Part shown: positions 1 to 64,000 of the stretch, in pieces | Numbering within the stretch: position 1 is the first letter of the stretch | Layout of the letters: every line of letters begins with the position of its first letter | Made by a program: the position numbers and the translations under genes | DNA from: Rubellicoccus peritrichatus | GTDB lineage: Bacteria > Verrucomicrobiota > Verrucomicrobiia > Opitutales > Cerasicoccaceae | NCBI RefSeq assembly: GCF_033100135.1 | Contig: NZ_CP136920.1 | Coordinates: forward strand, 3,653,001-3,717,000 | DNA length: 64,000 nucleotides | Direction of reading: 5' to 3' | The notes under the pieces: generated by a model | Seen by the model: the letters and a program-made list of their open reading frames with translations, nothing else | Databases searched by the model: none | What the model was told of the DNA's origin: nothing

Positions 1-253
1 CATTATTCCGGTGCAGGTTCCCGAGGACGAACAGAAGGGAAATAAGCAGACTGAGGGGGATAATCGTTGGCAGGAAGCTGGGGATCAGAAACGCATAATA
101 ACGAATGATATCCGCACTGGTTGCTCCCCAGCGGAAAAAGTCCTCAAGGTCGTCCTGGATGTCCTCAAGCAATAGCACGCCGAGGGTTGCCGCCATCGCG
201 AGGATGAAGGTTTTGAGCCATTCTATGAATAGGTATCGATCAAGTAAACGCAT
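1..253 (-). CDS. LptF/LptG family permease, 5' end only
   Basis: Partial gene: the ATG is at 253 and the reading frame runs off the left edge after about 84 codons. The visible N-terminus begins MRLLDRYLFIEWLKTF and is followed by two hydrophobic stretches (about residues 14-30 and 56-78). This is the usual start of the YjgP/YjgQ family, the inner-membrane permease half of the LptB2FG transporter that extracts lipopolysaccharide and passes it to the periplasmic bridge. Whether it is LptF or LptG cannot be decided from this fragment. It is divergent from the symporter gene at 356, with about 100 bases between the starts. The family call rests on pattern recognition of the N-terminus only. Confidence 0.75.
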   Translation of the reverse strand, partial: MRLLDRYLFIEWLKTFILAMAATLGVLLLEDIQDDLEDFFRWGATSADIIRYYAFLIPSFLPTIIPLSLLISLLFVLGNLHRNN

Positions 254-355
254 GTGATCCTGAAACGAAGGAGGGTAGAATCACGTTTGCTTTGGCGCGT
301 GTCAAAAAGCATTTTGTGCTGGCCGTGAGAGACTTACGCCCTTGAATGCAGGTCA

Positions 356-2110
356 ATGTCGGCAAAAACTAAGCAAGATGGCTGGAATTCCAGGCTGGGT
401 GTCATATTGGCAGTAGCAGGAAGCGCCGTTGGCCTGGGCAATTTTCTGCGTTTTCCAGGTCAGGCGGCAGAATACGGTGGTGGGGCCTTCATGGTTGCCT
501 ATTTTCTAGCCTTTCTGCTTCTCGGGCTCCCTATTTGCTGGGCGGAGTGGACAATGGGGCGTCATGGCGGCCTGAAGGGGTTTAACTCTTCCCCGGGGAT
601 TTTTAATGTGATTTGGCGCCATCCGATTGCCAAATATCTGGGGATTATCGGGGTGATTATTCCGGTGGTGATTTACATGTATTATGTATATATCGAGGCT
701 TGGTGCCTTGGCTACGCCGTCAATTTCCTTCGAGGAGAGATGGAATTCAATACGGTTGCTGAATCAAAAGCTTTTTGGGGGAACTTTATAGGAATTTCAG
801 AAGATGGGGAAGCATTGCAGTCATTTAGCCTCAGTCATGTTGGCCTATACCTGTTAATTGTTTTTGCCTTTAATTTTGTCCTGATCTACAGGGGCGTAGC
901 CAAAGGAATTGAGTTTTTCTGTAAAATCGCACTGCCGACTTTAGTGGTGCTTGCAATTATTGTTCTGATTAGGGTATTGACTTTGGGTGCACCTGTTCCG
1001 GGTGAGCCTGATGAAAATGTCTACAATGGTCTTGGCTTTATGTGGAACCCAACCAAGACGTTTTTACAGGTTGAAGAGCAGGGCAATAAGCCGAACACAA
1101 GCAAGTGGGTTACGGAGCGAGAATATGTCGATAAGGCTCGTATTGCTGAAGTTCAATCCAAAATCGATAATGGTGTGATGCCAGGGTATCGGTTGAAGCG
1201 TGTGACAATCGTTGAACAATTGGCTAATCCTCAGCTTTGGCTGGCTGCGGCCAGTCAGATATTTTTCTCACTTTCTGTAGGCTTTGGTGTGATTATTACG
1301 TATTCCAGCTATTTAAGACGGAAAGATGACATTGTATTGAGTGGCCTATCTGCCACCAGTGCCAATGAGTTTTGCGAAGTTGCACTTGGCGGTTTAATCA
1401 CTTTACCAGCGGCAGTTGCATTTATCGGCGTCTCTGGTTTAGCAGGAGCAGGGCTGGGAACATTTGATCTGGGATTCAAGGTTCTTCCGATGGTTTTTTC
1501 CGAAATGATTTTTGGGAATTTCTTTGGTTTTCTTTGGTTCTTCCTGCTCTTTCTAGCTGCTGTAACAAGTTCAATATCGATGCTTCAGCCAGGTATCGCC
1601 TTTCTTGAAGAGACACTGAGCATCGAAAGAAAACGTTCTGTTGCTTTGCTTGGTCTGATTACGGCGATTGGCTGTGGTTTTGTTGTTTACTTTAGCAAGG
1701 ATATCAAAGCGCTTGATACAATGGACTTCTGGGTTGGGACCTTGTTAATCTTCGTTTTGGCAACAATACAGATTATCCTTTTCGGATGGGTTTTTGGGAT
1801 TGAGAAAGGCTTCAAGGAAGCACATCAGGGGGCAATTATTCGCATCCCTAATTTTTATCGATTTATCATGAAGTGGATCAGTCCATTTTTCCTGCTTACA
1901 GTTTTTGTATTTTGGGTATTAATCAACGTGTTTGGATTTAGCTTTAAAGGTAAAGAGGAGGCACAATTGAGCAGCTATGTCGTCGATCTGTTTATTGAGC
2001 CAAATACTGTGGCTTGGATGTCGGTTGGATTGATTGTTGCACTGTTTGTCTTTTTTGGACTAATTGTATCCACTGTGAAACGCTACAAGGAGGTTGCTCA
2101 AGAGTCATGA
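356..2110 (+). CDS. Sodium-dependent SLC6/NSS family transporter
   Basis: A 584-residue integral membrane protein of the neurotransmitter:sodium symporter family (LeuT fold), which imports amino acids or related solutes with Na+. The TM1 signature [14 protein letters not shown] lies at residues 21-34, with the unwound-helix glycines and the Na+-site region. It is followed by GGGAFM and an EWTMGRHGG segment typical of bacterial LeuT-like proteins. About twelve hydrophobic segments are visible. The substrate cannot be read from sequence. The last codons overlap (ATGA) a small one-helix protein gene, a layout like that of the MetP/MetS methionine/alanine importers. The start is the ATG at 356; no strong ribosome binding site is apparent. 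Confidence 0.93.
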
Positions 2111-2265
2111 CAATTGGCGGATGGATAATTATGGCTATTTCAGTGGGCATGGTCTGCTCGCTTTTTGTCTGGTGTATGGCCAAAGTCATGTGTGCTCCTG
2201 AAGATGCCGATCATATGCACGGAATTCTGGATGATACACCTGATCATGACGAAAAACAGGACTGA
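2107..2265 (+). CDS. Small single-helix membrane protein, putative symporter small subunit
   Basis: A 52-residue protein whose ATG overlaps the symporter stop codon (ATGA at 2107-2110), which implies translational coupling. Residues 1-25 form one transmembrane helix ([20 protein letters not shown]), followed by a short acidic, His/Asp-rich tail ending [14 protein letters not shown]6-type transporters in Gram-positive bacteria often have a tiny partner of this kind (MetS), also encoded directly downstream. Position, size and topology support the same role here, but there is no clear sequence identity to MetS. The 3' end overlaps the next gene by 20 bases, so all three genes are probably one transcript. 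Confidence 0.7.
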
Positions 2266-2773
2266 TTGGCTGATCATTTCTAGTGCACTGTTGCTCTTTG
2301 TTTCATTGCCCGGGTGTGATTCGACCCAGATGCATCGAGCCAGACAATACAATCAGGTCTTTAACGATATGCCTGTTGATATGCAGCTAAGCAGTCTAAA
2401 TGGCCATGTTAGGGAAGGGGATACGCCAGAGGCGGTTTACATTGCGATGGGTAAACCCCAGTCTATTGAGAAAATCAAAAAGCTGGATGGTGTTTATGAG
2501 GATCATTGGATTTATCTGGGAAATCCGGCCCCGGAGTCACAGATACTTGCTCCAGGAAACCACCATTACATCACAGTAAATGATTTCGTTTGGAGCAATC
2601 CATTTGATGATGAAGCGACTCAGAGAATCGCAATCGTTTTTAAGGGAGATTATTTGGACCGTATTGAGGTTGAGAATGATACCGGCGATCCGCTCAATAT
2701 GGCCTTCCCATCTATAGTGCTTCCAGAAGGGCAACCTGCATCGATTGCAAACGAGCCGTCGCTGGCCAATTAG
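2246..2773 (+). CDS. Hypothetical lipoprotein
   Basis: A 175-residue protein with an N-terminal lipoprotein signal: [10 protein letters not shown], a hydrophobic core and the lipobox-like LPGC, followed by a polar region. The start at 2246 was chosen because it puts a proper signal peptide at the N-terminus; the frame is open further upstream but encodes nothing signal-like. The mature part has a stretch around GHVREGDTPEAVYIAMGKPQ, which resembles the 'small protein A/BamE'-like pattern in which a G-x-T-x-x-x-V-x-x-x-x-G-x-P motif ends in a turn. A BamE-like fold is therefore possible but unproven. It overlaps the small symporter partner by 20 bases and is last in that run of plus-strand genes. 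Confidence 0.65.
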   Translation: MTKNRTDWLIISSALLLFVSLPGCDSTQMHRARQYNQVFNDMPVDMQLSSLNGHVREGDTPEAVYIAMGKPQSIEKIKKLDGVYEDHWIYLGNPAPESQILAPGNHHYITVNDFVWSNPFDDEATQRIAIVFKGDYLDRIEVENDTGDPLNMAFPSIVLPEGQPASIANEPSLAN

Positions 2774-2818
2774 CCGGTTTTTCAATACTGTTTAGCGGTC
2801 TTTGGCGTGTAGAAATGA

Positions 2819-3211
2819 CTACACTTGGGAGGCAATGGCCTTGTTGTAGCGATCCACACCCAGCTCTAACTCATCGTTTATTAGCTGAGAAGTGATGTCA
2901 TAGTCCAATTCTGCTCCATTGCGGACATTGGATTCGATTTTTCGGCAAATTTCCGGAAAACGCATCAATCCGAGATTCGCTGAGCTCCCGGCAAGAAAGT
3001 GGCTTAATCTTGCTATCTCATTGTCATCATGTGAGTTACAAGCTTCAGTCAGCTTTTTGACAGCAGGTTTCGCTTCCCCTAAAAAAGTGCTCAAAAGGTC
3101 ACTCATGAATTGAGGGTCTTCGGCAGAAGCTTCAGCGAGCAGGCAAAAATGCTCCTGATCAACCAGCGGTGTTTCGGATGAAATACCGAAGTGTTCTGTA
3201 ATTTTGACCAT
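2819..3211 (-). CDS. HPt domain phosphotransfer protein
   Basis: A 130-residue protein that is essentially one histidine-phosphotransfer domain. The phosphoacceptor His is residue 71 in LSHFLAGSSANLG, matching the H-x-L-K-G-x-S-x-x-x-G core of HPt four-helix bundles, with Ala replacing the usual Lys. Helices before and after are amphipathic, as expected. The start was set to the ATG at 3211 rather than the in-frame TTG at 3232, because the extra seven residues carry no recognisable signal. It lies about 110 bases downstream of the single-domain response regulator and in the same direction as the RsbW-PP2C fusion gene, so it probably relays phosphate within that signalling group. Confidence 0.82.
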   Translation of the reverse strand: MVKITEHFGISSETPLVDQEHFCLLAEASAEDPQFMSDLLSTFLGEAKPAVKKLTEACNSHDDNEIARLSHFLAGSSANLGLMRFPEICRKIESNVRNGAELDYDITSQLINDELELGVDRYNKAIASQV

Positions 3212-3320
3212 CTCAACTTTAGGTTTATGCAACGCGATAGGGTAGTTTATCGTCTATCTAAAGTATCACTTTAGGCTTTTTTTAAAACAATTATTGATTG
3301 CGTTTTGCGTCTTTGACTAC

Positions 3321-3680
3321 TCAAAGAAGCTCACTTAGACGGCTTAATAGAGCAGAAGGGCTGAAAGGTTTCGTAAAAACGCTGTCAGCCCCATCGCTGA
3401 TCAGGTTATCCCGGGTGCTGTCCTTACCCTGTCCTGTTACCACAATAATGGGGATGTCTTTCAACTCCGGATCTCCTTTAAAAGCGCGGATTAGTTCCTG
3501 CCCTGACATACCGGGCAGCATGAGGTCAAAAATCGCAATATCAGGTCGCTCGTCCTTGGCCCGAGAAATGACCGACAAGCCTTCACGACATATAAGCAGA
3601 TGGAAACCCGCTTTTCTGAGATTGAACTCAAACAGCTTAACCATAACCGGATCGTCGTCAGCAATGAGGATTTTTTTCAT
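3321..3680 (-). CDS. Single-domain response regulator (CheY-like receiver)
   Basis: A 119-residue receiver domain with no output domain. Key residues are visible: the acidic pair in IADDDP (D8-D10), the phosphoacceptor D52 in IFDLMLPGMSG, the Thr of VVTGQG near residue 82, and the conserved Lys104 in FTKPF. Its ATG overlaps the stop codon of the upstream RsbW-GAF-PP2C gene (ATGA at 3677-3680), so the two are translationally coupled. A stand-alone receiver beside an HPt protein and a PP2C phosphatase suggests that it links a phosphorelay to control of the phosphatase output. The partner sensor kinase is not in the window. Confidence 0.93.
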   Translation of the reverse strand: MKKILIADDDPVMVKLFEFNLRKAGFHLLICREGLSVISRAKDERPDIAIFDLMLPGMSGQELIRAFKGDPELKDIPIIVVTGQGKDSTRDNLISDGADSVFTKPFSPSALLSRLSELL

Positions 3681-5392
3681 TTATTTAAGCTCCAACTGAT
3701 TAATGTCCGGTCATCTGTGAAAGAATCATCATCATCTGTTTTCTCCAGAATTTCACCTTGGATTTTATCCCAAAGTTCATCGCCATTCAGATCAACATTT
3801 TCCCTGACAAAGCTGCAAAGTGCATTCCAGCCCCATACTTTTCCTTTGTGACTCCATTCAAAGAGGCCATCCGTGACAAGTAGAATGCGTTGAAGTGCTT
3901 TGATTGAAAAGGTTTCACTGGTGTATTCGGCATTTCGAAAAAGACCCAGCGGAGGTCCGGAAGCTTTGCTCAGTTGAAGTTTCCCATCAGGTCCATACAG
4001 GATGACAGGGCAATGCCCGGCATTTACGACTTCAAACCGATCAAGCTTGGGCGCGATACGGACAATGGCGCAAGTTGCAAACATCGTCAATTTGCCTAAC
4101 TGATCACTAAGTGTTCTGTTGAGAGCGGCCATCAGTCCAGGAAGGGAGTACTGGAATGTCAGGCTGATGTGTAGAGCGGTTCGAAACATTGCTGCAAGAA
4201 AGGCGGCAGAAACTCCTTTGCCCATAACGTCGACAATCACAAGATAAAGCTCCCCATTACGACCCTGCTTTACATCGACATAATCACCAGCTACTTCGCG
4301 GGCATTGGATCTTCTGGTGACAATGTCCCAGCGTGGGTCGACTTCAAGAGATGGGAGCGGTAAGAGTGTCTTCTGGATTTCTGAAGCAATTTCCAGTTCT
4401 CGAAAAGCTCTTGCTTCCTCACTCCTTACTTTGGTGTTTGCTGCATTCAGGACAGCAATTCCGACAATATCCGAGAAGGTCCTGAGTGTGTTTAACTCTC
4501 CCGTATTGAACGGGGAGTGGGATTCCCGGACAACGGTTAGCACTCCGCGGACTTCACCACTTGCTTTGACCGGACAACAAGCTCCACAGCTGTAATCCTT
4601 AAGGGTGTCATCAGTGCTGACTTCGTTCTTTGATTCCCATATGAACTCAGTGCCATGTGTCAGCACATCGTTCGGGATTTTCCCAAAATGTTCATGCGAG
4701 AAAATGATAGACTCTTTGAACAGGGTGTCTCCAAGTATGGAGTCTACTTCTGAGCCAAAGATGAACCAGACATTGGCATTGGGTACGGCTACCGATAGGT
4801 CACTAGCAGCCTGGGTAATGAAAGCTTCGATACTTTCTGAACGCACGAGTCCGTCTCCCAACTGATAAAAAGCAGAAAGGTTTTCGTAAGATGCGGAAAG
4901 ATCCTCGATCGCGTTTTCCAAAACAACCTCAAGGCTGTCAACTTCTGTTAGCTGGGGGTGGTTTTTAAAAATTACAAGTCGGTAGCCTTCGGGCCCATGC
5001 CAATGCTGCCATGAATCAGCAAACTCGCGAATCAGATACAATCCTCTGCCATGCGATGTGAAGGGGTCTTTAGGCAGATCAGGAGAGGCAACTTTGCTTT
5101 CTGGAGGGCCAATCCCGGGGTCACTTACTTCCAGCCGTATACCTTTGCCAATTGTCATCCATGAGACGGTGACCTTTTGCTTTTCATCTTCATTACATCC
5201 GTGCTTTATCGCATTAACGATTGCTTCTGTGAATGCCAGTTTCCAAAAAGTGGCTTCTTCTCCAATTACTGAGGCGTTTTCCAGAAATACTGTGAATTCC
5301 TGCCTGATTCGTTCCACTTCACCCAAAGAGGCGGAAACTCGATAGGACTGCCCATGGATAGAGACAGTGTTATTATCGAGATTTTCGTTCAT
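3677..5392 (-). CDS. RsbW-like kinase + GAF + SpoIIE/PP2C phosphatase fusion
   Basis: A 571-residue signalling protein with three parts. Residues about 15-130 form an RsbW/SpoIIAB-type anti-sigma kinase ATPase, with an N box (EAIVNAIKHG), a G1 motif (DPGIGPP) and a G2 motif (GRGLYLI). Residues about 165-320 look like a GAF sensor domain. The C-terminal part is a SpoIIE-type PP2C phosphatase, with GDYVDV, DVMGKGVSAA, VNAGHCPVILY, LVTDGLFEW and a final DDRTLIS, which carry the metal-binding aspartates. Having kinase and phosphatase in one chain suggests it can set the phosphorylation state of a STAS protein from both sides; such a protein is encoded divergently at 5455. The ATG at 5392 is preferred over an upstream in-frame TTG at 5434. 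Confidence 0.9.
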   Translation of the reverse strand: MNENLDNNTVSIHGQSYRVSASLGEVERIRQEFTVFLENASVIGEEATFWKLAFTEAIVNAIKHGCNEDEKQKVTVSWMTIGKGIRLEVSDPGIGPPESKVASPDLPKDPFTSHGRGLYLIREFADSWQHWHGPEGYRLVIFKNHPQLTEVDSLEVVLENAIEDLSASYENLSAFYQLGDGLVRSESIEAFITQAASDLSVAVPNANVWFIFGSEVDSILGDTLFKESIIFSHEHFGKIPNDVLTHGTEFIWESKNEVSTDDTLKDYSCGACCPVKASGEVRGVLTVVRESHSPFNTGELNTLRTFSDIVGIAVLNAANTKVRSEEARAFRELEIASEIQKTLLPLPSLEVDPRWDIVTRRSNAREVAGDYVDVKQGRNGELYLVIVDVMGKGVSAAFLAAMFRTALHISLTFQYSLPGLMAALNRTLSDQLGKLTMFATCAIVRIAPKLDRFEVVNAGHCPVILYGPDGKLQLSKASGPPLGLFRNAEYTSETFSIKALQRILLVTDGLFEWSHKGKVWGWNALCSFVRENVDLNGDELWDKIQGEILEKTDDDDSFTDDRTLISWSLNK

Positions 5393-5454
5393 TTTTATTT
5401 TAGAATCGCATGAACTCCTAAAAAGATTAAGCAAAAAGAGACAAAGCTTAAAAA

Positions 5455-5778
5455 ATGACCCTGCCGATGTTTGGTTTTACAAAAAGCGATACAACCCTTC
5501 GTATCAAAATTAATTCAGACAAGTTTGATGCGTCTGTGGTAGATGAATTCACCACTAAGGTTGAGGCACATTGGCAGTCGGATATTAAAAGTGTATCCGT
5601 CGATGTATCTTCACTTGAGTATATTGACAGCTCGGGGATTGGGGCATTGCTTGCCTTAAGTCGCCGCTTGTCCAATTCTGCAGAGGCCGTATGTCTTGAG
5701 AATCCTAGAGCCTCAGTCGTTGAGATTCTGGAGATGCTGCGCCTGCATCGAGTGTTCAAGATCGAGCACGAGGTGTGA
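5455..5778 (+). CDS. STAS domain protein (anti-sigma factor antagonist)
   Basis: A 107-residue single STAS domain of the SpoIIAA/RsbV type. The segment DVSSLEYIDSSGIGALLAL contains the conserved D-S-S-G-I-G, whose serine is the residue phosphorylated by RsbW-type kinases and dephosphorylated by PP2C phosphatases. It is divergent from the RsbW-GAF-PP2C gene, with 62 bases between the two chosen starts, so both may share a regulatory region. It is the obvious candidate substrate. No sigma factor gene is adjacent, so the final target may not be a sigma factor. It ends 6 bases from the convergent dGTPase gene. Confidence 0.92.
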   Translation: MTLPMFGFTKSDTTLRIKINSDKFDASVVDEFTTKVEAHWQSDIKSVSVDVSSLEYIDSSGIGALLALSRRLSNSAEAVCLENPRASVVEILEMLRLHRVFKIEHEV

Positions 5779-5784
5779 TGCCTA

Positions 5785-7065
5785 TTAAAGCAACTCACTT
5801 ATCGAGCCATAGTCGGGATCAAATAGTCGACGATAAAGCCTGATTGCCTCATGATCTGTTAATTGGGCTATTGCATCGCAAATGAGCCGCGCCCGTTTCT
5901 TCTCATCCGTGGTTTGCTGCAACCATGTCAGGGCAGGTTCCGGCAACAGCTGGAGCTTGATCCGTCCGTCGGATTTGTGATTTAGATGACTGTCGATCAA
6001 AGCATTAAATAAGCGCTCAATCAGGAATCCGCTTTTGAACTCCACTTGTTGAATCCTTGGCGAACGAAAAACCAAATCCAGGGCGATTGTCTTATAGAGA
6101 GCACATTCTGTCTTGATTTCCTGCGGGATTGTTAGTTTCCAACCGTGGCGTGGTGTTTTATCTTTAAGTGGATTTTCATCCCAATGTTCAAGTTCTACCG
6201 ATCGAATGAACTCTCCGACCTTTTTTGCAAAAATTGCTTCAAGGTAATCTTTCTCGATCAAATTCAACAATGCCTCAAGAGCAGGGGACTCGGCAAGTTC
6301 CGGGTGTGAATCTTTTGAGCGGGTAATCCAGGCCTCAACAGCCTTTCTTGTTATAAAACCCGCTTTAACCCCATCGACGATGTCATGGAGGGAGTAAGCA
6401 GTGTCGTCCGCCCAGTCCATGATCTGGCATTCCAGGCTCTTTAAACGATTACAGGCTTTGGGGTCCTTGATCTGTGGCCAGCTGTCGTCGGCTACAAAGT
6501 TTCTGATGTTGCTCTGTTCATCATAGAGGAAATGGTTTTCTGGTCTTTCCGGAAATTCAGACCAAAGTGCCTTGTATTTCATGACCCCATCAAGGAAGGC
6601 TCGACTGGGTTGCATGCCTTGGGGGGAGTCGTTTCGTTGCCAGAAAATCTCTGTTAGAATACGAACTGTCTGGGCATTACCTTCAAAACCGCCCCAAGGC
6701 TGCATCAATTCGTTGAGTTTGCGTTCACCGATATGACCAAAAGGTGGGTGCCCCAAATCATGGGCGAGGCCAACCGCCTCCAATAAATCACCATCAACGT
6801 TTATCGTAGGGTGGCGGCGATTTATTTCTTCGCCGATTGAACGCGCAATACGAGCAACCTCAAGCGAGTGTGTGAGCCGGGTTCGGTAAAAATCGTATTC
6901 ACCTGACTGAAAGACCTGTGTTTTAGACTGCAAGCGCCTGAAAGCATAAGAAAAAATGACTCGATCCCGGTCCCGTTGGAATGCTGAGCGGCTATCCTGG
7001 TGCTTGGTATCCGGTTTTTCTTCGTAGGCAATAAAATCGAAGGCGCTGTAGAAAGTGTCAGACAT
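5785..7065 (-). CDS. dgt: Deoxyguanosinetriphosphate triphosphohydrolase (dGTPase)
   Basis: A 426-residue HD-superfamily protein that hydrolyses dGTP, and in relatives other dNTPs, to the nucleoside and tripolyphosphate in the cytoplasm. Visible family features are FRRLQSKTQVF near residue 42, RTRLTHSLEVARIAR with metal ligand H66, AHDLGHPPFGH with the HD pair at H102-D103, and MDWADDTAYSLHD around residues 216-228, which supplies the last Asp ligand. The length suits the dGTPase-like subgroup. The start at 7065 gives a normal N-terminus including FDRDRVIFSYAFRRL-type sequence. It is convergent with the STAS gene and divergent from the secreted protein gene at 7134. Confidence 0.92.
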   Translation of the reverse strand: MSDTFYSAFDFIAYEEKPDTKHQDSRSAFQRDRDRVIFSYAFRRLQSKTQVFQSGEYDFYRTRLTHSLEVARIARSIGEEINRRHPTINVDGDLLEAVGLAHDLGHPPFGHIGERKLNELMQPWGGFEGNAQTVRILTEIFWQRNDSPQGMQPSRAFLDGVMKYKALWSEFPERPENHFLYDEQSNIRNFVADDSWPQIKDPKACNRLKSLECQIMDWADDTAYSLHDIVDGVKAGFITRKAVEAWITRSKDSHPELAESPALEALLNLIEKDYLEAIFAKKVGEFIRSVELEHWDENPLKDKTPRHGWKLTIPQEIKTECALYKTIALDLVFRSPRIQQVEFKSGFLIERLFNALIDSHLNHKSDGRIKLQLLPEPALTWLQQTTDEKKRARLICDAIAQLTDHEAIRLYRRLFDPDYGSISELL

Positions 7066-7133
7066 AGGGTTCAGTTGGGTCTTGGCAAAGTGTGTATTGT
7101 GCTCCTAGCCTTAGGCTCTTGTTGCATAACCCT

Positions 7134-7772
7134 ATGGCCAGAAGAAAATTTTTAAAACTGCTAACTTACCTCTTATTTTTGTCACTTTGCCTGGGCGAAG
7201 CTCAAGCCCGGATTGGTGAAAGTCGCTCAACCCTGGAAGGGCGTTTGCTTAAAGACCGGCAAGCGATCAAGGTTTCTTCCCGCAAATTGCCGGGTTTGAT
7301 TGAGCATAAGAGCGTTCCCTACAGAAGATTTTTAGAGTATTTTCCTGAGAGTGCAGAGCACATGGTCTATTATAAGCCAGCCGAAGGAGAACAAGCCAGC
7401 ACGGATGATCTCGATGTTACTTTTCCCGATGGCTGGATGCTCCATGTTGTTTATTATAAAGGGCGTTCTGTCTTTGAGGCGTATCGTCGTAATGGAGCCG
7501 GGATTAACCGCTATGAAGAGTCCGGGCTGTTACTTCGAACCAAGGGAGAATCCTTCTGGAAGAACGTTGATGGAAAGGATAGGGAGGAAACAGCGATGGG
7601 CTATACCATGGAACGTGACGATGGTGAGATTCGTGCAAATCGCCAGGGGAATTTCATGATCTTCTACATGCCTGAATTTGACCTGGCCATAAAAACCCAG
7701 TTGGATGAAGAAAACGCCGAAGCTGATGAACTGGCTCAGGAAAAAGCTCCGGATAGTCTGGCAGGCTTCTAG
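7134..7772 (+). CDS. Hypothetical secreted protein
   Basis: A 212-residue protein with a typical signal peptide (MARRKFLKLLTYLLFLSLCL, cleavage probably after GEAQA). The start was moved to the ATG at 7134 because the longer frame adds 14 residues that spoil the signal. The mature part has no motif I can name. It contains a central aromatic region (VVYYKGRSVFEAYRRNG) and a charged C-terminus rich in Glu, Asp and Ala. I do not recognise a function. It is convergent with the lipoprotein gene at 7780, 7 bases away. Confidence 0.6.
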   Translation: MARRKFLKLLTYLLFLSLCLGEAQARIGESRSTLEGRLLKDRQAIKVSSRKLPGLIEHKSVPYRRFLEYFPESAEHMVYYKPAEGEQASTDDLDVTFPDGWMLHVVYYKGRSVFEAYRRNGAGINRYEESGLLLRTKGESFWKNVDGKDREETAMGYTMERDDGEIRANRQGNFMIFYMPEFDLAIKTQLDEENAEADELAQEKAPDSLAGF

Positions 7773-7779
7773 AGCAACC

Positions 7780-8358
7780 TTATTGGCTGATTCGTTGTTT
7801 GATGGAAGCATATTTTTCGGGAGTGTAATCGCCAGTGCTACGCCACACGATTTGCTTCTCATGATTCAGTAAAAGCAGTTGGATTTGATCGGTATTGGGT
7901 ATGTCAAGAAATTGATTGAATGCTTCTCTATTTGTATAGACGGTAATGGTTCGGAGTCGGCTTGGTGTGTCGGTAATACCTGACCGCATTCCATTGTTCA
8001 CCCAGAATCGAAATGCGGCTCCTCCTTTATAAATGACTGGTAATTCGTAAAAGCGAAAGTTTGGGTTCGTTTTCTCCAACTCGACAAGCTCTGGTATCCA
8101 GGTATTTACGTTCTCCTGCTGCTCTCTTTCATAGGCAACAATGACGAGAATGTCTTGGCCTTCTAATCCATCTGGGATTTTGACATTTTGGCCTTCCAGG
8201 TTGATTCCGACAACTTCAGGCATATTACGCCCCATTTCTCCTGTGAAAACTGGGTCAACGTTACTTCCGGCGGAAATGCATCCGCTAAGTTTCATAAGTG
8301 CTGCCAGTGCAATACTTCCACTCATCATACTCCAAAGTGATTTCCCCTTCTTTTTCAT
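7780..8358 (-). CDS. Hypothetical lipoprotein with possible thioredoxin-like fold
   Basis: A 192-residue protein starting MKKKGKSLWS with a hydrophobic stretch and a lipobox (LSGC) at about residues 24-27, so probably a lipid-anchored periplasmic protein. The mature part has GQNVKIPDGLEGQDILVIVAY followed by a region predicted as alternating strands and helices, then LLLLNHEKQIVWRSTGDYT. This order (strand, gap, strand, 'h.D....hW...G') recalls redoxin/ATP10-like thioredoxin folds, but there is no CXXC, so it would not be a standard disulfide oxidoreductase. The fold is only a suggestion from the pattern. Confidence 0.55.
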   Translation of the reverse strand: MKKKGKSLWSMMSGSIALAALMKLSGCISAGSNVDPVFTGEMGRNMPEVVGINLEGQNVKIPDGLEGQDILVIVAYEREQQENVNTWIPELVELEKTNPNFRFYELPVIYKGGAAFRFWVNNGMRSGITDTPSRLRTITVYTNREAFNQFLDIPNTDQIQLLLLNHEKQIVWRSTGDYTPEKYASIKQRISQ

Positions 8359-8699
8359 GCTAATTTAATAGTTAAGTTGCTTTTGCTGAAATGTCAGCAG
8401 ACTGAGGCATTTTTTTAGATGTCTTATATCCGGGTGATGGGCAATCAGGTTTAAGGGCTTGATCTCCTATATGTGTTTCAACAGGTGATGCCTCAACTTC
8501 ATAAGCAAGATCTTAAGATGAATTTTGCATGAATCGAAGATGAACAGCTATGGGCTTAATATGACACAATGAGATTTACTTGATTTGTGCCTCATCCTAG
8601 TCGTGAAGAGGATTCTTGCTTGGTTTTAGGTCTTGTGAATGTGCACTTATCTTAATAAGGGCTTAATTTAAAATGAATAAAAAAACTTTTTTTGTGTTA
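8359..8699. other. Intergenic stretch without a recognisable gene
   Basis: About 340 bases between two divergent genes. No open frame with a credible start was seen. The sequence becomes AT-rich toward its right end, with an A-run directly followed by a T-run at about 8679-8693, just ahead of the promoter described next. Confidence 0.5.
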
Positions 8700-8729
8700 T
8701 TGACTGGTTTTACTAGTGGAGAATATACT
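8700..8729 (+). promoter_or_regulatory. Sigma-70-type promoter for the acidic secreted protein pair
   Basis: TTGACT at 8700-8705 and TATACT at 8724-8729 are separated by 18 bases, close to the sigma-70 consensus, with an A/T-run upstream that could act as an UP element. The expected transcription start, 6-8 bases after the -10 box, falls on or next to the ATG at 8737, so the first mRNA may be leaderless. Confidence 0.6.
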
Positions 8730-8736
8730 TTTAATC

Positions 8737-9441
8737 ATGAAGCTACTTAAATTCTCCCTAATTCTTCTCTTCTGCTTCACGAGTCTGGCCAACAGCAGAT
8801 TACATGGCAGCGACAAGGACTTCTATTGCAACCTCTATCAAGTTGGTGACTCGCTTTTTCTGTTTGCCTATGGATCACTCAATACGGACTCCTTTGATGA
8901 TGATTCAACAAACTACGACAAGTCAGTTGATCCTTCCATCGATTTTGGAAAGAATCACTTTAAAGTGCACCTGAATGATGATAATTCAGTAACCTGCGAA
9001 CGGTATAAGAATATTGATGTTTCAAATCTTGATTTGCCTGCCGACAGTATCACGGTTACATTTGACTCAAATAGTACTTATTATACTGGACCGAGATTTT
9101 TAAGTTTCAATTTTAAGGATAGTAGCGATAAGGTAATCGTCTACGTCAAAGAATCTTATGACACTGGTGATACGATTGCTTTTGTTACTAAAACAGATGA
9201 TGCCAGCCTCAGTGATTGTGAATTGAAGACAGACGATGATGGCAATTATGAAAGCTATACCTATCATTGGAAGCAAACCGATAGCGGTGATAAGTATGAG
9301 CAACATTTTACCTTTAGTGCTCTGGATGTAGGAGCAGAAGGATCGGGTGATTATGAAGATATGATCGATTCGGTTGAGGATTATTTCGGCGACAGCGACG
9401 ATTGGAGTGACATTAAAAAAATGTTCGAAGACGCATATTAG
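8737..9441 (+). CDS. Acidic secreted protein of unknown function
   Basis: A 234-residue protein with signal peptide MKLLKFSLILLFCFTSLANS, followed by a strongly acidic mature chain full of Asp and Ser (for example DSFDDDSTNYDKS) and many aromatic residues. The start is taken as the ATG at 8737; a GTG seven codons upstream lies between the promoter boxes and is unlikely. The next gene (9466) encodes a similarly organised protein: signal peptide, an early cysteine-containing 'L-x-D-x-L-x-L' region, an acidic middle and a YAWSDAINDQ/YTYHWKQTDSG-like segment near residues 175-190. The two look like distant paralogues. The composition suggests a cation-binding or salt-adapted extracellular protein, but no function can be named. 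Confidence 0.65.
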   Translation: MKLLKFSLILLFCFTSLANSRLHGSDKDFYCNLYQVGDSLFLFAYGSLNTDSFDDDSTNYDKSVDPSIDFGKNHFKVHLNDDNSVTCERYKNIDVSNLDLPADSITVTFDSNSTYYTGPRFLSFNFKDSSDKVIVYVKESYDTGDTIAFVTKTDDASLSDCELKTDDDGNYESYTYHWKQTDSGDKYEQHFTFSALDVGAEGSGDYEDMIDSVEDYFGDSDDWSDIKKMFEDAY

Positions 9442-9465
9442 AATTAACTTTAAAAAGATAGAGCT

Positions 9466-10338
9466 ATGAAAATTTATAAATACTTTTTTGTGTCCTTATT
9501 GTTGTCGGTATTATTCAGTAAGTCAGTAACTGCGAACTGGTCTTTAGATGATGACTGTATGCTCAATATCAAACTCATAGAGTTGGATGATACGTTACTG
9601 TTATTGACCATGGCTAACTTTAACGTCGAAGAGCTTTTTGATGAAAATACTGGTGCAAACTTTACCATATCCTCGGAGCCACATTTGCAGCTTGCACCCG
9701 GTGAGTTTGAGATAGAGTTGAATGATGAAAATCGTACTGATGTTTTAATATATGATGCGGATTTTGATGCAGAGTTACCAGCAGTCACATCATCTATAGG
9801 TGTCGTCTTCGATAAGACCTATCACACCGATACATGTGCTTATTTGACTGTTTCTCTCGATGGCAAAAGTATTAGTATAATTGTTGATGATGAGTATCCT
9901 AAAGATGGGACGAAGGACATAGGCTTTCTTGCTCTGAGTAAGGATTACGACCTCAATAGCTTTGACTCCGAAATCAGCGATTTCGATGAGAAAAAAGCAT
10001 ACGCGTGGTCGGATGCAATCAACGACCAGGAATCAATCATCAATTTTAGTATCATCAGAATTCGAAACGAAGAAGAGTATAATAACTTAGTCGATGTTGT
10101 TAATGAAGTTTTCGAAGGGAGCAGAGACCTTGATGCTGTGAATGCTGCCTTGGCCGATGCTTATAACGCAGCTCCAACCAGTCAGCACTATATTAGTCAG
10201 TGGATGTATGGTGGAGGTTTCGACGGATGGGTTTATTCACATCTAAATGAAAGCTGGGCATATCCGGCCTTTGATGCCAAAGGAAATATCGCCTTTCTCT
10301 ATCTTCCTGATCAGCAGCAATGGGTATTCAATCAATAG
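9466..10338 (+). CDS. Acidic secreted protein with aromatic C-terminal motif
   Basis: A 290-residue protein with signal peptide (MKIYKYFFVSLLLSVLFSKS) and an acidic mature part related in layout to its neighbour at 8737, 24 bases upstream and probably in one operon. Unlike that neighbour it has an extra tail of about 50 residues with regularly spaced aromatic residues (QWMYGGGFDGWVYS, then ESWAYPAFD and FLYLPDQQQWVFNQ). W/Y-rich repeats of this 'W-x-Y ... W-x-Y ... h-x-x-x-x-W-x-F' form occur at the C-termini of many Verrucomicrobia secreted proteins and may form a small beta domain. No enzymatic motif was seen. A hairpin follows the stop codon. Confidence 0.65.
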   Translation: MKIYKYFFVSLLLSVLFSKSVTANWSLDDDCMLNIKLIELDDTLLLLTMANFNVEELFDENTGANFTISSEPHLQLAPGEFEIELNDENRTDVLIYDADFDAELPAVTSSIGVVFDKTYHTDTCAYLTVSLDGKSISIIVDDEYPKDGTKDIGFLALSKDYDLNSFDSEISDFDEKKAYAWSDAINDQESIINFSIIRIRNEEEYNNLVDVVNEVFEGSRDLDAVNAALADAYNAAPTSQHYISQWMYGGGFDGWVYSHLNESWAYPAFDAKGNIAFLYLPDQQQWVFNQ

Positions 10339-10350
10339 TATTTTTTGTTT

Positions 10351-10381
10351 CAACAATGCAGAGCGCTCTCATGCATTGTTG
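10351..10381. terminator. Hairpin between convergent genes
   Basis: A perfect 10-base inverted repeat (CAACAATGCA / TGCATTGTTG) with an 11-base loop lies 12 bases after the stop of the plus-strand gene. No U-run follows on either strand, so it is a possible terminator or a 3'-end stabiliser rather than a classic intrinsic terminator. Confidence 0.45.
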
Positions 10382-10471
10382 CCTTGCGTGACATCAGTTT
10401 TTGCCTCGATCTGATGAGACAGAATTCAATTAAATTGCTCTAGCAGGCAGTAAGTGCGCTAAAGACGATTT

Positions 10472-11302
10472 CTATTCCAAATCTACGCGTTCACCTTCGA
10501 CGTAAATACGGACTTTGGCTGCATTTTCCGGCTCATAATTATCTGGTGGGAATTGAAAACTGGTTACAAACATCTCCAGATCCTGGACATCGTCCTGCAT
10601 ATCGGTTCTGTCACCTTCAACGATAATTGCATAGCTGCCGCGTCTGCTGCCGTAGGTTAACATGGAGATCTCGTGATCCTCACCGGCTTTAGTCAGTGGC
10701 CCGCGAAACAGCATATGGTTCCAGTCTCTACCGGCTATTTCCACTGTTTCTTCGCCCTCCAGTTTCATGAAACTGTGACGGTCAAGAAGCTCCTGAGTCT
10801 TCATTTTGGCATACTCATGCTGATTTGTATTCCAAAGTCCGGTCTCAACACGGGCAATCGTGCGATCATTGACGGCGGCAGTGACGGGCTCACTCCAGGA
10901 AAGTATTTTCCAACCTGCCGGTACAGTGATCTCAAATGGATGTTTTTGGCCGGTCACTATCATGCGTTGTGGCAAAGTAGGGATATGGCTTAAGCGGTCC
11001 TGTAGATACTTGTCATTGGCAATACTCTTGGGTGCTTTTTTACGAGCAACATTACCAGCCTGACGGTCGCGGGCGGTTTCTTTTTCCTGGCGTTCAACGA
11101 TATCAAAACTGCCAAGGATGGAATCGTTTTTTGATTCTTTTTCCTCCTCCTTTAAGGCTGTAGAGTCAGCAGGAACGGGCTCTTCTTTCTTGGCCTTGTT
11201 CGTCAACTCAGCGACGTCGCTTTTTTGCTTAAAGACAAAGAAAAGAACCAATCCTAAGATCAACAGACCACCGGCTATTTTGTAAAAAGGATGAATTCCC
11301 AT
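10472..11302 (-). CDS. Membrane-anchored hypothetical protein, possible PsbP/DcrB-like domain
   Basis: A 276-residue protein with an N-terminal anchor helix (about residues 8-24, KIAGGLLILGLVLFFVF). A charged low-complexity linker rich in Glu and Lys follows (residues about 27-95). The C-terminal domain begins PFEITVPAGWKI and ends VTSFQFPPDNYEPE. The pattern 'F.i..P.gW......' near the start and 'h...f..s..f' at the end is typical of the DcrB/PsbP/Mog1-like fold found in bacterial envelope proteins. The role is unknown. The gene lies 73 bases beyond the end of the TolC-type gene, on the same strand, and may be a distal member of the efflux operon or separate. Confidence 0.55.
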   Translation of the reverse strand: MGIHPFYKIAGGLLILGLVLFFVFKQKSDVAELTNKAKKEEPVPADSTALKEEEKESKNDSILGSFDIVERQEKETARDRQAGNVARKKAPKSIANDKYLQDRLSHIPTLPQRMIVTGQKHPFEITVPAGWKILSWSEPVTAAVNDRTIARVETGLWNTNQHEYAKMKTQELLDRHSFMKLEGEETVEIAGRDWNHMLFRGPLTKAGEDHEISMLTYGSRRGSYAIIVEGDRTDMQDDVQDLEMFVTSFQFPPDNYEPENAAKVRIYVEGERVDLE

Positions 11303-11375
11303 ACGAATGAACTGACAACGATAGCAGGTATTAAACCGCTAGGTCAAATGTCGGTTCTACTTAGATAACTAGGGT

Positions 11376-12962
11376 CTATGGCCCACCAAAATACTCCTGC
11401 CAAAAGTCCTCTTCGGTCTCTGGTGCAACCGCCTTGGCGTTGACTGATGCGGCTGACTCCTGTGCTACTCTGGGCAATGCGCCGATCGCATGAGCTAGAT
11501 TTGCGATGGCAATGGATCGTTCTGCCTCTGACTGCACCAGATCTTGCTGTGAAGTGTCCAGATCCTGCTGGGCCGTCAGAAGGTCAAGCAGGCTGTTAAT
11601 ACCAGTTTGATAGCCGATGTTGATAGCATCATAAGCTTCTCTCTGAGCTTTGACTGCGGCCCGGGTTGCTTCCACTTCACGTATTGCGGATCGGAAAGAG
11701 AAGTAGTAGGTCCAAACCTGAGAGACCACTTCCAGTTCTTGTGATTTCAGTTCCTGGCGAGCCTGACGAGCTTGAGCCCGGATGCTTTGAATGTTGTAAA
11801 CGTTGCTGAAGCCATCAAATAAGTCCCATTCCAAAGCAATGAAAGCTTCATAGTCCTGTATGTCGCTGAAGCCCGGTGAGTCGGATATGTAATTGGACGC
11901 TGTAACGCCTGCAGAAAGTTCAGGCCAGAGCGCACTTCGAGCCGCATCCAGATTGGCGTCTGCTTCGCGGACTGAAGCATAGGCAGAGAGGACGGCGGGT
12001 CTGTTTTCAAGTGCCACTGCCAGCATTTTGCTGACATCCGAATCAATGCCTTCAAAAGAAGGAGGCTCGGCAGGTGGAACAATCTCCAAATAGGCTCCGA
12101 CTTGAATACCCAGTACGTTGGCGAGATTGGCCCTGGCTTCTTCAATATTGGCAATGTCCTGCTGTTGCTGTGCCTCTGCGCTTTTCACGTTGGCGAGGGA
12201 ACGAAGGGCGTCTTGTTTGGTGCCTAAGCCGGATTTCAGTTTTTTCCGCGCTGCCTCATACGTTGCTTCAGAATTGGCCAGCAGTGCCTCCGTGGCTTCA
12301 AGGGTTGCGTTGGCTGCGTTGAGGTTGAAGTAAGCAGTGATGACATCGAGAACGACATCCTGATAGGTTTGATTGTAATCAAAATTTGCAGCGTATAGCG
12401 CTTCACGGGCAGCATCAGCCAGTGCTTCTCGCTCCCCGAAGTTGAAAAGCAGCCAGGTGACATCAAGGCTGGGTCCATAAAAAGTTCTGTAGAATTCTGA
12501 GTTGGCTAAAAATTGATTTTTGAGCCTTTCGCGAGTGAGGGTGCCATTCAGTGTTACGGACGGGTAGTAATCGCTAAGGCTATCTCCGTACTGTGCTGCA
12601 ACTGATTTGGCGGCAAACCAGGAAGTGCGTGTTGTTGGATTATTTTCCAAAGCGATATCAACTAAAATAGGCAGGCTGAGGGCTCCCATTCCCACTAGAG
12701 CGCTTGCCGTGTGTGTTGTGGTACCCGTGCGTGTTCCTTCACCCAATTGGCCATCTGGCTTTTTTAGTGCTTTCGCTGGTGGTTTCCAAAGTTCGGTTGG
12801 GCGACTGGCGACTTCCTTGTCTATATTGACGCAAGAGGCCAGTAATAGGCACAGGGTGAGAGGCAGAAAATGTCGCAGGGCTCTGTAAGAAGATGCTCCT
12901 CGCCTGAGGTTGTTATTACCTGGATGTGGCGTGAGTGATTGATTTTGGAGCGATGTCTTCAT
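11376..12962 (-). CDS. TolC/OprM-type outer membrane efflux lipoprotein
   Basis: A 528-residue outer membrane factor, the channel of a tripartite RND pump. A lipoprotein signal ends at LLLASC, as in OprM/NodT proteins. The mature chain shows the two internal repeats of the OEP family, with IALENNPTTRTSWFAAKS at the start of the first and VALENRPAVLSAYASVREAD at the start of the second. Long Ala/Glu/Gln-rich coiled-coil helices and the closing ERSIAIANLAHAIGALP are also present. The ATG at 12962 was chosen because it lies 25 bases after the pump gene's stop codon and gives a usable signal peptide; a longer frame would overlap the pump gene. Confidence 0.9.
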   Translation of the reverse strand: MKTSLQNQSLTPHPGNNNLRRGASSYRALRHFLPLTLCLLLASCVNIDKEVASRPTELWKPPAKALKKPDGQLGEGTRTGTTTHTASALVGMGALSLPILVDIALENNPTTRTSWFAAKSVAAQYGDSLSDYYPSVTLNGTLTRERLKNQFLANSEFYRTFYGPSLDVTWLLFNFGEREALADAAREALYAANFDYNQTYQDVVLDVITAYFNLNAANATLEATEALLANSEATYEAARKKLKSGLGTKQDALRSLANVKSAEAQQQQDIANIEEARANLANVLGIQVGAYLEIVPPAEPPSFEGIDSDVSKMLAVALENRPAVLSAYASVREADANLDAARSALWPELSAGVTASNYISDSPGFSDIQDYEAFIALEWDLFDGFSNVYNIQSIRAQARQARQELKSQELEVVSQVWTYYFSFRSAIREVEATRAAVKAQREAYDAINIGYQTGINSLLDLLTAQQDLDTSQQDLVQSEAERSIAIANLAHAIGALPRVAQESAASVNAKAVAPETEEDFWQEYFGGP

Positions 12963-12987
12963 GCTGGATTTTGAATGCTTCTTATCA

Positions 12988-15900
12988 TTATTTCGTTCTT
13001 TCGCCACGCGCAAAAAACGGAATTCGATCCATAACTTTGGTTTGGAATGCCTCAAAGTAGAGGAATAGGGCAGGGGTTACGTAAAGGGTGATGAGCTGGG
13101 AAACAATCAATCCGCCTACGATGCAGGAACCAAGCGGCTTGCGGCTTTCAGCGTCAGCACCGAGTCCGACAGCGATTGGAACGGCACCAAGCAAGGCGGC
13201 GATCGTAGTCATCATGATCGGACGAAAACGTTCGAGACACGCTTCGTGGACTGCATCACGGGGGCTTTTGCCTCCTTCTTGAAGCATGATGGTGAAGTCG
13301 ATCATCATGATGCCATTTTTCTTCACGATACCCATGAGCATGAACATCCCAATCATGGCGTAAAGCGAAAGATCCTGACCAAGGATGAGGAGGGTGAAGA
13401 GTCCGCCAACAATCGCAACTGGCAGGGCTGAAAGCACTGTGATCGGATGGATGTAACTCTCGTAAAGAATCCCCAGAATCAGATACATCACAAAAATCGC
13501 CACGATCGCCATGACGAACATGCTCTTGACAGTTTGCTCAAAGATGAGGGCCTGGCCTTGCATCTGTTTGATCACCTGTTCCGGCACTAGCTTGTCGGCT
13601 TGCTGGGCAACAAACTGGTTGGCATCTCCAATGGCGACGCCTGGCGCAGTGTCGTAGAAAATCGTGACCGCACTGAAGTTATCGATATGATTCACAGACA
13701 ATGGGCCCACGTCGTACTCCCATTCCGAAATAGTGTCAAAAGCGACCAGATCGTTGCCCGTTGTGCTCATTGAGTCGTTAACATAGAGCGGGCTTTGATT
13801 CATCTGGGAAGCAAAGTAAAGCGTTTCCAGATCATCTGGGGAGGTACGAAATTCCGGTGCGGCCTCAACAATCACTTCATACTGAAGGAATGGTGATTTG
13901 ATGAGATAATTGTAATTCAATGAATAAGCGTTCTTCAATAGTGTGGCGTAGTTCGTAGCCGTAATTCCATAAGCCGAGGCCATATCACGGTTCAGGTTCA
14001 TGGTCAGCTGCGGTTTATTGAGAAACAGGTCAGACGATACAGTGGCAAACAGTCCGCTTTGCTGCATCGCTTTAACCAGTTCCTGCGAGGACTTATAGAT
14101 CTGGTCTGTATCAAGCCCGGAAAGGGAATAGGCGTAGTTACCTTGATTGGTTGAGATGGCTCCCGGACTTATTTGTAATGTCGGCTGAGGTCGAATAAGT
14201 GGCCAGATACCGGGTACTTCTGACATTTGTGCGACGAGCTCGTTGTTGACTTCCTGGATTGGTTTGCGCTCATTTTCCGGTTTGAGAGCAATGAAAACGA
14301 GGGCAAAGTTACTCTGAATAAAACTACCAACCCCACTAACGCTGACAAAGTTTTCTACCGCTGGATTTGCTTTGATGATTTTGTGAATCTCCTTCTGGTA
14401 TTCCTGCATTTGCTTGGGAGAGGCACCTGTGTCTGCGACAAAAACACCTTGAATGAATCCGCTGTCTCCAGTCGGAATAAAAGTCTTTGGCACTAGCTTC
14501 ATGAACCAGACTACGCCTACCATGCAGAGAATCCAGGTTAAGGCAGAAACCCAGCGATGTTTCAGGAAAAAACTGAGGGATGGGCCGTACCAGCCAAGGC
14601 ACCACTTCTCAAGGCCGGCTGCGAGTTTTTCGAGTTTGGTTTTATCATCCGGCTTACGCTCAGTCAGCGCACGGGCACACATCATTGGTGTGAGTGACAG
14701 CGAAACCATGCCTGAGACGATGATGGCGACGGTGATGGTGACTCCGAGTTCACGAAACATTCTTCCCATCAAGCCAGCCATGAAGACTAGGGGCATGAAG
14801 ACCGCAGCCAGAGACAGCGTCATCGAAAGAATGGTGAAGCTGATTTCCTTGGCGCCATTCATCGCGGCGACGACAGGAGACTCGCCATAGTCTTCCATCC
14901 GGCGAACCATATTTTCCAGGAAGACCACTGCGTCATCGACGAGGAAGCCTATGGATAAGGTCAGCGCCATGAGTGACAGATTATCGAGGCTGTAACCCAA
15001 CAGATGCATGACCACAAAGGTCAGCAGTAGAGACATGGGCAATGCGATGGCTGGAATGATCGTCTCTCTGGCGCGGCCAAGGAAGAGAAAGATGACCATA
15101 CAGACCAGAACAAAGGCGATCAGCAGGGTGACCTGCACATCGTCAACACTGGCCACAATTGAGACGGCTTGACTGTAAATGGGGATGATTTCAATTGCTG
15201 CCGGAATCTGCTCCTTGAGCTCTGGCAACATGGCAGTGATATCTTTTGCTATCTGAACGGTATTGCCGCCGTTTGCTTTCTGGATGGCAAGCACGATGCC
15301 GACCGAATCATCGGGAATGCCTTCGGCCCAGAAATCCATCGAGAAATCTTCATTGTTGATCGAGTCAATGGCCTCGCCGATGTCTTTGAGGTAGATCGGA
15401 CGTCCGTTCTTCACCGCAATGATCAATTCGTTGTATTGATCAGCTTTGTCCAGTTGAGTATTAGGATCGAGCGTGAGGCGGAGGGTATTTCCCTTCAGTT
15501 CGCCTGCACCAAGCGAATTGGTTCCGTCCTGAATGGCGGTCACGATGTCCTCGAAGGTAAGGCCGAGGTTGTAAAGTTTGTTTGGATTAATCTGGATCGC
15601 GACGGCAAATGGTGCTCCATAAACGTCCACTTCGGATACGCCGTTGACCATGTTGAGCCGTTGTGCAACGGAGGTGAAAGCATAATTGTATAGCTCACCC
15701 TCGGTCATCGAGGTACTGGCGAGTCCCAGGTAGTAAATGGGCTTTTGACTGGGATTGACCTCCTTGTAGGTCGGTGGACTTGGCAGGTCTTGTGGTAGAT
15801 TTCCCGTCGCTCGCTGGATCGCTGCCTGGACTCCCGTTGCCGCAGCGGTAATGTCCGTTTCCAGGGTGAACTGCAGGATGATATTCGAGTTCCCCAGCGT

Positions 15901-16152
15901 ATTGGACGATGTCACCATGGCCAGCCCGTCGATCTGCATGAACTGCTGTTCAAGCGGGGAGGCGCAATTCGCGGCCATGATGTTGGGGTTCGCTCCCGGG
16001 TAATTGACTGTTACCTGGATAACCGGATAGCTGACGTTCGGCAGGTCGCTGACAGGAAGCTGAAAATACGAGAAGACACCAAAGATCGCTACTGACAGTG
16101 CCAGTAGGATGGTCATGACCGGGCGCTTGATAAAGGGAGCTGACAGGCTCAT
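12988..16152 (-). CDS. RND multidrug efflux pump, HAE1 family (AcrB/MdtBC-like)
   Basis: A 1054-residue inner membrane proton antiporter that exports drugs or other amphiphiles through the TolC-type partner. The N-terminal signature FIKRPVMTILLALSVAIFG, the PNVSYPVIQV strand, the G-rich YPGANP segment and the TM4 proton-relay pair D406-D407 in IGFLVDDAVVFLEN are all present, as is a second transmembrane half ending in GLIVSQLITLYVTPALF. The length matches full-size pumps. It is most like the MdtB/MdtC subgroup by its N-terminus, but the substrate is unknown. It lies 18 bases after the adaptor gene and 25 before the channel gene. Confidence 0.95.
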   Translation of the reverse strand: MSLSAPFIKRPVMTILLALSVAIFGVFSYFQLPVSDLPNVSYPVIQVTVNYPGANPNIMAANCASPLEQQFMQIDGLAMVTSSNTLGNSNIILQFTLETDITAAATGVQAAIQRATGNLPQDLPSPPTYKEVNPSQKPIYYLGLASTSMTEGELYNYAFTSVAQRLNMVNGVSEVDVYGAPFAVAIQINPNKLYNLGLTFEDIVTAIQDGTNSLGAGELKGNTLRLTLDPNTQLDKADQYNELIIAVKNGRPIYLKDIGEAIDSINNEDFSMDFWAEGIPDDSVGIVLAIQKANGGNTVQIAKDITAMLPELKEQIPAAIEIIPIYSQAVSIVASVDDVQVTLLIAFVLVCMVIFLFLGRARETIIPAIALPMSLLLTFVVMHLLGYSLDNLSLMALTLSIGFLVDDAVVFLENMVRRMEDYGESPVVAAMNGAKEISFTILSMTLSLAAVFMPLVFMAGLMGRMFRELGVTITVAIIVSGMVSLSLTPMMCARALTERKPDDKTKLEKLAAGLEKWCLGWYGPSLSFFLKHRWVSALTWILCMVGVVWFMKLVPKTFIPTGDSGFIQGVFVADTGASPKQMQEYQKEIHKIIKANPAVENFVSVSGVGSFIQSNFALVFIALKPENERKPIQEVNNELVAQMSEVPGIWPLIRPQPTLQISPGAISTNQGNYAYSLSGLDTDQIYKSSQELVKAMQQSGLFATVSSDLFLNKPQLTMNLNRDMASAYGITATNYATLLKNAYSLNYNYLIKSPFLQYEVIVEAAPEFRTSPDDLETLYFASQMNQSPLYVNDSMSTTGNDLVAFDTISEWEYDVGPLSVNHIDNFSAVTIFYDTAPGVAIGDANQFVAQQADKLVPEQVIKQMQGQALIFEQTVKSMFVMAIVAIFVMYLILGILYESYIHPITVLSALPVAIVGGLFTLLILGQDLSLYAMIGMFMLMGIVKKNGIMMIDFTIMLQEGGKSPRDAVHEACLERFRPIMMTTIAALLGAVPIAVGLGADAESRKPLGSCIVGGLIVSQLITLYVTPALFLYFEAFQTKVMDRIPFFARGERTK

Positions 16153-16170
16153 GGTTTCAGGCAGCCGGAG

Positions 16171-17442
16171 TTAAGAACCTTGTTTCGAATCCGTTTTACC
16201 GGAATCAGAAGAGGTCGAAGTGGTTGAACTAGTGGTCGCAGCTGAGGTTGCTTTGCCGTCGAGCTTGGTGATTTTAACCTTGGAGCCGGTGCGGATCATC
16301 AATTGACCGTCGGTTACGACTTTGTCGCCTTTTTTTACTCCCTTATAAATCACGACATTACCGTCATCCTGTTTTTGTCCAACCGTTACGCTGGTTTGCG
16401 TTACAGTATTACCATCACCGATGACAAACACGAACTGTCCGCTTTGCCCTGTCGACACTGCTGCAGAAGGAACCAGGACCGAGTCTTTTAACTCTTTTAA
16501 AAAGACTCGGACGGAGACCGGTTGGTTGGGCCAGAAGAATCCATCCGGATTTTTCATGGTGGCGCGCAGATTCACGGTGCCGGTTTGATCGCTCACCTCA
16601 TTACCAAGAATGGTCATTGGCGCTTCTCGTGACTTAGAAGGGTCTGACAAATAAGCTGCCCGAATATTAAGCGATTGATTAGCTTCATCGAAATACTTTC
16701 GCAACTCGGCAAATTTTGGCACTGGAAGAATGAAATCAATATACATTGGGTCCATCTTCTGAACCGTCGTCAGTGTCGTGCCGTCCATCCCGGTAACGAT
16801 ATTGCCAACGTTGACGTTGTAGATGCCAACCATCCCGTTGATGGGCGAAATAATATCGGTGTAACCCAGATTGACTTCGGCAGAGAGGACTTGACCGCGC
16901 GCGGTTTCGATCGCAGCCAGGTTTTCCTTTACTGTAGCCTGCATCGCCTGAAAGTCCTGTTCACTGATCAACTTCTGTGGAACCAGAGAGCGGTTTCGGT
17001 CCACATTGAGTTGATTGATTTCCAGCTCTGCTTCGGCTTGGGCAAGGCTGCCTTTCGCTTCCAGTAGCGATGCTTCGTATGGAGGTTTATATATTTCGAA
17101 AAGGAGATCGCCTTTTTGAACCATGCTTCCCTGAGTAAATGGGGAAGTCATGATCTGCCCTGAAACTTGCGAAGAAATATCGACTGATTCAGAGGCCACA
17201 GCCATCCCAAGCGTATCGTAAAAGAGCTCTACGTTCTTGGCTGTTGCTGTGGCAGCAGTGACCGGTTGTGCTGATGGCGTTTTCTTCGTCGTAGTCTCTT
17301 TTTTTCCACAGCCGGCAAGGAGTCCCAAAACGAGGAGTATCATTCCAGGAATGCAATAGTAGCGTGTTTGTGAAAGAGACCAGGAACGGGCTATTTTTGT
17401 GAGTAGCATGTTTCCAAATTGGTCCGGTGATGATTTTAGCAT
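16171..17442 (-). CDS. RND efflux periplasmic adaptor (membrane fusion protein)
   Basis: A 423-residue HlyD/AcrA-family adaptor, first gene of the pump operon. A lipoprotein signal ends in LGLLAGC. The mature chain shows the biotinyl-lipoyl half (SGQIMTSPFTQGSMVQKGDLLFEI), an alpha-helical hairpin (AKGSLAQAEAELEINQLNVD region), the second lipoyl half (VNLGYTDIISPINGMVG), a beta barrel and a membrane-proximal domain ending VVTDGQLMIRTGSKV. A Thr/Ser-rich tail follows. Two starts are possible: 17442, or the internal ATG at 17409, which has GGA five bases upstream and a cleaner signal peptide. Confidence 0.93.
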   Translation of the reverse strand: MLKSSPDQFGNMLLTKIARSWSLSQTRYYCIPGMILLVLGLLAGCGKKETTTKKTPSAQPVTAATATAKNVELFYDTLGMAVASESVDISSQVSGQIMTSPFTQGSMVQKGDLLFEIYKPPYEASLLEAKGSLAQAEAELEINQLNVDRNRSLVPQKLISEQDFQAMQATVKENLAAIETARGQVLSAEVNLGYTDIISPINGMVGIYNVNVGNIVTGMDGTTLTTVQKMDPMYIDFILPVPKFAELRKYFDEANQSLNIRAAYLSDPSKSREAPMTILGNEVSDQTGTVNLRATMKNPDGFFWPNQPVSVRVFLKELKDSVLVPSAAVSTGQSGQFVFVIGDGNTVTQTSVTVGQKQDDGNVVIYKGVKKGDKVVTDGQLMIRTGSKVKITKLDGKATSAATTSSTTSTSSDSGKTDSKQGS

Positions 17443-17482
17443 GTTCGATGCCTGTCAACACGTCGTTTCAATTGATTGTCGG

Positions 17483-17546
17483 GTAGGGCACAGTCTCCAG
17501 ACAAGCCGCCGGTTCATGGCCGGCTTGCCTGTCGACTGCTTCCTGC
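17483..17546. repeat. Degenerate copy of the CAGTCTCCAGACAAG palindromic repeat
   Basis: The left arm GTAGGGCACAGTCTCCAGAC continues to AAGCCG, while the right arm (17521-17546) begins CGGCTTGCCTGTC and is clearly diverged. This is the most decayed of five copies in the window. It sits between the adaptor gene and the SDR gene. Confidence 0.7.
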
Positions 17547-17576
17547 TTGCTACTGACGAACGTCCCGTTTGGGCCT

Positions 17577-18398
17577 TCAAGTCAGCCCGAACATCGCCTT
17601 GGTCCCGGCGAAGTAAGCTGGATCGTCATTGCTTGTGCGGTGTTCCAGGAAGGTTTCGGCTCCACCAGCGGCCGGGTAACGCAGTTCATTCGAATCGTCA
17701 TTAATGGCTTTGAGCATCACTTCAGCGACTTCCACTGCTGGAGCGGCGTTTACATCTGTTAATGAGCTAAATGCATTCTGGACCGCACTGACAGTCTGCT
17801 GGTATTCCTCAATCGAGTCGTCATTGGTAAAATCAAAAGAACGTCCTGAGAAGTCTGTCTTGATTCCTCCAGGTTCGATGACTTTCACCTTAATCCCGCA
17901 AGCCGCGAATTCAAATTGCAGTGCCTCGGAGATGCCTTCGACTGCGAACTTGGTTCCATGGTAGAGAGCACCTAGCGGAAAAGCCATTCGTCCACCAACC
18001 GATGAGACGTTAAGAATCGTTCCAGCTTTGTTTTGACGCATGTGCGGAATAACTGCCTTCGTCACCTCAAGCAGGCCGATCACGTTGGTGTCGAACTGGC
18101 GGCGGATTTTCTCCATTGGAAATGCTTCCAAAGGGCCGAAAGCACCATAACCAGCGTTATTGACCAACACGTCGATACGGCCGAATTTTGCGATGCCCTC
18201 CAAAACACTGTTGTGAATTGAATCTGGGTCAGTGACATCCAGTCGCGTGACCAATGTGCGGTCAAGCTGGGTCAGCTCGGTTTCCTTCTCTGGTGTCCGC
18301 ATCGTTGCGATAACATTCCAACCTTGTTCGTGAAAGAATTTTGCAGCTGCTTTGCCGATGCCGCTCGATGTGCCGGTGATGAGTATGGTTTTGTTCAT
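17577..18398 (-). CDS. SDR family NAD(P)-dependent oxidoreductase
   Basis: A 273-residue classical short-chain dehydrogenase. The cofactor loop TGTSSGIG is near residues 8-15, NNAGYGAFG follows near residue 85, and the catalytic YHGTK with the upstream Ser of LNVSSVGGRM is visible. The sequence resembles oxidoreductases of unknown substrate that pair with TetR regulators. The ATG at 18398 was chosen because the longer frame would run through the operator region and the divergent TetR gene. It is divergent from the TetR gene, about 100 bases apart, and probably repressed by it through the two operators at 18427-18488. Confidence 0.9.
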   Translation of the reverse strand: MNKTILITGTSSGIGKAAAKFFHEQGWNVIATMRTPEKETELTQLDRTLVTRLDVTDPDSIHNSVLEGIAKFGRIDVLVNNAGYGAFGPLEAFPMEKIRRQFDTNVIGLLEVTKAVIPHMRQNKAGTILNVSSVGGRMAFPLGALYHGTKFAVEGISEALQFEFAACGIKVKVIEPGGIKTDFSGRSFDFTNDDSIEEYQQTVSAVQNAFSSLTDVNAAPAVEVAEVMLKAINDDSNELRYPAAGGAETFLEHRTSNDDPAYFAGTKAMFGLT

Positions 18399-18426
18399 TT
18401 TAGGTATTGTTTGAGTTTTTGACGTT

Positions 18427-18451
18427 TTGACAAAAATACGAATAGTGTCAA
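18427..18451. promoter_or_regulatory. Inverted-repeat operator 1 (TTGACA-N13-TGTCAA)
   Basis: A perfect 6-base inverted repeat with a 13-base spacer between the divergent SDR and TetR genes. It has exactly the same half-sites and spacing as the second copy 37 bases away. It is a likely binding site of the adjacent TetR regulator. Confidence 0.7.
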
Positions 18452-18463
18452 TAAGTCGAAGAA

Positions 18464-18488
18464 TTGACATATTTACAAAATCTGTCAA
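18464..18488. promoter_or_regulatory. Inverted-repeat operator 2 (TTGACA-N13-TGTCAA)
   Basis: Second copy of the same 25-base architecture, ending 10 bases before the chosen TetR start codon. The centre-to-centre distance to copy 1 is 37 bases, about 3.5 helical turns. The half-site TTGACA also equals a -35 box, so binding would block a promoter on either strand. Confidence 0.7.
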
Positions 18489-18498
18489 ACGAGAAAAT

Positions 18499-19059
18499 GT
18501 GATTGATGAAAAAAAATCTCAGGTTCTTAGTGCGGCACTCAAAATGTTCTCGGCTTATGGGTTCAAGCGGGTGACGATGAATGACATCGCGGAGGAGGCC
18601 GGCATGTCCCGTCCTTCACTCTACCTGATGTTCTCCAACAAAGAGGACATCTTCCGTGGATCCATTGTGAATTATGCTGAAAAAAGCCTGGAGCAAATCC
18701 GCACGGGCTTGCCGGAAAAGCAGGGGCTAGAGGCGAAATTGTCTTTCGCCCTGGAAGTATGGATTGTTCAGGGCTATGAAATGATTAACAAATCGCCCCA
18801 TGCCGGCGAATTCATCGATTGCACTTATGGCTTCGCCAGGGACGTTATTGAGCTAATGTATGCTGATTTCGAAAAGCTTGTCCTGGAAATCCTCGAACCA
18901 GAGGCGGACAGAATAGAAGCCCATGGAATGGTATCGGCTGACTTTGCCCATTTTATCCGTGTTTCAGCTCAGGGCTGTAAAGCAGCCGCTCAGAATGTGG
19001 AGGATTTACGAAAGCTTATCGCGATGCTGCTCAAGGTGGTGTTGGCTACGGTAAAGTGA
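18499..19059 (+). CDS. TetR/AcrR family transcriptional regulator
   Basis: A 186-residue regulator with the standard N-terminal helix-turn-helix (AALKMFSAYGFKRVTMNDIA, then EEAGMSRPSLYLMFSNKEDI) and a helical C-terminal ligand and dimerisation part. The start is set at the GTG at 18499. The upstream TTG at 18427 would place the start codon inside the two operator repeats and add a Lys/Arg/Ile-rich stretch not typical of the family. It is divergent from the SDR gene, the usual arrangement for a repressor and its target. It may also control the neighbouring efflux operon, but no matching operator was noticed there. Confidence 0.88.
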   Translation: MIDEKKSQVLSAALKMFSAYGFKRVTMNDIAEEAGMSRPSLYLMFSNKEDIFRGSIVNYAEKSLEQIRTGLPEKQGLEAKLSFALEVWIVQGYEMINKSPHAGEFIDCTYGFARDVIELMYADFEKLVLEILEPEADRIEAHGMVSADFAHFIRVSAQGCKAAAQNVEDLRKLIAMLLKVVLATVK

Positions 19060-19087
19060 TATTCATGGAAATTTATACACATCAGGA

Positions 19088-19672
19088 GTGAAGTCTCTCG
19101 CCAAAAAATCCCGCTATCAGTGGCTGCTGTATTTCATCGTTCTGCTTTGGGTCGTTGAAATCATTGATTTTGCAATATTCAGGGGAGGGCTGAATCACTA
19201 TGGTGCCCAGTCAAGAACGTTTGATAACCTGCAGGGCTACCTCTTCATGCCGTTTCTGCATGGTGACTTTACCCATCTCTTTAATAACACCATTGGGCTG
19301 GCTGTTTTCGGGGCACTGCTTCTGATTCGTGGCTGGCGGGATCTCGCTTATGCAACTGCTGGTGCATTTATTGGGAGCAGCCTCTTCATATGGTTACTGG
19401 CACCCTCGGCTTCCGTTCATATCGGAGCCAGTGGAATCATCTTTGGCTGGTGGAGCTATTTGATTGCTCGGGCTTTTTATGAAAAGAATGTGAAGTCCAT
19501 CCTCATTGCCACAGCGGTTATCTTTTTCTTCGGGACAATGATCTATGGCGTTCTGCCTGGTCAGGCCGGTATCTCCTGGCAAGGCCATCTTGGTGGTGCC
19601 GTTGGTGGAGTAGTGGGAGCTTGGGCAATGTCGGAAAAGCGGTCAACGAAGACGCGTAGAGCAAGGGTTTAG
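19088..19672 (+). CDS. Rhomboid family intramembrane serine protease
   Basis: A 194-residue membrane protein with six hydrophobic segments. The rhomboid signatures are HLFNN at residues 63-67 (TM2), GASG with the catalytic Ser115 (HIGASGIIFG), and the catalytic His167 in WQGHLGGAVGG of TM6. It should cleave transmembrane substrates within the inner membrane. The start is a GTG at 19088, with AGGA directly abutting it and so too close for a normal ribosome binding site. An eight-codon frame beginning at the ATG at 19065 ends in the TGA that overlaps this GTG, so coupled initiation is possible. It follows the TetR gene by 28 bases. Confidence 0.85.
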   Translation: MKSLAKKSRYQWLLYFIVLLWVVEIIDFAIFRGGLNHYGAQSRTFDNLQGYLFMPFLHGDFTHLFNNTIGLAVFGALLLIRGWRDLAYATAGAFIGSSLFIWLLAPSASVHIGASGIIFGWWSYLIARAFYEKNVKSILIATAVIFFFGTMIYGVLPGQAGISWQGHLGGAVGGVVGAWAMSEKRSTKTRRARV

Positions 19673-19680
19673 GCGTGTTT

Positions 19681-19827
19681 TCAAACCTCGGTACTTTCAT
19701 CTTGTTAGATTGTAGAGCGGTGTAATGGAAGGTAGGGCGCAGTCTCCAGACAAGCCGAACACTGCCTCTGAGCATCGCTGCTTTTCTCTACAACAACGTT
19801 CGGCTTGTCTGGAGACTGCGCCCTACC
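19681..19827. repeat. Long palindromic repeat with conserved flank, copy 2
   Basis: Two perfect 30-base arms (19731-19760 and 19798-19827) surround a 37-base loop. The 50 bases to the left and the loop itself also resemble those of the copy at 21481-21630, and in reverse orientation the copy at 28928-29060. The unit is therefore larger than the palindrome, MITE-like, and lies between the rhomboid and glycosidase genes. Confidence 0.85.
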
Positions 19828-20021
19828 TGAAGTGACCTGTTTGGCCGCCACCCTCTATTGCAGCATTCTAACTTCTGCGTCGGGACTGACCATTGTTTTT
19901 ATGTATCAGCAAATAGTGTAGCTCTTGATCACGATCCCTGTTAAAATCATATCACTTAAATGATGGATATGAGATATGACGCTCGCCAATTGGTCTTTAT
20001 CCAATTCCGATCTATACTATC

Positions 20022-21392
20022 ATGCAAAACATACACAACCCGCATTGCTTTCGATTTCTATTTTCTGTCAATATACGTTACGCCTGCTTGTTTTTAAGTA
20101 CACTATTTCTCGCGTCCGCTCTTTTCGCTGAGAACAAGCCGGTGATGAAAGACTTCGTAGGAATCAATGGCCATACGTTTCAATTCAAGCCAGAGCTTTA
20201 TGGAAATGTCGCAGGTCAGGCACGAGATTACCACCCGTTAACCTGGGATCTCCATGGCAAGCCTAACGAGCCGGCAACATTTCCCTACAGTCGTCATAAA
20301 ATACAAAAAGGAAAACGGGTTAACTGGGAGGAAGTCTATACTTCCTGGAAAGACGCCGGTTTTCAAATCGATGCATGTATTACCTTTGGCTGGCATTACA
20401 AAGAAGGTTTTTTTGAAGATATGCCTGCTGAAATGGAAGCCTATGGTGAGCAATTTGCCCGCTTCTTCGGTCCTTCCGGCAAACTCAATCTCGTTCAAGC
20501 CATGGAGATTGGTAACGAGCCGCCCAATGACGGCATAACGATTGAAGATTACGTCCCGGCTTTTGTTGCTATGGCCAAAGGCATACGCAAGGGAGACCCG
20601 GAGATGAAGATTCTTACATGCACGGTCGCCAGCGATAAAACGGATCAATGGGAGTTTCCGATCGAGTCATTGAATGAGCATAAAGATCTCTATGATGTGA
20701 TCAATATGCACAGCTATGCCTTTGTCGAAGGTTGGCCCACCATGAAAAGAAGCTATCCTGAGGACCCCGATACAGACTACTTGAAAAAGGTAGATCGTAT
20801 GATCGAGTGGCGCAGCAAAAATGCTCCAGACAAAGAAATCTGGGTAACCGAATTTGGTTACGATGCGCCTTCCGTAGAGATGTTGGAAGCGACGAGAAAA
20901 AAGGGGATGGAAAAGTTCATTCCTCAGACGGAGTTGCAACAGGCCCAATGGAACCTGCGTACTTTCCTGGCTTTAGCCAAGCGACCCGTATCTCGTGCCT
21001 ATGTTTATTACTACGATGATAAAGACGGCCCTCCCAGTTTTCATGCAAATTCCGGATTGACGCGAAATTCTGTTCCCAAGATGGCCTACTACGCGCAGGA
21101 GCAATTTTACCAGTTACTCAAGGAACATCGCTTTGATCACATTGTTACGGAGAACGAAGACAGCTACGTCTATGCATTTACTAAAACCGATGGAAGTGAT
21201 CCAATCTGGATTGCCTGGCATCCGGGAGGGACAGGTCAGGAGCGAGAGATCAATTTGAAATGCCCGACCAAACCAGAGAAAGTGTTAGCGATGGTAACAA
21301 CGGATGAGAATCCACAAAGCAAATCCTTCTCTTATGATGAGGGGCAACTCAAGGTAACGATCGATGAATCTCCCTGTTATATTGTGTTTTGA
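20022..21392 (+). CDS. Secreted clan GH-A glycoside hydrolase
   Basis: A 456-residue protein with an N-terminal signal peptide (hydrophobic residues about 20-35, ending LFAENKP) and one (beta/alpha)8 domain. The acid/base is probably E166 in MEIGNEPPND and the nucleophile E277 in WVTEFGYDA, the N-E-P and T-E-F/G patterns that follow strands 4 and 7 in clan GH-A. The C-terminal 80 residues (SDPIWIAWHPGG onward) form a small beta domain as in GH39/GH5-like enzymes. The substrate is not readable; a polysaccharide from marine biomass is plausible. TATACT at 20013-20018 sits only 4 bases before the start, so the promoter or the start is uncertain. Confidence 0.82.
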   Translation: MQNIHNPHCFRFLFSVNIRYACLFLSTLFLASALFAENKPVMKDFVGINGHTFQFKPELYGNVAGQARDYHPLTWDLHGKPNEPATFPYSRHKIQKGKRVNWEEVYTSWKDAGFQIDACITFGWHYKEGFFEDMPAEMEAYGEQFARFFGPSGKLNLVQAMEIGNEPPNDGITIEDYVPAFVAMAKGIRKGDPEMKILTCTVASDKTDQWEFPIESLNEHKDLYDVINMHSYAFVEGWPTMKRSYPEDPDTDYLKKVDRMIEWRSKNAPDKEIWVTEFGYDAPSVEMLEATRKKGMEKFIPQTELQQAQWNLRTFLALAKRPVSRAYVYYYDDKDGPPSFHANSGLTRNSVPKMAYYAQEQFYQLLKEHRFDHIVTENEDSYVYAFTKTDGSDPIWIAWHPGGTGQEREINLKCPTKPEKVLAMVTTDENPQSKSFSYDEGQLKVTIDESPCYIVF

Positions 21393-21449
21393 GTTGTTCA
21401 ATAAATGATGGATGATGCACTATAGGGCCAACGGATATTCAGATTTTAA

Positions 21450-21476
21450 GCTCCGAAGGAGCTAAGATCGAACATA
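21450..21476 (-). repeat. Fragment of the GCTCCGAAGGAGC structured element
   Basis: The 13-base palindrome GCTCCGAAGGAGC is followed by TAAGATCGAACAT. Read on the minus strand, this matches ATGTTCGATGTTAGCTCC at 33886-33903, at the left side of the larger element near uppP. It appears to be a remnant copy. Confidence 0.6.
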
Positions 21477-21480
21477 CCAA

Positions 21481-21630
21481 ACCTCGATATTTTTTATCTT
21501 GTTAAGATTATAGAGCGATGTAATGGAAGGTAGGGCGCAGTCTCCAGACAAGCCGAATATTGCCTCTGAGCATCGCTGTTTTTTCTACAACAACATTCGG
21601 CTTGTCTGGAGACTGCGCCCTACCTTCCAT
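21481..21630. repeat. Long palindromic repeat with conserved flank, copy 3
   Basis: The best-preserved copy: two perfect 36-base arms (21523-21558 and 21595-21630) around a 36-base loop. The left flank, from ACCTCGATAT to GATGTA, and the loop match copy 2 with few changes. It lies between the glycosidase gene and a small hypothetical gene. Confidence 0.9.
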
Positions 21631-21650
21631 CAGGTGAAACATCTTTATTT

Positions 21651-21680
21651 CCTTCTCTGTGTTCTCTGTGGCTAAATCGT
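21651..21680. repeat. TCTCTGTG-type short dispersed repeat
   Basis: CCTTCTCTGTGTTCTCTGTG followed by GCTAAATC. Closely similar words occur near 24481, 26611, 29096 and, inverted, near 29790 and 31558. It is a low-complexity dispersed repeat common in Verrucomicrobia and Planctomycetes genomes. Confidence 0.6.
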
Positions 21681-21793
21681 TTCACAAGGAATTAAGCTAA
21701 CACGACACGAGTCGCATGATCCATCAACAATCCTGAAGCTGACTTCGGGAAGTGCGAATGGCATTCATGAGCTGAGTTTGATAGACTCTGGCC

Positions 21794-22006
21794 ATGAAGA
21801 CGAAGGCCATTGCATTACCCGTTGAAGAATTTCCCGGTGTTTACCAGCGTTTTAAGCGCTCAATTGCGAAGGTTGTTTCACTCTTTCCTGACCTCACAAT
21901 GGCAACACCTGAGGCGTTGAATCAGGAAACACAGGCGAGTGAGCGGAGGCTTGTCGTTGGGGGCAAAATCATTACGATTAACAATAAGCTTAACCGGGAT
22001 TCATAG
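21794..22006 (+). CDS. Small hypothetical protein
   Basis: A 70-residue frame starting with ATG at 21794 and ending directly at the LysR start (TAG at 22004-22006, GTG at 22007). The sequence is moderately basic, with a KVVSLFPDLTMATPEALNQE middle and no signal peptide or known motif. The tight junction with the LysR gene supports translation, but the frame is short and could be fortuitous. I do not recognise it. Confidence 0.4.
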   Translation: MKTKAIALPVEEFPGVYQRFKRSIAKVVSLFPDLTMATPEALNQETQASERRLVVGGKIITINNKLNRDS

Positions 22007-22900
22007 GTGGAACTTTATCAACTCAAATCATTTGTTGTCGTGGCGGAGGAGGGGAACCTCCGGCGAGCAGCGGATCGCCTGTTCGCCAGCCAGCCTGCAG
22101 TCAGCGGTCATATCAAAGCCTTGGAAGAAGAACTGGGTCTCGTCCTTTTTGAGCGCTCCCGCAATGGCATGCTGCTGACAACGGACGGAGAGCGCATCCA
22201 TGATGTTGCGTTAAGAATGCTGGCGGATGCACGGGAAATTGAAGCCACGGCGCATGATTTGCGGGATGAAGTCGCCGGGACGATTCGGATCGGTGTCAAC
22301 AATGATGGGCGAAACCTGCGACTTGATGACACTACGGCTGTCCTCGCGGAAACTCATCCGGAGTTGCATTTCGAGTTCGAAAGTGGCTCGTCTGGTTCGA
22401 TCCTCAAGGGGATTCGCAATGAAGATCTTGACGTCGGTTATATCGAGCTGCAACCAGCCGAGGGTGATGTGACCTTGAATCAGTTAACGCTGAATAATCC
22501 TGTTATTGTGTATCCAGCTAAATGGCATGATGATTTACATGCCGATAGTTGGGAAGCCCTCATCTCCAAACCATGGGCATTTGTTTCGAAGGAGTGTTCT
22601 TACTGCAAACTGATGCACGAAGCCGTGGCAGCGCGCGGTCTGGAGCTTGACTGGCAATATCGTGCCGATCATGAAAGTGTTACAGCCAGCCTGGTCAACG
22701 GCGGTGTCGCCGTTTCCATGTTATCACGCGAATTGGCTCAGCCTCACGTCGAGGCCGGACGCATCGAAATATGGCCTCACTTTAATCCGACACTGCCGCT
22801 GTCAATTGCCTGCCTGACACGCCGTGCCACTGAGAAAACAATCCTGGCCTACATCAAAACCGTAACCGAGCTTTTCTCTGCTGAACCAAGTGTGCGGTGA
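22007..22900 (+). CDS. LysR family transcriptional regulator
   Basis: A 297-residue regulator. The N-terminal winged helix-turn-helix (LKSFVVVAEEGNLRRAADRL, FASQPAVSGHIKALEEELG) is a clear LysR pattern, followed by the linker helix and a periplasmic-binding-protein-like effector domain beginning GTIRIGVNNDG. The start is a GTG at 22007, with GGGA nine bases upstream. The usual target of such a regulator, a divergent neighbour, is absent: the gene upstream is on the same strand and the PEP-CTERM gene downstream is convergent. The target is therefore unknown. Confidence 0.9.
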   Translation: MELYQLKSFVVVAEEGNLRRAADRLFASQPAVSGHIKALEEELGLVLFERSRNGMLLTTDGERIHDVALRMLADAREIEATAHDLRDEVAGTIRIGVNNDGRNLRLDDTTAVLAETHPELHFEFESGSSGSILKGIRNEDLDVGYIELQPAEGDVTLNQLTLNNPVIVYPAKWHDDLHADSWEALISKPWAFVSKECSYCKLMHEAVAARGLELDWQYRADHESVTASLVNGGVAVSMLSRELAQPHVEAGRIEIWPHFNPTLPLSIACLTRRATEKTILAYIKTVTELFSAEPSVR

Positions 22901-22925
22901 CCAAGTTAGCTTTAATCTCGATTTG

Positions 22926-22992
22926 GGTAGGGCGCAGTCTCCAGACAAGCCGCCACCATAATGCTCGGCTTGTCTGGAGACTGCGCCCTACC
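22926..22992. repeat. Short form of the long palindromic repeat, copy 4
   Basis: Perfect 27-base arms (22926-22952 and 22966-22992) with only a 13-base loop and no conserved flank. It lies exactly between the convergent LysR gene and the last PEP-CTERM gene of the array. Its RNA would fold into a very stable hairpin and could terminate transcription from both sides. Confidence 0.85.
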
Positions 22993-23003
22993 TTCAAAAT
23001 GCT

Positions 23004-23693
23004 TCAAGCAGCCTGCTTCGCCTTGCGCCAGCGGCGTAGTCCGGCGGCCCCCAATGCTAAGGCTCCAAGCCCCGTGGTCACAGTGGCAGGCTCGGGGATA
23101 GCACCAACCTGAATGGGGCTGCCATCATCTTCATACGCCCAGCGATGGATTGTGACACCTGCTTGAGCGCCATCATAGAAAGTCGCTTCCGCCCAACCAT
23201 ATTTAATGCCTTCTGAGGTGAGACCTGCCGAGCCTTCAAAGCGAAAACCAAAGTATCCCGATACTCCGGAAGTAAATCCTACTATGCTGTCAAAGTTTGA
23301 ACCGTTTACTATATTTGCAGAAGGCTTAAACAGCCTAATGGCTCCAACCGTAAAGCCTTCTGGTAGGTTTGAAACCAGGTTGCTGCTATTAGCGGCTAAG
23401 TTGAGGTCGCCATCTTGAGCGTGAATTAGAAGGTAACCAGTACTTGCAATAATACCAGCATCTGTGGTTGGGCGCAGGCTGGATGCGGTCCCCGAACCTG
23501 TGACAATGATGTCACCGCCTCTACCTTCATCGACGTCCCAATCAGTTGGACCAAAAGTGACTCCGAGGCCGACGCTGAATTCGTTGGTGTTGTCGTAATA
23601 CTGGATGATGCCTTGGGCGTTCGTTGCTGCGAGCAGTGAACTCACCGCGGCTGCTGCGGTTGCTTTACTGTGTTTCTTTTCTTTGAGGAGCAT
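23004..23693 (-). CDS. PEP-CTERM protein, array copy 13 (most downstream)
   Basis: A 229-residue secreted protein. The signal peptide (MLLKEKKHSKATAAAAVSSL, then LAATNAQG) is followed by IIQYYDNTNEFSVGLGVTFG and a degenerate version of the family's acidic motif (TDWDVDEG). The C-terminal module reads GYFGFRFEGS ... YGWAEATFYDG ... VTIHRWAYEDDGSPIQVG. The sorting tail is IPEPATVTTGLGALALGAAG plus LRRWRKAKQAA: PEP motif, short Gly/Ala-rich helix, basic end. The ATG at 23693 was chosen over a longer frame because it starts the signal peptide. The 5' leader lacks a Shine-Dalgarno sequence. It is convergent with the LysR gene. Confidence 0.85.
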   Translation of the reverse strand: MLLKEKKHSKATAAAAVSSLLAATNAQGIIQYYDNTNEFSVGLGVTFGPTDWDVDEGRGGDIIVTGSGTASSLRPTTDAGIIASTGYLLIHAQDGDLNLAANSSNLVSNLPEGFTVGAIRLFKPSANIVNGSNFDSIVGFTSGVSGYFGFRFEGSAGLTSEGIKYGWAEATFYDGAQAGVTIHRWAYEDDGSPIQVGAIPEPATVTTGLGALALGAAGLRRWRKAKQAA

Positions 23694-23839
23694 ATGACTT
23701 GATTCGTGTTTTTTGCTGTATTGGGGAAATGTGAGCGCAGACAAATAGCACAGCAGACCTGAATCTAGTATGAATTCTCCCCTAACTTTTTAGAGGTGGA
23801 GATGTTTAAAGCAAAAACTAGGGTCTAGTCAGCGAAGTT

Positions 23840-24469
23840 CTAGTTAACTCGCCTCTTGCGCCAGCGACGCAGTCCGGCGGCTCCCAGAGCAAGGGCACCG
23901 AGTCCCGTGGCGACGGCGGCGGGCTCGGGCACATTCATGGTCTGGCCGACTTGAATGGAGCTTCCATCGTCTTCATAAGCCCAGCGATGGATTGTGATAC
24001 CCGGATCGGGACCTTCAAAAAAGGTGACTTCAGCCCAGCCAGCCACAGGTAGACTTCCATTGTTGAAAGAGAAACCCATGAACCCGCTTTGTCCCGAATT
24101 AAATCCGCTCAAGTTAGCAAAATTCGAGCCTCTTATCAAATCCCCAAGCCTAAAGTTTGTCCCTGTTTGTACCGTATAGTTAGTGTTCAGATTTGTTACG
24201 TCACCACCATTTGATAAAAATCCAGCTGAAACAGCACTTGCTCTGCTCGCAAATATATTGCTGTTGCCAGGCGCTGTAACAATAAAAAACAATTCCGGCT
24301 GTGAGGTGCCATCAATATTCCACAAAGCTTGAGTGTTCAGTCCCAGGCCGACACTAAACTGATTCGTCGTATCGAAATACTGAACGACTGCCTGAGCGCT
24401 GCTGGCGGCGAGTAGTGAGCTCACGGTGAGCGTGCCTGTTTTGTGGTATTTTTTAGATTTGTTCGTCAT
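23840..24469 (-). CDS. PEP-CTERM protein, array copy 12
   Basis: A 209-residue secreted protein, the shortest of the family. It starts MTNKSKKYHKTGTLTVSSLL, then AASSAQAVVQYFDTTNQFSVGL, with the acidic motif as LWNIDGTS. The C-terminal module is 'GFMGFSF ... AGWAEVTFFEG ... ITIHRWAYEDDGSSIQVG', the HRWAYEDDGS subtype. The tail is VPEPAAVATGLGALALGAAG followed by LRRWRKRRVN, a more basic end than the usual KAKQAA. The middle (about residues 60-125) is not like its neighbours. It lies 53 bases after copy 11 and 146 before copy 13. Confidence 0.85.
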   Translation of the reverse strand: MTNKSKKYHKTGTLTVSSLLAASSAQAVVQYFDTTNQFSVGLGLNTQALWNIDGTSQPELFFIVTAPGNSNIFASRASAVSAGFLSNGGDVTNLNTNYTVQTGTNFRLGDLIRGSNFANLSGFNSGQSGFMGFSFNNGSLPVAGWAEVTFFEGPDPGITIHRWAYEDDGSSIQVGQTMNVPEPAAVATGLGALALGAAGLRRWRKRRVN

Positions 24470-24480
24470 GGGTATGAGTT

Positions 24481-24520
24481 ATTCTCTGTGGTTTTGTGTC
24501 TCCGTGAGGGGTTTGAAACA
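24481..24520. repeat. TCTCTGTG-type short repeat in array spacer
   Basis: The spacer between copies 11 and 12 contains ATTCTCTGTGGTTTTGTGTC followed by TCCGTGAGG, a variant of the dispersed repeat seen at 21651 and 29096. Confidence 0.5.
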
Positions 24521-24522
24521 TA

Positions 24523-25200
24523 TCAAGCAGCCTGCTTCGCCTTGCGCCAGCGACGCAGTCCAGCGGCGCCAAGAGCGAGGGCTCCCAGGCCAGTGGCGAC
24601 GGCGGCGGGCTCGGGGACATTTGTGGTTTGGCCGACTCGGATGGATTGGCCCGGTGTATCCTCATAGGCCCATTCGTGGATCACTAGGCCGGCGGGATTA
24701 GAATCTATTGCTTTATAAATCGTAGTACGTGCCCAGCCTGCTAATAATGTAGGATTGCCGTCGCCATCTCGTTCTGTTACGAACATGAATCCAAAATAAC
24801 TCGGTTGCCCCGTGGTGAAATCAACAAAATCGTAAGCACCAGCGACACCATTAAGTGATCGGAGATTTGGGCCGCCTACCGGATTAAAATCAATGTTATT
24901 TGAAGAAGATACAGTGTAGTTAAAAGTCAGACTGGCTAAATAGGTTAGGTCGCCAGTTCTTACTGGAAACATGCTGTAAGCACCCGGGTCTAAAAGAAAG
25001 TAAGTGCTGAAAGCAATCCAATCAAGTTGCGTTAAGCCACTGCCGTCGATGTCCCAGGAGCCAAAGTTGTTTTGTCCCAAGCCTATGGTAAATTCGTGAG
25101 ACGAATCAAAGTACTGGATGATGCCCTGTGCGTTACTGGCGGCGAGTAATGAGGTCACTGCAGCGGTTGCTTTGCGATGCTTCTTATCCTTTAGGAACAT
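24523..25200 (-). CDS. PEP-CTERM protein, array copy 11
   Basis: A 225-residue secreted protein of the HEWAYEDT subtype. The N-terminus is MFLKDKKHRKATAAVTSLLA followed by ASNAQGIIQYFDSSHEFTIG; the acidic motif is SWDIDGSG. The C-terminal module reads 'YFGFMFVTERDGDGNPTLLAGWARTTIYK ... VIHEWAYEDT' in separate pieces, with a longer insertion before GWARTT than other copies. The tail is VPEPAAVATGLGALALGAAG and LRRWRKAKQAA. The 5' leader on the minus strand shares an ACACAAACCAGAC word with copies 6 and 7. It follows copy 10 by 52 bases. Confidence 0.85.
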   Translation of the reverse strand: MFLKDKKHRKATAAVTSLLAASNAQGIIQYFDSSHEFTIGLGQNNFGSWDIDGSGLTQLDWIAFSTYFLLDPGAYSMFPVRTGDLTYLASLTFNYTVSSSNNIDFNPVGGPNLRSLNGVAGAYDFVDFTTGQPSYFGFMFVTERDGDGNPTLLAGWARTTIYKAIDSNPAGLVIHEWAYEDTPGQSIRVGQTTNVPEPAAVATGLGALALGAAGLRRWRKAKQAA

Positions 25201-25252
25201 ATAGTCTGGTTTGTGTTATGTTTTTGCGGTTGGGAAATGATAAGCCTACTAC

Positions 25253-25900
25253 TTATGCAGCCTGTTTTGCTTTGCGCCAGCGGCGGAGTCCGGCGGCTCC
25301 GAGGGCGAGGGCGCCGAGCCCGGTGGCGATGGTGGCAGGCTCTGGGATGGCGCCTGTCTGAATATTCGCGCCCGTATTATCATAGGCCCACTGGACGATT
25401 TCAAAAGTCCCTGTAGCCCCGCCTTCGGTCAAAATGACTTCTGCCCAGCCGTAGAGCACGAGAGAGCCAGACGGATTGAACTGAAAGCCGATGTATCCGC
25501 TTTCTCCACTGGTGAAGCCAGCGACGTTGCTGAAATTTCCGCGGTAAAAAACACTAAAAATAATACCATCATTGAAGATGCCCGCATTAACGTAAGTATC
25601 GGCCCCAAGACTGAGCAGATCATCTCTTGCCCCAGTTCCAGTTGCTCTTGCCTCAAAGCCGTTGTTTGGTCGTATGAGGTCCATATATCCACCAAAATCT
25701 GGACCAGATAGGATGGTGACTTCTGCTGTCCCATCGTCATCAATATCCCATTCAAAATCACCGTTACGATTGCCGGCAATGCCACCATTCAACCCAAGGT
25801 TCGCGTTGGTGACGATAATAGCGTTAAGGCTGGAGCTTCCCAAAAGAGCGCCGATCGTAATGGTAGTTAGCTTATGTTTTTTGTTCTTATCTAAATGCAT
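25253..25900 (-). CDS. PEP-CTERM protein, array copy 10
   Basis: A 215-residue secreted protein, one of three adjacent members (8, 9, 10) with a distinct N-terminus: MHLDKNKKHKLTTITIGALL, GSSSLNAIIVTNANLGLNGG, then a Gly/Asn stretch and FEWDIDDDGTAEV. The C-terminal module is GYIGFQFNPSG ... YGWAEVILTEGGATGTFEI followed by VQWAYDNTGANIQTG, and the tail is IPEPATIATGLGALALGAAG plus LRRWRKAKQAA. Relative to copies 8 and 9 its coding sequence is more diverged, suggesting it split off earlier. Confidence 0.85.
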   Translation of the reverse strand: MHLDKNKKHKLTTITIGALLGSSSLNAIIVTNANLGLNGGIAGNRNGDFEWDIDDDGTAEVTILSGPDFGGYMDLIRPNNGFEARATGTGARDDLLSLGADTYVNAGIFNDGIIFSVFYRGNFSNVAGFTSGESGYIGFQFNPSGSLVLYGWAEVILTEGGATGTFEIVQWAYDNTGANIQTGAIPEPATIATGLGALALGAAGLRRWRKAKQAA

Positions 25901-25939
25901 TTGGTAATGGAAGTATGTGCTGTCTCTCTTAGGAGGTGG

Positions 25940-26581
25940 TTATGCCGCGCGTTTTGCTTTGCGCCATCGGCGCAGTCCGGCGGCACCGAGGGCGAGCACT
26001 CCGAGTCCGGTCGCAACGGCTGCGGGTTCTGGGACAGCACCTGTCTGGATGTTCGCGCCGGTGTCTTCATAGGCCCACTGGACGATCTCAAAAGTTCCCG
26101 TGTCGCCACCTTCGGTCAGGATGACTTCTGCCCAGCCGTAGAGGGTCGTGCCTGCGGGTCGGAATTGAAAGCCGATGTATCCACTCTCGCCACTCGTGAA
26201 GCCAGTGGCATTTCTGATATTTCCATCGAGTAGAACCGTTAGAGCTTCTGCATTAAAAACTGCGCTACCGGCATTGACGTAGTTACTCAGTCCCAGGTTC
26301 AGGATATCTTCCCTGTTACCAGGAGCAACAGCCCTGATTCCAAAGCCATTTCCACCATTAAATAGATCTACAAAACGGTTTAAGAAACTGTAGACTCTGA
26401 TTTCTCTTCCCCCCTCTCCGTCAATATCCCAGTCGAAGGTACCGTTACCATTACCAGCAATGCCACCACTCAGCCCAAGATCGACATTGGTGACGATGAT
26501 ACCGTTCAGGCTAGTACTTCCTAAAAGCGCACCGATCGTCGCGGCAGTTAAATTACGTCGTTTGTTTTTACCTAAATGCAT
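25940..26581 (-). CDS. PEP-CTERM protein, array copy 9
   Basis: A 213-residue secreted protein, the closest relative of copy 8. Both share LTAATIGALLGSTSLNGIIV and TNVDLGLSGGIAGNGNG, followed by TFDWDIDG, almost without change at the DNA level. Their residues about 48-100 differ strongly. The C-terminal module is GYIGFQFRPAGTTLYGWAEV with VQWAYEDTGANIQTG, and the tail VPEPAAVATGLGVLALGAAG and LRRWRKAKRAA. The start is the ATG at 26581; a longer frame reads back into the tail of copy 8 in another phase. Confidence 0.85.
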   Translation of the reverse strand: MHLGKNKRRNLTAATIGALLGSTSLNGIIVTNVDLGLSGGIAGNGNGTFDWDIDGEGGREIRVYSFLNRFVDLFNGGNGFGIRAVAPGNREDILNLGLSNYVNAGSAVFNAEALTVLLDGNIRNATGFTSGESGYIGFQFRPAGTTLYGWAEVILTEGGDTGTFEIVQWAYEDTGANIQTGAVPEPAAVATGLGVLALGAAGLRRWRKAKRAA

Positions 26582-26610
26582 TATGTGATTTTGTATGTGA
26601 AGTCGTTTAT

Positions 26611-26640
26611 TCTCTCTGTCTCCGCGTCTCCGCGAGAGCT
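26611..26640. repeat. TCTCTCTGTCTCCGCG-type short repeat in array spacer
   Basis: The spacer between copies 8 and 9 holds TCTCTCTGTCTCCGCGTCTC followed by CGCGAGAG. It is a relative of the short dispersed repeat in other spacers. A further weak version is at about 27328-27350. Confidence 0.4.
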
Positions 26641-26651
26641 TTTGAAGATTA

Positions 26652-27293
26652 TCAAGCAGCCTGCTTCGTCTTGCGCCAGCGGCGGAGTCCGGCAGCGCCA
26701 AGGGCTAAGGCACCTAGGCCTGTAGCAACGGTGGCGGGCTCGGGGATGGCGCCTGTCTGAATATTCGCGCCGGTGTCTTCATAGGCCCACTGGACGATTT
26801 CAAAAGTCCCTGTGTCACCGCCTTCGGTTAGGACGACTTCCGCCCAGCCGTAAAGGGTCGTGCCTGCGGGTCGGAATTGAAAGCCGATGTAACCATTCTC
26901 GCCACTCGTGAAGCCAGTGGCAAATCTGATATTTCCATCGCGTAGAATCGTATAGATATATGAACCAAAAGTTGCGTCACCAGTATTGACGTAGTTACTC
27001 AGTCCCAGATTCAGAAGATTTCCCGCGCCAGCAGGACCAAGCGCCCTGACTCCAAAGCTATTTCCACGACTAAATAGATCTACGATTCTGTCTTGGAAAA
27101 TATCGACTATAGCTTCTTGTCCTCCTTGTCCATCAATATCCCAGTCGAAGGTGCCGTTACCATTGCCGGCAATGCCACCACTTAGCCCAAGATCGACGTT
27201 GGTAACGATGATACCGTTCAGGCTAGTACTTCCTAAAAGCGCACCGATCGTCGCGGCAGTTAAATTACGTCGCTTGTTTTTGTTAGGATACAT
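26652..27293 (-). CDS. PEP-CTERM protein, array copy 8
   Basis: A 213-residue secreted protein with N-terminus MYPNKNKRRNLTAATIGALL, sister of copy 9. The acidic motif is TFDWDIDGQGG. The region after it (about residues 50-100) carries most of the differences from copy 9, while FATGFTSGENGYIGFQFRPA and the following GWAEVVLTEGGDTGTFEI are nearly identical. The tail is IPEPATVATGLGALALGAAG and LRRWRKTKQAA. This pattern of similar ends and a different middle suggests either recent duplication with fast change of the middle or exchange between copies. Confidence 0.85.
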   Translation of the reverse strand: MYPNKNKRRNLTAATIGALLGSTSLNGIIVTNVDLGLSGGIAGNGNGTFDWDIDGQGGQEAIVDIFQDRIVDLFSRGNSFGVRALGPAGAGNLLNLGLSNYVNTGDATFGSYIYTILRDGNIRFATGFTSGENGYIGFQFRPAGTTLYGWAEVVLTEGGDTGTFEIVQWAYEDTGANIQTGAIPEPATVATGLGALALGAAGLRRWRKTKQAA

Positions 27294-27361
27294 TATGACT
27301 TTTTATATCGAAAATGTTTATTTGCTGTGCCCCGATCTCCGAGAGGGGATTAAAAGCTTAT

Positions 27362-28000
27362 TCAAGCTACTTGCTTCGCCTTGCGCCAGCGACGCAGCCC
27401 GGCAGCGCCAAGGGCCAGGGCACCCAGGCCGGTGGCGACGGCGGCGGGTTCCGGGATGGCGCCGGTATCGCCGACTTGAATAGCCTGGTCAAAAGTATCC
27501 TCATAGGCCCACTCATGAATGGTAATAGCAAAGTCTGGCGTTCTGGTTACGGTAGCCCTTGCCCATCCAAAACGAACGGTGTTGGGAAGTTCAGTTCTTT
27601 CCAAAAAGGTAAAACCAAAGTAAGCCGAAACACCTGAGGTGAATTCTGCAAAATCGTCAAAAGCCCCGTTAGAATAGTTAAAATTGTTTTCAAAGCTCTT
27701 TGATGCCGAAACGGTATAATTTGTTGCCAGATTGGCCAGGCTACTAGGGTTTCCGCTCGTCACAATACCTTCAAAACCACCGCCTGCACCATGTATGAGA
27801 AAATAACCTGGAAAAGTCTGAACACTTGCATCAATAATTCCATTTCCATCAATATCCCATGCGCCAGAATCATCGTTTAGAGTGAAGGCGTTTGACGAAT
27901 CAAAGTACTGAATAATGCCCTGTGCATTACTGGCTGCGAGGAGAGAACTGACTGCTGCTGTTACGGTTGCTTGAGTGTGCTTCTTTTCTTTGGAGAACAT
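27362..28000 (-). CDS. PEP-CTERM protein, array copy 7
   Basis: A 212-residue secreted protein. The N-terminus MFSKEKKHTQATVTAAVSSL continues LAASNAQGIIQYFDSSNAFT and is almost identical to that of copy 6. The rest belongs to the other subtype: ITIHEWAYEDTFDQAIQVG instead of HRWAYEDDGS, with RFGWARATVTRTPD before it. The acidic motif is AWDIDGNG. The tail is IPEPAAVATGLGALALGAAG and LRRWRKAKQVA. The start at 28000 puts the signal peptide first; the longer open frame upstream overlaps copy 6 out of phase. It is a likely mosaic gene. Confidence 0.85.
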   Translation of the reverse strand: MFSKEKKHTQATVTAAVSSLLAASNAQGIIQYFDSSNAFTLNDDSGAWDIDGNGIIDASVQTFPGYFLIHGAGGGFEGIVTSGNPSSLANLATNYTVSASKSFENNFNYSNGAFDDFAEFTSGVSAYFGFTFLERTELPNTVRFGWARATVTRTPDFAITIHEWAYEDTFDQAIQVGDTGAIPEPAAVATGLGALALGAAGLRRWRKAKQVA

Positions 28001-28055
28001 ATATGGTCTGATTTGTGATTTATTTCTGCGTTTGGGGAAAAATGGAGTCTGCTTA

Positions 28056-28703
28056 TCAAGCAGCTTGTTTTGCCTTGCGCCAGCGACGGAGTCCGGCGGC
28101 GCCGAGGGCGAGAGCACCCAGGCCGGTAGCGACAGTAGCGGGCTCGGGGATAACACCAGTGTCGCCGACTTGGATGCTGCTGCCATCATCTTCATAAGCC
28201 CAGCGGTGGACGGTGATACCTGGATCATTGCCGTCAAAAAAAGTGACCTCAGCCCAGCCGTACTGTGGCCCGCTGCCTAAGTTAAAATAGAAGCCCATGA
28301 ACCCGGTTTCTCCCGAAGTAAATCCGCTCGCTCCAACGAATGTCGAGTTATTCACTATAATCTTATTATTCGCGAAAGACTCTGTATTGGACGGAATAGT
28401 ATAACCCGATGCTAGGTTTGCTATGTCGCCACCATTCGTAAACATTCCGGCTGATTGACCTGGATTGGTTGCCAACGAGTAAGCGACAAAATAACCGGTA
28501 AAAATATTATGCAACCCAATCTCGCCTATGAAGGGATCACCATCAATGTTCCAAGTTGCACTGCTGTTGCCTCCCTGGCCAGCGCTGAAGGCATTTGACG
28601 AGTCAAAGTACTGAATAATGCCTTGTGCGTTACTTGCTGCGAAGAGTGAACTGACTGCGGCTGTTACGGTTGCTTGAGTGTGCTTCTTTTCTTTGAGGAA
28701 CAT
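28056..28703 (-). CDS. PEP-CTERM protein, array copy 6
   Basis: A 215-residue secreted protein. The N-terminus MFLKEKKHTQATVTAAVSSL is shared with copy 7, but the C-terminal module (YGWAEVTFFDGNDPGITVHR, then WAYEDDGSSIQVG) resembles that of copy 12. The acidic motif is TWNIDGDP. The tail is IPEPATVATGLGALALGAAG and LRRWRKAKQAA. Its upstream region (28704-28800) resembles the upstream region of copy 13, with a shared run around CTGAA-N-CT-N-N-GATGAAT-type sequence, so this may be a promoter region of its own after the 428-base gap to copy 5. Confidence 0.85.
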   Translation of the reverse strand: MFLKEKKHTQATVTAAVSSLFAASNAQGIIQYFDSSNAFSAGQGGNSSATWNIDGDPFIGEIGLHNIFTGYFVAYSLATNPGQSAGMFTNGGDIANLASGYTIPSNTESFANNKIIVNNSTFVGASGFTSGETGFMGFYFNLGSGPQYGWAEVTFFDGNDPGITVHRWAYEDDGSSIQVGDTGVIPEPATVATGLGALALGAAGLRRWRKAKQAA

Positions 28704-28927
28704 AGGGTCTGATTTGTGTTATATTTCTGCGCTGGGAAAATTTGGGCGCGGAATATATCAGACGTCACCTGAACCTCCGATGAATCGCCCCATTTTTATA
28801 GGGGAAAATCATCGATTTACATTTTTTACACAAAGTGGGTTGATTATGAGAGGGCTGCTGTGGATTAAAAATATTAGCTTATTGCTTCATATCCTCTTGA
28901 TGACCAGTTTTTTATGGCAGCTTTTCA

Positions 28928-29060
28928 GGTAGGGCGCAGTCTCCAGACAAGCCGAACACTGCCCCTGGCATCGCTGCTTTTCTCTACAACAACGTTCGGC
29001 TTGTCAGGAGACTGCGCTCTACCTTCCATTACACCGCTCTAAAAGTTAACAAGATGAAAA
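28928..29060. repeat. Long palindromic repeat with conserved flank, copy 5 (inverted)
   Basis: Arms at 28928-28957 and 28994-29023, matching with two mismatches. The conserved flank lies to the right (TTCCATTACACCGCTCTAAA and on to CAAGATGAAA) and is the reverse complement of the left flank of copies 2 and 3, so this copy is inserted in the opposite orientation. It lies in the largest spacer of the PEP-CTERM array. Confidence 0.85.
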
Positions 29061-29095
29061 AACAGAGTCTTCATCCTGAGACTCAAGGAATTGAA

Positions 29096-29130
29096 CGCTC
29101 TGTGCTCTCTGTGCCTCTGTGGCTAAATTA
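29096..29130. repeat. TCTGTGCTCTCTGTG-type short dispersed repeat
   Basis: CGCTCTGTGCTCTCTGTGCC is followed by TCTGTGGCTAAATTA, ending one base before the stop of array copy 5. It closely matches the copy at 21651-21680, including the GCTAAAT end. In both places it follows a long palindromic repeat. Confidence 0.6.
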
Positions 29131-29131
29131 T

Positions 29132-29773
29132 TTAGAAACTACTTTTGTGCAGCTGCTTTGCCTTGCGCCAGCGGCGCAGTCCGGCTGCTCCGAGCGCAAG
29201 GGCTCCCAGTCCGGTGGCAACGGCGGCGGGTTCCGGGATCACGCCGGTGTCGCCGACTCGTATGCTGCCGCCATCGTCTTCATAGGCCCATTGATGCATG
29301 GTGACACCTGGGCCTGCCGGGTTGGTTTTATCAAACATAGTGATCTGCGCCCATCCATATAGGGTTGTGCCGCCATTCTCGAAACGAAAACCAAAGTAGC
29401 CCGCAACTCCCGTCGTGAATCCTATCTGATTGCCTAAATATGAGCTACTAATAATCGAAGTATGGGGTCGATAGGCGAAATTACCTGATACACCGACAAT
29501 GTAATTGGTCGTTTGATTCGTTATCTTTACTGCGATGGCGGCAAAATAGGGATAATTGCTAAGCCCTACGTAATGGCCTCCATAATCTACGATCAATTCA
29601 GCTTCGCTGTCACCTTCACCGTCGATGTTCCAGTCGACATCCACATTAATTCTAAAGCCAACGTGATACTCGTTTGACTGATCGAAGTATTGAATGGCGC
29701 CCTGTACGCTGCTGGCCGCAACGAGTGAAGTGACGGTCGTCGTCGCTGCTTTGCATTTGCGCTTATGGCTCAT
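29132..29773 (-). CDS. PEP-CTERM protein, array copy 5
   Basis: A 213-residue secreted protein with N-terminus MSHKRKCKAATTTVTSLVAA and then SSVQGAIQYFDQSNEYHVGF. The acidic motif is DWNIDGEGDSEAE. With copy 4 it forms a pair marked by HQWAYEDDGGSIRVG and by GYFGFRFENGGTTLYGWAQI. The tail is IPEPAAVATGLGALALGAAG and LRRWRKAKQLHKSSF; the end is extended by five residues compared with other copies, probably because of sequence change at the stop next to the short repeat. It lies 135 bases after the unrelated PEP-CTERM gene. Confidence 0.85.
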   Translation of the reverse strand: MSHKRKCKAATTTVTSLVAASSVQGAIQYFDQSNEYHVGFRINVDVDWNIDGEGDSEAELIVDYGGHYVGLSNYPYFAAIAVKITNQTTNYIVGVSGNFAYRPHTSIISSSYLGNQIGFTTGVAGYFGFRFENGGTTLYGWAQITMFDKTNPAGPGVTMHQWAYEDDGGSIRVGDTGVIPEPAAVATGLGALALGAAGLRRWRKAKQLHKSSF

Positions 29774-29789
29774 GTATTATGAATTGTTT

Positions 29790-29809
29790 TTACCACGGAG
29801 ACACGGAGC
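29790..29809. repeat. TACCACGGAGACACGGAG short repeat
   Basis: TTACCACGGAGACACGGAGC lies just upstream of array copy 5. It is the inverse-orientation form of the TCTCTGTG/TCTCCGTG repeats in other spacers. Confidence 0.55.
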
Positions 29810-29908
29810 GAAGTAACGATCTCTGCGCCACACCTGCGCCAGAATTGGAGATCAAATGGGATCGAGTAAAACCTGATCCGCGATTACTTGGGTCACGCAG
29901 TGGGAAAA

Positions 29909-30676
29909 CTACCTGCTGCCTGAGGGTTTTTGTCTCCGTAGAATGGCAAGGGCCAAAACACCGATGCCAACCATTGAGACATAGTAGGCTGGTTCAGGAA
30001 CCACGGTGCCCTCTATGTCAATATTACCCAGTCGGGTCGAGCTGTGGAAAGTAGTGCCTGAACCAACATTGTTAGAGCCCCAAACATAGAGTCGGAAGTT
30101 GACGACATCCCCGCTAACGATCCCAGATGGCATCCCCTCGTTGACAACAAAAGAATCGATATCACCTGAATCAGGATCATTGTTCACTGAGCCGATCAAG
30201 TCAGCACTGCTGAAGCTCGTGTCATTGATACGATATGCGAGTTGACTATCCTGCCAACCGATACGTCCGCTGGAAGAATTGAAATTAACTCGTGTGTCGT
30301 AGCTGAATGATTCGAGTGTAAGCGTCTGCCCCCCACTCAGTCCATCGACAGTGAAGCTAAATTCAAAATATTGTTGATCTGCGATCGCATCCGCTGCGGT
30401 CGTCGTGTCATCGGCTTCGCCACCTGCTGCGCTGTAGTAGTTAATCTCACCGCCGGAAATCTGACTTGAACCACTTATGTTATCATTGTTGTCCGCACCA
30501 CCTAACCCGCTTCCCTGAGCACTATCTAGAATGCTACTCGTATAAATACTGCCAACGCCCTCCAAATCACCATCATCAATGGTAGAACCCCATGTTACAA
30601 GCATCACTGCTTGGGATTGCAAAAAAAAGAGTAGTGAGCTACTCAGAAGAATTGTTTTAATACTGAACTTCATCAT
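29909..30676 (-). CDS. PEP-CTERM protein of a different family inside the array
   Basis: A 255-residue secreted protein with a signal peptide (MMKFSIKTILLSSSLLFFLQ, cleavage near SQA) and a classical PEP-CTERM tail, VPEPAYYVSMVGIGVLALAI followed by LRRQKPSGSR. The middle is rich in Ser, Gly, Asp and Asn (GSGLGGADNNDNISGSSQIS) and has FEFSFTVDGLSGGQTLTLES, a beta-sandwich-like pattern seen in many PEP-CTERM proteins. It has none of the features of the 13 array copies (no WDIDG, no GWAEV, no GLRRWRK), so it is an unrelated gene that sits in, or interrupted, the array. Confidence 0.8.
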   Translation of the reverse strand: MMKFSIKTILLSSSLLFFLQSQAVMLVTWGSTIDDGDLEGVGSIYTSSILDSAQGSGLGGADNNDNISGSSQISGGEINYYSAAGGEADDTTTAADAIADQQYFEFSFTVDGLSGGQTLTLESFSYDTRVNFNSSSGRIGWQDSQLAYRINDTSFSSADLIGSVNNDPDSGDIDSFVVNEGMPSGIVSGDVVNFRLYVWGSNNVGSGTTFHSSTRLGNIDIEGTVVPEPAYYVSMVGIGVLALAILRRQKPSGSR

Positions 30677-30909
30677 TTTTTTAAAATTTATATTATAATA
30701 CTTGAAGCAAAAATTGATTATCTTTTCCGAATATGAGCCATCCCAAGTCTATTTCAGGCTTGTGGACGTTTGTACGCATAAAATCAAAAAAACACCCCGT
30801 GTCTGTCACTGCACCCGACGGATGTGGTGGCTGTTTTGTTGTAGTGTTTTTATTTATCGATTTCATAATTAAACTGAATGTTGATCTTTGTTTTGTTATC
30901 GGAAGAGAT

Positions 30910-31545
30910 TTAGGCCGCTTGCTTTTGCTTCCTCCAGCGGCGCAGTCCGGCTGCTCCTAAAGCGAGGGCGCCCAGACCGGTGGCCACGGCGGCGGGTTCG
31001 GGAATGGCGCCGGTGTTGCCGACTCGTATCCCACTGCCATCATCCTGATAGGCCCATTGATGCACGGTTACGCCGACACCGCTCGGACTCGGGTTGGTTT
31101 TATCAAAAAATGTGGCCTCAGCCCAGCCGTATACAGTCATGCCGCCATCCTCGAAACGAAAGCCAAAATAGCCCGCTTCACCCGAAGTAAATCCATTTAT
31201 ATTATTGAAATCTGAGGAAACAATTATTCCAGAATTGTAGAAAGGAGCAAAGTTTGCCGATGCATCTACAATATAGTTTGTAGTCTGATTCTGTATTACA
31301 GTATTGATTGCGAAAAAGGTGGGATAACCGTTAAGCCCTAAGTAACCGCCTCCGTTGGCAACCTCCCAGCTAGCTTCGCTGCCACCTTCGCCATCGATAT
31401 TCCAATCAATCGATGCACTGTTGCCAAAGCCAACGTTGTATTCGTTTGAATCGTCATAGTATTGAATGATGCCAGGTGCGCTGTTTGCAGCGACAAGTGA
31501 GGTGAAGGCAGTTGTTGCTGCTTTGTGGTAGTGTTTTTTGTTCAT
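30910..31545 (-). CDS. PEP-CTERM protein, array copy 4
   Basis: A 211-residue secreted protein with N-terminus MNKKHYHKAATTAFTSLVAA and NSAPGIIQYYDDSNEYNVGF. The acidic motif is DWNIDGEGGSEAS. The C-terminal module is GYFGFRFEDGGMTVYGWAEA then VTVHQWAYQDDGSGIRVG; the tail IPEPAAVATGLGALALGAAG and LRRWRKQKQAA shares the KQKQ end with copy 3. It is the sister of copy 5. It is followed downstream by the 233-base gap before the unrelated PEP-CTERM gene, in which nothing else was recognised. Confidence 0.85.
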   Translation of the reverse strand: MNKKHYHKAATTAFTSLVAANSAPGIIQYYDDSNEYNVGFGNSASIDWNIDGEGGSEASWEVANGGGYLGLNGYPTFFAINTVIQNQTTNYIVDASANFAPFYNSGIIVSSDFNNINGFTSGEAGYFGFRFEDGGMTVYGWAEATFFDKTNPSPSGVGVTVHQWAYQDDGSGIRVGNTGAIPEPAAVATGLGALALGAAGLRRWRKQKQAA

Positions 31546-31557
31546 ATATTATAATTT

Positions 31558-31614
31558 TTACCACGGAGGTATGGATAAGGTAGTGGACCTTAAGCTCCAT
31601 TCCCTCCGTGGTAA
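31558..31614. repeat. Paired TTACCACGGAGG / CCTCCGTGGTAA inverted repeat
   Basis: A perfect 12-base inverted repeat (31558-31569 and 31603-31614) with a 33-base loop in the spacer between array copies 3 and 4. Each arm is the core of the short CACGGAG repeat, so here two copies face each other. Confidence 0.6.
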
Positions 31615-31639
31615 TACTATACTTCTACTAATGAAATTT

Positions 31640-32293
31640 TTAAGTAGCTTGCTTTTGCTTCCGCCAGCGGCGCAGTCCGGCCGCACCCATGGCGAGGGCT
31701 CCGAGTCCGGTGGCAACGGCGGTGGGTTCAGGGATGGCGCCAACCTGAATGGAGCTACCATCATCCTCAAAAGCCCAGCGATGGACGGTTACGCCGATGC
31801 CGCTCGGGTTCGTATCATCGTAGAAAGTAACTTCGGCCCAACCTAACCTGGTATTTCCTCCCATGTCTTCTGGAGGTAGGCGAAAGCCCATATAGCCAGC
31901 AACTCCGCTAGTAAATCCATCTAGTTTATTGAATTCCCCGGAAGCGATGAGGGCCGAAACGACACTGCTTTGAAAGGGTAGATATGCCGTGACGTATAGG
32001 GGTGGTGGTGTATTGACCAATGCGCTAAATGTGGTAACGAAAGCAATAGGACCATAGCTAAATACTGTTCCTGCATTTAGCCCCATGTAGGTGCCACCAA
32101 AAAAATTCCATTGAGCCTCAGCAATGCCATCCGGATTCCCATCAATATCCCAAGGGGTAGCAGCATTGCTTCCGAATCCGGCATTGAACTCGTGGGAGTT
32201 ATCGAAATATTGAATACTGCCCTGTGCGCTGCTGGCAGCTATGAGGGAAGTGACGGTCACGGTGGCTGCTTTGTGAAAGTCTTTTTTGTTCAT
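31640..32293 (-). CDS. PEP-CTERM protein, array copy 3
   Basis: A 217-residue secreted protein, sister of copy 2. The N-terminus is MNKKDFHKAATVTVTSLIAA then SSAQGSIQYFDNSHEFNAGF; the acidic motif is PWDIDGNPDG. The C-terminal module is YMGFRLPPEDMGGNTRLGWA then VTVHRWAFEDDGSSIQVG. The tail IPEPTAVATGLGALAMGAAG and LRRWRKQKQAT combines the ALAM variant of copy 2 with the KQKQ end of copy 4. This is another hint that segments have been exchanged between neighbours. Confidence 0.85.
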   Translation of the reverse strand: MNKKDFHKAATVTVTSLIAASSAQGSIQYFDNSHEFNAGFGSNAATPWDIDGNPDGIAEAQWNFFGGTYMGLNAGTVFSYGPIAFVTTFSALVNTPPPLYVTAYLPFQSSVVSALIASGEFNKLDGFTSGVAGYMGFRLPPEDMGGNTRLGWAEVTFYDDTNPSGIGVTVHRWAFEDDGSSIQVGAIPEPTAVATGLGALAMGAAGLRRWRKQKQAT

Positions 32294-32333
32294 ATATTAC
32301 GAATGATTATTTTATCGGATTTGCTCAAAATGC

Positions 32334-32993
32334 TTACTTGGCTTTTTTTGCCTTGCGCCAGCGGCGCAGTCCAGCCGCACCCATGGCGAGTGCGCCGAGG
32401 CCGGTGGCAATAGTCGCAGGTTCTGGGATGGCGCCAACTTGAATGTTACTGCCATCATCCTGAAACGCCCAGCGATGGACGGTTACGCCGATGCCGCTTG
32501 GATTAGAGTCGTTGTAAAAGGTGACTTCCGCCCAGCCTAACTTAATGTTTCCTTCCATGTCTTCTTTGGGAAGGCGAAAGCCCATGTAGCCACTAACGCC
32601 GCTTGTGAAGTCAGCAAGATTGTTGAATTCCCCGGAAACGATAAGGGCCGAAGCTCCGCTGGCTTCAAAGGGCTGATAGGCGGTTATGGTTTCGTTTACA
32701 GGTAGGTTGAGTAATGAATCAAATGTCACAAGCGCAGCGAAAGGACCGCCGTAGCCATAGGCAGATCCTCCAATTAGACCCATGTAGCTGCCAACAACAT
32801 TCCATCGAGCATCGGCGAGCCCATCCGGATTCCCATCGATATCCCAAGGGGTAATGCCATTGCTTCCGAGACCAGCACTGAATTCATTGGATGTGTCGAA
32901 GTACTGGATGATACCCTGAGCACTGCTGGCAGCGACGAGTGATGTAAGTGTAGCCGCGGTTGCCTTGCTGCTTTTACTTCTTATAGTGATCAT
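32334..32993 (-). CDS. PEP-CTERM protein, array copy 2
   Basis: A 219-residue secreted protein with N-terminus MITIRSKSSKATAATLTSLV then AASSAQGIIQYFDTSNEFSA. The acidic motif is PWDIDGNPDGLAD, as in copy 3. The C-terminal module is YMGFRLPKEDMEGNIKLGWA with VTVHRWAFQDDGSNIQVG, and the tail IPEPATIATGLGALAMGAAG plus LRRWRKAKKAK. It shares AFEASGA/SALIVSGEFNNL-like words with copy 3. It lies 41 bases downstream of copy 1. Confidence 0.85.
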   Translation of the reverse strand: MITIRSKSSKATAATLTSLVAASSAQGIIQYFDTSNEFSAGLGSNGITPWDIDGNPDGLADARWNVVGSYMGLIGGSAYGYGGPFAALVTFDSLLNLPVNETITAYQPFEASGASALIVSGEFNNLADFTSGVSGYMGFRLPKEDMEGNIKLGWAEVTFYNDSNPSGIGVTVHRWAFQDDGSNIQVGAIPEPATIATGLGALAMGAAGLRRWRKAKKAK

Positions 32994-33034
32994 GAAAGTT
33001 GTATTAATTATAAAATAACTTTGATGCTTCGCAC

Positions 33035-33691
33035 TTAAGAAGTCCGCTTTGCCTTGCGCCAGCGACGTAGTCCGGCGGCTCCTAATGCCAGGGCTCCGAG
33101 TCCGGTGGCAACGGCGGCAGGCTCGGGAATGGCGCCGACTTGGATGGCCTGATCGGGAGTATCTTCATAAGCCCACTCATGAATGGTCACACCGGATCCT
33201 CCAGGGTTGGTCCCGTTATAAAAAGTAGCTCTCGCCCAACCGTATTGCTTTGGTCCAGGGTTGAAAGGATCGGTAATGAAGTGAAAACCGAAATACCCGG
33301 ATACCGCGGAATTGAAATTTGAAAGATCATCAAAAGCATTGCCCTGAATCAATGTGAATTGATCATCAAACTGCTTGGATGCAGATACCGTATAATTGAC
33401 TGGGACATTACTGAGTCGGCTCGTCATGATGGGATTAGCCAAGCCATTCAAATAACCACCGGATCCGTAAAGATTAATGATGGATCCGCCTGAGCCACCG
33501 ACGTTCCAAATCCCGTCGACAGTACCATTGTCATCAACATTCCAGAGAGTCGTGCCAGTGCTTCCGAAGCCGACGCTGAATTCATTGGATGTGTCGAAGT
33601 ACTGGATGATACCCTGTGCGCTGCTTGCGGCAATGAGTGATGTGACAGTGGCTGCGGCTGCTTTACTTTGCTTAGTTTTATTAAGAAACAT
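33035..33691 (-). CDS. PEP-CTERM protein, array copy 1 (most upstream)
   Basis: A 218-residue secreted protein of the HEWAYEDT subtype and first in the direction of transcription. The N-terminus is MFLNKTKQSKAAAATVTSLI then AASSAQGIIQYFDTSNEFSV; the acidic motif is LWNVDDNGTVDG. The C-terminal module is YFGFHFITDPFNPGPKQYGW, ARATFYNGTNPGGSGVTIHE and WAYEDTPDQAIQVG. The tail is IPEPAAVATGLGALALGAAG and LRRWRKAKRTS. Its first 55 residues resemble copy 2 while its C-terminal module resembles copies 7 and 11. The promoter of the array, if there is a single one, should lie in 33692-33780, but I see no convincing boxes there. Confidence 0.85.
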   Translation of the reverse strand: MFLNKTKQSKAAAATVTSLIAASSAQGIIQYFDTSNEFSVGFGSTGTTLWNVDDNGTVDGIWNVGGSGGSIINLYGSGGYLNGLANPIMTSRLSNVPVNYTVSASKQFDDQFTLIQGNAFDDLSNFNSAVSGYFGFHFITDPFNPGPKQYGWARATFYNGTNPGGSGVTIHEWAYEDTPDQAIQVGAIPEPAAVATGLGALALGAAGLRRWRKAKRTS

Positions 33692-33898
33692 ACGGTAGTT
33701 CGTTTGCGATTAAGGAATAAACGCAGCGATACTAGCATGCCCAAAATTAACGATAGATTAACGGGCCCTCATTATTTTAAGGATTGTTCAGGTCTTTCTC
33801 AAAGGCGTCGCGCGTGGGGCGAACGGAGATTCATTTTAATGATTTTGGTGCGCAGTCCTCATCAAGAATGTCGGGGCATCATGGCATGTTCGATGTTA

Positions 33899-34110
33899 GC
33901 TCCGAAGGAGCGTCGGCATTTAGCCGTGGGTGAATGAAGCCCTGGCCAATGAACCCACGGGAAAGCACAGCCTTAATGACATAGAGCCCTTGAAGAGGGC
34001 GATGGTAAGAGGTAAGCATCCCGCCACCCTCTTCGAGGGTTCATTGATTTTCTATAGATTCAACCCCGTAGGTTCATCCCGCTATGGCGTGACTTCACCC
34101 ACGGCTAAAT
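33899..34110. repeat. Multi-hairpin dispersed element ending in uppP
   Basis: A 17-base perfect inverted repeat (ATTTAGCCGTGGGTGAA at 33918-33934 and its complement at 34094-34110) encloses smaller hairpins: CCGTGGGT/ACCCACGG (33924-33931, 33953-33960), a CCCTTGAAGAGGG-type stem near 33986 and CCCTCTTCGAGGG at 34027-34039. GCTCCGAAGGAGC lies just outside at 33899-33911. No transposase is encoded. Open frames across it are artefacts of the repeat. Such structured elements are common in Planctomycetes/Verrucomicrobia genomes. Its right arm contains the uppP stop codon. Confidence 0.75.
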
Positions 34111-35082
34111 ATAAAGCACGATCGCAACAACGATGGCCAAGCCAATGCGATACCAGGCAAAAGGGGCGAGGCCGTGTTTGGAGAGAAAGTTAACCAGCCA
34201 GGTGATGGCCAATGCCGCTGCAATCGTTGCGATAATAATACCAAAGAGGACCGGTCCCGGGCTCAAGGTTTCCATCATCATCTTGCCGTTGGTCACGACC
34301 TTGTAGCCGGAGGCGGCACTCAGGGTGATCAATCCAAGGAGAAAACTGAATTCAGCGGCCAGCTTTGGTGAAAGACCTGCGATGTATCCGCCAACGATCG
34401 TCATCATTGAACGGCTGGTCCCCGGCCACATGGCCACACATTGCAACAAGCCGATCATGAAACATTGCTTCAACCCCAGATTGTACAAATCCGGTCCGTC
34501 CTGGGATTGGCTCAGGCTTTCGCCTTGGTTTTGCTTTTGCTTCTTTCTCCAGTTTTCAACGAAGAGCATAAGAATGGCACCTCCTACCAATGCGATAATA
34601 ACGGGAAGCGGGCCAAAGAGCTTGGACTCAATAAAGTCGTCAAGGAGCAGGCCGAGGACTGCCGCCGGGAGAAAGGCCACAATCAGGTTTACAAACAGTC
34701 GTAAGCCACGCGGATCGCGCCCTAATAGTCCCATCAATATGCCTACAAGGCGCTTCCAATAAAGAATGATGACGGCAAGAATGGCGCCGCCCTGAATCAC
34801 TATCGCATAAGCGTTGGCTGCCTCGGCAAGTTGTATCGATGCTTCGTCCTCTCCACCTTCAAGGCCAAGGAACCGATTGGTCAGAATCAGATGCCCGGTT
34901 GAGGAGACTGGTAAATATTCAGTGATCCCTTCAACGACTCCGAGGACGAAGGCATCGAAATAGGTCAACTGTCGTTCTTCAGTAGGAGAGTTCTCAACGC
35001 TTTGTGATGGCTCCGACTCAGCGTTAAGAGTCAGGATGCTCAGCACTAGAATCCATGAAACATGCAGTAGTTTAAACGACAT
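34105..35082 (-). CDS. uppP: Undecaprenyl-diphosphatase (BacA/UppP family)
   Basis: A 325-residue inner membrane enzyme that dephosphorylates undecaprenyl diphosphate to recycle the lipid carrier for peptidoglycan and other glycans. The family motifs are GVVEGITEYLPVSSTGHL around residues 48-65 and GTSRSMMTIVGG with FSFLLG in the second half. It is longer than usual (about 265-275 aa), for two reasons. One is an N-terminal signal-peptide-like segment of about 40 residues (MSFKLLHVSWILVLSILTLN). The other is a hydrophilic insertion rich in Gln and Ser (KKQKQNQGESLSQSQDG). The start at 35082 was preferred over 35115. The TAG stop lies inside the right arm of the repeat element. Confidence 0.9.
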   Translation of the reverse strand: MSFKLLHVSWILVLSILTLNAESEPSQSVENSPTEERQLTYFDAFVLGVVEGITEYLPVSSTGHLILTNRFLGLEGGEDEASIQLAEAANAYAIVIQGGAILAVIILYWKRLVGILMGLLGRDPRGLRLFVNLIVAFLPAAVLGLLLDDFIESKLFGPLPVIIALVGGAILMLFVENWRKKQKQNQGESLSQSQDGPDLYNLGLKQCFMIGLLQCVAMWPGTSRSMMTIVGGYIAGLSPKLAAEFSFLLGLITLSAASGYKVVTNGKMMMETLSPGPVLFGIIIATIAAALAITWLVNFLSKHGLAPFAWYRIGLAIVVAIVLYI

Positions 35083-35214
35083 ATTTCTATCTATATGTTT
35101 GGAAAGTAAAAGCATGCCGAGCGAATTGTTACACGATCTGGCTTGTATCCCCCAGTTTTTTGCTTGTTTGGCGTGGGATCTCAGCCAAAGCTTAAATTGT
35201 CAAATACACTTGTT

Positions 35215-36255
35215 ATGCTGCTTAAAGATGCAATTGCTTCGGTTTCCGAAGGAAATGATTTAAAAAGAGAGACCGCTGAGGCTGTTGCTCGAAGCTTGGC
35301 TGATGCCTCTGTTCCTGGGGAACATAAAAAAGCGATCCTTCTTGCTTTGGCGGAAAAAGGTGAAGTGGCGGATGAAGTTGCTGCCTTTGCTTCTGTTTTT
35401 CAGGACCTTGCCACGAACCCGGGCTTGTCCGGAACAGAAGGTGCGATTGACGTTGTCGGCACTGGCGGTGATCGGTCAGGGAGTTTTAACATCTCGACCA
35501 CATCGGCTATTATTCTTGCTGCGAGTGGCGTTCCGGTGGTCAAGCATGGCAATCGCTCGGTGACATCCAAGTGTGGGAGTGCAGACTTTCTGGAAGCCCT
35601 CGGCATTAACCTCAAGGCGCCGCAAACGTTGCGGCAACGTTCTTTTGATGAGTTGAATTTCGTTTTTCTTTTTGCTCCGGCCTTTCACCCGGCCTTCAAA
35701 GAAGTCGTTCCGATTCGCAAAGAGTTGGCCGCGGAGGGCAAACGTACGATTTTTAATCTGCTTGGCCCTCTGATTAATCCAGGACGGCCTGATCACCTGT
35801 TGATGGGGGTCTTTTCCGCATCCTGGGTCAGCCCGCTGGCGGAGGCGCTTGGATCGCTCAAGGTCAAGTCTGGTCTGGTCGTCAATTCGGCGATCGGCGA
35901 GGGTGGAGTCATGGATGAGTTCACCTGCGCTGGAGCGAATCGAGTATGCGGGGTGGGGACACTTAATCACTTGAATGGGACAATCAGTCCAGTGGATGCC
36001 GGTCTTTCGCCCTGTGCATTTGACGACCTGAAGGGTGGCGATGTGGCTCAAAACCTTAAAATGCTAGATGCACTGCTAGACGGCTCCGCCCCTCAAGGAC
36101 TCATCGACACGATTTGTTTGAATGTTGGGGCGGCTTTATGGATTACTGATCGAGCCGATGATCTGTCGGCTGGCGTCAAACAAGCTAATGAGATTCTTCA
36201 AAGTGGTGTGGTCAGCAAGTGGTTGGAGCGTGTAAAAGCAGTTTATCAAAAATGA
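35215..36255 (+). CDS. trpD: Anthranilate phosphoribosyltransferase
   Basis: A 346-residue enzyme of tryptophan synthesis that joins PRPP and anthranilate. The PRPP-binding GTGGDRSGSFNISTTSAIIL, the KHGNRSVTSKCGSADFLEAL segment and the later LGPLINPGRPDHLLMGVFS are all typical. The start was set to the ATG at 35215; the TTG-initiated longer frame adds 24 residues unlike the family. No other trp gene is nearby. Its TGA overlaps the ATG of glmM (36252-36255), so the two are co-translated although they belong to unrelated pathways. It is divergent from uppP. Confidence 0.93.
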   Translation: MLLKDAIASVSEGNDLKRETAEAVARSLADASVPGEHKKAILLALAEKGEVADEVAAFASVFQDLATNPGLSGTEGAIDVVGTGGDRSGSFNISTTSAIILAASGVPVVKHGNRSVTSKCGSADFLEALGINLKAPQTLRQRSFDELNFVFLFAPAFHPAFKEVVPIRKELAAEGKRTIFNLLGPLINPGRPDHLLMGVFSASWVSPLAEALGSLKVKSGLVVNSAIGEGGVMDEFTCAGANRVCGVGTLNHLNGTISPVDAGLSPCAFDDLKGGDVAQNLKMLDALLDGSAPQGLIDTICLNVGAALWITDRADDLSAGVKQANEILQSGVVSKWLERVKAVYQK

Positions 36256-37604
36256 GTCGGCGGTATTTTGGGACGGATGGAATTCGGGGCGCTGTCGGTG
36301 GCGACCTTATGAATGTGGATTTTTTGCGTCGAGTGGGATACGCCCTCGCCGATTTCCTCATCAAACATAATCACGCCAAGCCCGTAACCGCTGTCATTGG
36401 GCGAGATACACGCGCTTCGGGTGAGGCTTTTGAAAAAGCCATCTGTGAAGGGCTTTGTGTGGCGGGAGTCCATGTCATCCGCCTGGGCGTTGTCCCAACT
36501 CCGGCAGTTTCCATGTCTACCCGCGATCTAAGAGCCGACCTTGGGATTGTTTTAACAGCCTCACATAACCCAAGTTCCGATAATGGTCTAAAGCTTTTTG
36601 ATAATCGGGGACTGAAGTTTGCCTCGGATGCTGAAGCAGCCATCGAGGATTTCATTGATAAGCAGGAAGTCCCGGATGATGTCGTCCATGTCGAGTGTGC
36701 CTACGATCACGATTCGTCGGGCCATTACGTTAATTTTCAGAAGTCTTTGATGCATCAGAATTGCCTTAAGGATTGGAAAATTGTTCTGGATACCGCCAAT
36801 GGGGCAGCTTTTAAGACTTCGCCTGCCGTTTTTAAGCACTTTGGTGCTGACCTTCTGCAAATTGGTGCCGAACCGGATGGCGAGAATATCAATCAAAACG
36901 TGGGTAGCGAATGCCCGGAGCAGTTGGCAGAGTTAGTGATTGCTGAGAATGCCCGTCTTGGCATTGCCCACGATGGAGATGCCGACCGTGCTGTTTTCTG
37001 CGATGAAAAAGGCTTCATCTTATCTGGCGAAGAAGTTATGGGAGCAATCGCTCTTGATCTCATTGAGCGGGATAAGTTGAACCATAATACGCTGGTCACA
37101 ACCGTTCACAGTAATCTTGGTTTGGACCATGCATTGAATGCTGTTGGTGGTAAAACGATCCGCACTGCAGTAGGTGATCGCAATATTCTCCATGCCATGT
37201 TGGAAGGAGAATACACCTTCGGAGGTGAATCCTCTGGCCATTACCTGTTTTTCGAACAATCGAAATCCGGAGATGGACTTTTGGCTGCAATTCGCATCGT
37301 AGAACTCATGTTGAGGACTGGGAAACCGTTATCCGAATTGAGGAAGGCAGTCCGACTTTTTCCCCAGGCTACGAAGAATATCCATGTTTCTGAGAAGTTA
37401 CCCTTGGAGTCCTGTGATGCTTTATCTGCAGCAATTGCACGAATTGAGCAGAAATTTGGCAATAGTGGCCGTGTTTTGGTTCGTTACTCAGGAACTGAGC
37501 CCCAATTGCGTCTTTTGGTTGAAGCAGAAGACGATTCTCTGATTGCACCAGCAATAAATGAATTGGAGGGTGCAGTTAGGGCTGATTTACCCATAGATAA
37601 GTAA
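36252..37604 (+). CDS. glmM: Phosphoglucosamine mutase
   Basis: A 450-residue alpha-phosphohexomutase that converts glucosamine-6-phosphate to glucosamine-1-phosphate for UDP-GlcNAc, and thus for peptidoglycan and lipopolysaccharide. The N-terminal RRYFGTDGIRG is the GlmM signature; the catalytic Ser104 is in TASHNPSSDNG, the Mg2+ loop is DGDADRAVF, and the phosphate-binding loop is RYSGTEPQLRLL near the C-terminus. It starts at 36252, overlapping the trpD stop (ATGA). Length and motifs are complete. Confidence 0.95.
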   Translation: MSRRYFGTDGIRGAVGGDLMNVDFLRRVGYALADFLIKHNHAKPVTAVIGRDTRASGEAFEKAICEGLCVAGVHVIRLGVVPTPAVSMSTRDLRADLGIVLTASHNPSSDNGLKLFDNRGLKFASDAEAAIEDFIDKQEVPDDVVHVECAYDHDSSGHYVNFQKSLMHQNCLKDWKIVLDTANGAAFKTSPAVFKHFGADLLQIGAEPDGENINQNVGSECPEQLAELVIAENARLGIAHDGDADRAVFCDEKGFILSGEEVMGAIALDLIERDKLNHNTLVTTVHSNLGLDHALNAVGGKTIRTAVGDRNILHAMLEGEYTFGGESSGHYLFFEQSKSGDGLLAAIRIVELMLRTGKPLSELRKAVRLFPQATKNIHVSEKLPLESCDALSAAIARIEQKFGNSGRVLVRYSGTEPQLRLLVEAEDDSLIAPAINELEGAVRADLPIDK

Positions 37605-37713
37605 TACACTCGTCTAATATTGAGACTTCTTTGCCTTTTTGCTTCTCAATTCCAATTAATTTCCGATTAATCATACAAGTTGTCTATTGAACATTGACGC
37701 TCGATACCTTACC

Positions 37714-37719
37714 TATAAT
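37714..37719 (+). promoter_or_regulatory. Candidate -10 box upstream of the TPR protein gene
   Basis: A consensus TATAAT lies 30 bases before the ATG at 37749 in the 144-base gap after glmM. A TTGACG 14 bases upstream is too close for a standard -35 box, so only the -10 element is supported. Confidence 0.4.
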
Positions 37720-37748
37720 CAAAATCAGTTCATACACTTTCCCGAAAT

Positions 37749-39179
37749 ATGTCAGATACCGAAACTATCCCTGAAGTGAGTTTGAAAGACTTGGATCCGC
37801 GTTTGCGGAAGCAGGTTGAGAATGCGCAGAAGAGCGCCGATAAGAATCCGACCTATGCAATCGATGTTTGCATGGGTATACTTCAGCGCAATCCTGGCTG
37901 TCTTGAGGTTCGTGAGATTCTACGCAAAGCGCAGCGTCGAGCCAAGGGAGCCAAGACAAGTGGATTGACCAAGTTTATTGGTAGCGTGACGAGTGCTCCG
38001 TTTGCTATGAAAGCGGGCAATCAGATCAAAAAGGACCCCAAGGCGGTCCTGGAATCTGCGGAAAAGATGATTTCTGCCAATCCGGCAAATGCAACCGCCC
38101 ACAAGATGCTTGGCCAGGCAGCTGAGGCTCTGGGGCTCTGGAACACGGCCGTTTTCGCTTATCAGGATATTAAGTCCCTGGATGCGGAAAACATGGACAA
38201 TCGTGTCGCTCTTGGGAATGCCTTGCTTGAGGCGGGCCGTGCTAAGGATGCAATTCTCGAAGGCGATGCCATTATGGCAGCCAATCCGGCTAATGAAGAA
38301 GGACAGGAACTGGTCCGTCGTGCCTCTGTTGCTGAGTCAATGGAGCGTGGTAAGTGGGAAGATGACAGTGATTTCCGCGATAAGTTGAAGGATGAGGAAG
38401 CGTCGATTGAGTTGGAGCAGGCATCTCGTGTTGCCAATGATGAGGAGGTCCTCGAAAAGCTGGTTGAAAAGAATATCAAGCGCATCGAGGAAGAGCCTGA
38501 GAATTTGAATCACTACCGTGAGGTCATCAGTGCATACCGGCAGATGGGTCAAATTGACCTTGCAATCGAGTATGTGGATAAGGCAAGGGCTACCGTAAAT
38601 GGTCGCAGTGACCCTACCTTGGAAAGGCAGGCATCGGATTTACGTATCACTGGCATGCGTGCGCGTGTGGAGGAATTGAACAAGAGAATCGCAGACGATC
38701 CGTTTGATGCAGATGCTACTTCCGATCTTGAAAAGGTTTCAGCCGAGCTGCATGCGTTTCGCCTCAAAAATGCCCGCGAGCTTGTTGAAAAATACCCGAA
38801 CGATTACGCTACGAAGTATGAGTTGGGTGAATTGCTCCTTGAAGAAGGTGATTACGATGGTGCGATTCAGGAGTTCCAGTTGGCACAGCGTAATCCCAAA
38901 GTGCGTTCCAATGCATTGCTCTCTCTTGGCCGTGCCTATTTGAAGAAGGAATTCTTTGATATTGCTGTTGAACAGCTTGCACTGGCGAAGAAAGAGATTC
39001 CTTTGATGAACGAGCTTAAGAAGGAAGCAATCTACGAACTCGCTTTGGCTTATGAGCTGATGGGGAACGAAGAAGAAGCCATTGGGGAATATAAGATTAT
39101 CTATCAGAATGATATCGGTTACCGTGATGTCTCTGATAAGATCAACAACTTCTACGCAAAGCGTAGCAAGAAAGCATAA
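37749..39179 (+). CDS. Tetratricopeptide repeat protein
   Basis: A 476-residue, highly charged cytoplasmic protein made mostly of TPR helices. The repeats show as 'A....L...G....A...' patterns: ANATAHKMLGQAAEALGLWN near residue 115, NMDNRVALGNALLEAGRAKD, and YATKYELGELLLEEGDYDGA near 357. The closing one is IYELALAYELMGNEEEAIGE. A Glu/Lys-rich middle (about 200-250) may form a coiled coil. There is no signal peptide. TPR proteins scaffold protein complexes; the partner is unknown. A secreted protein gene follows after 14 bases and may be co-transcribed. Confidence 0.85.
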   Translation: MSDTETIPEVSLKDLDPRLRKQVENAQKSADKNPTYAIDVCMGILQRNPGCLEVREILRKAQRRAKGAKTSGLTKFIGSVTSAPFAMKAGNQIKKDPKAVLESAEKMISANPANATAHKMLGQAAEALGLWNTAVFAYQDIKSLDAENMDNRVALGNALLEAGRAKDAILEGDAIMAANPANEEGQELVRRASVAESMERGKWEDDSDFRDKLKDEEASIELEQASRVANDEEVLEKLVEKNIKRIEEEPENLNHYREVISAYRQMGQIDLAIEYVDKARATVNGRSDPTLERQASDLRITGMRARVEELNKRIADDPFDADATSDLEKVSAELHAFRLKNARELVEKYPNDYATKYELGELLLEEGDYDGAIQEFQLAQRNPKVRSNALLSLGRAYLKKEFFDIAVEQLALAKKEIPLMNELKKEAIYELALAYELMGNEEEAIGEYKIIYQNDIGYRDVSDKINNFYAKRSKKA

Positions 39180-39193
39180 GCAACTTTTTCTAT

Positions 39194-39649
39194 ATGTATC
39201 GTTTGAAAATGATTACGGCGGCGCTCCTCGTGTGTGCTGTGATAAGTCCGCTTGAAGCGAAAAAGGACCTTGTTCAGAAACGTGCGAAGCGTATTGAATT
39301 TGCGGAAGAACAATGGCAACGCCCGGATAAGGTTACCTTGAATGTTCATTACAGGGTGCCGGTTATTGAGGTTCTGGGCTATCTTGCCGCGAATTACGAT
39401 GATCCACAAAAGTTAAATACGATTGTGGATAAGCTTCGTCCGATATCCAATCGGGTCAAAACACTGAGTGGCGACAAGTTCGAAGGCCGTAGCTTTCCTG
39501 CCACCCTGCAGGCCGAAACGGAGAAGTTGCGCAGTCAGATGATGAGTGATGTGACTGCAGTTTACGGCAGTGCAACGACTCAGAAGATTGAGAGCTATCT
39601 TGAGCTTAAATATCGTTCTTTGGGCGGCTTGTTTGGCCCATTGAACTAA
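39194..39649 (+). CDS. Hypothetical secreted protein
   Basis: A 151-residue protein with a signal peptide (MYRLKMITAALLVCAVISPL, cleavage near LEA) and a basic mature part with no motif I recognise. It contains RVPVIEVLGYLAANYDDPQK and a helical C-terminus ending SLGGLFGPLN. It lies 14 bases downstream of the TPR gene on the same strand and probably shares its transcript. A short hairpin followed by five T residues comes right after the stop. Confidence 0.6.
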   Translation: MYRLKMITAALLVCAVISPLEAKKDLVQKRAKRIEFAEEQWQRPDKVTLNVHYRVPVIEVLGYLAANYDDPQKLNTIVDKLRPISNRVKTLSGDKFEGRSFPATLQAETEKLRSQMMSDVTAVYGSATTQKIESYLELKYRSLGGLFGPLN

Positions 39650-39652
39650 GCG

Positions 39653-39671
39653 CTTTCTCAGGAAAGTTTTT
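39653..39671 (+). terminator. Weak intrinsic terminator
   Basis: A CTTTC-TCAG-GAAAG hairpin directly followed by TTTTT, located 3 bases after the stop codon of the secreted protein gene and 6 before the convergent mqo stop. The stem is only 5 base pairs. Confidence 0.35.
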
Positions 39672-39676
39672 CTGCC

Positions 39677-41176
39677 TCAGATCAGCTGAAGTGATTTTAC
39701 TGCTTCTTCGCTGACGGTATGTTGGCGTTCTGCCATGGACGGATCAACAAGGTCCTCGTCATAAGTAGGAAGCATAGCTTTCATGCGATCTTTCCCATCT
39801 TGACTCGCAAGTAAATGGCTGAAGCACTTGAGGATTACTTCAAGCACGATATTGACTGAGACCGATGCACCCGGAGAGGCGCCAAGCAGCGCTGAAATTG
39901 ATCTGTCTGCATCAGTTACCACTTCGGTGCCGAAATGAACAATGCCTGCGTCGCCGTCTTCCTTTTTGATGGCCTGAACGCGAATACCTGCGTCGATCAA
40001 TTTCCAATCATCTGTTTTGGCATCGGGGTAGAAGTTGTGCAGCTCCTTCATGCGGTCATTCATACTCTGCGTGCCTTGCTGAATAAGGTAACGCACAAGT
40101 GGTATGTTATGCATGCCAACTTTCATCAGTGACAATATGTTGTCCGGACGAATCGAACCAGGAAGATCAGTTACCTTGCCGCCTTTGTGTAAAAATTTGG
40201 TGGTCCAGGCTGCATATGGGCCAAACAGCAATGCCTTTTTGCCATCGATAATTCGAGTGTCCAAGTGAGGGACAGCCATGGTTGGTGCTGCGCCAGGCGA
40301 CATGCCATATACTTTGGCCTCATGCTGTTCGACAACTTCTGGCTTGTCGCAGATCAGCCATTGTCCACCGATTGGAAAACCACCGAAGCCTTTGCTCTCG
40401 GCAATACCTGATTTTTGAAGTAAAGGCAGACTGCCGCCACCAGCACCAATGAAGACAAATTTGGCATTGTTTTTGAAAGTCCGGTTGTCTTTTGCATCGA
40501 GAATAGTGACTTCCCAACCTGAGCTTGTGCGCTTTAAGTCAGTCACGCGATGATTGGTGGCATAACCGCAGCCGGATTGTTCACCTAGCCATCGAATTAG
40601 TTTACGGGCAATTTCGCCAAAGTTTACATCGGTACCGCGATCCATCTTTGTCGCAGCGACTGGGGTGTTGTCTCGCCCGGCAAGGAGTAGTGGAGCCCAC
40701 TTGCGAATCACATCACGATCCTCAGTGTACTCCATATCTTTGAAGAAATGGTGGCTGGACATCGCTTTGTAGCGTGCTTTGAGAAAATCGACCTGTTCCT
40801 GGCCATAGACAAAGCTGATATGTGGCACAGGATTGATGAAATCCTTGGGATCTTTCACCATGCCACTTCGAACAGCGTAACCCCAGAATTGCTTGGAGTG
40901 TTCAAATTGGTGAAAAATCTCAATTGCTTTATCAACATCAACCGTGCCGTCAGCATTGCTGGTGGGAGTATAACTCAGCTCACAGATGCCTGCATGTCCA
41001 GTCCCCGCATTGTTCCAACCATTTGAGCTTTCCTGAGAGAGTTCTTCAGTGACTTCGTAAAGTTGGATTTTCAGTTCCGGGCTCAACTTTTTGAGCATAG
41101 CACCTAAATTGGAAGACATGATTCCGCTTCCAATGAGTATGACGTCTGGATTGTCGATATGGTGTGAACTCTTCAT
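39677..41176 (-). CDS. mqo: Malate:quinone oxidoreductase
   Basis: A 499-residue FAD-dependent enzyme that oxidises malate to oxaloacetate and passes electrons to the quinone pool at the inner membrane. The FAD-binding start is DVILIGSGIMSSNLGAMLKK, followed by the characteristic SSNGWNNAGTGHAGICELSY of Mqo. The downstream FIGAGGGSLPLLQKSGI and FGGFPIGGQWL are also typical. The start was set at 41176, where the N-terminus aligns with the family; the longer frame adds 16 residues. It appears to be a single gene unit. Confidence 0.94.
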   Translation of the reverse strand: MKSSHHIDNPDVILIGSGIMSSNLGAMLKKLSPELKIQLYEVTEELSQESSNGWNNAGTGHAGICELSYTPTSNADGTVDVDKAIEIFHQFEHSKQFWGYAVRSGMVKDPKDFINPVPHISFVYGQEQVDFLKARYKAMSSHHFFKDMEYTEDRDVIRKWAPLLLAGRDNTPVAATKMDRGTDVNFGEIARKLIRWLGEQSGCGYATNHRVTDLKRTSSGWEVTILDAKDNRTFKNNAKFVFIGAGGGSLPLLQKSGIAESKGFGGFPIGGQWLICDKPEVVEQHEAKVYGMSPGAAPTMAVPHLDTRIIDGKKALLFGPYAAWTTKFLHKGGKVTDLPGSIRPDNILSLMKVGMHNIPLVRYLIQQGTQSMNDRMKELHNFYPDAKTDDWKLIDAGIRVQAIKKEDGDAGIVHFGTEVVTDADRSISALLGASPGASVSVNIVLEVILKCFSHLLASQDGKDRMKAMLPTYDEDLVDPSMAERQHTVSEEAVKSLQLI

Positions 41177-41256
41177 TGAACACCAATTGAAAGGTTTTGA
41201 CCGAATTCTGTCAAATTCATTCAAAAAGTTATTTAAAGACCTTATCCTACCTATTA

Positions 41257-41760
41257 TTACTCGGGAAGTGCGTCCTTTTGCTCTTTTTGATAGTTTTGCA
41301 CTTCTGCGCTACCACTTTCGAAGATATCCAGGACCTTGTCCGTGGCGAATAGTGCTCCATAACCTAAGGCCAGGGCAAAAAGGCATGCAAAGACGGCAGC
41401 GGCTCTCCCTTGAGACCAGAAAAGTGGTCCTAGGAGAGTCGTGAACAGAATCGCGACGATGCCAGCAATAATACCTGCCAGTAATTGGGCGAGCCAGACT
41501 TCCTGAATATATGGGCTGGTGAAGTAGAGGAAAGCCCATGCGACAATCAGGGCAAGGGCGGCGCATAAGGCATTACCAATGAAGACTGTAATAACACTTT
41601 TTTCACTTTTACCGATTCCTCGTGCCAGTACTTTGCCGAATATGAGGACGATCACCAGACCTACACCAGACACAGTCCAGAACTGCCAGGTCCCAAATGG
41701 CCGACTAGCGACTTCAGAAAGCAGGGTTTTGAAGGATTCGAGTAATGTAGCAGTATCCAT
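41257..41760 (-). CDS. Hypothetical membrane protein, four helices
   Basis: A 167-residue protein with four hydrophobic segments (about residues 28-45, 58-80, 88-110 and 116-135). The N-terminus is hydrophilic and the charged C-terminal tail ends in KEQKDALPE. I do not recognise a family. The stop of the upstream kinase-like gene is 2 bases from its start codon (41762/41760), so the two are surely in one operon and may act together. Confidence 0.65.
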   Translation of the reverse strand: MDTATLLESFKTLLSEVASRPFGTWQFWTVSGVGLVIVLIFGKVLARGIGKSEKSVITVFIGNALCAALALIVAWAFLYFTSPYIQEVWLAQLLAGIIAGIVAILFTTLLGPLFWSQGRAAAVFACLFALALGYGALFATDKVLDIFESGSAEVQNYQKEQKDALPE

Positions 41761-41761
41761 C

Positions 41762-42808
41762 TTACCAGTTCAGCGAAATGTTGGTTACCTTGCCAAGCAG
41801 GAATTCAATGTGAGCAAAAGTGATTTCACCCATGGTTTTACAGTCTAAAAAAGATGGCTCACTGTGGTATTCGGCAAGTTCTCTTGCCAGCTGGACAGTC
41901 TTTTCCGGAAGAGCAATTTCATCGTCGCACATCGAGGCTTTGAGATTGTTGAGGCGATAAGGCGCTGTGTTAGCTCGACGTGCAATCAAGGCGCGCTCTT
42001 CGTCCTGATACTGGACCATGGTTTCGTAATTGAGTAATCCAGTGCAGAGCTCAACCACTGCGTTATTGTCTTTGAAGAATTGAGGCAAATAAATCGTGCG
42101 ACGTCCTTCATAGGATTGCTGGTCAAAATCGATTGGGCGGACGCGATACTGCTCATCTTCAAAGTCCGGAGTTATTCGGACAACATAATTGTAGGAGCGC
42201 ATATCGCCGAGTAGTCGGACAAAGCAGCGTTCGTTGAATTTGATGAATTCCTTGGCAACCCGGACTTTATTGATGGTTTTGCGTTGGAAATGGCGGCGAA
42301 TAAACTCATCGCCTGGAATTCCTATGATATGCTGCTCTATCAGTGTATTTTCGTGAAACAGATAGTTGATGCTGCTGGGAGAGAGCAGTTCTTCCAGTTC
42401 GAGCCCGTAAACGCGTGAGGCATCTGCCTGCTTTACATAGAAGTAATCGTAGTTGTCGTTGTATTGGTTGATAATACGAACCCTAAAAGGCTGGGTGTTG
42501 CCAAAAGCACAAAAATCGATGCGATCAACACGCAGGTGGTCCAATGCTTCCGGATTGCCTGCTGCTTTCAATTGAACGTAGATGCGTGTGAGGGCATCGT
42601 TGATCTCCTCAAACATCGTACGCTCGTAAATCAGAGTCTGCCAGAGCGTGTCAGTGCCGTTTTTGTCAAAGAGGGGAAGGCTTTCCTGCCACCGGAGCAG
42701 TGTTTTATACTCAATCGGAAGATTCGTTTCGCGCCCGTATTGTCTTAAATATGCGTTTAACTCTGACTGTATCGGAAATATGCGCTTCTTTCGGGAGATG
42801 ATTTTCAT
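41762..42808 (-). CDS. Hypothetical protein with kinase-like catalytic motifs
   Basis: A 348-residue soluble protein with no ready family name. In order it shows YFYVKQADASRVYG (K126), LIEQHIIGIPGDEF, then FVRLLGDMRSYNYVV with G201-D202 and N207, and finally YRVRPIDFDQQ with D227 and D229. A Lys on a strand, then 'G-D-x5-N' and 'I-D-F-D', is the order found in protein-kinase-like and aminoglycoside-phosphotransferase-like folds (catalytic Asp, Mg-binding Asn, metal-binding Asp). The His of the usual HGD is replaced by Leu-Gly. It is therefore a possible atypical small-molecule or protein kinase; this is inference. A near-perfect palindrome abuts its start codon, and a four-helix membrane protein gene follows immediately. 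Confidence 0.6.
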   Translation of the reverse strand: MKIISRKKRIFPIQSELNAYLRQYGRETNLPIEYKTLLRWQESLPLFDKNGTDTLWQTLIYERTMFEEINDALTRIYVQLKAAGNPEALDHLRVDRIDFCAFGNTQPFRVRIINQYNDNYDYFYVKQADASRVYGLELEELLSPSSINYLFHENTLIEQHIIGIPGDEFIRRHFQRKTINKVRVAKEFIKFNERCFVRLLGDMRSYNYVVRITPDFEDEQYRVRPIDFDQQSYEGRRTIYLPQFFKDNNAVVELCTGLLNYETMVQYQDEERALIARRANTAPYRLNNLKASMCDDEIALPEKTVQLARELAEYHSEPSFLDCKTMGEITFAHIEFLLGKVTNISLNW

Positions 42809-42828
42809 TTGCAGTCACTGACTGTAAA
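42808..42828. promoter_or_regulatory. 21-base palindrome at the start of the kinase-like gene
   Basis: TTTGCAGTCA-C-TGACTGTAAA has ten-base arms with one mismatch. Its first base is the last base of the start-codon complement. This placement suits an operator or a translational control hairpin for the downstream operon (read on the minus strand). Confidence 0.5.
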
Positions 42829-42919
42829 GAGGGAATCAAAACCAACCCTATTGTGCACGCCAAAACTTAGTGTGCTGTGTCTTTATGATGAACGCCTTAT
42901 GTCTGAATTAGCAGATCAC

Positions 42920-43873
42920 TTATCTCCTGAACTGTGGAGGCGGAGGTGGCCTTCCGAAGCGGCCGGCGGAGCCGAACATGCCAGGATGGCCACGATGTGG
43001 ACCTCCATCGCCTCCTCCATGCATGCGAAAGCTCCGGTCAGGGATGCCATGGAAGTAGCGAGGGACATAAGGAAAACTGTTTGTCAGGACATAGTAATAG
43101 GTGCCTTGTGGAAATTCAGGAGTAATGCCAATCCGACCATTGGATTCATCTAGATCCCCCAGTCCTTCAGCGTACTCGAAATCAGCGGTATACATTCCAT
43201 TATAACGACCGCCCGGGCCAGTATTACCACCGGGTCGTGTTCCTGTCTTCAGGCGATAGGATGGTTTCATTTCCACGATTTCGCTATTTGGGTCCATGGG
43301 ATCACTGTAAGCCCAGGGACCATAGATTGGATAACCGTCAGCGGCCCAGCCAACCTGAACCATTTTGCCTTCTCCACCCAACTCCTCAATCAGGCCATTG
43401 GGCACGCCGTGGTAATGATAGGCTCCCGTAGGCTGGACATGCGCATTGTTGCCGTCCAGACCAAGTCTGCCTTTACCATTAACAATGGCTTCTTCATTCC
43501 AGATGGAGCCGCGCTGGTTATTCCAGAACTCAGCTGTGGCCACATCGATTTTTACACCGTTGAGTGCAACACCAAGGGCATAGCCCCGGGCGTCAATTGG
43601 TTTATCGGCTTCGCGAGGCGTTAAAGGGATTTCGTATCTGACAAATTGAACACTGATTTCATGTGGGTTTCCTCTTCCTGGGAACTGGCCTGTGCTATGA
43701 TTCGGGATTCCATTGGATTCAATGATACGTTTCTCAGACGTTGTCGTTATTTCAACTTCGTTGGTGGCTGTTGCCGAACTGGGTCCATGCGAATGATGTC
43801 CATTGTGGGCAAGTGAGGGGAGGGTGAAGCCAATGACTGACAACAATACTAAAGCAATTTTCATCAAATTCAT
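42920..43873 (-). CDS. Secreted YHYH domain protein
   Basis: A 317-residue secreted protein with a signal peptide (MNLMKIALVLLSVIGFTLPS). It is named for the YHYH motif, seen in GAYHYHGVPNGLIEELGGEG and followed by GWAADGYPIYGPWAYSDP. These His-rich motifs are thought to bind metal in YHYH proteins, whose function is unknown. The region after the signal is His-rich (HNGHHSHGPS), and the C-terminus is Gly/His/Arg/Pro-rich with low complexity (PHRGHPGMFGSAGRFGRPPP). The start could also be the ATG at 43864. It is followed by a 90-base gap before the kinase-like gene's promoter side and is on the same strand as its neighbours. Confidence 0.85.
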   Translation of the reverse strand: MNLMKIALVLLSVIGFTLPSLAHNGHHSHGPSSATATNEVEITTTSEKRIIESNGIPNHSTGQFPGRGNPHEISVQFVRYEIPLTPREADKPIDARGYALGVALNGVKIDVATAEFWNNQRGSIWNEEAIVNGKGRLGLDGNNAHVQPTGAYHYHGVPNGLIEELGGEGKMVQVGWAADGYPIYGPWAYSDPMDPNSEIVEMKPSYRLKTGTRPGGNTGPGGRYNGMYTADFEYAEGLGDLDESNGRIGITPEFPQGTYYYVLTNSFPYVPRYFHGIPDRSFRMHGGGDGGPHRGHPGMFGSAGRFGRPPPPPQFRR

Positions 43874-44011
43874 AAACACCAGTGTAAGCAATCGGTTGCA
43901 GCTTCAGTATGTTTAGGTCAAAATCTAATTTTAGTGAATATGATTATGATTTATTGGGGAAAAATAAGTATGTCTCTAAATGAACATGAGCTGATTATGA
44001 ACTGCTAATAC

Positions 44012-45991
44012 TCAAAACAGTTCTCCCTGAATACTCGATTCGACCGGTTCGAGAAACTCGGCGTAACGCTTTCGCCATTCGTCGAGTTTTCGCAAGTAAT
44101 AGGTGGGGTCGTAAGGCTGTGCTTCTGGATTATAATCAGCAACTGGTCTTGCGACTTGCCAATCGGGTGACCGCTTCTTGTCTCCTGTTGTGATGTAATA
44201 GCTGACCTGCTCGCCCATTCGAGGTTGTGGATCCATACGCAAGGCAACTTCCAGTGACGCTCGCCGGGATTTTCCACCGGTTTCGACTGCTTTCTGGTAA
44301 GCTTCCGGGTTTTGAGAAAGGTATTCTCTTTTTGCCAGGCGATGGATTGGAAAGTCGCCTTGTGAAATCGCATTGCGCAAGTCGTTTTCCAAAGTCGACG
44401 GATTCTGTTTACCGGCTCCCAGCAGATGATGAATCAGCGTATCACTCAGTTCCTTGAGGAATGGCTCGATGCCACGTGATCGCAAGGCTGAACCTGCGAT
44501 ACTGATTTTTTCGCCATCATATAAAGCGTAATTTTTCGACTTATAACAAAACATGGACTCATAACTGCCGTCGAACTCAAGATCGATTCCGGCAGGGAGT
44601 ATCCGTTTTACTTTGTCGAGCAAAGCCTCGGGATCTTTCCAGTCTTTCTCTGAAGAGAGGTAGATGCCGTCTGTGTCTGCTTCAAGAACCTTGCAGTCAT
44701 GTTTCTCAAATTCAGTGATGAGTTTTTGTAGTAAGTCACGCCCTTTGGCGGTCACTTCGGCGGCCAGTTCACTGTCGGCAAAACGTGCTCCGGGAAAACC
44801 GAGATAACCATAAAAGGAATTGATCACGATTTTATAACTGGCTTGGCGGGCGGTGAATTCCCGTTTAAGGACTGGATCATCCGTCTCACGGGCCAGTGTT
44901 TTATAATGAAGCCTTTCAGCGCGAAGCTCTTCCAGCATTGGAATGAAGACACCGAGAGAATCACCGACCGGATTCCTGCCAATGTGCAGCAACAGGCTGG
45001 GATAGAGCGATGCAACGTCATAATGCAACACATGATGGAAGACGCCGGTGTGAAAGCTTTTAGTAAAAGCACCGGCGTAACCACTGACTTCGGGAGGTTG
45101 AGGCAGGGCGGCTCCTGCATGGAAGTATTTTTCCAGAAAGAGCGAATCGACCTTTGCTGCGGTTCCCCGGAGACAGATTTCCTGCAGGTTCATGGGGAAG
45201 TTTTTTGCCTGGGCGACATAAGTTGGAAGAAGCAGCCCTGCAATGCCTTCGGTTTCGCGAAGGTCATCTCCAAGATACGCCAGGAAGCGATCACGATCCG
45301 TATCGAAAGTCTCCTGGATTTCAGCAGGTGCCAGATAAGTGCGTTCGTCCTTTTCTGTGGTTACTTTTAAGTAACGTGCGACATCCTTCAAGGTATAGCT
45401 GGGAAGCTCCCGTGTCGTGATGTCGAAGAGCTGAATCATGAGGTAGGTGTCGAAAACCGTTCGTCCCGGAAGATCGCAACGAGGATAATCAACCCAGCGC
45501 TCGGCAATCCGGAGGCGACTGTTGCGGAACTTTGCTTTCTGGCCGTAGCGTCCCCAGGCGCAAGGCACTTTTAATCGCTTACACCGGCGTTTGAGATAGT
45601 CTAAATCAAACTTGAAGATGTTATGCCCCTCGATGACATCAGGGTCGGCTTCGGCCAATGCAGTGTTGAGCGATTTGAGCAACTCACGTTCCGCGTCATC
45701 GGTTTTTTCGGCCAGGACCAGATAGTGTGACTCACCTCCATAGCGAAGGCCAATCGCCAGGACTCTGTCTTCTTTCAGGTCGGGATCGGGAAAACTGTCT
45801 GCAATGGAACTGTAAGTTTCAATGTCCAGCTGACAGCGGCGTATCTCATCGAAACGCATGCCTCCGAAAAGCCGAGCTTTCTGCTCCAGCAGCCATTGAT
45901 GTTCCAAGGGGCGAATCGCTTCAACCGCAGTGACACCTTTTCGCTCTTTAACTCCAAGCGTATAGGCTTCGGGGTTCTCAAATCTCAGCAA
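44012..45991 (-). CDS. Family B DNA polymerase (Pol II-like), start unclear
   Basis: At least 659 residues. The 3'-5' exonuclease motifs are DIET at residues 56-59, GHNIFKFDLDYL at 122-133 and YLGDDLRET at 239-247. The polymerase motifs are DVASLYPS at 325-332 (A), KIVINSFYGYLG at 387-398 (B) and EADTDGIYL with D439 and D441 (C). It should replicate or repair DNA in the cytoplasm. The TTG at 45991 is only the first ordinary start in this frame. The frame stays open up to 46177 and the extra codons read like authentic N-terminal PolB sequence (CGLWLDAKGVAHLTDG, VYQPFAWAES), but contain no ATG, GTG or TTG. A rare start codon, a frameshift or a decayed N-terminus is therefore likely. Confidence 0.88.
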   Translation of the reverse strand: MLRFENPEAYTLGVKERKGVTAVEAIRPLEHQWLLEQKARLFGGMRFDEIRRCQLDIETYSSIADSFPDPDLKEDRVLAIGLRYGGESHYLVLAEKTDDAERELLKSLNTALAEADPDVIEGHNIFKFDLDYLKRRCKRLKVPCAWGRYGQKAKFRNSRLRIAERWVDYPRCDLPGRTVFDTYLMIQLFDITTRELPSYTLKDVARYLKVTTEKDERTYLAPAEIQETFDTDRDRFLAYLGDDLRETEGIAGLLLPTYVAQAKNFPMNLQEICLRGTAAKVDSLFLEKYFHAGAALPQPPEVSGYAGAFTKSFHTGVFHHVLHYDVASLYPSLLLHIGRNPVGDSLGVFIPMLEELRAERLHYKTLARETDDPVLKREFTARQASYKIVINSFYGYLGFPGARFADSELAAEVTAKGRDLLQKLITEFEKHDCKVLEADTDGIYLSSEKDWKDPEALLDKVKRILPAGIDLEFDGSYESMFCYKSKNYALYDGEKISIAGSALRSRGIEPFLKELSDTLIHHLLGAGKQNPSTLENDLRNAISQGDFPIHRLAKREYLSQNPEAYQKAVETGGKSRRASLEVALRMDPQPRMGEQVSYYITTGDKKRSPDWQVARPVADYNPEAQPYDPTYYLRKLDEWRKRYAEFLEPVESSIQGELF

Positions 45992-46213
45992 TTGATTCAG
46001 GTAGCCGTCGCCCTTGAGCTTTGTTTTATCATCGTCGGTGCTCTCAGCCCAGGCGAAGGGTTGATAGACATCTGTTGTCAGGGATGTCCGTTCGTCATTC
46101 GCACCATCCGTCAGATGTGCAACGCCCTTGGCGTCAAGCCAAAGCCCACAAAGTTTTTCAGGTATATCGATCTTCTTTCAATGCACTGGATTAATGCTCC
46201 AGGCAATCCTGTT

Positions 46214-46918
46214 TCATGCATTTGGTTTTTCGACGCGCATGCTTTCGCCACTGTGTTCCGGTCCCAAAGTCAGGATGTAAGGTGCGGCGTATTCGGCCCA
46301 TTCGGCAGGGCTTACTCCTTTATCTGCGCTTTCCAGTCCGAGGTGATCCTGAAGCATTTCCGTGTTGACCATCCCGGGTTGCAAGGGGATGCAGGCTATG
46401 CCTTGGGGCAGGTCTTTTGCGATGCTTTTGCTCAGTCCTTCGATGGCATGTTTGGAGGCTGCATAGCCCGAAAAGTCAGGTATGGCATAAGTACCGACGC
46501 CTGAGCTCATATTGATAATAATCCCGGAGCCTTTTTTGAGCATAAAAGGGATGAAGGCGCGGGCTACGTTGGCGACGCCTTTGATGTTGATGTCGATAGT
46601 CCGGTCAAAGTCGTCTGGTTCAATATCCCAAAAGGCCACTGATGCATGGGCGACACCTGCATTATTGATTATGATGTCCGGGACGCCATGCCGCTGGACA
46701 ACATCTTCGGCCCAGTTCCTGACCTGGGTAGGCTTAAGGACATTGACGATGGAAAAGTTTTCCGAAGGCCCGGGATGATGGCGCAATTCATCAATTAAAA
46801 GATCATTCCGCCCACAGCCAATAACGTTATGTCCGAGTTGAGTGAACTTTTCGGTTAAAGCCCGGCCGATCCCTCGAGTGCAGCCCGTGATAACAATGGT
46901 TTTCAGTGAGTTGCTCAT
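46214..46918 (-). CDS. SDR family oxidoreductase
   Basis: A 234-residue short-chain dehydrogenase. The NAD(P)-binding TGCTRGIGRALTEKF is at residues about 12-26, the NNAGVAHA motif is near residue 85, and the catalytic Ser (INMSSGVGTY) and YAASKHAIEGLSKSI are in place. The substrate is unknown. The order of transcription is desaturase, this gene, DNA polymerase, with 27 and about 36 bases between the open frames. A shared transcript is possible but no functional link is evident. Confidence 0.9.
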   Translation of the reverse strand: MSNSLKTIVITGCTRGIGRALTEKFTQLGHNVIGCGRNDLLIDELRHHPGPSENFSIVNVLKPTQVRNWAEDVVQRHGVPDIIINNAGVAHASVAFWDIEPDDFDRTIDINIKGVANVARAFIPFMLKKGSGIIINMSSGVGTYAIPDFSGYAASKHAIEGLSKSIAKDLPQGIACIPLQPGMVNTEMLQDHLGLESADKGVSPAEWAEYAAPYILTLGPEHSGESMRVEKPNA

Positions 46919-46945
46919 ACTACTGAAAACTTAGCTCAAAGCTGC

Positions 46946-48046
46946 TTACGCGGCTAGTTGTTTTTCTTTTAATTGCTTCAGATGCTTAAAGCCTACCAGT
47001 TGATGACTCTCTTCGTCCCACAAGCGCAGGTTGAGGGATTTCAGGCTGGGGATCAAAAGAAGCTCCGGCACCTGTTGGAAAAATGGCTCTGAGAAGTGGC
47101 ATTTCTCCAGATTATAGTTGGGTATTCTCGAGCTGAGATGATGGATGTGGTGAAAGCCGATGTTGCCGGACAGCCATTGAAGGATGCGGGGGAGTTTGTA
47201 ATAGGCGCTTCCTTCCATGGCGGAAGTCAGGTAATCCCAGTCCTCTTGTTTACGCCAGTAGGTGCCTTCGAATTGATGCTGGACGTAGAATATCCAGATT
47301 CCGGCAGAGCCAGCGATAAACATGACAGTCAGTTGGATCCAAACGAAGTTCCAAAAGCCGAAGATTAAGCTCATCGCGGTGCAATAAACGACGAGACCTG
47401 CATTCATCCAATGGACAGACTGGCGCTCGCGCTTGTTCGCATTGGATGCTGGGAAGCGCTGGTAAATGAGGAATATAAAGATTGGTCCCAGCACGAACAA
47501 GACAAACGGGTTTCGGGATATGCGGTATTTTAAGCGTTCGCCAGGAGATGCATCCAGGTATTCATTCACCGTCATGGTCCAGATGTCGCCATCTCCCCGT
47601 TGATCAAGATTACCCGAGGTGCCGTGATGAACCGCATGTTGCCAGCGCCAGTGCCGGTAGGGAGTGAAGGTCAAGACACCGGAAAGGTAACCAACAATAT
47701 CGTTGGCCCGCTTTGATTTGAAATAAGAACCATGACCGCAGTCATGAAAAATAATGAAAATGCGCACCAGAACAGCTCCTGCAATCACAGCCAAGGCGAG
47801 CGTGAGTGGCCAGGAGAGGCTAACCGTGAAGTACATCGCAGTCCAGAGAGCGATGTAAGGCACCAGTGTATTGGTGATTTGCCAAATACTCTGCCTCAGG
47901 GTGGGCTTCTGGTATTTTAAGACAATCTTGCGCCACGATTCAGGTCTCTTAGCGGGTGCTGCGTTTGGTTTCGGTCTTTTATCCGAAAAAAGTGATTCCT
48001 TAGCTCCTTCTGAAGGAGCCATATCTGGTGTAGGCAGTGTCGGCAC
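46946..48046 (-). CDS. Fatty acid desaturase (membrane-bound, three His boxes)
   Basis: A 366-residue membrane di-iron enzyme that introduces double bonds into membrane fatty acids. The histidine boxes are HDCGH at residues 101-105, HAVHH at 137-141 and GFHHIHHLSSRIPNY near residue 300. Hydrophobic pairs flank them. The sequence resembles the delta-12/omega-3 type (AHDCGHGSF-like box 1, WRWQHAVHHGTSGNLDQRG). The N-terminal 45 residues are hydrophilic. It is probably the first gene of a unit with the SDR gene downstream. Confidence 0.92.
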   Translation of the reverse strand: MPTLPTPDMAPSEGAKESLFSDKRPKPNAAPAKRPESWRKIVLKYQKPTLRQSIWQITNTLVPYIALWTAMYFTVSLSWPLTLALAVIAGAVLVRIFIIFHDCGHGSYFKSKRANDIVGYLSGVLTFTPYRHWRWQHAVHHGTSGNLDQRGDGDIWTMTVNEYLDASPGERLKYRISRNPFVLFVLGPIFIFLIYQRFPASNANKRERQSVHWMNAGLVVYCTAMSLIFGFWNFVWIQLTVMFIAGSAGIWIFYVQHQFEGTYWRKQEDWDYLTSAMEGSAYYKLPRILQWLSGNIGFHHIHHLSSRIPNYNLEKCHFSEPFFQQVPELLLIPSLKSLNLRLWDEESHQLVGFKHLKQLKEKQLAA

Positions 48047-48212
48047 AATGGTGACTTATCTATGGTAACGTGGGGAATGCGATCTAATTCTCTGTCTCGG
48101 CCACTTATACATCGTCTTAAGCCGCTTGTTCCTGATTACTCGTCAAATTGCTCCTAGTGACGTGTCAGTAGGTTCTTATTTCGCGTTATCAGTTACAGAT
48201 GCAGCTTGCAGC

Positions 48213-49361
48213 CTAAGTATGCACTCGCGAAGTCTGATAAACTCGTGGAACGCGTTTTGTCAGTGAGCAAAAAGTTTCCCAGGGGATACAGTTTCCCCAT
48301 TCACTGAATTCCGTGACGGTTATTTCTTCCCTACCTTGTCGACCAATGAGCGTGGCAATGTCACCAGGTGATACCGGATGTTCAATATGAGTTACATCGA
48401 CGACTGTCTGGTCCATGGTGATTCGTCCGAGAACGGGGCAGCGTTTGCCCATGATGAGGACTTCGGCCTTATTGCTCGATGCTGTGGGAATGCCATCGCC
48501 ATAGCCTGCGGTGAGCACGGCGATACGGCTGCGCTGTTTCAAACGATAGGTTTGCCCATAGCTGATGGGGGTTCCGGATGGCAGCTCTTTGGTCAGACCA
48601 ACCCGCGTGCTGAAACTCAGGACAGGCTCAACCGCAAGTCGTGACAAAAGCGAGGTCGGGTAGGGCAGAAGTCCGAATTGTAACAGACCAACGCGAACCG
48701 CATTCAGTGGGCTGTCCTTGGTAAAACTTTCAAGGCCGGCACTGTTGTCGGCATGGACGAGCAAGTCCCGTTGAGTTTCAACTGGGATTTTCTTAATGAA
48801 ACGCAAAAGGCGGTCTCGTTGCGTTCGGGTGTAATCCAAATCGGAGTCAGCACTGGAGAAGTGCGTGAAGATACCTTCAAGGACCAGGTGTTTACTCTTT
48901 TCCAAACGCTTGAAGAGTGCTTCGGCATCTGAATGCCAGACACCCAATCTCCCCATTCCTGTATCGATCTTGAGGTGAACCCGCAGGGCTTGTCCTGCTC
49001 GCCTGGCGGCCTTTTCAAAGCGTTTGACTTCTTCTTCGCCGGAAACTGTCGCGATCAGGTCGTAATTGACCAAATGATCTTCCTCTCCCGGAAGGACGGC
49101 TCCCAACACCAGAATTGGCCAGCCTGCGCCGACCTCCCTGACTTCGGCTCCTTCAAAAACATTGGCAACGGCAAAGGCGTCTGCATGGCATTGCATCAAG
49201 CGTGCCACGGTCTGGTAAAGGCCATGCCCGTAAGCATCAGCCTTGACCACGGCGACATAGCGCACATGCGGTGGTAAGGCTGAACGAATGCGTCCGAGAT
49301 TGCGTTCCAATGCCGCCAAATCAATGGCAGCCCAAACACGATCTTGTGGATTTCCTGGCAT
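48213..49361 (-). CDS. alr: Alanine racemase
   Basis: A 382-residue PLP enzyme that makes D-alanine for peptidoglycan. The PLP lysine is K40 in [11 protein letters not shown], the N-terminal barrel shows the usual strands ([13 protein letters not shown]), and the C-terminal domain has the second catalytic region with [11 protein letters not shown] and [10 protein letters not shown]. The length is normal. It is preceded on the same strand by tsaB, 138 bases away, with a short repeat between them. Confidence 0.95.
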
Positions 49362-49420
49362 GTGGTTCTGTTGGCGTTTGTTTTAGTCTTGGAAGCGACC
49401 TCATGTGACGCTGTTTTTTG

Positions 49421-49490
49421 ACAGAATTAACGGAATTTAAAGAATTAAAAAAGCAAGTACATGAAATTCATGAAATTCTGTTAATTCCGT
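49421..49490. repeat. AGAATTAACGGAATT-type imperfect inverted repeat
   Basis: ACAGAATTAACGGAATTTAA (49421-49440) and AAATTCTGTTAATTCCGT (49473-49490) form an imperfect inverted pair in the alr-tsaB spacer. 'TCTGTTAATTCCGTCTAAA'-like sequence is a frequent dispersed repeat in related phyla. Confidence 0.5.
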
Positions 49491-49499
49491 CTAAATAAA

Positions 49500-50186
49500 T
49501 TATTGGGGGTTCGCAGTGGCTCGATGGCGATCGGGTGTCCAGCGTTTGTAATCAGTTCGGAAGGGGGCGTAGAGTCCTGGTTGATCCACAGGGCGGATGA
49601 TATCACCATTGGCGAAAATCTCAGGAAATGAAGCCAGATCAATCGTGATAGACTTGGCTGCTGCTGGAGGTGGTCGCCAACTGCGGCGTTGCGCACTGTG
49701 AAAGATTGGGAGTTCGATTGCTTCAGCCTCAGCTTCACTCAATGGTTCAATTTCATTTTTATCACTTCGGATACTTAGCCAGGCGTCTTTGCGGTAATCA
49801 CTGATGATGCAGAAATCGGATTCCGGTTTCTGCTTACGTCTTACCTGTTCGATTGCAAACGCGAGGCTGTGGAATGCAAATACGGGTTTCTCTCTGAAGG
49901 ATGGAAGCGCTCTCCACGTCTTGATTGCCATGGCAGCAACGCGAATGCCCAGGACCGAGCCTGGTCCTTCATCGTGGGCAAAGCCTGTGATTGCTTCCAG
50001 CGACATGTCAGCTGCTTTAAGGCATTGATCAACGGCATCAAAGAGGCCTTCGAGCGCTGGCACTTCGATGGAAGCCATGGCCAGCCATTGACCGTCTTGC
50101 CAGAGACCGGCAAAGACATTTGGGCATGCTGCGTCCAGCACCAGAAGTGTCTTATCCTTTGGGAGATTATTGAGGTCTTTACTCAT
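49500..50186 (-). CDS. tsaB: tRNA threonylcarbamoyladenosine protein TsaB
   Basis: A 228-residue ASKHA-fold protein that partners TsaD in making t6A37 on ANN-decoding tRNAs. The opening LLVLDAACPNVFAGLWQDGQ and the segment GFAHDEGPGSVLGIRVAAMA correspond to the TsaB 'D-T-S' start and the 'G-P-G-S-F-T-G-x-R' signature, with VL in place of FT. The C-terminal half is divergent, as is common. The start overlaps the end of the preceding small gene by 8 bases. Confidence 0.85.
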   Translation of the reverse strand: MSKDLNNLPKDKTLLVLDAACPNVFAGLWQDGQWLAMASIEVPALEGLFDAVDQCLKAADMSLEAITGFAHDEGPGSVLGIRVAAMAIKTWRALPSFREKPVFAFHSLAFAIEQVRRKQKPESDFCIISDYRKDAWLSIRSDKNEIEPLSEAEAEAIELPIFHSAQRRSWRPPPAAAKSITIDLASFPEIFANGDIIRPVDQPGLYAPFRTDYKRWTPDRHRATANPQ

Positions 50187-50493
50187 CCAGAAGATTCCAC
50201 GGCTGCTTGAGGATGGCTTCAGTATTGCCTCGAGAAAGCATTTCCCAGATTTCCAGTGCTTTTGCGAAGCCCGTACCTCTTAGTTCACGAGTGGGCTCGT
50301 GAAGTGTTTCGTTTTCGAGATGGATGGTGCCATTTGAAAAGACCGTTGCCTGCCAATTGGATTCAGTGTGAGTCAGCCAGACTTCTCCATGCTCGGAGCG
50401 GTCTTCATCCAGGCTGCGGAGTATTTCACGCAGCTTGCGCTCGGACGGGTTTATCTCCGTGATGCCATCACGGTCGGTCGTGTAGAAAATCAT
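50179..50493 (-). CDS. Small hypothetical protein
   Basis: A 104-residue acidic soluble protein (MIFYTTDRDGITEINPSERK at the start, then an LREILRSLDEDRSEHGEVWL region and the VFSNGTIHLENETLHEPTRE segment). No known motif or signal peptide. It overlaps tsaB by 8 bases and lies 47 bases after rpoN on the same strand, so it is probably expressed with them. I do not recognise the family. Confidence 0.65.
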   Translation of the reverse strand: MIFYTTDRDGITEINPSERKLREILRSLDEDRSEHGEVWLTHTESNWQATVFSNGTIHLENETLHEPTRELRGTGFAKALEIWEMLSRGNTEAILKQPWNLLDE

Positions 50494-50540
50494 AGCACTC
50501 CACTTCTATTGATGAAGTCAAGGCGATCAACCTTTTCAGA

Positions 50541-51998
50541 TCAATCATATCTGCGTCGAAGATTGGTCGGCAGTATTCCCAGTTCTTCGCGGTATTTGGC
50601 AACCGTGCGGCGGGCTATTTTGACATCTTCTTCAGCAAGTATCTTGACGACATCCTGATCACTGAATGGCTTTGCTGTGTTTTCGCCTTCGATGATGGTC
50701 GCTATGCGGTCTTTGATACTTTTGTTCGATACGCTTTGGCCATCTGAAGAGGTGTAGCCAGGAGTGAAGAAGTATTTGAACTCGAAAACACCGTGAGGTG
50801 TTTCGATATACTTGTTGGCGATTGCCCGGCTGACTGTCGTCTCGTGGACGCCGACCTCTTGCGCGATTTGGTTCATCGTCAAGGGCTTTAGCCTGGAGAC
50901 GCCTTCTTCAAAAAAATCTCTCTGATACTTGAGGATCTCTTCAGTGATTCGCTCGATGGTTTGTTGGCGTTGCTCAATGGAGTTGATCAGGAACTTCCCC
51001 GAACGGATCTTCTCGCGGATGTATTCCTTGTCCTTTGAGTTGATCACGCCTTTGGCAATGATGTCCTTGTATGTGTTGCTGATGCGCAGACGCGGGATGT
51101 AGTCGTTGTTGAGGATGATGATCCAGTCGTCACCGTCTTTTTCCACGCGAACATCCGGTACGATGACGCGATTGCTGTCTTCACTGAACTTGCGTCCGGG
51201 AGCCGGGTCGAGTGATGCGATTTCTTCGAGGGCTGCCTGGACATCTGGGACTGTGCTGGTTGTCTTTCGGGCAATCTCAGGAATACGACGGCGCAGAAGT
51301 AAATCAAATTGATCCCGGATGATTCTTGCCGCGAGGCATCCGGAACGACCTTGTAACTTGAGTTGCGTCAGCAGGCAGTCCTTAAGGTCCATTGTGCCGA
51401 TTCCGGCAGGATCAAAGCCTTTGAGGATTTCTGATGCGTGCTGAACGATCTTGAGTGGCAAGTCGGCCAGGAGTGATAAATCGGAAAGGGAGGAAGTTAG
51501 GAATCCCCGGTCATCAAGGCTGCCGACAAGATAGTCGATGGCTTCGCGTTCCATCTTGGACATCTCAATCAAGTCCGCCTGATGCAAGAGATGCTCTTGT
51601 AGTGAGGTTTCACTGACGAGGGAGTCGAAGAAATGCTGGCGTTTTTCAGCATCCTCACTGGTGTAAGTCTTGCCGGAATTCTCTTGAGCGAAATATTCGC
51701 GGTAGTCTTCGTTGAGTTTGTTGAGGATTGAGTAGTCGGCATCACTCAAATCCATTTCCACATCGTTTTCTACTTCGCCACTGCCTTCGCTCTCTGAGGC
51801 TTCCTGGGTCTCGTGCTCAATGCTGATGCCGTCTACAGACAACTCTTCCAGTGTTGGATTGGCCTGCAACTCTTCAAGGATGGTGTTTCTGAGCTCCAGG
51901 CTCGGCGCTTGAAGGATTTTTAGAGACTGACGAAGCTGGGGCGCAAGAACCAGGGTTTGCGCCTGTTTTTGTACCTGCTGAAGTCCTTGTGATGCCAT
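50541..51998 (-). CDS. rpoN: RNA polymerase sigma-54 factor
   Basis: A 485-residue sigma-54. The N-terminal Gln-rich activator-binding region (QKQAQTLVLAPQLRQSLKIL), the acidic stretch near residue 75-90, the core-binding domain and the DNA-binding HTH (LTMNQIAQEVGVHETTVSRA) are present. The RpoN box ARRTVAKYREELGILPTNLR lies close to the C-terminus. Sigma-54 needs AAA+ enhancer-binding activators; none is encoded in this window. It is followed by the small gene and tsaB on the same strand, and preceded by a Ser/Thr kinase gene 27 bases upstream. Confidence 0.95.
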   Translation of the reverse strand: MASQGLQQVQKQAQTLVLAPQLRQSLKILQAPSLELRNTILEELQANPTLEELSVDGISIEHETQEASESEGSGEVENDVEMDLSDADYSILNKLNEDYREYFAQENSGKTYTSEDAEKRQHFFDSLVSETSLQEHLLHQADLIEMSKMEREAIDYLVGSLDDRGFLTSSLSDLSLLADLPLKIVQHASEILKGFDPAGIGTMDLKDCLLTQLKLQGRSGCLAARIIRDQFDLLLRRRIPEIARKTTSTVPDVQAALEEIASLDPAPGRKFSEDSNRVIVPDVRVEKDGDDWIIILNNDYIPRLRISNTYKDIIAKGVINSKDKEYIREKIRSGKFLINSIEQRQQTIERITEEILKYQRDFFEEGVSRLKPLTMNQIAQEVGVHETTVSRAIANKYIETPHGVFEFKYFFTPGYTSSDGQSVSNKSIKDRIATIIEGENTAKPFSDQDVVKILAEEDVKIARRTVAKYREELGILPTNLRRRYD

Positions 51999-52025
51999 CT
52001 ATTCCTTCCAACCCTTTCTTTGGGG

Positions 52026-53030
52026 TCAGACCATGGGGGGCTGGGTTTTACTCATATGGTAACGTTCTGCTGCACGGTCGCCATCGCCGCTGTAAAGATC
52101 CTTTAGATAAATCGCCAGCTTCTCATTGGTTGGGCCATAGCCGTCTCCATAGATATACATTTCGAGTGCAGTCAGCATCTCGTAAGAAGTCTGGTAGCGC
52201 TCGTCTTTATCTCGGTTTAAGGCCTTGTAAAGGATGTCATTGAGACGGTCATCGACACCATCACGCATGCGGCGGAAGTCAGGCAGCTCGAGGTTAAGGA
52301 TTTTGTCCCGAGTATCTTCAGGGTTTTCCCCCTCAAAAATATTGTATCCAAGAATCAGCTCTGCCAGGAAAATGCCACAGGGAAAGATATCAGCACGGTG
52401 ATCGGTCACTTCCTTGCGGGCTTGCTCCGGGGAGAGATATTCGTCCTTGCCTGCAATGACTTCACCTTCCTCATTGTACATGAGGTCCAGTGCTTTCGCT
52501 ATACCGAAGTCGGTGATTTTGACATCACCCTCATAAGCTAGCATGACGTTTTTCGGACCAACATCACGGTGGACGATCCCCAATGGGCGGCCAAAGGTGT
52601 CCTGCTTCTGGTGGGCATAGGCCAGACCACGGCAAATGCGTGAAACAATGAATACAGCCAGATCGATCGGAACATGCTGATTGGTCTCAATGTGGCGGGC
52701 AATGAAGTCCTCCGTATTGATCCCGTTCACAAACTCCATGACCATGAAATACTGGTCACCGAGAGAGCCAAGATGATAAGTTTGAACGATGTTGGTGTGA
52801 ATGAGGTCAGCAACCAGACGGGCTTCACCAATGAAGTTGTTTCTAAATTCTTCTATGGCAGAAAACTCTTCCTTAATCAGCTTGATGGCGACCACCTTAC
52901 AGAACTCATCCGTGCCATGTTGACGACCTTCATAAACGACTCCCATTCCGCCTTCTGCAATAAGACGACTTAGCTCGTAGTGAATTTCGTTGAAGAGATG
53001 TTTTAGTCTTTCCACGATGCCTAATATCAA
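52026..53030 (-). CDS. Serine/threonine protein kinase (Hanks type)
   Basis: A 334-residue soluble kinase. The glycine loop [12 protein letters not shown] spans about residues 24-35, followed by the Lys50 of VVAIKLI, the catalytic HRDVGPKN with D156 and N161, DFG at 174-176, and an APE-equivalent [10 protein letters not shown]. The HRD is followed by VGPKN rather than LKPxN. There is no transmembrane helix or sensory extension, so it is probably a cytoplasmic kinase. It is transcribed toward rpoN with 27 bases between, so they may be one operon. Confidence 0.9.
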
Positions 53031-53143
53031 TGCATGAAAATCATTTCTGGCAAGGGCATTTTCAAAATTAGCACGATTCTTGCTTTATTTGTAAAAATCC
53101 AGTAGATTTGACTTCTTGGAATTAACCAGTAGAGATATTCTGG

Positions 53144-53461
53144 ATGATTCATTTAACAGATAGAGCTGCAGATAAAATTCGTTCGCTTGAGGCTGAAATC
53201 TCAGACGAATCCAAGAGTCTGCGTATTTTCGTGGAAGCTGGCGGATGCTCAGGCTTTGAATATGGTATGTCGTTTGACGAACCAAAAGAAGACGATCATA
53301 AGCTGGAAGACAATGGTGTCTCCTTTTTGATCGATCCTACCAGCTTGAGTTATTTGGATGGCTCAAAGGTGGATTTTGACGATGGCTTGAAGGGAAAAGG
53401 ATTCGAGGTCATCAATCCAAACGCGACTAGCACCTGCGGTTGTGGCAAGAGCTTTAGCTAA
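53144..53461 (+). CDS. A-type iron-sulfur carrier (IscA/ErpA/HesB family)
   Basis: A 105-residue protein for transfer of Fe-S clusters to target proteins. The three conserved cysteines are C35 in EAGGCSGFEYG and C98 and C100 in TSTCGCGKSF. The sequence is complete and the size is normal. No isc or suf genes are near, so the subgroup (ErpA, IscA or SufA) cannot be assigned. It is divergent from the kinase gene and followed by the glycan genes. Confidence 0.92.
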   Translation: MIHLTDRAADKIRSLEAEISDESKSLRIFVEAGGCSGFEYGMSFDEPKEDDHKLEDNGVSFLIDPTSLSYLDGSKVDFDDGLKGKGFEVINPNATSTCGCGKSFS

Positions 53462-53517
53462 ATGACTATTTGCGCTTGGCTTTGAGCGCACTGGTCCCTA
53501 AACCCAAGCCTTTTTGC

Positions 53518-54531
53518 ATGCTTGGAACAAAGAAATCATCGAACCTTGCGACTGAAGAGCTTGCTCGACTACGCGATGAACTTGGCACCTTGAAGGCCAG
53601 GCTGGAGAGTTTGGAGGTTGCTGCCTCCAGGAAACCGCCAGCTATCAACATCGCAGACGTATGCAGTATTCGTCCACCAAGGCCGTTGGCTGAGCCTATT
53701 GGTACCGTCAGGGAATTGGCTCAAAAGGAAACGGATATTGATCATTTTTCCGGTATTGACCATGAGGTACATCTTGAGGCTTTCATGGATCGAGACCTGC
53801 AACAGGTTCCTGCCCTGGAAGATCGTGAACACTATTTCCCGGGACAGGATCTTGACTACTGGCTCAGCGGTTTGCGCGATTACCTCAGGATCAACCAGGA
53901 ACTGGAGAATGCTGGTCGTCCGCTAAACGCCGGTGATCGCCTTTTTGATTTCGGTGCTGCGTCGGGGCGGGTGTTGAGGCATTTTGCTGCCCAGCAGCCT
54001 GATATTGATCTGGCTTGTGCTGATGTGAACGAAAACCATGTGGAATGGGTTTCAAAGCACCTTGCATCGGATGCATACGCATTCCAGTGCACGAATATAC
54101 CGTCCTTACCGATCGAGGATAATTCCTTCGATCTGGTCTATGCTTTTTCGGTGTTCACTCACATGGATGAGTTGGAGACGACGTGGCTTGCTGAGTTGCG
54201 ACGTATCTTAAGGCCCGGCGGTTATGCTTATTTCAGTGTTCAGACTGAAGATACCTGGAAACTGCTTAATCCGGATCATTTTCTCTATGGGCATTTGCTT
54301 TATAATCAGGCAAATCTACCAGACTGGGAAATTAAGCCGGAGCTTTTTGAGAATCCAATGCCTTCGGAGAAAGTTGTTTTTCGATTCGAGAACTCATCTG
54401 TCTATAATACCTGCACCTTTCAGAGTAAGGCTTACGTAAAGGAGGTATGGGGCCGTTTCTTTGATATCGAAAAAATCCTATACTGTGGTCACGACTTTCA
54501 GGACGTTGTTCTGATGCGTAAGCCAAATTGA
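53518..54531 (+). CDS. SAM-dependent methyltransferase
   Basis: A 337-residue class I methyltransferase with an N-terminal helical or coiled-coil extension (LARLRDELGTLKARLESLEV). The SAM motif is LFDFGAASGRVLRHFA, the acidic loop ADVNENHVEWV, and motif IV YAFSVFTHMDE, followed by WLAELRRILRPGGYAYFSVQ. The ATG at 53518 is preferred to a TTG at 53470. It lies 9 bases before the large glycosyltransferase gene, which suggests that it modifies a glycan. Its extension may anchor it to the glycan assembly complex. Confidence 0.85.
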   Translation: MLGTKKSSNLATEELARLRDELGTLKARLESLEVAASRKPPAINIADVCSIRPPRPLAEPIGTVRELAQKETDIDHFSGIDHEVHLEAFMDRDLQQVPALEDREHYFPGQDLDYWLSGLRDYLRINQELENAGRPLNAGDRLFDFGAASGRVLRHFAAQQPDIDLACADVNENHVEWVSKHLASDAYAFQCTNIPSLPIEDNSFDLVYAFSVFTHMDELETTWLAELRRILRPGGYAYFSVQTEDTWKLLNPDHFLYGHLLYNQANLPDWEIKPELFENPMPSEKVVFRFENSSVYNTCTFQSKAYVKEVWGRFFDIEKILYCGHDFQDVVLMRKPN

Positions 54532-54540
54532 AGATTTGTC

Positions 54541-57399
54541 ATGATCCACCTTTATTGCTGCTACACTGAGGCGCACAAGGTTATGTTTCAGGACTACTTT
54601 GTCCCGTCACTAACCAACAATGTGCTTGTTCATGCTTACCGAATCGATCTGGCAGGACCAGGTGACTTTCTCAGTCAGGAATTCATCGAATGCATTCGGC
54701 GGAAGATTGATCTCATTGTTGCAAGTATCGATCGACACCGTGGAGACATCATTGTCTGGAGCGATGTGGACATCATTCTTTTCGATGACTTCGAGCCTGA
54801 TGTGCGAGAGATCTTTGCGGAGAAATCGGATCTGGATATCGTGCTTCAGCGAGAAGGAAAGCATACTTCGGATGTAAACAGTGGATTCTTCGCTGCGCGT
54901 TGTAATGACCGCACTCGCCGTCTCTTCGAAAGAGTCAAGGAAGAGATGATCGCTGATCCAAGTAAAAACGAACAACCGCTCGTTAATGATCTGATTTTTG
55001 GAGATGTCGATGTCACTTGGGAATATCTTCCGTTTAAGTATGCGGCACGAAGCCAGATCTGGCCGCCGATTGAAGATATCTCACTGTATCATGCCAACTG
55101 CACAGGTGGAGCCGATGGAATTAATCAAAAGAAAATTCAGTTTAGCGAACTCAAGGAATTTCATCCCTACGAAAAAGTGAAAGTCTGTATTGTTACTCCC
55201 GAGTTGGTCGGTCCACGAAAGAATAGTGGTATTGGCACTCATGCCTTTTATCTGTCACGTTTTCTAGCAGCTCTGCCAGATCACGAAGTCACTGTTCTAC
55301 TTACTGCCCATGTTACTGTTGAGCGTAATGAGGACGAGCCGGATTGGAAAGATCATTTCAAAGAAGAGCATGGTATTGAACTTGTCCTGATTGAAGAACA
55401 GGAGCCACTTTACGAAGAGGTTGGTTGGTTCAATCAATGGTTTTCACTTCGCTCGCAAGCTATATTCGGTTGGTTGCGAAACAAGGATTTCGACATTTGC
55501 CATTTCCAGGATTTGAACGCTGATGGCTTTATGTGTATGCAGGCTCGCGAGACTGGAGCCGCTTTTCAGAAGTCTGTTTTCACGGTTACAGTAAATGGTC
55601 CAAACCTTTGGGCTCGCCAGGGGATGAAGCACTTTGCGGATTCGCCAGTGGATGATGCATTGGTCAACTTTTGTGAAAGCTACTGTCTGGAAAAAGCCGA
55701 CATGGTGGTCGCTCCAAGTCAGTATGCGCTTGATTGGTGCCGAAACACTGGTTGGCAACTAGCTGAAGAACAACGTGTATGCCCTTATATTATTGAGACA
55801 CTGGAACCGGCGATTCCACTGGACCAGCCATATAAGGAAGCTAATGAAATTATCTTTTTCGGTCGGCTTGAGACTCGCAAAGGAATTCACATTTTTCTTA
55901 AGGCGATCAAACTGCTGCATGCGCAGGGAAAGCTATCCGGTATAAAGCGCCTTCATTTTCTGGGAGGCCACGTCTACGAGCTGGAGTACAATTCACGAAA
56001 TTATATTTTCGACTATCTGACCAAAGAGGCCCCTGGTTTGCCTTTCACAATTGATGGTCAATTGGACCACCATGCGTGCATTGATTTTCTTCGAGAACAT
56101 AAGGATGCTTTGGTTGTGGTGCCTTCGCTTTCCGAGACACTGGGATATACTGTCATTGAATCGCTTGAGCTGAACCTTAATTTGATTGCAACCAAGGGTG
56201 GGGCGATTCCAGAAATCTTTGATGGTGATGACCGCCTTTGCGAGCCCAATGCAAATGCCTTAACGGAACTCATGGCTGAGGGGCTGACCGGGAAATTACC
56301 GCGAGCCAAGATGGCGTATTCCCGCGATAAAGCTACGCAGGCCTGGAATGATGCACATCAACATTGTGTTGAGTTGTTGGAGGTGAAAAAAGACGAGATG
56401 CTGGTTGTTCCGGGAGATCCTTTAATCAGCGTTTGTATTCCACATCATAATTACGGTGTCTATTTGAAGGAACAGTTGGCCAGTTTGGTATCTCAGACTT
56501 ACAACAACTTTGAAGTTTTAATCCTTGATGATGGATCAACGGACAAAGATTCGCTGGCGATTTTCGATCAACTGGAAAAAGACTATGATGGAGATAAACG
56601 CATTCGCTTTATGCGACAGGAGAATACAGGTCTTAGTGAGGCAAGAAATCGATTAGCAAAGGAAGCCAAGGCCGAATATATCGTTTTTGCTGATGCGGAT
56701 AATGTTTCTGAACCTGAGATGCTGGCTGTATTCTCTCGGGCAATTCAGATCGCGGGAGCTGATTGCGTGACTTGTCATATGGCGAAGTTTCGCATTGATG
56801 GAGAATCAGGTGAGCGCAAATCACTTGATACATACACTCCACTTGGTGCGTGTGTTGAGGCAGGCCCTTATTGTGATCCGTTTGGCGATGCTAATTTTAT
56901 TATACGAAAAGATGTCTTTCTGAAATTAGGAGGATTCAGGCATGTTCCGAATACCGCATCAGAAGACTGGGAGTTCCTGGCGAAGCTTTGTCTTGAGGGA
57001 TACAAACTCGAAGTCATTCCTTTGCCGCTCTTTAATTATCGCGAACATGGTGAGTCGAATATGCGTCAGACACCGTATTACGATACGCGTATGCGTGTCA
57101 TTCAGCCTTACATGGATCGTTTGCCTGATGCCTGGCAAAAACGCATTCTTTATAACACGGTAGGAGCGAGTGAATTATTGATGACTCAACGTCGTGTTGG
57201 CATTCCGGACAAACCGTCACAGGAGCTGATTCTGGATCATCGAAAGTATATTCAGGAATTGGAGGCTTTTATTAAAGTTTCTCAGCACGATTTGGGTGAA
57301 TCGATTAAGCGATGCGAATCAATTGCTGCTGAGAATAGAGAGCTCAAATCCAAGATAAAGCGAATTAGGCGTAATCCTCTCAATTTGCTGAAACCATAA
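54541..57399 (+). CDS. Three-domain glycosyltransferase (GT-A + GT-B + GT2)
   Basis: A 952-residue cytoplasmic protein. Domain 1 (about 1-210) is a nucleotide-diphospho-sugar transferase-like GT-A fold with DVD at 75-77 (IVWSDVDIILFDD). Domain 2 (about 217-615) is a GT4-type GT-B fold, beginning KVCIVTPELVGPRKNSGIGT and with FFGRLETRKGI and the donor-binding SETLGYTVIESLE near 530-542. Domain 3 (from about 625) is a GT2 family GT-A fold, beginning PLISVCIPHHNYG, with LILDDGSTDKDS and VFADADNVSEPE. The end is a short basic coiled coil. Three active sites in one chain suggest it makes an ordered trisaccharide or a repeat unit of a surface polymer. Confidence 0.88.
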   Translation: MIHLYCCYTEAHKVMFQDYFVPSLTNNVLVHAYRIDLAGPGDFLSQEFIECIRRKIDLIVASIDRHRGDIIVWSDVDIILFDDFEPDVREIFAEKSDLDIVLQREGKHTSDVNSGFFAARCNDRTRRLFERVKEEMIADPSKNEQPLVNDLIFGDVDVTWEYLPFKYAARSQIWPPIEDISLYHANCTGGADGINQKKIQFSELKEFHPYEKVKVCIVTPELVGPRKNSGIGTHAFYLSRFLAALPDHEVTVLLTAHVTVERNEDEPDWKDHFKEEHGIELVLIEEQEPLYEEVGWFNQWFSLRSQAIFGWLRNKDFDICHFQDLNADGFMCMQARETGAAFQKSVFTVTVNGPNLWARQGMKHFADSPVDDALVNFCESYCLEKADMVVAPSQYALDWCRNTGWQLAEEQRVCPYIIETLEPAIPLDQPYKEANEIIFFGRLETRKGIHIFLKAIKLLHAQGKLSGIKRLHFLGGHVYELEYNSRNYIFDYLTKEAPGLPFTIDGQLDHHACIDFLREHKDALVVVPSLSETLGYTVIESLELNLNLIATKGGAIPEIFDGDDRLCEPNANALTELMAEGLTGKLPRAKMAYSRDKATQAWNDAHQHCVELLEVKKDEMLVVPGDPLISVCIPHHNYGVYLKEQLASLVSQTYNNFEVLILDDGSTDKDSLAIFDQLEKDYDGDKRIRFMRQENTGLSEARNRLAKEAKAEYIVFADADNVSEPEMLAVFSRAIQIAGADCVTCHMAKFRIDGESGERKSLDTYTPLGACVEAGPYCDPFGDANFIIRKDVFLKLGGFRHVPNTASEDWEFLAKLCLEGYKLEVIPLPLFNYREHGESNMRQTPYYDTRMRVIQPYMDRLPDAWQKRILYNTVGASELLMTQRRVGIPDKPSQELILDHRKYIQELEAFIKVSQHDLGESIKRCESIAAENRELKSKIKRIRRNPLNLLKP

Positions 57400-57428
57400 T
57401 CTTTCTGGCTTAGTTAGGAAAATATATT

Positions 57429-58817
57429 ATGACTTCCAAATCCACCGATGGTTCGATTGCGCTTTCGGCTACAGGGATTTCAAAAAACTACAGGATTTGG
57501 ACAAGCCCCAGTGCACGGCTTTACGGACCGCTTGCCAATCGCGTAAGACGCATTGCTGGCAAGACACCCACCCCGGAGCGATACTATCGTGATTTCTCTG
57601 CATTGAATGAAATGTCATTGAGCATTGGGGCTGGAGAATGCCTTGGTGTGATTGGCAAGAATGGATCGGGGAAAAGCACGCTATTACAAATTCTTGCCGG
57701 AACGCTTCAGTCCAGTTCCGGCTCGGTCTCACGTCCAGGAAAGGTTGCGGCGCTGCTTGAGCTTGGCACTGGCTTCAATCACGAGTTTACCGGGCGTGAG
57801 AATGTATTTCTTTATGGTGCGATTAACGGCCTTTCAAGTGATGCCGTAGCAGCTGTGTTTGATAGTGTTGTTGAGTTTTCAGGTTTAGGAGATTTCATTG
57901 AGCAACCCCTAAGGACATATTCCAGTGGAATGGTTGTTCGTCTTGCGTTTTCACTGCTGACTCATCTTGATCCTGATGTTCTCATTATTGATGAAGCTCT
58001 TGCGGTAGGAGATGCTGCCTTTGTTCAAAAGTGCATGCGCTGGCTTCGTGGTTTTATTAAAGAGAAAACCGTTATTTTGGTTTCGCATGATCTGGGTGCA
58101 ATCACGAGTCTTTGCTCCCGGGCAATCTGGTTGAAGCAGGGTGAAGTTGTTTTCGATGGTCATCCCAAACGTGCAACCGAGCTCTATCTGGAGTCTATTT
58201 ACGAAGATCAGCCAACTGGCTCCGCAGAAACCAGTAATGAGCAAACTCCCGAAGATTCAGACGTTAGTGGAAAAAAGGACTTTCGCCATGAGACGTTAAA
58301 AGATCCCGAACATCGCAATGAACTGAAGTTCTTTAAGTTTGACCCTGAGGCCGAGTCGTTTGGTAAGCGTAAAGCAACGATCAATCAGGTCGAATTACTG
58401 GATGAGCTTGGTCAACCAGTCTCAATGACTGCAGGCGGAGAAGTCGTTCGCATCAAGGTACATGTTCACGCTGATGAAGCTGTTTCAGCCCCGATCATCG
58501 GCTTTGGCGTAAAGAACCGTTTAGGCCAGGAGCTTTTTCACGATAACACCTATCTTTCCAGTCACAGTAAGGACGACGAACCACTGGAAATTGAAGAAGG
58601 TGGACGCTTTGTTGCGGAGTTTGTTTTTCGTATGCCTTATTTCAACGCAGGTGAATATTTCATTTTTGCAGCGGTTGCAACAGGCACTCATGATGATCAT
58701 TCGCAGCAGCATTGGGTTCATGAGGCTTTGAAATTTAGCTCGAATCCAAACCGCATTTGCCTTGGCTTGATTGGTCTGCCAATGATGGAGGTCAGTCTCA
58801 AGCAGGAGGATTCATGA
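57429..58817 (+). CDS. Polysaccharide ABC transporter ATPase with Wzt-like C-terminal domain
   Basis: A 462-residue ATP-binding protein. Walker A is GKNGSGKST at residues 76-84, the signature TYSSGMVVRLAFSLL, and Walker B VLIIDEALAVGDAAF. The C-terminal half (from about 300) has a beta-sandwich pattern (VRIKVHVHADEAVSAPIIGF, VAEFVFRMPYFNAGEYFIFA) as in Wzt/TagH proteins that bind the end of the exported polymer. Exporters of this type need a TagG/Wzm permease, which is not next to this gene. The export complex must therefore be completed by a gene elsewhere, or the protein is used otherwise. Confidence 0.9.
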   Translation: MTSKSTDGSIALSATGISKNYRIWTSPSARLYGPLANRVRRIAGKTPTPERYYRDFSALNEMSLSIGAGECLGVIGKNGSGKSTLLQILAGTLQSSSGSVSRPGKVAALLELGTGFNHEFTGRENVFLYGAINGLSSDAVAAVFDSVVEFSGLGDFIEQPLRTYSSGMVVRLAFSLLTHLDPDVLIIDEALAVGDAAFVQKCMRWLRGFIKEKTVILVSHDLGAITSLCSRAIWLKQGEVVFDGHPKRATELYLESIYEDQPTGSAETSNEQTPEDSDVSGKKDFRHETLKDPEHRNELKFFKFDPEAESFGKRKATINQVELLDELGQPVSMTAGGEVVRIKVHVHADEAVSAPIIGFGVKNRLGQELFHDNTYLSSHSKDDEPLEIEEGGRFVAEFVFRMPYFNAGEYFIFAAVATGTHDDHSQQHWVHEALKFSSNPNRICLGLIGLPMMEVSLKQEDS

Positions 58818-58903
58818 GTTCCTGTTTATTCAAGGTTTTCCTCTGAATTATATCAGTAACTTCTGTCTTCTCACTTTTAACTTCTAACTCTACATTCCCG
58901 ATT

Positions 58904-59803
58904 ATGGTGCCACCAAAAAGACTTCTTAAAGTACTTTTCAAAGATTCTCCCTATGAGAATTTTCCACTTGTGGATTATCCACAAAAGGAGGGCGGCTGGC
59001 ACAGTGAGAGCAGTGTATTTGACAAGCTCATCGCGGATATTCAGCCAGAACTCGTCATTGAAGTTGGGACCTGGCTGGGAGCCTCAGCGCTTCGCATGGC
59101 AGATAAGTTGAAGGCACAATCCAGTGATGCAAGAGTCCTGTGTGTTGATACCTGGTTGGGGGCAGCTGAATTTTGGGACTGTCAAAGTGATCCTGAACGT
59201 TATGAAGCGTTGGATATCAAACATGGATTTCCAAGTGTGTTCTATCAGTTCATCGCGAATATCCTTCATGCGGGTGCTCAGGATACGGTGGTTCCTTTTC
59301 CTCAAACCAGTGCCAATGCGGCCGTTTGGTTGAAAAAACGGAATATAACCTCAAAATTGATCTACATTGATGGCAGCCATGAGGAGGCCGATGTTTATGC
59401 TGACCTGACTGCTTATTGGCCTTTGCTCGAGGTCGGAGGAGTGATTTTCGGAGATGATTACGATGCCTTTTGGCCCGGTGTTATTATTTCCGTCAATCGT
59501 TTCGCAGTCGAAAATGGCCTTGAGGCTGAGGTAGGTGATGGCTTCTGGCAGTTACGTAAGGAGACGGCAGTTACGAAGCCAAAACTTACTCAGGTCGATG
59601 AACTGGCTGCTTTACGTGCAGAAAATGCGATTCTGCGCGCCCATTTGACTTCGTCGATACTCAAGACCGATCATTTAGTTGATCAGATTGCCAGCAACAA
59701 TTTCTTTGTGCGGGAAGTGCAGGAAGAGAAGGCTCGTGCGGGGCATTTCTGGGACTTGCTTAAGGAAGCCGAGGCCGAAATTGAACGACTGAAAAAACAA
59801 TAG
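58904..59803 (+). CDS. Class I SAM-dependent methyltransferase with C-terminal coiled coil
   Basis: A 299-residue protein. The Rossmann-like SAM motif is LVIEVGTWLGASALRMADK, followed by VLCVDTWLGAAEFW, IYIDGSHEEADVYADLTAYW and GGVIFGDDYDA. This is the CmcI/Methyltransf_24 pattern, often found beside glycan genes. The last 70 residues form a coiled coil (LAALRAENAILRAHLTSS and VREVQEEKARAGHFWDLLKE). It may bind other coiled-coil proteins of the cluster. A convergent regulator gene lies just after it, with a hairpin between. Confidence 0.85.
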   Translation: MVPPKRLLKVLFKDSPYENFPLVDYPQKEGGWHSESSVFDKLIADIQPELVIEVGTWLGASALRMADKLKAQSSDARVLCVDTWLGAAEFWDCQSDPERYEALDIKHGFPSVFYQFIANILHAGAQDTVVPFPQTSANAAVWLKKRNITSKLIYIDGSHEEADVYADLTAYWPLLEVGGVIFGDDYDAFWPGVIISVNRFAVENGLEAEVGDGFWQLRKETAVTKPKLTQVDELAALRAENAILRAHLTSSILKTDHLVDQIASNNFFVREVQEEKARAGHFWDLLKEAEAEIERLKKQ

Positions 59804-59809
59804 TTCTGC

Positions 59810-59842
59810 AAGCGCATTCCCACAAAAGTGGGATATGCGCTT
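59810..59842. terminator. Bidirectional hairpin between convergent genes
   Basis: AAGCGCAT-TCCCAC / GTGGGA-ATGCGCTT arms with a single-base bulge and an AAAA loop, 14 base pairs in all. A T-run is found 10 bases beyond on the minus strand (opposite the methyltransferase 3' end). It lies between the methyltransferase and the NarL-type regulator, overlapping the latter's stop codon. Confidence 0.55.
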
Positions 59843-60491
59843 AACTCAATGTCTCAGGCGTATCAATCAACCCAAATCCGATTGCGGCTCGGGTAAGTCC
59901 GGCAACATCGTGGACATCGAGCTTCTTCATTAAATTAGCGCGGTGTGTATCGGCTGTTTTGACGCTGATATCCAGTTTTTGTGCAATTTCCTTGCTGGTG
60001 TTGCTTTCGGCAATCAATTGGAGGATTTGCCGCTCGCGGGCGGTCAGCTCCTCGAGGGCGTCACTTTGCTGCGGATTGACCATTAGCTCGCGCATAATGT
60101 CCACGATTTTGAGGCCAAAGTAGGTCTGGCCAGCGACAATTTTCTCTACTGCTGTCTCCAGTTCGTTCAAGTTTGCATCCTTTTCAACAAAGCCATCAAT
60201 TCCGGCCTCCAGGACCTTGCGAACCATTGTTTTGCTGGGGAAAGCAGAGAAAACGAGTATATTGGGACGATATTCGCTTGAGCGCAGTCGTTTCAAAACT
60301 TCAATGCCGTTCAATTGAGGCAGCATAATGTCTAAAACAACAATATCGGGGTGCAATTTGAGGATTTGATCTACAGCTTCCTGGCCATCGCCAATCGCTC
60401 CAACGATCTCAATATCTGGGTAGGATCCGAGCAAGCGACAGATCAGGTCGCGCAATATCGTCTGGTCCTCAACAACAAAAACACTTTTCAT
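59841..60491 (-). CDS. NarL/FixJ family two-component response regulator
   Basis: A 216-residue protein with an N-terminal receiver (VFVVEDQ at the start, phosphoacceptor D54 in VVLDIMLPQLNG) and a LuxR-type HTH (LTARERQILQLIAESNTSKE, then IAQKLDISVKTADTHRANLM). It should bind DNA after phosphorylation by an unseen histidine kinase. The start is set to the ATG at 60491, since the longer frame adds ten residues outside the family. It is divergent from the signal-peptidase-like gene at 60581. Confidence 0.92.
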   Translation of the reverse strand: MKSVFVVEDQTILRDLICRLLGSYPDIEIVGAIGDGQEAVDQILKLHPDIVVLDIMLPQLNGIEVLKRLRSSEYRPNILVFSAFPSKTMVRKVLEAGIDGFVEKDANLNELETAVEKIVAGQTYFGLKIVDIMRELMVNPQQSDALEELTARERQILQLIAESNTSKEIAQKLDISVKTADTHRANLMKKLDVHDVAGLTRAAIGFGLIDTPETLS

Positions 60492-60580
60492 GTATCTCCA
60501 GAGATAGGGCTGATTGCTCAATTCGCAATGAAATTTGTCAGGAAGAAAATAGATAATCTCAGCTCCTATTCCTATCAGTA

Positions 60581-61048
60581 ATGCATATCTTTCAAGTTAA
60601 CTGCTTTTTTAACACACTTTTCATCCCCTTTAGCGCACTTGTTTTAGCTTTCGTTACGGGATGTACCTATGTTCCGGATACAGCGGCACCTGAGTCAAAC
60701 TTATCGGCAGATGAAGGCATCGATGTAGCTTATCAGATTGAAAGTCAGGGGGAGGGTCGTGTCGCTGGATGGGGGCGAGGAGAGTCCATGCAGCCGGTTT
60801 TTAGTGATAACACCGTCCTCGTTATTCACCCAATTGCCTGGGAGGACCTTGAAAAAGGTATGCTTGTCGCCTACTACGGACCAGCCGGGGACAGGGTTGT
60901 GCATAGCCTCATCCGTAAAAGGGAGAGCCGGGATTATTGGATGGCTAAAGGTATTAACAATATGCAAGCCGATGGTGGCCGTGTGACCAAGGATAATCTA
61001 ATTGGCGTCGTCTACGCCTCAATTCAGACGGCTAATCCTGAAGAATAA
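60581..61048 (+). CDS. Lipoprotein with S26B signal-peptidase-like fold
   Basis: A 155-residue protein with a lipobox (VTGC, C28). The mature part shows the order found in Sec11/SipW-type signal peptidases: GRGESMQPVF with S69, VVHSLIRKR with H108, and YWMAKGINNMQADGGRV with D131. These correspond to the Ser, His and Asp of the S26B catalytic set ('SMxPxF', 'IVHRV', 'TKGDNN'). Here GINN replaces GDNN. It is unusual for such a domain to be a lipoprotein rather than a membrane-spanning enzyme, so it may have lost or changed its role. It could also be an S24-like domain. Confidence 0.65.
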   Translation: MHIFQVNCFFNTLFIPFSALVLAFVTGCTYVPDTAAPESNLSADEGIDVAYQIESQGEGRVAGWGRGESMQPVFSDNTVLVIHPIAWEDLEKGMLVAYYGPAGDRVVHSLIRKRESRDYWMAKGINNMQADGGRVTKDNLIGVVYASIQTANPEE

Positions 61049-61064
61049 CCTGCTAAAATCTCTA

Positions 61065-62879
61065 TTAGAACGGCCAGATCAGTGGAATGAGAATAACACT
61101 ACCGACGAAATACAGGAGATTGAGGGGGATGCCGACCTTGAAGAAATCGGTAAAGCGATAACCGCCGACTCCATAAACATAGGTGTTGGTCTGATAGCCG
61201 ATTGGTGTGGCAAAGCTGGCGGAGGAAGCAACAGTAGCAGCGATGGCAAACGGTCGCGGATCTAATCCCAATGTCATGCCGATACCCAATGCAATTGGTG
61301 CCATGAGGACGACGGTGGCATTGTTCGAAAGCACTTCGGTCAAGACATTCGTCACCAGATAAACCAGTGCCAGGAGTGCATAGGCGCGGATAGCCACTGG
61401 CATGAAGTCCCCGAGGTCGACGAGAAATGCTGAAGCCATCTCAGCTGCTCCAGTTGTTTGTAGAGCCATGCCAAGACCTAGCATCCCATAAATCAACATC
61501 AGGATACGCCATTCTATCGAACCGTAGGCTTCCTTCGGCTTAATAGTCCGCGTGATAAAGAGAAATGCCACAGCAATGATTGCTGCTGCGACTACGGGTA
61601 GCAATTTGAATGTAACAGATGCAATAAGTGCTACCAGTGCTCCAATAACCAATGGCATGTGCTTGCGCATGTTTTGCATTGGTGTGGTTGGGCGATCAAG
61701 AAGGATGATATCATCACTGCTGCGAAGATTCTCAATTGCCTTGTCCGTTCCCATCATCAGAAGTGTGTCTCCAAAGTCGAGTGGAAGGGTTTCCAGTTTC
61801 TCACGGACGTTTCGGCCACGGCGGTGGACGGCTAGAATGACCATTCGGTAACGCTGGCGGAAATTGATCTCGCGGATGTTCTTACCAACAATTGAAGACA
61901 TCGGACCGATGACGCCCTCGACGATGGCGCCTTCATGCGCTGAAATGGCTTCGAGGTCGATCCCGCTTTCTCCGACAAAGTCGATGCCTTCGGTTTCACG
62001 GGCAACGGCAATGGCTTGCGGGCGGCAGGAAAGAACCAACCGGTCGCTTTCATGAAGTTCCTGTTTTCGCAAATCACCAGGGAGCGCGACACCATCGCGA
62101 ATGATTTCGAGGAGTCGAATGCCGCGTGTTTTGCGAAGCGGAGATTCTGCAAAAGTCTGCCCGATCAGGCTTGATCCACCACGAATAAAGGCTTCGGTGA
62201 TGTACTCTTTTCGTTCTTCTTCAGACAGAATCGCAGTCAGAGTTTCCCGCACAGGCAGGACTTTTTTCCCGAATACCATGAGGTAAATAGTTCCAAGGGC
62301 CATGAGCGGAAGACCAACAGTGGCCAGCTCAAACATCCCGATTGGCGCGTATCCGGATTCAAAAAGAATTCCACTCATGAGCAGATTGGTGCTCGTTCCA
62401 GTCAGAGTGCAAATTCCGCCAAAGATCGAGACATAGGAGAGCGGAATCAGGAGTCGCGATGCGGGTGTACCCATTTTGCGGGAAAGACTGATGATTACCG
62501 GCATGAAAACGACGACAACGGGTGTATTATTGATGAATGCGGAAATGCCGCCAACTCCAATGGCAAGAACACCAAGAAAAGCCCAATAGGGCAGGGCTGT
62601 CAGTTTGCCCAGGCCACGTGCGAGGAGGTCAATGGCACCACAACGTTCCAGCGCAAGACTGATAATGAACATAGCGGCAATCGCCAGTGGTGCTGGATTC
62701 GCAAAAACCGAGATGAGTGCTGTGGTTGTAGGAAGGAGTTCTGTTTGAGTCGTTGCACTAACTCCAATCAACAAGGCGAACACCACGACTGCAGTGACAT
62801 CGACAGGTACTCGCTCCATGGCAAAGGAAACCAGTGCTGCAATCAGTAGTACGAGTACGAATATGATCTCCCAAGTCAT
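61065..62879 (-). CDS. SLC13/ArsB-type transporter with two RCK-C domains
   Basis: A 604-residue ion transporter superfamily protein. The N-terminal helices (starting TWEIIFVLVLLIAALVSFAM) and the middle 'NNTPVVVVFMPVI' segment are typical of the SLC13/ArsB/CitT fold, including a hairpin with NNTP. Two RCK_C (TrkA-C) domains follow in the hydrophilic middle (about residues 215-380; for example LRKTRGIRLLEIIRDGVALP and SIVGKNIREINFRQRYRMVI). The C-terminal half has the second set of helices with NNATVVLMAPIALG. Bacterial proteins of this layout transport sulfate or divalent anions. The substrate is not readable. Confidence 0.9.
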   Translation of the reverse strand: MTWEIIFVLVLLIAALVSFAMERVPVDVTAVVVFALLIGVSATTQTELLPTTTALISVFANPAPLAIAAMFIISLALERCGAIDLLARGLGKLTALPYWAFLGVLAIGVGGISAFINNTPVVVVFMPVIISLSRKMGTPASRLLIPLSYVSIFGGICTLTGTSTNLLMSGILFESGYAPIGMFELATVGLPLMALGTIYLMVFGKKVLPVRETLTAILSEEERKEYITEAFIRGGSSLIGQTFAESPLRKTRGIRLLEIIRDGVALPGDLRKQELHESDRLVLSCRPQAIAVARETEGIDFVGESGIDLEAISAHEGAIVEGVIGPMSSIVGKNIREINFRQRYRMVILAVHRRGRNVREKLETLPLDFGDTLLMMGTDKAIENLRSSDDIILLDRPTTPMQNMRKHMPLVIGALVALIASVTFKLLPVVAAAIIAVAFLFITRTIKPKEAYGSIEWRILMLIYGMLGLGMALQTTGAAEMASAFLVDLGDFMPVAIRAYALLALVYLVTNVLTEVLSNNATVVLMAPIALGIGMTLGLDPRPFAIAATVASSASFATPIGYQTNTYVYGVGGYRFTDFFKVGIPLNLLYFVGSVILIPLIWPF

Positions 62880-62959
62880 TCTTTAAAACGATCTGACATT
62901 AGGGCAAACGAGCGCCGCTGCAAAAGAAATATGAGCTTAAGTTTGTCTGTGGTAATGAC

Positions 62960-64000
62960 TTAAACGTCAATCTTCTCAGAAAGGAAGGCGATAACCTCGT
63001 CTTCCGAAAGGCGTTTTTGCTCAGTAGTGTCCCGGTCACGTATGGTCACTGTGCCGTCTTTTTCGATGGTGTCGAAGTCGACAGTAATGCAATACGGTGT
63101 GCCTATCTCATCCTGACGGCGATAGCGGCGACCAATTGCTCCGGATACGTCCCAGGCCACACTCCAACGGCGTTGAAGCTTTTCAAAGAGACCTCGAGCA
63201 CGTTCCAGCAACTCAGGCTTGTTCTTAACAAGCGGGAAAACTGCTGCCTTGTAAGGTGCAATACGGGGATGGAACTTGAGCAAGCTGCGCTTCTCGGGCT
63301 TGCCTTTATCGTTCGGGATTTCGTCTTCCGTGTAGGCCGCCGTGAGGACGGCGAGGAAGGTGCGATCTACACCCAGAGCAGGTTCAACAACATGAGGTAT
63401 GTATTTGAATGGTTCTTCGCCTCGGTCCTTGCGATCCTGATCAAAGAATTCCATCGATTTGCCGCTGTGCTCCTGATGCTGAGTCAGATCAAAGCAACCA
63501 CGGCAGGCAATGCCCCACAGTTCCTGAACGCCGTGTGGGAATTTGAACATCAAATCCGTTGTTCCTTTCGAATAGTGGCTGAGTTTGTCCTCGGGATGGA
63601 CATCTTCGCTGATCATGTCGCGGTCAATACCAATCGAAACAAGCCAGTCGGTGCACCAGTCGAGCCAGTAGCGATACCATTTCAGGCGGCTTTCCTCACC
63701 GGGTTCGATGAAGAATTCCATCTCCATTTGTTCGAATTCACGCGAACGGAAAATGAAGTTGCGCGGTGTGATTTCGTTGCGGAAAGCTTTACCTATCTGC
63801 GCGATGCCGAATGGCATTTTAACGCGACCAGTATCAACAATGTTCTTGTAGTTCGCAAAGATACCCTGAGCTGTTTCCGGACGGAGATAAGCGACTGCCG
63901 TGCTGTCCGCCAATGGGCCTACCTTGGTTTCAAACATCAGGTTGAAATCGCGAGGTGCAGTCAGGCTGCCGGGCTTGCCGGTAGCTGGGGATGGAATCTT
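62960..64000 (-). CDS. glyS: Glycyl-tRNA synthetase (alpha2 type), 3' part
   Basis: Partial gene: at least 347 residues, continuing past the right edge. Visible are the class II motif 2 region ([40 protein letters not shown]) preceded by [15 protein letters not shown], then motif 3-like [20 protein letters not shown] and a C-terminal anticodon-binding domain ([14 protein letters not shown]). It charges tRNA-Gly. It is the homodimeric eukaryote/archaea-like type rather than the alpha2beta2 enzyme. The reading frame upstream of 63937 remains open to the edge, so the start is outside the window. Confidence 0.94.

Follow-up and report, generated by a model that had tools for sequence, protein, structure and literature searches.

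Introduction

A PEP-CTERM protein is defined by three elements in series, namely P-E-P, a hydrophobic helix and a cluster of basic residues (PMC1569441). As described by Haft et al. 2006 (PMC1569441), most PEP-CTERM genes form single-gene operons with long upstream gaps, and their tails resemble one another more closely in one species than across species. Exosortase substrates have been tied experimentally to cell-polysaccharide binding (PMC12188702, PMC9850573).

The locus analyzed here has in common with the PEP-CTERM/exosortase (EpsH) system (PMC1569441) a putative N-terminal export signal, the P-E-P, the single hydrophobic helix and the C-terminal basic cluster, as well as many paralogues per genome, an exosortase in the same genome and protein bodies without known domains. 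It differs from that system in that 13 relatives are packed into one row with gaps of mostly 39-146 nt; because most PEP-CTERM genes stand alone (PMC1569441), such a dense array is unusual.

Results

Layout of the array

The window, i.e. the whole stretch of 64,000 nucleotides, lies on one 5.8 Mb contig (positions 3,653,001-3,717,000) and contains 13 minus-strand open reading frames of 209-229 codons spanning window positions 23004-33693, in agreement with the preliminary description of 13 same-strand paralogues of about 210-230 codons. All 13 copies are intact, without a single internal stop. In the order of their coordinates, the genes are g01 (23004-23693; start at 23693 if the downstream ATG is taken), g02 (23840-24469), g03 (24523-25200), g04 (25253-25900), g05 (25940-26581), g06 (26652-27293), g07 (27362-28000), g08 (28056-28703), g09 (29132-29773), g10 (30910-31545), g11 (31640-32293), g12 (32334-32993) and g13 (33035-33691), the latter being the first gene in the reading direction.

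The intergenic gaps are 39-146 nt, with the exceptions of g08/g09 (428 nt) and g09/g10 (1136 nt). The longer of these contains a minus-strand PEP-CTERM gene (29909-30676) that is non-homologous to the array family and whose tail is short and of the conventional type; the preliminary description omitted it. Adjoining this gene is a possible truncated start of an array gene (30817-30865, minus strand), a weak candidate for a 5'-end remnant that matches the start of g10 over 22 nt at 91% identity. Because of the gene spacing, the array may be expressed as a few co-transcribed blocks, which would provide both dosage and a mixture of variants; the layout suggests such blocks and not a single active copy that draws on silent cassettes. 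The best sigma-70-like match upstream of g13 (33774-33802, minus strand; 10/12), a possible array promoter, is a consensus match only. The absence of a Shine-Dalgarno sequence upstream of the array genes was considered as a special trait and rejected, given that such sites are rare window-wide (3 of 30 long open reading frames).

REPIN-like hairpins built on 26-nt inverted repeats (GGTAGGGCGCAGTCTCCAGACAAGCC) were found at four places, namely 19731-19827, 21529-21624, 22926-22992 (just downstream of g01) and 28928-29023 (between g08 and g09), and a single arm of the repeat lies at 17482-17507. The two hairpins that were tested fold strongly (z −9 to −13), and g01-g08 are bracketed by those at 22926-22992 and 28928-29023. 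A short element, CTCCGTGGTAAAAA, is common to 29787-29801 and 31555-31569, just upstream of g09 and g10.

Protein architecture

Mean pairwise amino acid identity among the 13 copies is 47% in the N-terminus, 26% in the middle (W-D-x-D to FTSG), 52% in the GWA module (C-module) and 86% in the tail, which bears out the preliminary description of conserved ends and a variable middle. In the array alignment, W51, D54, GWA and P-E-P are invariant, and GLGALALGAAGLRRWRK is nearly so. The shared modules named in that description, i.e. W-D-x-D, GWA and a PEP-CTERM-type tail, are all present, except that the T of the GWA module is missing in three copies (GWAEVIL/GWAEVVL, 25253-27293) and one copy (29132) has Q. 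Ten of the 13 copies carry the tail 15-mer GALALGAAGLRRWRK unchanged; of the others, one has GVLAL and two have GALAM. As a putative signal peptide, most copies have a basic start, an Ala/Thr/Leu stretch and an AxA-like end. This stretch is moderately hydrophobic (1.3-1.8 vs 1.6-2.7 in six conventional PEP-CTERM proteins of the genome), i.e. weaker than in most conventional PEP-CTERM proteins encoded there.

Structures predicted for g13 and g06, one from each of the two lineages defined below, are confident (mean pLDDT 83 and 81, respectively) and consist of about 10 strands over residues 29-176, followed by a C-terminal helix. Foldseek returned no PDB match to the beta domain at E up to 0.001, the best second-look fold comparison (Z 5.5, HmuY analogue 6eu8) fell within the noise range stated for the tool, and the sequence search for solved structures gave no match better than E 0.58; thus, fold comparison yielded no trustworthy known-fold relative.

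The W-D-x-D motif sits between two predicted beta strands, and the relaxed pattern [DN]-x-D-x-[DNSEQ]-G-x-x-[DE] occurs in 23 of 49 family members compared to 0.11 expected after shuffling. In many members, the motif fits the Dx[DN]xDG calcium-binding loop described by Rigden et al. 2011 (PMC3123361), so that the proteins may bind calcium. The array family resembles these loops in the placement of the motif between two predicted strands in many members; unlike them, it keeps the full pattern in only 7 of the 13 array copies, the pattern being broken in six.

Two lineages and their distribution

In the family tree, g01-g03 and g07-g13 (ten copies, lineage A) group together (support 100/97), whereas g04-g06 (25253-27293, lineage B) are joined first by two genes that lie scattered in the same genome (98/89) and then by genes from G002, the closest of the relatives searched, and from an uncultured Puniceicoccales bacterium; the kin of g04 are the single genes L022 and L023 elsewhere in the genome. 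Since g04-g06 are closer to scattered genes than to the other array copies, the array joins two lineages, i.e. as read from the tree, it is a merger and not a single expansion.

A profile search of the genome with the array proteins yielded 39 stretches, of which 13 fall within 10.7 kb of 5.8 Mb, far beyond chance. About 20 further family members are scattered in the same genome, either alone or in small clusters, and outside the array the longest tandem run has three genes (1271435-1273695). The local expansion that had been proposed is supported, but the family is not confined to it. Among 384 sampled genomes of the class, 67 contain the family, as judged by a search limited to seven scored candidates per genome, which may undercount clusters; no genome showed more than three members in tandem, a maximum that also applied to eight promising genomes re-searched in full. 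G002 has 18 scattered matches, about five of them within 9 kb at one spot, and no array; the genomes compared are all from other genera. In a synteny comparison with G002, the neighbors of the array, uppP and a LysR gene, were on different contigs, which gives no date for the insertion point.

Selection on the segments

When dN/dS was compared between segments, the middle evolved faster than the flanks, in line with the variable middle of the preliminary description. In g05/g06, the youngest pair, omega was 0.94 (0.53-1.86) in the middle compared to 0.09 in the flanks (codon permutation p = 0.0002), and in g11/g12, the values were 0.48 and 0.11, respectively. Across the pairs tested, the middle omega was 0.94, 0.48, 0.34 and 0.22, so that no pair provided evidence of positive selection on the middle, i.e. 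omega > 1. The middle is also the least conserved segment between array and scattered members. In these comparisons, the middle is fast-evolving, near-neutral at most and under weak constraint, and the sequence analysis supports strong purifying selection on the tail and the GWA module. The 'diversified binding faces' that had been proposed for these proteins are not supported, with the middle at most near-neutral even in g05/g06.

The absence of any middle omega above 1, the low conservation of the middle in comparisons with scattered members and the possible truncated remnant at 30817-30865 are all compatible with birth and death without diversification, whereby ordinary tandem expansion would leave redundant copies and the middle would simply be the region of the small beta domain where constraint is lowest. 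However, all 13 copies are intact despite saturated silent divergence and, therefore, each has been kept by selection. We consider this explanation unlikely, albeit one to be reckoned with.

Exchange between copies

Most copy pairs are saturated at silent sites and, accordingly, the copies are old. Several of them are mosaic: the N-terminus of g07 resembles g08 and its C-terminal half resembles g13; g08 resembles g07 in the N-terminus and g02 in the C-terminal half; and g12 resembles g13 in the N-terminus and g11 in the remainder. In g07/g08, pS is 0.27 in the N-terminus vs 0.87 in the C-module. In g05/g06, pS reaches 0.75 in the tails vs about 0.3 elsewhere, a pattern that the replacement of one tail would produce.

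Segment trees, which are imprecise because many silent sites are saturated, were mutually rejected in 11 of 12 AU comparisons (p < 0.005), the exception being the middle on the C tree (p = 0.06). Because short segments give imprecise trees, a random-split control was run: the N vs C incongruence sum was 114.6 log units, whereas 40 random codon splits averaged about 43 and did not exceed 94.5. These results support recombination between array copies.

At fourfold sites of the tail, the difference is 0.51 within lineage A, 0.52 within lineage B and 0.52 between A and B, compared to 0.68-0.69 to the sister genes of lineage B elsewhere in the genome. In the C-module, by contrast, lineage B is 81% identical to its scattered sisters and 45% identical to lineage A. 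Thus, at silent sites, the tails of the two lineages are as alike across lineages as within them, whereas the bodies are not, which points to local gene conversion. Third positions are C-rich in array tails (0.46-0.54 vs 0.30 in scattered copies), and part of the likeness is due to this. That codon choice or an embedded nucleotide signal, and not gene conversion, accounts for the silent-site likeness is nevertheless doubtful: composition alone predicts an A-B difference of about 0.67 (a hand calculation from third-position frequencies) compared to 0.51 seen, and the g05/g06 tails, far more divergent than the rest of that pair, fit the replacement of one tail. Local gene conversion or unequal crossing-over appears to be the simplest reading of the segment exchange.

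The tail class and exosortases

P-E-P is present in all 13 copies, a hydrophobic helix spans residues 192-217 in the model and RRWRK is invariant, i.e. the tails show the PEP-CTERM order. Among the nine array proteins scanned, the best scores were 18.2 bits for PF07589 (cut-off 20.7) and 14.3 bits for TIGR02595 (cut-off 16), and none of the 13 is in the PF07589 match list of the genome; given these scores below the cut-offs, we term this a PEP-CTERM-type variant tail. The tail is near-invariant, as previously noted; it is not, however, specific to the array but marks a genome-wide class, with 38 matches in this genome and 16 in G002, also present in related genera. Most of this abundant class (about 35 in this genome) escapes the standard cut-offs of Pfam and NCBIfam, so that counts of exosortase substrates in such genomes would be too low.

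The observation that the window encodes no exosortase was correct: five exosortase-family genes were found, all elsewhere in the genome, with PF09721 above its cut-off and all five above the TIGR04178 signature cut-off. A stretch of about 12 kb, L108:5054-17361, has a pair of small exosortase-family genes (279 and 181 aa), and an EpsI-like gene follows the first of them.

The five exosortase types were sorted across relatives by presence or absence vs the tail class. The best fit was the 551-aa type (L072), found in this genome, G002 and G017 and, in G007, near a member of the array family. L072 is a candidate partner of the tail class with two mismatches: it also occurs in G003, which nearly lacks the class, and it was not detected in G019.

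Discussion

We consider it fairly probable that the array comprises 13 exported, exosortase-processed, beta-rich proteins and that it grew by tandem duplication and local exchange. Export would proceed through Sec by means of the short N-terminal signal; the tail of P-E-P, hydrophobic helix and RRWRK would then be recognized by one of the genome's exosortases and removed, with the mature beta domain released to the cell surface or the exopolysaccharide matrix, the most likely location of the mature proteins by analogy with described substrates. According to the sequence analysis, the row grew by tandem duplication from two founder lineages and, once these were adjacent, the 3' ends were homogenized and the 5' parts exchanged to some extent, with gene conversion or unequal crossing-over as the simplest mechanism. 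As judged from the sequences, this appears to be a real but fairly conventional surface-protein family grown by local duplication and gene conversion.

A more specific proposal is a kin- or matrix-specificity locus, in which calcium-dependent surface proteins would bind different polysaccharides or partner cells through diversified middles, and a tail sub-class with a dedicated exosortase would be kept uniform by conversion between neighbors. We hold this proposal to be improbable. The 'reservoir for variation' of the preliminary description, if read as an antigenic or phase-variation system in which copies donate segments to one expressed copy and thereby alter the surface, would fit the mosaic copies and neighbor exchange but is disfavored and very improbable, since all copies are individually equipped with a start, an export signal and a tail and there is no single expression site, the detected exchanges are old (silent divergence of about 0.3 or more) and no recombinase was recognized beside the array.

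Returning to exported, exosortase-processed proteins, the closest functional comparisons are PepA of Aquincola (PMC9850573) and the exosortase-dependent proteins of Nostoc punctiforme (PMC12188702). Both have in common with the array family an exosortase-type tail, and both have been tied experimentally to exopolysaccharide, floc or biofilm retention; the likeness considered here is that of the tail. Compared to the EpsH system (PMC1569441), the array tail is longer and belongs to an extended class (GLGALALGAAGLRRWRK and some five further residues) whose scores stay under the cut-offs of PF07589 and TIGR02595. Large sets of PEP-CTERM paralogues have been known since 2006, and their growth has rarely been visible before; here, a single row displays tandem duplication, merger of lineages and exchange of sorting tails between neighbors. 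Tail exchange like that in this array would give rise to the greater likeness of PEP-CTERM tails within than between species (PMC1569441).
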